A stretch of DNA of 23,175 bases from a virus. The notes below the pieces were generated by a model. The model searched no databases and had not been told where the DNA came from. It was given only the letters and a program-made list of their open reading frames with translations. A program made the translations under genes and the position numbers. Each line of letters opens with the position of its first letter. Position 1 is the stretch's first letter. The stretch covers positions 1 to 23,175 of the IMG/VR virus record IMGVR_UViG_3300005753_000040. One strand, 5' to 3'. Shown here piece after piece: positions 1 through 23,175 of the stretch.

Positions 1-533
1 GATTCACTTTGCCAGTTTCGCAAATCAAAAAACTGTGGATACTGTTCAAATACCGCCGCAACATCGGTTAATTCATGTCCTACAATGGTTAAACCATGCC
101 AGTCAAATTCGTATAGCTGACCACTTGCATCACTGTTATCAACGGTGCTTGCAGCGATTTCAAAATCAGTATGTTGCTCAATGCCGCTGACGGGATAATT
201 TGTATGGCGAATATCAATAGGATGCTGAAGATACTCAAATAATTCATGACGTTTAAAAGAGGAATGGGCATGATAAGTAATGGCATGATAATAATGTGTG
301 TACAGCGCACTGCTAGCATCTGCATTATCAAGCGTCAATGGCTCATGATCCCATTGTTGATTCCAATACGGATGCTCTCGATACAAAATAGCTGTATGTG
401 ATTGTTTGTATTCTTCAAGACAGGCTTTAATGTCGTCATTAAATACCTTGAGTGACGGAACAGTAATAATGACATAAAACGTAAATCGTTCATTCCAGAT
501 ACGAGAATCAACATCTGCATTATCAATGTGCAA
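1..533 (-). repeat. DN-x-DA-x-S-x-LY protein repeats in the gp48-like C-terminus
   Basis: Three units start near residues 110, 175 and 238 of the gp48-like protein. Their cores read LHIDNADVDSRIW, LTLDNADASSALY and STVDNSDASGQLY. The last two are followed by a short spacer and then an H-x-I/L-x-I/V hydrophobic strand. A fourth copy (CHVDNTHANSELY) occurs 13 kb away at 13866-13645. The repeats are visible at DNA level mainly as a shared GCATTATCAA-like string on the plus strand near 522 and 327. The array may continue beyond the window edge. Confidence 0.65.
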
Positions 534-860
534 CCTATCGCAGCTATTATCACTAACAATGGCATCAATGCCCCACTGCTGTTGTAATAATGTTTGGTAA
601 TCGCTATTGCTCCAACCGTGCAATTTTCCAATCGTTTTAGGTGCATCTTCCGCTAATGTGCAAAGCTGAAGATGAAAACGCGCATATTCTTCACCCATCG
701 CATGTAAAAGCCGATCAAACACACCGCCATCAACAATATCCCATGCATCACCTTGCCTTAAAAGCAGGCGTAATTTACGTTGATAACTGTCTGCACCAAT
801 ATCACATCCCATCTTAGATAAAGGAATAAGATTAATATTTTGAGCAATACACGTACTCAT
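1..860 (-). CDS. Mu gp48 / P2 gpI-type baseplate protein with C-terminal repeats, partial
   Basis: The frame is open from an ATG at 860 to the window edge, giving 286 complete residues with no stop, so the gene continues to the left. Residues about 28-97 (LRLLLRQGDAWDIVDGGVFD, then helices rich in L, A and E, then GKLHGWSNSDYQTLL) resemble the Mu gp48/YmfQ family (Phage_Mu_Gp48, DUF2313), which sits at the baseplate edge and carries the tail fibres. From residue 110 the protein departs from that family: three imperfect repeats begin with a (I/L/V)DN(A/S)D motif at residues 112-115, 177-180 and 240-243, two of them followed by a LY pair. The start overlaps the gp47 stop as ATGA, which fixes it and implies coupled translation. 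The repeats may be a receptor-binding or fibre-docking extension; that is inference. Confidence 0.8.
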   Translation of the reverse strand, partial: MSTCIAQNINLIPLSKMGCDIGADSYQRKLRLLLRQGDAWDIVDGGVFDRLLHAMGEEYARFHLQLCTLAEDAPKTIGKLHGWSNSDYQTLLQQQWGIDAIVSDNSCDRLHIDNADVDSRIWNERFTFYVIITVPSLKVFNDDIKACLEEYKQSHTAILYREHPYWNQQWDHEPLTLDNADASSALYTHYYHAITYHAHSSFKRHELFEYLQHPIDIRHTNYPVSGIEQHTDFEIAASTVDNSDASGQLYEFDWHGLTIVGHELTDVAAVFEQYPQFFDLRNWQSE

Positions 861-1921
861 AATCCTCTGTCTTCATTTTTATCTAACCATTGGATTTCAC
901 CTAAAGAAAAGACTTCTTTATCACCACACTGCTGATCTCCGACAGGAGTAATCAATGTGTAATCAATACTATAGCGCTGTATTGCGGCATCAATTTCAGA
1001 TTCACGCATTCGTGCAGATTGTTGGCGTTTATGCCTAAATAATAACTGTAGTTCTTTTGTAATACCTACTTTAAGTACATCATCTGTAATATCCGAAATT
1101 GTGATATTGACGATTTTTGGTGTTGCCGCCAAAAGGTAAACGGTTGCCCCTGAATTTCTTTTTTTATCCAGCGTTATCTGGGCTTTTTTAAGGGTTTCAT
1201 TATCGGGAATAATGCTCAAGCTGTTACCTGCAATGCAGCGTATAACCACGCTACCTAGTCCCATTTCTCTTTGGTAAACCCAAGCATCTGTTATGGCGGG
1301 ATGCGAGTCTTTAGTCCATTGAGCATAGTCATCATCATCACCAATTTTAGAACGTTCTGCGAACTTCTTGGCAACCCGATTACGCCATGTTTCAAACGTT
1401 TCTAGGTTCGCACCCCCGCCAATACTTTGTAAATTTCCACTGCTGCTAATGCCTTCCATCGCACTCATAAATTCTAATTCTGAATTAAGCGCTATATTGC
1501 CATTCTGTCCCGCCTCAAGTGCGATAATTTCGCATAATATTAAGGGGTTATCGGTAACAGCATGAGTGACTTTGTAGCGTTGTTTTGATGCTTTATGTTG
1601 AAGTTGTGCGCCCAGAGGGATTGTGCCTGAACCCGATACTAATAATTTACCCGTGGACTGGGTAGCTTCAAGGCGTTCTGCTTCTAAAGAAGTCGCCCAG
1701 CGTTCCAGCCAATCAATATCGGCTGTTAAAGGATGAAGTTGCTTTGCAAGGTATTCTGCATAACCATATAGGCCATGAAATACACCTGCATTGGCCTGTG
1801 ATAGGCAATTTAAAAGGGATTCATCCGCCCGCGCATTCGCATCCTGTAAGTGATATTCAATATCACTTTGGATGCGATCAATTAAAACAGGTAATGAGGG
1901 ACGCGATGCGTATTCTGACAT
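857..1921 (-). CDS. Baseplate wedge protein, Mu gp47 / P2 gpJ family
   Basis: This 354-residue protein matches the baseplate J-like family along its whole length. The N-terminus (SRPSLPVLIDRIQSDIEYHL) and the segment VFHGLYGYAEYLAKQL followed by DWLERWA are the Mu gp47 pattern, and the central GGGANLETFETWRNRV segment is the usual J-family signature. It forms the baseplate wedge that links the hub to the fibre-bearing gp48/gpI protein, whose gene follows with an ATGA overlap. The ATG at 1921 has only a poor ribosome binding site, so translation may depend on the upstream genes. The length is normal for the family. Confidence 0.93.
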   Translation of the reverse strand: MSEYASRPSLPVLIDRIQSDIEYHLQDANARADESLLNCLSQANAGVFHGLYGYAEYLAKQLHPLTADIDWLERWATSLEAERLEATQSTGKLLVSGSGTIPLGAQLQHKASKQRYKVTHAVTDNPLILCEIIALEAGQNGNIALNSELEFMSAMEGISSSGNLQSIGGGANLETFETWRNRVAKKFAERSKIGDDDDYAQWTKDSHPAITDAWVYQREMGLGSVVIRCIAGNSLSIIPDNETLKKAQITLDKKRNSGATVYLLAATPKIVNITISDITDDVLKVGITKELQLLFRHKRQQSARMRESEIDAAIQRYSIDYTLITPVGDQQCGDKEVFSLGEIQWLDKNEDRGL

Positions 1922-1946
1922 TCCGTAATGATAATTAATTTTTACC

Positions 1947-2090
1947 TTAAAACGACCAAATCGACTCCGTTTTAGGGAATTTTGGAATGTTATTTAGCTG
2001 TATTTGCGCTACCCCTTCAACAATGCGGCCCTGAAAAACAACCTGCACGGGAGGTTTTTGTGGTATTGAGATTACCTTCAATATTAACAT
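1947..2090 (-). CDS. Small ORF overlapping the spike gene (47 residues)
   Basis: An ATG at 2090 opens a 47-residue frame (MLILKVISIPQKPPVQVVFQ, ending KTESIWSF) that overlaps the last 74 bases of the spike gene in another frame and ends 25 bases before gp47. It fills a gap that otherwise has no gene. The sequence reads like a real beta-rich peptide, not random shadow: alternating hydrophobic residues and a VQVVFQGRIVEGVAQIQL strand pattern. AAAGG lies only 2 bases before the ATG, which is too close for a good binding site, so the true start could be a later codon. I do not recognise a family. It could also be the displaced C-terminus of the spike after a frameshift. Confidence 0.4.
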   Translation of the reverse strand: MLILKVISIPQKPPVQVVFQGRIVEGVAQIQLNNIPKFPKTESIWSF

Positions 2091-2487
2091 CGCCTTTGAA
2101 TATAATTTCAGGAGCTTTGATTGTGATTTTTTTATCAGAATGAATTTCTATACCGTCCCGTTTAATCCACACATGCTGCCCTTGGTCATCATAGATAGCA
2201 CATTCACCTGTGTGTTCAAGTTTAAAGCGATGGTTGCGATCTGTTATACAAATAATAACCATGTGTTCACGGTCGCCATTTTGACTGAGACTGATGCCTT
2301 CCGCACCAGCATGAGGATAATGAGCAAAACCATAAGGTTGGTAGTTCTCACGCTTATCCCTTAGTTCACCATCTTTCTGCGTGAATTGTGTTTCTTGCAA
2401 AGCAGTGTCTTCATTAATTTTTGTTATTTTGCAAACTGTTAATAGCATCTCTAACTTATTGCGAATTGCATCCCAACGTTGATTCAT
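2017..2487 (-). CDS. Baseplate spike, Mu gp45 / gpV family
   Basis: The protein has 156 residues. The middle part (QPYGFAHYPHAGAEGISLSQ, then GDREHMVIICITDRN, then GECAIYDDQGQHVWI) is the OB-fold pattern of Mu gp45 spikes, and the end (GIEIHSDKKITIKAPEIIFK then GDVNIEGNL) is the start of a triple beta-helix with six- to eight-residue strands. It should form the trimeric membrane-piercing tip at the centre of the baseplate. AAGGAATA before the ATG at 2487 is a good ribosome binding site, and the gene starts 12 bases after the hub stop. The C-terminus is odd: after GNLNT the helix pattern gives way to TTKTSRAGCFSGPHC and a stop, and family members normally continue with more beta-helix. A frameshift or recent truncation is possible. 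Confidence 0.87.
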   Translation of the reverse strand: MNQRWDAIRNKLEMLLTVCKITKINEDTALQETQFTQKDGELRDKRENYQPYGFAHYPHAGAEGISLSQNGDREHMVIICITDRNHRFKLEHTGECAIYDDQGQHVWIKRDGIEIHSDKKITIKAPEIIFKGDVNIEGNLNTTKTSRAGCFSGPHC

Positions 2488-2499
2488 AAATTTATTCCT

Positions 2500-3492
2500 T
2501 CAGGCATATAATTCAGGTTTAACTAATTCCAATGTTGACAGCGTTCCGCCATTATCATCAACATGCAGTTTCACCGACGCAACCAGCATCGTCTCATTAA
2601 ATTCTAAACGAGGACTAATGAGCATAGGCAACATCAAAGGCCGCCAAACCCTGCCTTTAATAAATTCCCAACCTGGCACAGTAATACTGGCTCTTTTGCC
2701 TTTTGCCCTGCGCGTTCTAGATTCCCAGTCGCCCCGATCTTCACTTTCTTTGGTGTTGTCTTGTTTTTCAGGACGCACAATTAAGACACGGTTTAATCGT
2801 TTATGTGTGCCTTTGGTGACGGCTTTGATATTTGTTTCACCCTTGTGGCGTTGTGACTTAACACGGTACTCGCCATATTGATCATTATTAGTATGGGTGG
2901 CAGAGCCGTTAGTAAAATTTACGCCTTCCTCAAGTGTGTAATCAATCACAATCGGCTTAGCTTTTTTGATATGCAGAATGCCATCACCATAGGTATAGCA
3001 AAGCAATTTACGCTGCCGTGCATGTTGCTCAATGGAATCAAAGACGCTTTCACCATCATTCACGGCATAAATTTCAAAAGGCTCACCAGGTTCAGGGCAT
3101 TCGACTTTGACTTTATGGGGAGCGCACAATACTTCAGCCGCTTCGCGGATGGTCACATTGTGCATTTCTTGGTTAGGCATTAATGCCGAGCTATCAATTA
3201 AATCACAAGTAATATCACGCCCCGATATATTAATATCATGCTGATTGGGGCTAATTTGTGGGTTTTGATTTTCAACATAACCGTTCAATACGGGTGTATC
3301 CCCGATTAAAACGCGACAGGCTGTATCTAATTGCACTGGGTGAGCGGCTAATGCTGCAATACCTGCTTCAGAGCATTGGAAGCTAAAACTATTACTCATT
3401 TGCTCAATGGATTGATGTATCTCAATGGATTTCCAACCCGCAAGATTTCCGCTCGATGTCTGCAAAATCACATCGGATAATACAAAAGCCAT
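2500..3492 (-). CDS. Baseplate hub, Mu gpP (gp44) family
   Basis: From the ATG at 3492 the protein has 330 residues, starting MAFVLSDVILQTSSGNLAGW. It has the hub layout: an N-terminal beta domain (WKSIEIHQSIEQMSNSFSFQ), a central domain with NPQISPNQHDINISGRDITC and DLIDSS, and later QRKLLCYTYGDGILHI, all typical of Mu gp44 and related gpD hubs. It forms the trimeric ring that joins the tube to the gp45 spike. An upstream GTG-type extension exists in the same frame, but the 3492 start overlaps the preceding stop as TAATG, the same coupling seen at 4151 and 4627, so I prefer it. Confidence 0.9.
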   Translation of the reverse strand: MAFVLSDVILQTSSGNLAGWKSIEIHQSIEQMSNSFSFQCSEAGIAALAAHPVQLDTACRVLIGDTPVLNGYVENQNPQISPNQHDINISGRDITCDLIDSSALMPNQEMHNVTIREAAEVLCAPHKVKVECPEPGEPFEIYAVNDGESVFDSIEQHARQRKLLCYTYGDGILHIKKAKPIVIDYTLEEGVNFTNGSATHTNNDQYGEYRVKSQRHKGETNIKAVTKGTHKRLNRVLIVRPEKQDNTKESEDRGDWESRTRRAKGKRASITVPGWEFIKGRVWRPLMLPMLISPRLEFNETMLVASVKLHVDDNGGTLSTLELVKPELYA

Positions 3493-4151
3493 TAATCTTC
3501 GCCTAGATGACTGAGTACTTCCATATAGTGTCCTGCGGGACAAAATGTCGGGTGACTCATTTTATTACGATCAATTAAATCCTGTTCATGTGCTATCGAC
3601 CCATAGAGCTGATAACTGAGTAATAATGCGGGTAAAGATTCTTGCCGTTTAACATACATAATATAAGGCAAAGAAGCAGCTTGACGTTCAATGGATTCAA
3701 TTAATAATACTTTCCAATCCCGCCAGATAGCATACATCGCATCCGAGCAACGCAATTCGGATTCCCTCACGTGATTTTTGAGCGCTTGCTTAACTTTATT
3801 GGCCTGATCCACGCTTTCATAACGTCTTAGACACGATAAACGCATAATTTCGAGCAATAGAATATCTTGTACAAATAAAAAAAACCCTGTCTCATCACTT
3901 TTATCAATAAAGGCGACTGCATTATATTGACGTTGACGTAACTGATAAGTGTGCTCTACATATTCGCTATAATCTTCTGTGTGTTCTTGTTGATACTCAA
4001 TAGACCACGGATTATCCGATTGATGTATATCCAATGCACGATAAAGTGCTATCCGCAAATCACTTGCTGTCTCTGTTGCCAGCATCGTTTTGATATTAAT
4101 CGATAAAAACAACGCTAAATCCTGTATTTGCGTCTCTAACGCTAAGTGCAT
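3492..4151 (-). CDS. C-terminal half of a split Mu gpN-type protein
   Basis: The 219-residue product (MHLALETQIQDLALFLSINI) is mostly helical and ends with SLPALLLSYQLYGSIAHEQD then NKMSHPTFCPAGHYMEVL, which is the usual C-terminus of the Mu gpN/DNA circularisation family, a tail-baseplate protein. In Mu and most relatives this part is fused to the N-terminal domain coded here by the preceding gene. The split looks functional: the first gene ends TAA, the second starts ATG within TAATG, and AGGTGG lies about 5 bases upstream of that ATG. An in-frame GTG at 4160 is an alternative start. The function of the family in the tail is inferred from its location and its role in Mu. Confidence 0.8.
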   Translation of the reverse strand: MHLALETQIQDLALFLSINIKTMLATETASDLRIALYRALDIHQSDNPWSIEYQQEHTEDYSEYVEHTYQLRQRQYNAVAFIDKSDETGFFLFVQDILLLEIMRLSCLRRYESVDQANKVKQALKNHVRESELRCSDAMYAIWRDWKVLLIESIERQAASLPYIMYVKRQESLPALLLSYQLYGSIAHEQDLIDRNKMSHPTFCPAGHYMEVLSHLGED

Positions 4152-4627
4152 TACATCCACCTTTTTAGTGTATTATCAAATTCACCATTGACTTGTTTTG
4201 ATGATTTAACGTGGGTTGTATTGATTTTTGCTAAGGTATTAGAGGCTGATTTTGGGTGTGTCACCGCATCTTCTTGAGCAAAATTTAAATCAAATAAAGC
4301 TTCCCCGCTTTTGTCTGTTTGGTGTTTTGCACTATAAGATTTCAAGGCAACATTGACCGATCCGTATTGGGGGTGAATTAAAACACCAACACCTTTCTTC
4401 TCTAATGCTGCAATAAGGGCATCCCGCTTGCCCATATAGTCTTGCCCAATCACATAAGCTGAAAACTTATATTGACGTGCTTTTAAGCCCATATCCTCAT
4501 TATCAGGTTCATCCTTATAAGGATACTCATGCGTCGGGCCACGTCGCCCTCCACTCATACTATCGCCATCGACCAAAAACGGCACACCGCGAAAACTGGC
4601 GGCTTGCAGTTGCTCTTTCCACGCCAT
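4151..4627 (-). CDS. N-terminal half of a split gpN, DNA_circ_N domain
   Basis: This 158-residue protein starts MAWKEQLQAASFRGVPFLVD and continues with GRRGPTHEYPYKDEPDNEDM, then QYKFSAYVIGQDYMGKRDAL, then GVGVLIHPQYGSVNVALKSY. That is the DNA_circ_N domain almost end to end (Mu gpN, phage DNA circularisation/baseplate protein). After the domain come about 35 polar residues and a stop, whereas family members continue into a second, helical domain. That second domain is coded by the next gene with a TAATG junction. The start also overlaps the tape-measure stop as TAATG. Confidence 0.88.
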   Translation of the reverse strand: MAWKEQLQAASFRGVPFLVDGDSMSGGRRGPTHEYPYKDEPDNEDMGLKARQYKFSAYVIGQDYMGKRDALIAALEKKGVGVLIHPQYGSVNVALKSYSAKHQTDKSGEALFDLNFAQEDAVTHPKSASNTLAKINTTHVKSSKQVNGEFDNTLKRWM

Positions 4628-7600
4628 TAGTTGGTCATCATCCTGCCCGTATTCACCTGTATTGTGTGATCAGGTCGGGCGGATGTTAACGATTTGACCC
4701 GCACAGGTTTATCCGAGTCAATACGGACATGTAATTCAGATTTATTGGTAACACCTTTAGCTGCTGCAGCGGCATGACGGTTGGGAATATTGTCAATTCC
4801 TGTGGGCAAAGGGGTATTTAAAATAGCATTCATCTCGTCTTTTAATTGAGCTAAATGTTTAGAAAAGAACGAAAAAACAGGAGTCCACGAAGATTGTAAG
4901 TCGCTACCTGATCCTGCGAAAGCCTGCACAGGATTTGTATCCATTGCCGTATTAACCGCATTGCCCATCATGGGAAAAGATTGATTAAAATTAGTAAGCG
5001 GTACAGCCCATTGTTGCTGCAATTGCGTCGCAGCATTGCCAAATTGAACCACCTTGTTAGTATCAAAGGCTTGATCATTAGCCGCTGTAAAACTTCCCAA
5101 CGCCTCACTTGCCCAGTTACCCATCTGCTGTATTGCTGTGCCTGCAAAATCTGTGTCCTGGTCATTTGTTTTAGATTGCATAAAATCAGGTAATACTGAT
5201 TGCCAATCTAAGGAAGGTAATTCAAAAGCAGGAATAAAGCTTTTCCAATCAAAGCTAAAATCAGGCAGTAATGCCTTCCAATCCAAGGAAGGTAATTCAA
5301 AATTATCCCACTTTTCTTTTAGTCTTTGACCTAATTGTTCGCCTTGTTTGTAAAGGTTCTCGGAATCCAGAAAGGATTTGACCTGATTAGCCAATGGTTC
5401 GGCAAACTTAAGTGAGGGTAATTCAAAATTATCCCACTTTTCTTTTAGTCTTTGACCTAATTGCTCGCCTTGTTTGTAAAGGTTCTCGGAATCCAGAAAG
5501 GATTTGACCTGATTAGCCAATGGTTCGGCAAACTTAAGTGAGGGTAATTCAAAATTATCCCACTTTTCTTTTAGTCTTTGACCTAATTGCTCGCCTTGTT
5601 TGTAAAGGTTTTCAGCATCAATCCATTCTCTAAACTGAATGCCCAGTGATTCGCCTGATTTAAAAGAAGGTAATTCAATGTCAGGAATATAAAAGTCTTC
5701 TTTTCGTAGTTGATTGCCCTCACCTGAAAGTGACCCCCAAAGCCGCGAACCAAAATCACTTGCACGCTCTACTGAGCCGCCCAGTGCATCAATCGCACTG
5801 GGCAACTCAAAGGCGAGAAAGTCATGAATTCTAGGTGAATCAGTGGCAAAACTTTCAACGATGTCATCCCACCAATACCATGCTGCACCCAATGCGGTCA
5901 CTGCACCCACGGCAAGCCATACAGGTGCAGAAATTAACACAGCCCCTGCACCCACAAATGCCAACGCGCCACTCAAGGCAGTGACAGTAGTGGTAACACT
6001 GCCAAACACCGCAAATGCACCTAAACCAATAATTAGGTTATCCCATCCACCCACAAAGTCAGCAACCGCATCAACGGCTTTAAAAACGGATTTACCTACT
6101 TTGATAATTTTCTCGCCTGTTTGCCAAAGGTCTTTACCAAATTTGACCACTTGATCAGAGGTTTTTTCTGCCCATACTTTTAAGCTACCGTCTTTTGACA
6201 TCGCTTTAATATCACCTAATAGTCCATCTAATTGACTACTGAGCCAATCAAATGCACCTGACTCTAAGATTAAAAATTGAAATTCTTTATACCAATCGCC
6301 TAAGTTATCCAGCATTCCATTCCAAGTACCTGACATCTTGTCCATGCTGCCTGCGTACTTATCGTTATAGATCGCTTGCAAGGTGCTTTGCATTAAGGCT
6401 TTATTGGTTTTATCAACCCGCTTTAAGGTTTCTTTGCCATTACTGTCGATGTATTTATATTCAATCAGGTGTGTGTTTTTAACCTCGGAGCCTGATACGC
6501 CAAAGTCATTCAATGCAGCAAAATCACCCTCCATTGCCGCCGTCATTGCATCGACAGCCTCTGAAATTTCTTTACCTTTTGCAGTGGCTGCATCCCCTAA
6601 ACTTTGCAGTAGGCCGTCTTTAACAGGATCTAAACCTACCTCTCTTAATTTAATGAATTCTTCACTGACTTGAGCAATATCAAACGGAGCGTTGACAGCA
6701 AAATCCCGTATCCATGCAAAGGAATGTTCTGCTTTTTTATTATCTTGCTCTAACGCACCCAATGTGACCCGATAACGATCAAATTCTCGTGTTGTATCTG
6801 TTAGCCCTTGTAGTACCCCTAAACCTAATTCTGTTGCCAGACTTTTTCCACGCCCTCTATTTCTTGAAATTAAATTACCCCATTGGCGTAGCAAGCCACC
6901 TTGCCGCTGAACACGACGATTAGTGTGATTAAAACTATCACTCACTAAACGTTGATTAGTGACAAGCTGTCGTGCCGATCTGGATCTTGCGATAATACGT
7001 CCCCAGCTCCGTGTGACATCCGCTTGTCGTTGAATTGCAGTGCTGGTTTGATTAAAACGGCGAAATAACCGTCTCTGAGTATTAATTAATTGTTGTGAAA
7101 CCCCTCTCGTTCTTGCAATGGTACGGTTCCATGCTTGAGTTGCTCGTCCTTGTTGTCTACTGGCATTATCATTTGAGGCAGAATGTGTACGCCTTCGTCT
7201 TCCTCTTTGGCGGCGCGGTGCATTTGAATTTTCGGGCGCTTGAGTACGACGATTATCGCTATCAGAATCAATTTCACCTTGAAAGTCGCCTGCGGCACTT
7301 TGCGTTGATCTAAAGGATCGACCTAATCCTGTTACAGCGGCACTTGCCAGTCCAATAGGCGCAATTAAAAGCGAGATGGCTCCACCAATCATGCTAAAAA
7401 TACTGGCGACTGCCCCAATGGCTAAAAATGCCCCGATACCTGCGATTAGGTTATCCCAACCGCCTACAAATTCAGCAACAGTTCCAAGCATTTTATGGAA
7501 TTTTTTGCCCATATTCCAGAGCTTTTCGCCTGCACTAAAAACATTATCACCAAACTTAATAATATTGTTTGAAATGGTGGTTGCCCATTCTTGCAAGCTG

Positions 7601-8808
7601 CCATCACGCGACATAAAGTCAATTTCAAACAACAAATCACTAAGGTGGCCTTTTGCCCATTCAAACGCCCCTGCATCCATAATCATGGATTGAAAATTTG
7701 TCCAATTGTCAGAGAGATTGGAAAGCATGCCTTCCCATGTTCCTGACATTTTATCCATCGCCCCTGCATACTTATCATTTAAAATTGCTTGCAGCGTACT
7801 TTGAATAACAGCGCGATTATTTTTATCAACCCGCTTAACCATCTCTTTACCACCCGAGTCGATATAGCGGTATTCAACGAGGTTTGTACCTTTGACTAAG
7901 CTTCCTCTAATGCCAAATTCTTTTAAGCGATCATTTTCAGTGGTGACTGCATCGGATATCATCTCAATTGCTTGCAAGATAGGCTTACCCATTGCCGCAG
8001 AGGTATCACCCAGCGTCTTTAACAAGCCCTCTTTCATTGGGTCTAAACCAAAAGATTTTAGCTTTACAAACGATTCAGTAACCCCTCTGATTTCGTAAGG
8101 GGTTTTAGCGGTAAAATCCTTAATCCATGCAAAAGATTCATCGGCTTTTTCGCTGGATTTCTCCAATGTCTCTAAAATGGAGTGATAACGTTCAAGCTCT
8201 CCTGCCGTATTGGATAAACCTTTAAAGACATTAACCCCTAAAAATCCTGCGGTAGCCGTTGCACCTATCCCCCATTTAGCTCCTGTGGCTATTTTCCCCC
8301 CTGCTTTTTTGGCGGATGCAACCGTGCTATTCCAACTTTTTAGGCTTTTGCGTTGCAGTTTTATTTTTGCAGTGAGTTGATTAAAGGATTTGCCGAGGCG
8401 TTTTTGCTCATTATCGAGATCATTAGTGTATATCTTGGCACGCTTTAAGCGCTTGCTGTAAGCATTGACCTCCGCCTTTGTTTTGCCGTATCGTTCCCCT
8501 AACTTCGCCAGTTTTCTTTCTGCGGCTGCAAAGGCTTGTGTTTGACGTTTGGTAGGGTTTTCAGTGGCTTCAATTTCTTTTCTAAACTTGACAACAGCAG
8601 CACTTTGCTCACTGTATGAATTCCTTAATTCGTCATTTTTCTTTTTTAAGGTAGTGTATTTACTCACATCGGCTAATTGTGATTTTAGCACTTTGAGTTC
8701 TTTACCCGTTTTACCAATCCGTGATGCCATTCCTGACCAAGACTGAGTGATCTTTTTAGCAGGGCCTGTCCATTTGTCAATCAGATCAAGGGTAACTTGA
8801 TAATCCAT
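4627..8808 (-). CDS. Tail tape measure protein with internal duplication
   Basis: At 1393 residues this is the largest gene, in the standard place between the tail chaperones and gpN. The protein runs along the inside of the growing tube and sets tail length. Layout: residues 1-160 helical and coiled coil (KKKNDELRNSYSEQSAAVVK region); 202-480 a tape-measure domain ending in a hydrophobic stretch; 500-655 a very Arg- and Asn-rich linker with three units of about 42 residues, each with a W-x-R-x-I-A-R-type core at W560, W602 and W643; 672-950 a second copy of the tape-measure domain; about 1040-1210 ELPSL-type repeats; then a polar tail. AGAGGG precedes the ATG at 8808. The duplication should lengthen the tail compared with a single-copy ancestor. 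Confidence 0.93.
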   Translation of the reverse strand: MDYQVTLDLIDKWTGPAKKITQSWSGMASRIGKTGKELKVLKSQLADVSKYTTLKKKNDELRNSYSEQSAAVVKFRKEIEATENPTKRQTQAFAAAERKLAKLGERYGKTKAEVNAYSKRLKRAKIYTNDLDNEQKRLGKSFNQLTAKIKLQRKSLKSWNSTVASAKKAGGKIATGAKWGIGATATAGFLGVNVFKGLSNTAGELERYHSILETLEKSSEKADESFAWIKDFTAKTPYEIRGVTESFVKLKSFGLDPMKEGLLKTLGDTSAAMGKPILQAIEMISDAVTTENDRLKEFGIRGSLVKGTNLVEYRYIDSGGKEMVKRVDKNNRAVIQSTLQAILNDKYAGAMDKMSGTWEGMLSNLSDNWTNFQSMIMDAGAFEWAKGHLSDLLFEIDFMSRDGSLQEWATTISNNIIKFGDNVFSAGEKLWNMGKKFHKMLGTVAEFVGGWDNLIAGIGAFLAIGAVASIFSMIGGAISLLIAPIGLASAAVTGLGRSFRSTQSAAGDFQGEIDSDSDNRRTQAPENSNAPRRQRGRRRRTHSASNDNASRQQGRATQAWNRTIARTRGVSQQLINTQRRLFRRFNQTSTAIQRQADVTRSWGRIIARSRSARQLVTNQRLVSDSFNHTNRRVQRQGGLLRQWGNLISRNRGRGKSLATELGLGVLQGLTDTTREFDRYRVTLGALEQDNKKAEHSFAWIRDFAVNAPFDIAQVSEEFIKLREVGLDPVKDGLLQSLGDAATAKGKEISEAVDAMTAAMEGDFAALNDFGVSGSEVKNTHLIEYKYIDSNGKETLKRVDKTNKALMQSTLQAIYNDKYAGSMDKMSGTWNGMLDNLGDWYKEFQFLILESGAFDWLSSQLDGLLGDIKAMSKDGSLKVWAEKTSDQVVKFGKDLWQTGEKIIKVGKSVFKAVDAVADFVGGWDNLIIGLGAFAVFGSVTTTVTALSGALAFVGAGAVLISAPVWLAVGAVTALGAAWYWWDDIVESFATDSPRIHDFLAFELPSAIDALGGSVERASDFGSRLWGSLSGEGNQLRKEDFYIPDIELPSFKSGESLGIQFREWIDAENLYKQGEQLGQRLKEKWDNFELPSLKFAEPLANQVKSFLDSENLYKQGEQLGQRLKEKWDNFELPSLKFAEPLANQVKSFLDSENLYKQGEQLGQRLKEKWDNFELPSLDWKALLPDFSFDWKSFIPAFELPSLDWQSVLPDFMQSKTNDQDTDFAGTAIQQMGNWASEALGSFTAANDQAFDTNKVVQFGNAATQLQQQWAVPLTNFNQSFPMMGNAVNTAMDTNPVQAFAGSGSDLQSSWTPVFSFFSKHLAQLKDEMNAILNTPLPTGIDNIPNRHAAAAAKGVTNKSELHVRIDSDKPVRVKSLTSARPDHTIQVNTGRMMTN
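5291..5668 (-). repeat. 126-bp tandem repeat in the tape-measure gene, three units
   Basis: Units begin at 5291, 5417 and 5543 on the plus strand with GGTAATTCAAAATTATCCCA, an exact period of 126 bases (42 codons). The first two units are near-identical for their whole length; the third diverges in its last half. The coded unit contains LYKQGEQLGQRLKEKWDNFE then LPSLKFAEPLANQVKSFLD. Shorter ELPS half-units flank it at 5217 and 5669. The near-identity points to recent expansion by slippage or unequal recombination. Confidence 0.95.
5959..6795 (-). repeat. Tape-measure domain, copy 2
   Basis: Residues 672-950, aligned with copy 1 at an offset of about 470 residues with almost no gaps. The two copies differ at many positions, so the duplication is not recent, but motifs such as NDKYAG, MDKMSGTW and FVGGWDNLI are unchanged. 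Confidence 0.85.
7369..8205 (-). repeat. Tape-measure domain, copy 1
   Basis: Residues 202-480 of the tape measure. Shared landmarks with copy 2 are RY-x-x-x-L-x-x-LE, SFAWI-x-DF, GLDP-x-K-x-GLL, EY-x-YIDS-x-GKE, QSTLQAI-x-NDKYAG, MDKMSGTW and EFVGGWDNLI-x-G. The match probably begins further upstream, at an FN...QR...W unit near residue 142. Confidence 0.85.
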
Positions 8809-8852
8809 TATTTTTACCCTCTAGTGTATTTATGTGACGTGAAAAAATTACG

Positions 8853-9301
8853 TTAGTAACGAGGAAGGCGGGCAATCGCCTGCTTTTGCCAGCGACGGAG
8901 TTGCTTAAGATTCATGCTTTTTAAGGTGGTATAATCCCAGTGAAATACCGCCGCAATATCAGCAATATGGCTTTCGATTAAAGGCCGTTTCCCATCATTT
9001 CATTTAGATAAGGACGGAAAAAAATCATATCGGGCATTTTGACTTTGCGGATAATACTGTAAGGCTCCCCTGTTACCCCTGCTAGCACTGCGATTACGCG
9101 ACTGGGTTGATCCCCTTCCATTGCTTCTAGAACAGGCCCACTGTCCACATCGCTTGGGTGTGGAATTGTTAGCTCAGTAATGGTGCGCTCACCTGATGAG
9201 ATTGGCTTGCTTAAACGGCGCGTAATCGGCCCTTTTTCTTCAGGTATATTGGTAGGTTGTTGGTTTTTAGAGGCTTCAGCATCGTGTGCGACTGTTTTCA
9301 T
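8853..9301 (-). CDS. Frameshifted tail assembly chaperone (gp41 plus gpE-like extension)
   Basis: After a -1 shift at 8987-8993 the gp41 frame continues as RPLIESHIADIAAVFHWDYT then TLKSMNLKQLRRWQKQAIAR and LPRY before a stop at 8853, giving about 149 residues. The extension is the P2 gpE pattern (ADIA-x-x-FHW, then SMNL-x-x-L-x-x-W). In P2, lambda and other tailed phages the tape measure is coated by a short chaperone and a longer frameshifted form. The extension has no good start of its own: its only internal ATG is after most of the conserved block. It occupies the gap of 169 bases that would otherwise be empty between gp41 and the tape measure. Confidence 0.85.
8978..9301 (-). CDS. Tail assembly chaperone, Mu gp41 family (unshifted form)
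   Basis: The 107-residue protein has a polar N-terminus and then RRLSKPISSGERTITELTIP, followed by VIAVLAGVTGEPYSIIRKVK and a C-terminal DMIFFRPYLNEMM. This is the Mu gp41 tail-chaperone pattern. It binds the tape measure during tail assembly and is absent from the finished tail in related phages. The gene lies between the tube and the tape measure, as expected, and ends three codons after the slippery heptamer. Confidence 0.88.
   Translation of the reverse strand: MKTVAHDAEASKNQQPTNIPEEKGPITRRLSKPISSGERTITELTIPHPSDVDSGPVLEAMEGDQPSRVIAVLAGVTGEPYSIIRKVKMPDMIFFRPYLNEMMGNGL
8987..8993 (-). promoter_or_regulatory. -1 ribosomal frameshift site GGGAAAC
   Basis: On the minus strand the gp41 frame reads ATG GGA AAC GGC, so the heptamer G GGA AAC fits the X XXY YYZ rule for simultaneous slippage to GGG AAA. 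Shifting by -1 here joins gp41 to the gpE-like frame with no stop between. The lambda G/GT site is GGGAAAG, so this is close to a proven sequence. I did not identify a clear downstream pseudoknot by eye. Confidence 0.8.
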
Positions 9302-9345
9302 ATTTAACTTCTTTTGGGTAAATAATTGCTATTAGGTAAACTGTA

Positions 9346-9708
9346 TTACTGGATACGTTCGGATGTATTGGCCATAAATTCAATTTTGACCTCACCTGTT
9401 TCAGGCTTGCAGGGCACACTGCACCATGCTTTGGGCATCATATGTACCCCACCTTTGGAATCTTCAATGGTGATATTTTCATCCTCGACGATATTTAAAG
9501 CATAGTAATCAATGTCAACCGTATCATTGAGGGTTAGCTCTAGCTTTGACGGGTTTTGTTTTTCAGTAAACCCGCCATCGAGGGCATTCTGCCCTGCATG
9601 GTGTTCACGATCCTTTCCCCAAGGGGTAAAGGTACTTTCATTATCTTTAATCGGTAATTGACCAAAACTGGGCAATGTTACCGACATAATTTGTATTAAA
9701 CGTGCCAT
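9346..9708 (-). CDS. Tail tube protein, Mu gpM family
   Basis: The 120-residue protein starts MARLIQIMSVTLPSFGQLPI and contains LDGGFTEKQNPSKLELTLND and PKAWCSVPCKPETGEVKIEF, a beta-rich layout and length close to the Mu tube (about 118 residues). It polymerises as stacked hexamers inside the sheath. I chose the ATG at 9708 because the upstream part of the frame overlaps the sheath gene and does not look like tube sequence. GAGAA about 9 bases upstream is a modest ribosome binding site. It follows the sheath gene directly. Confidence 0.88.
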   Translation of the reverse strand: MARLIQIMSVTLPSFGQLPIKDNESTFTPWGKDREHHAGQNALDGGFTEKQNPSKLELTLNDTVDIDYYALNIVEDENITIEDSKGGVHMMPKAWCSVPCKPETGEVKIEFMANTSERIQ

Positions 9709-9724
9709 ATGTTTTCTCAAAAAT

Positions 9725-11179
9725 TTATTTGAATGCAACCTGTCCAGCAAGGACGCGGAATTGACCAATCAAGGTAGTTTGATCTCTAAAGTCAACCCGA
9801 TCAGGGTCATTGTGATGTATCTCAACCAGCAAGGTATCTTTGTAATGCTCAAGGTCTTGTACCCAGCCCCGTTCGTACATAAAGGTATGTTGATACAAGG
9901 TGATTAAATCGCCTTTAATCATGGCAGGTGTGACGATTTTTTGCCCTGCCCCGTATTCATCCGCTTTTTTGGCCAATTTCCAGCGCGGGTATTTACTCAT
10001 AATTGTGTAACGCTGTAACTGTCGAATCATACTGAGCGTTTCGGGTACTTGAATATCGAGGTAGGCATCATCAGTGAAGCCCTGCTCATTACGTTGATAC
10101 ATAGTAATTTGCCGCTCTAGCTGCACCGTGCCATCAAATTGGGTTTTGATGGTGGCAATGCCTGCAAATAGCAATTGATTGCGCTCTGCACGACTCGCTT
10201 GAAAGCTGGGTGCAATCATGGCGGGTAACTCAAGATATTGCAGCGGGCGAGCGGGATCGATGGCGAGCCGTTTAGTGGCCACTGCCGCATTGACGGTCGC
10301 CACCCACCACGGTGGATTCGGGCTATCAAAGGTAGCAACACAGGTGTAATGTGGACAGTTTTGGGATTCACCAAGGGCGCGAATTTTATCGTATGTACCA
10401 CTCTTGGCCATAAAGACCCGCCCGTCTATTTGACGCATTGGCCCCCAGCGTGAATCCATTTCAACTTCTAATTTATTTAGATTTTCCGCATCCGTAAAAG
10501 GATTGACAATATAGTGATATTGGGTTTGATCCATTGCATCCACTAATTCTTGCAAATCGGGTTCACCCGCGCCATCTTTCATGTCAAGAATAGTGGTATC
10601 CGCTCTGTTTTTATGATCATACAAATGATCATAAACAGAAATATTATTGCCAATCAGTCCAGCATATTTTGCGGTTAATTGCACAATATTATCGATAGAT
10701 TCATCAATGGCAGCGGTCACAGGTAACAACCAATCATCATTAATGGCTAGCATAATTTTTCGAGCAATAATGGCTTTACTGTCACCTTTTTTAATTGTAA
10801 CCGCGATTTTCTTTGCATCAATCCAGACTTTATACAAGCTGGTGGTGGTTGCGTCTGCATTGCAAATAATCATACCTGACGCAGCAATGGCGGCATCAGG
10901 TAAGGTCAATGCAATACCATAAAGATCATGTTCGGGTGTAATTTCTTTAAAGCATTGTGCCATACGCTCTAGCATCGAACCATTACCCCATTTGGTGCGA
11001 GCAGCATCAGCACGCGAAATGGGCAGTATTTTTCCTGTGGGTTCTTCACCTTGCGCGGTTTTATAACCGACTAAGATGACTTTTTTTAATTCTGACCAGT
11101 TCGCGTGTCGTGCTTCAAACTCGATAAAGGCACCGGGCGTGCGAAGGTTTTCGGGAATTTCATTAAATGAAATGGGCAT
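9725..11179 (-). CDS. Contractile tail sheath, Mu gpL family
   Basis: This 484-residue protein begins MPISFNEIPENLRTPGAFIE, the standard start of Mu-type sheaths (residues PxNxRxPG). The middle carries DTTILDMKDGAGEPDLQELV then the QYHYIVNPFTD strand, and the C-terminal domain has WAxK-type residues, MSKYPRWKLAKKADEYGAGQ and VDFRDQTTLIGQFRVLAGQV. The C-terminal domain forms the inner sheath wall that binds the tube and handshakes with neighbours. AAGGAATTATT before the ATG is a good ribosome binding site. Sheath then tube is the normal Mu order. Confidence 0.95.
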   Translation of the reverse strand: MPISFNEIPENLRTPGAFIEFEARHANWSELKKVILVGYKTAQGEEPTGKILPISRADAARTKWGNGSMLERMAQCFKEITPEHDLYGIALTLPDAAIAASGMIICNADATTTSLYKVWIDAKKIAVTIKKGDSKAIIARKIMLAINDDWLLPVTAAIDESIDNIVQLTAKYAGLIGNNISVYDHLYDHKNRADTTILDMKDGAGEPDLQELVDAMDQTQYHYIVNPFTDAENLNKLEVEMDSRWGPMRQIDGRVFMAKSGTYDKIRALGESQNCPHYTCVATFDSPNPPWWVATVNAAVATKRLAIDPARPLQYLELPAMIAPSFQASRAERNQLLFAGIATIKTQFDGTVQLERQITMYQRNEQGFTDDAYLDIQVPETLSMIRQLQRYTIMSKYPRWKLAKKADEYGAGQKIVTPAMIKGDLITLYQHTFMYERGWVQDLEHYKDTLLVEIHHNDPDRVDFRDQTTLIGQFRVLAGQVAFK

Positions 11180-11188
11180 AATAATTCC

Positions 11189-11686
11189 TTACGCTAAGCC
11201 AAGTTGACGGGCTATTTCTAGAATAGGATCAACTACTTTTTTAATCAATTTAGGCAAGGGTTTTTTATCCCCATATTCTATAGCGGCATCAAAACAAGGG
11301 CAGGCCTTTTTGACTTTGGGTAAATCACGATGCCCTACGACTTTTGCGTCAGGATATTGATTCTTTAACTGAAAAATAATTTTTGTTAATGCTAATTTTT
11401 GTGCTTCTGTGCGCGTATCTTTCGGGCGCATATTGCCATCCAACCCTCCCACATAACACACTCCAACACTACTACTATTGTAGCCTCTGGCATGTGCACC
11501 TCTTTTGAGCAGTGGGCGACCTGTTTGGATCGAGCCACTTAAGGTAACAAGGTAGTGATAACCGATGTCTGACCAATTTCTGGGGGGTGATGTATGCCAT
11601 CTACGCACATCCTCAACCCCAAAATCTGCATGTTCTTTGGTCGCCGTACAATGGATTACAATTAAATCAATTTTTCTATCTTTCAT
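11189..11686 (-). CDS. Endolysin: N-acetylmuramoyl-L-alanine amidase, T7 lysozyme type
   Basis: The 165-residue enzyme starts MKDRKIDLIVIHCTATKEHA. The zinc site and catalytic residues of the Amidase_2/T7 lysozyme fold can be placed: H12 in VIHCTAT, Y43 in GYHY, H119 in VVGHRDL, and K127 plus C129 in KKACPCFD. GAHARGYNSSSVGVCYVGG is the usual central strand. It cuts the bond between the glycan and the stem peptide of peptidoglycan at lysis. There is no signal peptide, so it needs the membrane proteins coded just upstream to reach the wall. AAGGAA precedes the ATG at 11686. About 25 extra C-terminal residues follow the domain (VDPILEIARQLGLA). Confidence 0.93.
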   Translation of the reverse strand: MKDRKIDLIVIHCTATKEHADFGVEDVRRWHTSPPRNWSDIGYHYLVTLSGSIQTGRPLLKRGAHARGYNSSSVGVCYVGGLDGNMRPKDTRTEAQKLALTKIIFQLKNQYPDAKVVGHRDLPKVKKACPCFDAAIEYGDKKPLPKLIKKVVDPILEIARQLGLA

Positions 11687-11702
11687 TCTTTTTTCCTTTT
11701 CC

Positions 11703-11948
11703 TTAATGCTTGTCTTGGCGCATGCGTGCATAGTTAATATTCTCTTTTAGCAGTGCTTTTAATTCATCACGGCACTGCTTTACTTCTTCATACATGGTAG
11801 TGCGGCATTTACGTTCTTCTTTCCACATCAGCCACGCAAAAACCCCCATCACAATCGCAAGCATTAACACAATGCCAATAATGCTCAGTTTCTCACCTTC
11901 GCTAAGCACGCCAATGGTTGCACTGGCTACGCCTATGACTTCTGTCAT
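11703..11948 (-). CDS. Single-pass membrane protein, putative spanin or holin
   Basis: This 81-residue protein has one hydrophobic segment at about residues 21-42 (LSIIGIVLMLAIVMGVFAWL) followed by a charged, helical C-terminus (KEERKCRTTMYEEVKQCRDE then LKALLKENINYARMRQDKH) likely to form a coiled coil. It overlaps the upstream membrane gene by 4 bases (ATGA) and sits just before the amidase. An inner-membrane spanin or a small holin would fit. I cannot decide between them from sequence. Confidence 0.7.
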   Translation of the reverse strand: MTEVIGVASATIGVLSEGEKLSIIGIVLMLAIVMGVFAWLMWKEERKCRTTMYEEVKQCRDELKALLKENINYARMRQDKH

Positions 11949-12295
11949 GACGACACAACTTCTTTAGAAAAAGGGGCTTTTTGACATTTACGCTGTTCTT
12001 TATAATGAAAAGAAAATTCTTGACCAAAAAAAAGTCGATCCAGCGCTAAGGTTAAAACCATGCTACAACTCGAAATATAATTAATATTTAACGCAAAAAA
12101 GTGGACTGAAGTTGCTTTAAGGTAATCGATAAGTACTAAGAATTCTGCCGCCACAATGCAGCTATAACTGATCACAAAAATCAGCATCAGTGCGCGTTTT
12201 AAGCCTGTTAATGGCCATAAAAGATAAAGTGATAGTGTTAGCATCAGCGTGTTAAGCACGAGCATAATCAATGTGTAGGTGGTTGCACTGTTCAT
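11945..12295 (-). CDS. Three-segment membrane protein, putative holin
   Basis: The 116-residue product has three hydrophobic stretches, near residues 6-27 (TLIMLVLNTLMLTLSLYLLW), 34-55 (RALMLIFVISYSCIVAAEFL) and 66-88 (FALNINYISSCSMVLTLALD), then a basic and polar end. This topology and its position ahead of the amidase are typical of holins, which open the inner membrane at a set time. I see no clear ribosome binding site before the ATG at 12295. No family is recognised. Confidence 0.65.
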   Translation of the reverse strand: MNSATTYTLIMLVLNTLMLTLSLYLLWPLTGLKRALMLIFVISYSCIVAAEFLVLIDYLKATSVHFFALNINYISSCSMVLTLALDRLFFGQEFSFHYKEQRKCQKAPFSKEVVSS

Positions 12296-12373
12296 GCATT
12301 GATTTTCATATAAGGGGGTTGAAATAAACAGCCAATCCCCTCCGTTTTAAGCCAATGTGGAGGGATGTATCAA
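12296..12373 (-). other. Gap with a possible hairpin between gp46 and the lysis genes
   Basis: In 12335-12366 the arms ATCCCCTCC and GGAGGGAT can pair with one bulge around a loop of about 15 bases. On the minus strand it is followed by TGTTTATTT, not a clean U tract. It may be a weak terminator or a processing site. Confidence 0.25.
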
Positions 12374-13000
12374 TTATTGATAGTGCCGATGAAAAACCGT
12401 ACCAACGATTAAATCAAACTCAATCCTTAAACGTAGATAGCCTTTGCTGCTCCATCGAGCGTTAATTTCTATGCCTATTGCGATACGTTGACCCAGCATC
12501 CATTTTAGGGCTTGCTTGCTGTAATCTTCCGCCCGCCGCAATACTGCCGTGGTTTCTTTTTCGCGTTTTAATAGCCAAAGTAGTGATCCTGATGCCCTTC
12601 CAATTAATTCATCTGCCCAATGACCGCGCGTATTTTCATAGCGCTGATCGGAAAATAAACTGATAATCACCGCTGTTTCAAGACCACTGTCGTGCAGTAA
12701 ATCACCTTCTGATGTAAGTGCCATATCCATCACACCAAACTCACCCGTAGGAATGAGTTTTATATCCCGCTTCGCAACATTGTTACGATTAACATGAATA
12801 GCTTCAATATCTTGCTGCGTATAGTGATATTGACCTGATCCTGTGAGTTGATGTGTATTATTTTCAGTCCTGGATTGACCCAGGCAACAATCCTCTAATT
12901 GATCGAGACGTTGCTGCATTGTGTGCATATCCAACCCAATAAGCATATGCACACGGTTACTGCGGTCTACTAAACTGCTTTCAATCGACGGTATTAACAT
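12374..13000 (-). CDS. Baseplate protein, Mu gp46 (W analogue) family, N-terminally extended and displaced
   Basis: Residues about 85-205 of 208 match the GP46 family: GVMDMALTSEGDLLHDSGLE then TAVIISLFSDQRY, RGHWADELIG, SGSLLWLLKREKETT and EDYSKQALKWML, then a closing beta strand. This is the Mu analogue of gpW/gp25, which joins the wedge to the sheath. The first 84 residues (MLIPSIESSLVDRSNRVHML, then MQQRLDQLEDCCLGQ) are not part of that family and I do not recognise them. GGAGTAA before the ATG at 13000 supports the long start. In Mu gp46 lies between gp45 and gp47; here that place is empty and the gene sits before the lysis genes. Confidence 0.85.
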   Translation of the reverse strand: MLIPSIESSLVDRSNRVHMLIGLDMHTMQQRLDQLEDCCLGQSRTENNTHQLTGSGQYHYTQQDIEAIHVNRNNVAKRDIKLIPTGEFGVMDMALTSEGDLLHDSGLETAVIISLFSDQRYENTRGHWADELIGRASGSLLWLLKREKETTAVLRRAEDYSKQALKWMLGQRIAIGIEINARWSSKGYLRLRIEFDLIVGTVFHRHYQ

Positions 13001-13009
13001 ATTTACTCC

Positions 13010-13042
13010 AAAAAAAAGGGCAAAGCCGAAGCTTCACCCTTT
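13010..13042 (-). terminator. Rho-independent terminator with UUCG loop
   Basis: On the minus strand AAAGGGTGAAGC and GCTTTGCCCTTT pair as a 12-bp stem, with two G-U wobbles, around a TTCG tetraloop, and eight T follow. It lies 26 bases after the fibre-like gene stop. The T run ends directly at the GGAG ribosome binding site of the gp46 gene. Confidence 0.92.
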
Positions 13043-13068
13043 TGCATACTTAAACAATAAAGACTTAA

Positions 13069-13644
13069 TTATGCAGAAACGCCATCACGCGCATCGGTAT
13101 AAGCTTTGGCGCTTAACGCTTCAATATCACCAATATTTTCATTAACTTGCGTTAAATCCGCTACTGATGCAGCACCAATATTTGCACGACCTTGTGCTTG
13201 TTCGACCTCATTGAATGCTTGTGCCTTATCAACGCGTACTGCTTTGGCTAAAGCACCTTGAATAGTGTTTAAGATTTCGGGGTTGTTTTGCAAGACCACC
13301 GAAATTTCTTTCAGTGTATCGAGCGTGCCGGGTGCACCATTAATGATGGCATCAAACTTGCCTTGCAACTCTGCCACAATCTTTTGAGACGACCAAGTTT
13401 TTCCAGCCGATTCAACAGAATCATCAATTAAGACAGTTAGGTCAATTTTACTAACCTGTGACTTAACTTCATTAATCGCGTTAACGACTGAGCTTTTATC
13501 AGTGGTCGTTAATGTTGCAAGGTCACCTTGATTTTTAGCCAATATATCTTTGGCTTCAGTTAAACCTTTAACATCAAGACCAACTTGTTGATAAATAGCA
13601 ATCAGACGTTCAATAAGATCAGGGGTAATAGCGGGAAATGCCAT
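13069..13644 (-). CDS. Tail fibre-like protein
   Basis: From the ATG at 13644 the product has 191 residues, MAFPAITPDLIERLIAIYQQ. It contains KSSVVNAINEVKSQVSK, DDSVESAGKTWSSQKIVAEL, then FDAIINGAPGTLDTLKEISV and QAFNEVEQAQGRANIGAAS. Phrases of this kind (KTWSSxKI, GAPGxLDTLKEI, ARxNIGAAS) are common in shafts of phage tail fibres. There is no recognisable receptor-binding tip, so it may be a short fibre, a fibre stem, or a neck whisker. GGAGA lies 7 bases before the ATG. The same frame stays open upstream to 13914, so a 265-residue form from 13866 is possible. The place after S and before gp46 is not the usual P2 fibre position. Confidence 0.7.
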   Translation of the reverse strand: MAFPAITPDLIERLIAIYQQVGLDVKGLTEAKDILAKNQGDLATLTTTDKSSVVNAINEVKSQVSKIDLTVLIDDSVESAGKTWSSQKIVAELQGKFDAIINGAPGTLDTLKEISVVLQNNPEILNTIQGALAKAVRVDKAQAFNEVEQAQGRANIGAASVADLTQVNENIGDIEALSAKAYTDARDGVSA

Positions 13645-13866
13645 TATATTATCTCCAATAATTTGGGTTATAAGGGTATACGGTTGCATTTCTGCAAGCA
13701 GCTCACGCCACTCCAGTGTTGACTCAAGCTCAAATTGGGTCATCACACGGTCTGTTGTGAGTCGTATGGCATGATGATTCGTGTCGTATAATTCGCTGTT
13801 TGCATGGGTATTATCAACATGGCAAACAGGTTGTGTATACAGCGTTTTCCAGTGATAAATTTTCAT
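13645..13866 (-). other. In-frame upstream module related to the gp48-like repeats
   Basis: Directly upstream of the fibre-like start, with no intervening stop, the frame codes MKIYHWKTLYTQPVCHVDNT then HANSELYDTNHHAIRLTTDR. This aligns with YWNQQWDHEPLTLDNADASS then ALYTHYYHAI of the gp48-like protein at the left edge. Either it is the N-terminus of a longer fibre protein or it is a leftover copied from the gp48 region. The ATG at 13866 has GGAAA only a base or two ahead of it, a poor ribosome binding site. Confidence 0.5.
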
Positions 13867-13984
13867 TTTCCAACTCATAAATAAGAACTGCACATCAAGA
13901 GTGAAAGCGTGCAAGAATGTCGATTTTGATGCAATCTATGCCACTCCATCTTGGGCTGTACTGGAAAATTACTTTTATTTTTAG
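13867..13984 (-). other. Gap between S and the fibre-like gene
   Basis: No gene is supported here apart from a TTG-initiated extension (13914) of the frame below. The plus-strand string CACTCCAT at 13942-13949 matches one half of the 13-bp palindrome between O and P (8 of 13 bases), which may be chance. Confidence 0.3.
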
Positions 13985-14440
13985 TTATAATTCTTCAGAA
14001 AGAATCATTTCAATTTCATCCCAGTCTGCATCACTGATACCTGCAAAGGTTCTGGCAGGCGTTTTAATAAAATAGCGCTTGCGCTGCTGTACCGTCCCTT
14101 CATTTTGATATTTAGCCAATGCCCCCATTTTGCCTGTATAACCTACTCGCAATTGATCGGCACTGTAGCGACTGCGTAGATACGTGGCTTTAGTAAAATT
14201 AATTAATAATTTGCGTTTTTCTTGCTGGAGTCGGTAGGGTTTGTGGCTACGGATGGGAGCGCGGGGCTCAAAGGCTTTATCATTAATATCGTTTTGCGTT
14301 TTAATGCGGGCGCGGTAACTACCCTTAAGGTAGGTTGTAATACGACGACTAATGGTTTTTCGCTTGGCTTTATCATTGATGCTCAGCATCAGTTGCTGAA
14401 TACCTTGCTCCATCTTGGCAATATCAGAGGTGGTGCTCAT
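13985..14440 (-). CDS. S: Phage virion morphogenesis protein, P2 gpS family
   Basis: The 151-residue protein carries the Phage_tail_S layout: a helical N-terminus (IQQLMLSINDKAKRKTISRR), then DINDKAFEPR with a basic run, LINFTKATYLRSRYSADQLR, GYTGKMGALAKYQNEG and PARTFAGISDADWDEI. In P2 gpS works with gpR to finish the tail end and join it to the head. The ATG at 14440 overlaps the R gene by 17 bases. Size agrees with P2 gpS (about 150 residues). Confidence 0.9.
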   Translation of the reverse strand: MSTTSDIAKMEQGIQQLMLSINDKAKRKTISRRITTYLKGSYRARIKTQNDINDKAFEPRAPIRSHKPYRLQQEKRKLLINFTKATYLRSRYSADQLRVGYTGKMGALAKYQNEGTVQQRKRYFIKTPARTFAGISDADWDEIEMILSEEL

Positions 14441-14969
14441 GATCTTGTTTTAAGTAAAATTTCATTAAATAACCGTCCTTTTCAAGATGATGAATGCGCC
14501 GCTTGTCTTGCTGGCTATCGAGTTTTAAATGCAGGATTTCCCGGTCTTTATAGGCAGGCTGGGCGGCTTTAAGTGCATCAAAATAAGGGAATAGGTTACT
14601 TACACTTAAGTCGGCCTCTTCTACGGTATCCACTAAATTGTATTCATAAATTTCATTGAATTTAAAGGTGAATTCAAGGTCGGTTTCTGCTTGATTAAGC
14701 AAGGAAGTACGAAAGGTAGGAAAATTATTATGTCGGTGCGAATCATTTTCATCAAAAAAACTCCCAATAATAAAAAACAGATAATGCAAGGGAATTTTTT
14801 GGGGAAAATCACGAATTAATAGGTTAGCGGTATAGTTGATTTCGTAACTATTATCATTAGGTGAGAACACCCATTCCATTTGACCATCATCTGCTATCAC
14901 GCTGATGCTATCGGCCTTAATTAAGCCTGATGCAACAATATGATCATGCAGTTGCTGTACCTTGATCAT
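14424..14969 (-). CDS. R: Tail completion protein, P2 gpR family
   Basis: The protein has 181 residues and starts MIKVQQLHDHIVASGLIKAD. The segment MEWVFSPNDNSYEINYTANL then LIRDFPQK and the motif TDLEFTFKFNEIYEYN fit P2 gpR, which caps the tail near the neck. It overlaps L by 4 bases as ATGA and S by 17 bases, so L-R-S are a tightly coupled block, as in P2. It is somewhat longer than P2 gpR, with an added basic, histidine-rich end (HLEKDGYLMKFYLKQDHEHH). Confidence 0.85.
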   Translation of the reverse strand: MIKVQQLHDHIVASGLIKADSISVIADDGQMEWVFSPNDNSYEINYTANLLIRDFPQKIPLHYLFFIIGSFFDENDSHRHNNFPTFRTSLLNQAETDLEFTFKFNEIYEYNLVDTVEEADLSVSNLFPYFDALKAAQPAYKDREILHLKLDSQQDKRRIHHLEKDGYLMKFYLKQDHEHHL

Positions 14970-15454
14970 TGAAAATCATCCAAAGGCAACGAACCTTTCA
15001 CTAATTTCACTCGCACGCCTTGGCGACCTTTTATTTGACGTAACGCCCGCAATGATTCCGCGTGATGATACTGTGCATTCTGACTTTTATCTTCAGCCCG
15101 ACTTTGTCCGCTTGAGGTTAAACTGTAATCGAGAATATCTTGCAATAAATAGGCTTTAGCCTTGTGATACACGGCTTTTTTATACAAAAGCACATTATGA
15201 TTCTCGCCATCGATACTATTATGATTGGTCTCTGATAATGCGTGTGCTTCAGGGTAATTGCGCTGCCTCCAGCGTCTTAAGTCATTATTAATAGCAAGCA
15301 GGGCGCTACGGAGTGCATCCCTAATTGTACCTTCTTCCAAGCGATTATCTTGACGATAATTAATCTGAAACAAAGCAAGATCGATGTCAGGATAAAACGG
15401 CGTATTCTCAATAATGCCCGTGTAGTGCGTGGCGGTGTGTGCAGTAACAGGCAT
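14966..15454 (-). CDS. L: Head completion protein, P2 gpL family
   Basis: The 162-residue product begins with a short linker and then FYPDIDLALFQINYRQDNRL, followed by IRDALRSALLAINNDLRRWR, VLLYKKAVYHKAKAYLLQDI and YHHAESLRALRQIKGRQGVR. This is the gpL pattern: mostly helices that seal the portal exit after packaging. The ATG is in a TAATG overlap with the preceding small gene and the stop overlaps R. Length agrees with P2 gpL (about 169). Confidence 0.9.
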   Translation of the reverse strand: MPVTAHTATHYTGIIENTPFYPDIDLALFQINYRQDNRLEEGTIRDALRSALLAINNDLRRWRQRNYPEAHALSETNHNSIDGENHNVLLYKKAVYHKAKAYLLQDILDYSLTSSGQSRAEDKSQNAQYHHAESLRALRQIKGRQGVRVKLVKGSLPLDDFQ

Positions 15455-15651
15455 TAGCTGATTGGCTTATTAAACCAAGTGCGATAAACAACCGTTACAA
15501 TTGATTGTATTGCGGTTAATACCATTGCAGTCGAGGCCTGTTGTTCAGGCGTAAAATCTAAACCAAAAACGGCGGTGAAGGTGATAATTAAACCCACCAA
15601 TTGGGTCGCATTAATTTTTGATCGAGTAAAAATAGGAATGATTTTATTCAT
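15454..15651 (-). CDS. Small membrane protein between M and L
   Basis: The 65-residue protein has a basic N-terminus (MNKIIPIFTRSKINATQ), one hydrophobic stretch (LVGLIITFTAVFGLDF) and a second amphipathic one (STAMVLTAIQSIVTVVYRTW). Similar short proteins with an F-x-x-EQQA and RTWF ending are common in P2-like and other prophages, usually called holin-like or hypothetical. Its place is inside the head operon, away from the lysis genes at 11189-12295, so a role in lysis is unproven. It is joined to L by TAATG. Confidence 0.7.
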   Translation of the reverse strand: MNKIIPIFTRSKINATQLVGLIITFTAVFGLDFTPEQQASTAMVLTAIQSIVTVVYRTWFNKPIS

Positions 15652-15766
15652 AGGTATTGACTATTAAGTGAGGTATTGTTAAGTCAGCACAGTGCCTGAC
15701 TGTCGCTCCTATTGATGATAAAAAATCAATATAGCCGCACAGGATGTGCTGCCCGTGAGGGATGCT
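15652..15766 (-). other. Gap after M with two hairpins, possible terminator
   Basis: On the minus strand the first hairpin (15734-15752) has GCACA pairing with TGTGC around TCC, extended by two pairs across a mismatch, and a run of six T follows at 15720-15725. The second (15683-15700) pairs GTCAG with CTGAC, extended by two pairs across a bulge. The first may attenuate transcription from M into the small membrane gene, or the pair may protect mRNA ends. Confidence 0.4.
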
Positions 15767-16459
15767 TTATGGTTCAATAATTGTGCTTTCTTGAGGAACT
15801 TCTTCAGGTTCAATTTTTGAATCTTCAAGTATTTTTTGGAGTTTTTTTATTTCAGGTGCAACCCCCACCTTGTCATTTAAATTATAAGCCTGACGAAGCA
15901 TATCCAGTTTTTCAGATGAATCAGGCAAGGTATACGCCACTGCACGATAGATTTCAGCCCGAATTTTATCGACCAAATCCCAGTCTTGACTTAACTCATG
16001 GAGTTTACTCGCCCACGGTTCTGGGCTTTGATTGCTCTTAACTTGCTGCAAACACCATTTGCTGATTTGTCCGCAAAGTAGATTTTTCACATTGCGGGTA
16101 TACTCTTCAGGCGTTTGCATACCTTTTTGATCAGCAAATAAAGCTAATTCAATTGCCCATTCAAAATCTTCAGCATCCAGCGCGAAAACAATGTTATGGA
16201 TCACAATAGCGTTTTGACCGACAAGGTCTTTACTGATGACACCTTCGAGATAGTCACGGTAACGGGGTAAAAACTCTTCTTTTTTAAGCTGATCTTTGCG
16301 TTGGTGGCTTTCGATGCGACTTAAACGTTTTAAATCAACTTCCAGTGCCACCTTGAATTGATCATACTGAATTTGTGAATCTGTTTTATTGGTCTTAGGC
16401 GTTTTGATTTTGTTGGACTTTGCATTACGTTGTACGTGCCAACGTTGTCTATAGCTCAT
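15767..16459 (-). CDS. M: Terminase small subunit, P2 gpM family
   Basis: From the ATG at 16459 (MSYRQRWHVQRNAKSNKIKT) the protein has 230 residues, close to P2 gpM (247). The segments EFLPRYRDYLEGVISKDLVG, IVHNIVFALDAEDFEWAIEL and ALFADQKGM match the gpM (phage small terminase) pattern with its conserved W-x-x-D tracts. It recognises the cos site and brings gpP to DNA, with endonuclease activity in P2. GGAG 8 bases upstream fixes this start over an upstream in-frame ATG. The C-terminus is acidic and polar. Confidence 0.9.
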   Translation of the reverse strand: MSYRQRWHVQRNAKSNKIKTPKTNKTDSQIQYDQFKVALEVDLKRLSRIESHQRKDQLKKEEFLPRYRDYLEGVISKDLVGQNAIVIHNIVFALDAEDFEWAIELALFADQKGMQTPEEYTRNVKNLLCGQISKWCLQQVKSNQSPEPWASKLHELSQDWDLVDKIRAEIYRAVAYTLPDSSEKLDMLRQAYNLNDKVGVAPEIKKLQKILEDSKIEPEEVPQESTIIEP

Positions 16460-16523
16460 AAGTAACTCCAAGCCGTGTATTTAATGTTACACAGCTTTAA
16501 TTAGTGATTAACGTCGATAGGGG

Positions 16524-17639
16524 TTATTCAGGTATTTCTACTGCCCATTTATCTTCATCACTGACACCGATCCACTCACCGTCATCACCGCGTACTTGTA
16601 TTGCGTCAGGATGCACCATTGCGACCCGATCCAAGTCTTCCATGACAAAATCTTCCCGCATAAAATTGAAATCTTCAATACATTTACGGTGCTTATTTGG
16701 CTCAATTGAACGACGATGTGAACCAATTTGATGATAATGGGCAAAGTTACGCAACGGGGTGATTAATACACAATGCTCAGGAAAGAATGGCACATCAACC
16801 ACGGGTAATTTACCAAGCGTATGCTGCTGTATATATAAATCTAATGGCTTCTTTTCCGAGGCTTGATCACCATTACTGTTATATAAACGCAATACTTCTG
16901 CACGGTACAGTTCATCCCCTACCATGACTTTATTAGTAGGTGATTTGCGATACTGACGCGGCAAAACAGAGTGTTTTAAATCAAAAATAAGGGCTTCCAT
17001 ATTTTCATAATCCCCCCCTTTTCCGACGCGAATGGGGTCAATACTGCCATCTGCCTTTAAGCCCCACACTTTATCAACACCGCCCCAATTAATAATATAC
17101 TGCAAAAATCCCTCATGGAAATCTTGCCCCATTGAGTACTTATTCGGATCATCTGAGTATCCCGCATTAGCGGTTTCAATTGCTGTAAATTGTCCCCAAA
17201 AACCGACTTGAATACGATTTAAGGCAATCTGTTTAGTTATACCTACTTTCCACTTTTTGTAGAAACTTTTATATTTTGCCCATGTGTCCGCGGTTAACCA
17301 ATCAATCTGAGAATCATATTCTGATTCATTACAAAAATAATCAGATTGATCCATATTGTGCGGATCAAACGCTTTACGATCATGGCCTGCTTTAGTATGT
17401 GTTCTTTTTCCAATGAAACCACTAAAGTTTAAACCAATTTTTTGGCCGCCTAATTCTGATACACCTCGCGTAGAAATAGCCTTAAGGAAAGAACTGGATT
17501 CCGTTATATCAACTTCCATACGTTGTTGAATTGCGGGTGATACGTTGAACTCTTCCGATAAATCTATCACACCGTATAACTGACGTAATCCTGTGCGGAC
17601 TTCTTCAAATTTTTGCTGTGCTTGGGGTGATAATGCCAT
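16524..17639 (-). CDS. N: Major capsid protein, P2 gpN family
   Basis: The 371-residue protein starts MALSPQAQQKFEEVRTGLRQ and has the gpN landmarks in order: FNVSPAIQQRMEVDITESSS with FLKAI, GFIGKRTHT, DQIDWLT-like YDSQIDWLTADTWAKY, IRVGKGGDYENMEALIFDLK, MVGDELYRAEVL, LGKLPVVDVPFFPEHCVLIT and HRRSIEPNK. It is an HK97-fold shell protein whose N-terminus is cut by gpO during maturation in P2. GGGAGAG precedes the ATG. A 65-base gap to M contains a small GTGTA/TACAC hairpin. P2 gpN has 357 residues. Confidence 0.95.
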   Translation of the reverse strand: MALSPQAQQKFEEVRTGLRQLYGVIDLSEEFNVSPAIQQRMEVDITESSSFLKAISTRGVSELGGQKIGLNFSGFIGKRTHTKAGHDRKAFDPHNMDQSDYFCNESEYDSQIDWLTADTWAKYKSFYKKWKVGITKQIALNRIQVGFWGQFTAIETANAGYSDDPNKYSMGQDFHEGFLQYIINWGGVDKVWGLKADGSIDPIRVGKGGDYENMEALIFDLKHSVLPRQYRKSPTNKVMVGDELYRAEVLRLYNSNGDQASEKKPLDLYIQQHTLGKLPVVDVPFFPEHCVLITPLRNFAHYHQIGSHRRSIEPNKHRKCIEDFNFMREDFVMEDLDRVAMVHPDAIQVRGDDGEWIGVSDEDKWAVEIPE

Positions 17640-17653
17640 TGCTTCTCTCCCTA

Positions 17654-18655
17654 TTAGTAAGTGTACTGATCAGACTGATCGTTACTATCAGTGAAATCTT
17701 CATGTTGATAATCACCTGAGGGTGTTTTTTCAAGTAACTGCATAAACTTATCCATTTTTTTACTCACTTCATCAACACTCTTTTGGGTTGCAAACACTGC
17801 GGGTGTTGCATCATCTCCACCCGCATCCGTATTACTAGAATGATCGTGTGAATCATCTGCATTACCGTCTGATTGTTTACCTTCTAGACTTTTAAGACGC
17901 TTATCGACATCGCTAAATTTGTTATTAAGCGGCTCTAGGGCTTTACCCATTTCAGATTGAAATAATTGGGTTAATTCTGTTTTATCCATATCAATATCGG
18001 CCTCTTGACCTTGATTATTATTCGCGTGATGCGAGGATTGTTTAAAACCAAGGAGTTTCGCACCGAGGTCAAATACCGTTCTTTTGGCTGAAAATTCTAA
18101 ATCAGGCCATTGTTCGCCAATAAAAATTTTGACATCTTTACCTTTAAAAGCGGCTTCATCGGGTATACGTTGCTGGAACTTATCAATCCGTTCACACAGC
18201 ACACCATTGCAAAACTGTTTAAATTCTGGATTGCTATTGAGCGGCTGTTCTAAATTAGTAAAGAGTTTTAGCTGATCTGTACCCAAGCTGGCGGGGCTAT
18301 CGGTAATTCCTAAACCCACTTGGTAGGCCATACCTGACTGAGCAAAATTAGGGACAATTTCCATGCTGGAAAATACTTTTTGTCCTTCTCTATTCAGCTC
18401 TAATAGCTGATCTGAAGGCTGTAGGCGGTTGTAGTGCTTGTATCGCCCATCCTCTTGCTTTTCTACTTTTGCCTCAACAACTTGACCAAAATTACCGCCC
18501 CAGCGCCAATGCTCATACCAGATAAAACCCTGATATTCCGAGCGTGAGTAGGTTTTGCCGCAGTCTTGCAGCCATTGAGCGCGTAATTCGCGTCCATCAA
18601 CCGTGGGGCCTGATGTGCCTACGCAGAAAAAATCTGATATTTTATTGTTTGCCAT
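17654..18655 (-). CDS. O: Capsid scaffolding protein with serine protease domain, P2 gpO family
   Basis: From the ATG at 18655 the protein has 333 residues (MANNKISDFFCVGTSGPTVD). The N-terminal protease shows the gpO catalytic triad at nearly the P2 positions: D20 in TVDGRE, H49 in WYEHWRW and S97 in VFSSMEI, followed by PNFAQSG and GITDSPASLGTDQL. The C-terminal half is a scaffold: helical MDKTELTQLFQSEMGKALEP then LNNKFSDVDKRLKSLEGK, then a long Asp/Ser-rich linker and a second helix. It guides N assembly and cleaves N, itself and L in P2. It is about 50 residues longer than P2 gpO because of the linker. An in-frame ATG at 18661 is an alternative start. Confidence 0.93.
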   Translation of the reverse strand: MANNKISDFFCVGTSGPTVDGRELRAQWLQDCGKTYSRSEYQGFIWYEHWRWGGNFGQVVEAKVEKQEDGRYKHYNRLQPSDQLLELNREGQKVFSSMEIVPNFAQSGMAYQVGLGITDSPASLGTDQLKLFTNLEQPLNSNPEFKQFCNGVLCERIDKFQQRIPDEAAFKGKDVKIFIGEQWPDLEFSAKRTVFDLGAKLLGFKQSSHHANNNQGQEADIDMDKTELTQLFQSEMGKALEPLNNKFSDVDKRLKSLEGKQSDGNADDSHDHSSNTDAGGDDATPAVFATQKSVDEVSKKMDKFMQLLEKTPSGDYQHEDFTDSNDQSDQYTY

Positions 18656-18694
18656 ACCCATAGCTTCGACGTTCGCCCCTGCTATCTCAATGTG

Positions 18695-18727
18695 TATCAC
18701 TCCATTTGAATTTAAAATGGAGTGATA
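18695..18727. promoter_or_regulatory. Perfect 13-bp inverted repeat between O and P
   Basis: TATCACTCCATTT at 18695-18707 and AAATGGAGTGATA at 18715-18727 are exact reverse complements with a 7-base A+T-rich centre. Near-symmetry continues outward to TGT and ACA. It lies in the divergent control region of O and P, 40 bases from either start, so it is a good candidate operator. There is no U tract on either strand, so a terminator is unlikely. Confidence 0.75.
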
Positions 18728-18766
18728 AAACAAGCCATAACCTGCTTTAGTCGTAAAAATAACGAC

Positions 18767-20845
18767 ATGAGGGATACAAAAGAATTACAAGATCAAGCGT
18801 ATAAGCATTTTCGGTTAGGTATTTATACCCCGACTGAAATCTGTGAAATGCTCGACATTAATTACAATACATTGATGTCATGGAAGCGACGTGGCAACTG
18901 GACTGAATTAACGGGCATTAAAAAAGTCACTATTGCGCTGGATGCACGCCTTCAATTTTTAATCAGCAAGGAAGGTAAGAATGATAAAGACTATCGTGAA
19001 GTCAAAGTATTAGGGGATGAATTACGAAAAAATGAATTAGCGATTGTTAAGGCAGAACGTTACCAAGCAAAGGGATCTACCCGTGATAGCGATTTTAATC
19101 CTAAATTAAAAACACATGGCCGAAAAAGCAATAAACAAAAAAACTATCTTTCGCCTGAAAATATTGAACAGCTAGAAAAAGCCTTTTTAGCCGAAACGCA
19201 GCGTTATGGCCATCAAAAGACGTGGTATGAAAATCGCCATCGACGCACCCGTAATATCATGAAATCACGGCAGATTGGCGCAACCTATTACTTTGCACTG
19301 GAATCGATTGTTGATGCAGCCAAACGCGGTATTAATAAAAATTTCCTTTCTGCTTCACGCTCTCAAGCCTTGCTATTCCGTGCCTATATCGTAGCCTTTG
19401 TTTATCGGGAAATAGGGATTGAATTAAAAGGTGATCCGATTGTTTTACGCACCGATGATCACGTTGATGTTGATTTACGCTTTTTGTCTGCATCGTCTAA
19501 CTCCGCTCAAGGCCCCCACGGGGATATTATTACCGATGAATACATGTGGCATCGGGATTTTGAGCGGTTAAGAAAAGTATCCTCTGCGATTGCAACGCAA
19601 AAAATGTATAAAAAGGTGTATATCTCAACCCCTTCCACTGTCAATCATCCTGCCTATAAATTCTGGTCGGGCGAACATATCAATCGGGGTCGCCGCAAAG
19701 ACAAACAGGTGCATTTTGATATATCCCATAAATCCTTGAAAAAGGGACGATTATGTGAAGATCATCAGTGGCGGCAAGTGGTCACACTGCAAGATGCCAT
19801 TGATCAGGGTTTTGATCGGATTGATAAAGATGAATTGGAAATGGAGTATGCACCTGATGAATATGATCAATTATTCAACTGCAAATTTATTGATGACACT
19901 GACTCCGTATTCAAGTTTGAAGAAATGCAAAAGTGCGGTATCGATCCCAGTACGCGCTGGTCTGACTATGATGCGGATTCAGACCGACCCTTTGGCAATC
20001 AACCTGTGTGGATTGGTTTTGATCCGAGTAGAACCATTGATGCTGCAGCCTGTGCGGTGGTTGCCCCACCCAGTACACCAGGGGGAAAATTCCGTGTCCT
20101 AGAGAAATACTCATGGCGCGGTGCATCGTTTGAATATCAAGCAAACCGTATTGAAGAATTAACCCATCGCTTTAATGTAAAAGAAATTGCCATTGATTCA
20201 ACGGGCTTAGGACATGGCGTGTTTGAAGAAGTTAGGAAATTCTTCAGACGCGTTAAAGCCATTCATTACTCACAATCTGTTAAAGCGGATTTAGTCATGA
20301 AGGGCAAGGATGTTATTGCCAATAAGCGCCTTGAATATAATGCAGGTTGGTCTGAAGTCAGTAAGTCATTCATGATGATTTACAAAACCAGTACTGATAC
20401 AGGATCCATCACCTATAAAGCCACTCGAACTGCCGATACAGGTCATGCAGATATTGCCTTTGCAATTTTACATGCACTTAGCTTTGAACCCCTCGGTCGT
20501 AGAGTTCGCAAAACAAGAGTCTCAAGAAGGAATAAAGATAATGAGCGAAAAAACCCGCAAAACTCGCGTATACAAGCTCGAAAAGCCCGTAGAACTCGGC
20601 GGAATGAACAATCTATTGGGGTTTCTCGGCGCATATTGGAACGGGGAATATTACGAAACGCCCCTCAATTTAGCGGGATTGGCCGATGCCAGAACCGCTA
20701 TTCCTTATCACGAATCCGCAATGGACGTGAAGCGGCAAATGCTGATGTCTACCATCAAAGTAACTCGTCCCGACCTTATCGATCCCGACGAGGTGGAAAA
20801 CCTGATAGACGACCTGCTGTGGTCAGGCAACTATTATCTGCATAA
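18767..20845 (+). CDS. P: Terminase ATPase-nuclease, P2 gpP family, with abnormal C-terminus
   Basis: Residues 1-60 hold a helix-turn-helix (FRLGIYTPTEICEMLDINYN then TLMSWKRRGNW). The ATPase part has KSRQIGATYYFALES as the modified Walker A and DIITDEYMW as Walker B, followed by VYISTPST. The nuclease part has acidic residues in IGFDPSRTIDAAA, IAIDSTGLG and GHADIAFAILHAL. It packages DNA into the head. Similarity stops at FEPL, residue 576, near the P2 length of 590. The frame then runs on for 116 Arg-rich residues (GRRVRKTRVSRRNKDNERKN) to 20845, overlapping Q by 305 bases, which looks like loss of the natural stop. The ATG at 18767 has no clear ribosome binding site; a GTG at 18722 is the alternative. 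Confidence 0.9.
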   Translation: MRDTKELQDQAYKHFRLGIYTPTEICEMLDINYNTLMSWKRRGNWTELTGIKKVTIALDARLQFLISKEGKNDKDYREVKVLGDELRKNELAIVKAERYQAKGSTRDSDFNPKLKTHGRKSNKQKNYLSPENIEQLEKAFLAETQRYGHQKTWYENRHRRTRNIMKSRQIGATYYFALESIVDAAKRGINKNFLSASRSQALLFRAYIVAFVYREIGIELKGDPIVLRTDDHVDVDLRFLSASSNSAQGPHGDIITDEYMWHRDFERLRKVSSAIATQKMYKKVYISTPSTVNHPAYKFWSGEHINRGRRKDKQVHFDISHKSLKKGRLCEDHQWRQVVTLQDAIDQGFDRIDKDELEMEYAPDEYDQLFNCKFIDDTDSVFKFEEMQKCGIDPSTRWSDYDADSDRPFGNQPVWIGFDPSRTIDAAACAVVAPPSTPGGKFRVLEKYSWRGASFEYQANRIEELTHRFNVKEIAIDSTGLGHGVFEEVRKFFRRVKAIHYSQSVKADLVMKGKDVIANKRLEYNAGWSEVSKSFMMIYKTSTDTGSITYKATRTADTGHADIAFAILHALSFEPLGRRVRKTRVSRRNKDNERKNPQNSRIQARKARRTRRNEQSIGVSRRILERGILRNAPQFSGIGRCQNRYSLSRIRNGREAANADVYHQSNSSRPYRSRRGGKPDRRPAVVRQLLSA

Positions 20846-21530
20846 AGAACATTCACTGGCGCAAAAGGTACTTAAAATGCGCCATATACCCGCTTTGCGT
20901 ATCAGACGACTAAAGCATCCCGAAGACTATGGATTACTAAAGCATGGGATCATCAAAAAGAAGTACAAACGGAAAGCGATATTGCATGTTAAAAAATACG
21001 ATCCCAAGCAATCAATTTATGGAATGCCGGGTTATTTATCGGCCATGAATCATGCGTTTTTAAATAAAAGCTCCACCCTGTTTAGACGAAAATTTATTGA
21101 TAATGGCGGACATATGGGATTTATCCTTTACCTTAACTCGCCCCAGATGGAAGATGAAGCCGTTGAAGATATTGAGGATGCTATTTATGATGCTTCAGGC
21201 GATGTGGGTAACTTGGTTATTCATGATCCATCAGGAGAGGGTGGAAGCATTGAATTAATCAAAGTGAGTGATATTAGCACTAAAGATGATTTCTGGAATA
21301 TTCAAGAGTTAACACAAAAGGCAGTGTGTGCTGTGCATCGTGTACCTGATGTGTTGATGGGTATTGCATCACCAAAAGGTGCAACGGCTGCATCGCCGAG
21401 AGAAACCTCGCAAGTATTCTTTCAAAATGAATTGAAGTACTTGCAAGGAAAACTGGAAAAGATTAATACCTTTGCAGGTCAAACTGTTATTACATTTGAA
21501 AAGTATGAGATTGAAGGATTAGTTGCCTGA
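20541..21530 (+). CDS. Q: Portal protein, P2 gpQ family
   Basis: The 329-residue protein starts MSEKTRKTRVYKLEKPVELG. Then follow NGEYYETPLNLAGLADARTA, IPYHESAMDVKRQML, DDLLWSGNYYLHKEHS, KKYDPKQSIYGMPGYLSAMN, FRRKFIDNGGHMGFILYL, and VHRVPDVLMGIASPKGATAA. That is the full portal pattern; P2 gpQ has 344 residues. Twelve copies form the entry channel at one head vertex. AGAAGGAA precedes the ATG. Codons up to about 20960 end more often in C or G (CTC, CCC, GAC) than those downstream, suggesting a recombined 5' part. The stop is only 2 bases from the stop of the convergent exported-protein gene. Confidence 0.94.
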   Translation: MSEKTRKTRVYKLEKPVELGGMNNLLGFLGAYWNGEYYETPLNLAGLADARTAIPYHESAMDVKRQMLMSTIKVTRPDLIDPDEVENLIDDLLWSGNYYLHKEHSLAQKVLKMRHIPALRIRRLKHPEDYGLLKHGIIKKKYKRKAILHVKKYDPKQSIYGMPGYLSAMNHAFLNKSSTLFRRKFIDNGGHMGFILYLNSPQMEDEAVEDIEDAIYDASGDVGNLVIHDPSGEGGSIELIKVSDISTKDDFWNIQELTQKAVCAVHRVPDVLMGIASPKGATAASPRETSQVFFQNELKYLQGKLEKINTFAGQTVITFEKYEIEGLVA

Positions 21531-21532
21531 TC

Positions 21533-22015
21533 TCATTGCTGATCGAAAAGTGGCAAGATATATTCACTAACAAATTTACTTTCAGCCGAGGGCATAAGGG
21601 GCTTTCCCTGCCCTGTTTTCATATTTGGTTGATCAAAACCATCACTAGGATCATCAGCAAGAATACTTTCACGCGTTGATGGCATCCAGTTAATATAACT
21701 GATGTCATTCATATCAATATCAATTCCTTTCGTTATCTTAATTCTTGCCAAATGAGGACGCTTGCCGTTGTCATGCAGTAAAAATTTAGATAAAGATATA
21801 TGCTCTAAATTAATCTTCCATAGAATCGCATAACGTGGACAATCAGGCTTAGCCTTCATTAGATCTTGCAATGCTATTACCTGCTGATCACTTGAAAAGG
21901 GTGCATCACCTGCTATTACCCCTTTGTTGATAATACATTCATCAACTACGCTATTATCTTCAGCCGACAATACACCCCCATACAAAACCAGCAATATTAA
22001 CGCTAAATATTTCAC
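21533..22015 (-). CDS. Small exported protein of unknown function
   Basis: The likely start is a GTG at 22015 with AAGGAAG 5 bases ahead, giving 160 residues. The N-terminus (MKYLALILLVLYGGVLSAED) is a signal peptide with a plausible cut before AED. The mature part has two cysteines (ECIINKG and KPDCPRY) and a conserved-looking region HLARIKITKGIDIDMNDISY with MPSTRESILADDPSDGFDQP. I recognise no family. It is read against the P-Q operon and lies where P2-like phages often carry accessory (moron) genes. A 15-base palindrome GTTGAATAATTCAAC at 22031-22045 lies just upstream and may be an operator. An in-frame ATG upstream is a less likely start, lacking a binding site. Confidence 0.75.
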   Translation of the reverse strand: MKYLALILLVLYGGVLSAEDNSVVDECIINKGVIAGDAPFSSDQQVIALQDLMKAKPDCPRYAILWKINLEHISLSKFLLHDNGKRPHLARIKITKGIDIDMNDISYINWMPSTRESILADDPSDGFDQPNMKTGQGKPLMPSAESKFVSEYILPLFDQQ

Positions 22016-22030
22016 AGATACTTCCTTAAT

Positions 22031-22045
22031 GTTGAATAATTCAAC
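22031..22045. promoter_or_regulatory. 15-base palindrome upstream of the exported-protein gene
   Basis: GTTGAAT and ATTCAAC are exact reverse complements around one central A. It lies 16 bases before the GTG start of the exported protein, between its ribosome binding site and a weak promoter-like TTGCAC...TATTCT pair on the minus strand. It could bind a dimeric repressor. Confidence 0.4.
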
Positions 22046-22112
22046 AAGAATACACTCTTTGAGCATTAAGGTGCAAATGATACATCTATGGCCTCAAGCT
22101 CGAATTCCCACC

Positions 22113-22129
22113 ACGCCTCCGGCGTTTTT
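22113..22129 (+). terminator. Possible terminator read on the plus strand
   Basis: ACGCC (22113-22117) and GGCGT (22121-22125) pair around TCC and are followed by TTTT on the plus strand. The stem is only 5 bp. It would stop transcripts leaving the P-Q operon after they cross the exported-protein gene antisense. The T run overlaps the stop of the Delta-like gene. Confidence 0.5.
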
Positions 22130-22610
22130 AAAGTAGAAATTTTTGTGCAGTGTTTTTTTGTGCAAATTTATTCAAAAATTTAGGTTTTTCTGCTCCCGTA
22201 TTGCGTGAATACAATAGACGAGGGTGTTCATTTTTTGATACAGCCAATGCACTCTGGCTCTTTGAATACTCAAATTCCCAGAATTCAACCCAACGATGAT
22301 TGCAGTTTGAATCCTGACAACCACAGTATAACTTTTTTAGCATCCCTTTTGTCACTGAATGCGAAGTAATTACCGAACTAACCGCATAGCAGTGCGGGCA
22401 GTGCGCCCTTGCGGGGTCTGACCACTTGGGATCAACTCGAACCATTGACGACTTAAAATCTGCGTGACTTACTAAATCCGTCCACGCATGACCACAGCCA
22501 GAATGCCTACAAACAAAGTGCCAACGTCGCACAAACGGAAAAACAACCCACTCACAAAAATCATTACAGCCTCTTGCATAACAAACAGGACACGTTGCTA
22601 CTCCTGCCAT
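22128..22610 (-). CDS. Late transcription activator with two Ogr/Delta zinc fingers
   Basis: The 160-residue protein has two C4 domains with the Ogr/Delta spacing CxxC-23-CxxxxC: C7, C10, C34, C39 and C71, C74, C98, C103. Each is followed by an aromatic stretch (GHAWTDL and NHRWVEFWEF). P2 Ogr has one such domain in 72 residues; satellite P4 Delta is a tandem fusion of two in 166 residues, so the layout here is Delta-like. These proteins bind dyad sites about 55 bases upstream of late promoters and contact the RNA polymerase alpha subunit. It is therefore the likely activator of the O and P operons. AGGGGAA before the ATG is a strong ribosome binding site. The C-terminal 40 residues are basic and polar. 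Confidence 0.9.
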   Translation of the reverse strand: MAGVATCPVCYARGCNDFCEWVVFPFVRRWHFVCRHSGCGHAWTDLVSHADFKSSMVRVDPKWSDPARAHCPHCYAVSSVITSHSVTKGMLKKLYCGCQDSNCNHRWVEFWEFEYSKSQSALAVSKNEHPRLLYSRNTGAEKPKFLNKFAQKNTAQKFLL

Positions 22611-22905
22611 AAAATTCCCCTTTAAATCACTCTAAAACCCAATAATTCTGTGCAATATTGTGCAGGCTAGTGCAAACACAGAATCCAAAAAATAATATAA
22701 ACTTCATAATCATATATTATAACTATTAACTCATTGTTTTTTATGAATATAAAGTGAATTTCAAAGAAGAAATAACGAAATATTAGGTGATAAATACATA
22801 ACATGAGTTAAAAAAAGTGATAGCGAATAAAATGTGCTGCTTGAATACAAAAACGCCAAAATAGCTTAATATTTCCCCTTTATATTCATAAAAGAGATTG
22901 TAAAA
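22611..22905. other. AT-rich intergenic region with phased GTGCA repeats
   Basis: No gene is supported in this stretch. GTGCA occurs at 22650, 22660 and 22670, exactly one helical turn apart, 35-60 bases before the Delta-like start. The minus strand carries a TATAAT near 22725 but no convincing -35 box. The rest is A+T-rich and probably holds promoters for both flanking genes. Confidence 0.45.
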
Positions 22906-23175
22906 ATGGAACTAAAAGTTTTTTTAAGTCTTGTCAGTGTTATTTTATTATTTATTTCAATCATTGGTTTACTTATACCTAAATGGGTAAAACGCAAGAA
23001 TAGAAAAGAAGTTCTTTTGCATTTTCTTTTACCCACTATTATCACATTTCTGATAGCTGGATTTACACCACTTGTATGTGAAAATACAACAACAGCTAGA
23101 GTTACAGAACAAGAAAATATAGAAATGAATAAAATACAGAATGTAGTTGAAACAGAAACCAAGGTAGAAGAAGAA
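22906..23175 (+). CDS. Membrane protein, partial at the right edge
   Basis: An ATG at 22906 opens a frame of 90 codons that is still open at the window end. The product has two hydrophobic segments, MELKVFLSLVSVILLFISII then GLLIPKW at residues 4-27, and HFLLPTIITFLIAGFTPL at about 39-56, separated by a basic loop (KRKNRKE), and then a polar, Glu- and Thr-rich region. I recognise no family. Codon use is more A+T-rich than in the phage structural genes. It may be a prophage accessory gene or the first gene outside the phage. Confidence 0.65.
   Translation, partial: MELKVFLSLVSVILLFISIIGLLIPKWVKRKNRKEVLLHFLLPTIITFLIAGFTPLVCENTTTARVTEQENIEMNKIQNVVETETKVEEE

Follow-up and report, generated by a model that had tools for sequence, protein, structure and literature searches.

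Phage P2 encodes two products of one tail assembly chaperone gene, E (91 aa) and, by a -1 shift at TTTTTTG, E+E' (142 aa) (PMC3091744). We ran the same profiles on P2 and Mu for comparison with the locus described here. The 0-frame gpE of P2 matches Phage_TAC_7 (1.5e-12) and its -1 extension E' matches Phage_P2_GpE (2e-22). Mu gp41 matches Gp41_Mu (PF23746, 9e-35), and its extension, reached by a -2 shift that is called verified in the annotation of the Mu record, has no Pfam match. Lambda gpG/gpGT and the g-t pair of the haloarchaeal virus HCTV-1 use the same mechanism with other proteins, the latter shifting at GGGAAAC (PMC5009743).

The window analyzed here is a stretch of viral DNA of 23,175 nucleotides (IMG/VR record IMGVR_UViG_3300005753_000040). 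An earlier note had described a frameshift pair at 8853-9301, and had interpreted it as a Mu gp41 reading into a P2 gpE. The gene and its neighbors are as follows.

4627..8808, minus strand: tape measure protein, next gene downstream (Pfam TMP_3, 8e-20)
8853..8987, minus strand: -1 frame extension E', 44 aa plus stop (PF06528, 8e-11; third-position substitutions relative to the prophage locus L019)
8868..8966, minus strand: core of the PF06528 (E') domain (profile search, 40.4 bits, E=6.8e-12)
8978..9301, minus strand: 0-frame tail assembly chaperone of the P2 gpE type, 107 aa (open frame and P2-E-type HMM)
8987..8993, minus strand: slippery heptamer G_GGA_AAC for predicted -1 frameshifting (in phase; identical in L019)
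9346..9702, minus strand: Mu-type tail tube protein, gene upstream (Pfam Tail_tube, 1.4e-12)
9725..11179, minus strand: Mu-type tail sheath (Phage_sheath_1, 1.3e-19; 34% identity to Mu gpL across 99% of its length)

The coordinates of the pair in the earlier note are right. The 0-frame runs from 9301 to 8978, and re-reading from C8987 in the -1 frame gives RPLIESHIADIAAVFHWDYTTLKSMNLKQLRRWQKQAIARLPRY, followed by a stop at 8855-8853. The predicted fusion is 149 residues long, reproducing the length expected earlier, with a junction peptide predicted to contain ...EMMGNRPLIESH....

The locus resembles P2 E/E+E' in its position between the tail tube and tape measure genes, in the predicted -1 shift, in the presence of PF06528 in the -1 frame and in the sizes of its products (107/149 aa, compared to 91/142 aa). 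It differs from P2 in its heptamer, in its divergent 0-frame and in its Mu-type sheath, tube and baseplate neighbors. In Bordetella phage PBb001 and Citrobacter phage phiNP, too, the sheath is Mu-type and the chaperones form a -1 pair of the E/E' type, although these phages have TTTTTTG at the site and other head genes. Mu gp41/gp41-56 shares the operon position, the presumed role and the Mu-type sheath and tube neighbors, but has a -2 shift at a different motif, belongs to the Gp41_Mu family and carries an extension that is not PF06528. We conclude that the gene is very probably a P2-type tail assembly chaperone, E/E+E', with presumed minority -1 slippage on G_GGA_AAC.

A Pfam search assigns the -1 frame to PF06528 (Phage_P2_GpE), the family of P2 E', at 8e-11 (41.7 bits, gathering cut-off 23), so the gpE-like domain recognized earlier from the sequence alone is confirmed by a profile; a search of NCBIfam gave no matches. 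The match of the 0-frame to Phage_TAC_7 is below the Pfam threshold (E=0.1). However, it is of the P2 gpE type by our own HMMs, one made from 16 E-type and the other from about 90 Mu-type chaperones, both without the window and L019: it scores 25.4 bits with the former and 2.8 bits with the latter, and HHalign gives 95.6% for the E-type compared to 4.1% for the Mu-type. No match of the 0-frame to Gp41_Mu (PF23746) was found in the Pfam search at E<=1, and the -2 frame of the window is open for just 11 codons. By these profiles, both frames are parts of one known two-frame gene, P2-type E plus E'. The appearance of a chimera arises because Pfam calls E' "GpE", and because one family title, that of Phage_TAC_7, lumps E with gp41 ('E, or 41 or 14').

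The phage itself is mosaic, its head being P2-type and its tail Mu-type, with the mosaic boundary outside the chaperone gene. Between 857 and 21530, P2-type genes for the head (GPO, P2 capsid, GPL, terminase and portal) and for completion proteins (P2 GpR and tail S-type) are found together with a Mu-type tail and baseplate. The Mu-type proteins are the sheath, the tube, the circularization protein (DNA_circ_N), GpP/gp44 and gp45, and a baseplate J protein is also present. This tail and the Phage_TAC_7 title speak for a Mu gp41-type chaperone having been joined to a P2-type E' domain by a new slippery site. Such a union of two phage types is nevertheless very unlikely and already largely refuted, as the 0-frame lacks a Gp41_Mu match and scores much higher with the P2-E-type profile than with the Mu-type one, as Mu reaches its own extension by a -2 shift without a PF06528 match, and as the two kinds of protein do not occur together in a census of Mu-type tails.

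The census covered the region downstream of the sheath in 176 loci with a Mu-type sheath, collected from sheath searches and phage records. An HMM of E' matches 44 of these loci at 15 bits or more, the window included, compared to a best score of 11.2 bits among 17,370 reversed or shuffled sequences; when built without the window and L019, it still gives the window 32.6 bits. Mu gp41-type proteins, 75 of them distinct and many encoded by a single genome, are present in 97 loci, none of which has an E' domain, and 35 loci are unclassified. All 44 E' loci have a neighboring ORF in the -1 relation; in 11 of them the other phase holds an ORF as well, and some 0-frame assignments, few in number, are doubtful. 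In 39 of the 44, an XXXYYYZ heptamer, most frequently TTTTTTG, lies in phase and the path from it is open. The inspected Mu gp41-type examples either use a -2 shift or are compatible with one. Since a quarter of the loci (44/176) contain E', E/E' pairs are common in Mu-type tails. Many contigs of Methylophaga thiooxydans DMS010 (L031-L042, L062) carry the same Mu-type tail, with 38% identity to the sheath of the window, which suggests either numerous copies of the prophage or an artefact of the assembly.

Two further genes of the window have unusual features. In the tape measure protein (4627-8808, minus strand), the presence of two TMP_3 stretches and of blocks of repeated sequence suggests an internal duplication of several hundred residues. 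Within its gene, a near-perfect 126-bp tandem repeat (5291-5610, minus strand; 2.5 copies, 99%) encodes repeated LYKQGEQLGQRLKEKWDNFELPSLKFAEPLANQVKSFLDSEN units and is possibly a site of tail-length variation. At 20445-20845 (plus strand), the terminase ORF stays open for ~115 residues beyond its nuclease domain, overlapping with the portal ORF, which lies in a different frame. Either a small indel or an overlap of an unusual kind would account for this.

The candidate shift site is a heptamer of the X_XXY_YYZ form, in phase and close to the 0-frame stop, from which the -1 path is open. GGGAAAC (8993-8987) is followed by GGC CTT TAA, leaving two sense codons before the stop where the earlier note, correct about the heptamer, had counted three codons. 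The heptamer alone is not significant, with one copy in the window compared to 2.4 expected; an in-phase canonical heptamer would occur by chance within the last 8 codons in ~4% of cases, or 17% with the local amino acids fixed. It carries weight because it sits inside the single ~20-nt stretch in which both frames are open together, is conserved exactly in L019 and precedes a -1 frame under selection. GGGAAAC was found only in the window and L019 among the census loci, with GGGAAAG in one other (L147), and is mildly unusual for E/E' in place of the T-run type. In E. coli, a strong tendency to shift has been described for G_GGA_AAG rather than for the form ending in AAC (PMC5009743).

A second 0-frame heptamer further upstream, TTTTTTC, was rejected as the shift site, as a -1 stop precedes the opening of the E' ORF and L019 has no counterpart. 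The idea that it is a relic of an ancestral shift site was also dropped, because the spacing between shift site and domain, usually 11-12 codons, is better approximated by GGGAAAC (8 codons) than by TTTTTTC (about 18).

Alternatively, E' could be an independent small protein made from its own start codon, with the heptamer incidental. An ATG does stand at the start of the E' domain in L019 and in P2, and the chance occurrence of the heptamer alone (~4-17%) would allow this. However, the window has ATT at this position, its -1 ORF has no ATG, GTG or TTG from the opening up to the domain, with the first ATG being mid-domain; such a start is also lacking in 21 of the 44 E' loci of the census, and the heptamer is conserved exactly. 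We therefore regard an independent start as highly improbable and frameshifting as the likely route to E'. The recoding signal proposed in the earlier note is thus upheld by the site, the -1 domain, its conservation in L019 and the lack of an alternative start, whereas the joining of Mu gp41 to P2 gpE is not.

The conservation evidence comes from one close relative, L019, a prophage locus of the Thiotrichales MAG BB31 whose tail region is 79% identical in nucleotide sequence to the window. L019 shares the layout, including the stop of the 0-frame and the domain of the -1 frame, and carries the identical heptamer within an invariant stretch; it differs in the ATG at the domain start and in the loss of the T-rich run at MIFF. 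Over 41 codons of the -1 frame, the two differ by 6, 5 and 25 substitutions at codon positions 1, 2 and 3 (25 of 36 at the third), and the changed codons comprise 19 synonymous and 9 non-synonymous. In this pairwise alignment, the predominance of third-position changes shows selection on the -1 frame. It also counts against an assembly indel within what is really one frame, or a degenerate -1 frame. The record behind the window is a single metagenomic viral contig, which leaves room for such an error, but L019 is an independent assembly with both frames and the same 0-frame stop, and we consider this explanation scarcely credible. No match to the fusion was found by tblastn against phage records, and no relatives were found when viral contigs were scanned with the fusion, tube or sheath alone or with the two-sequence fusion alignment. 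MAG BB31 also contains a second E/E' locus (L180), with an adjoining tube gene that looks P2-type and the heptamers GGGTTTT/TTTTTTC.

Folding of the mRNA after 8987, proposed earlier as a check for a stimulatory structure, identified one candidate.

8945..8968, minus strand: candidate hairpin, 9 bp, 18 nt downstream of the heptamer (fold z and pairing kept in L019)

All nine pairs are kept in L019, two of them changed on both sides, in a comparison of just two sequences, too few to establish conservation; taking the structure as a whole, 122 of 500 shuffles perform equally well. The fold z of this candidate stimulator is only -1.1 in the window (-1.7 to -2.0 in L019). An Rfam search of the window gave no match. 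No such hairpin was seen in P2-like Burkholderia phages (PMC3091744). It is conceivable, if rather unlikely, that this Thiotrichales-associated lineage replaced a T-run shift site by G_GGA_AAC, aided by a conserved downstream hairpin, an arrangement unreported in P2 and in its Burkholderia relatives.

For the P2-type E/E+E' gene preferred here, most ribosomes would terminate at the 0-frame TAA and yield the short chaperone E (107 aa), while a minority would slip -1 on G_GGA_AAC and yield E+E' (149 aa). We infer this slippage and its efficiency, as well as the role in assembly, which follows the many-to-one gpG:gpGT model described in a review (PMC5009743). As proposed for lambda gpG/gpGT, the tape measure protein would be covered by numerous E molecules, and a small number of E+E' molecules would recruit tail tube subunits through the E' part.

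The kind of gene pair is already well known, and the locus adds a GGGAAAC example to the conserved frameshift of tail chaperones. It also illustrates how the Pfam name "Phage P2 GpE", given to what is really E', can make a standard gene pair resemble a chimera. Among the loci classified here, Mu-type tails have one of two mutually exclusive chaperones, either a P2-like E/E' with a -1 shift or the Mu gp41 type.
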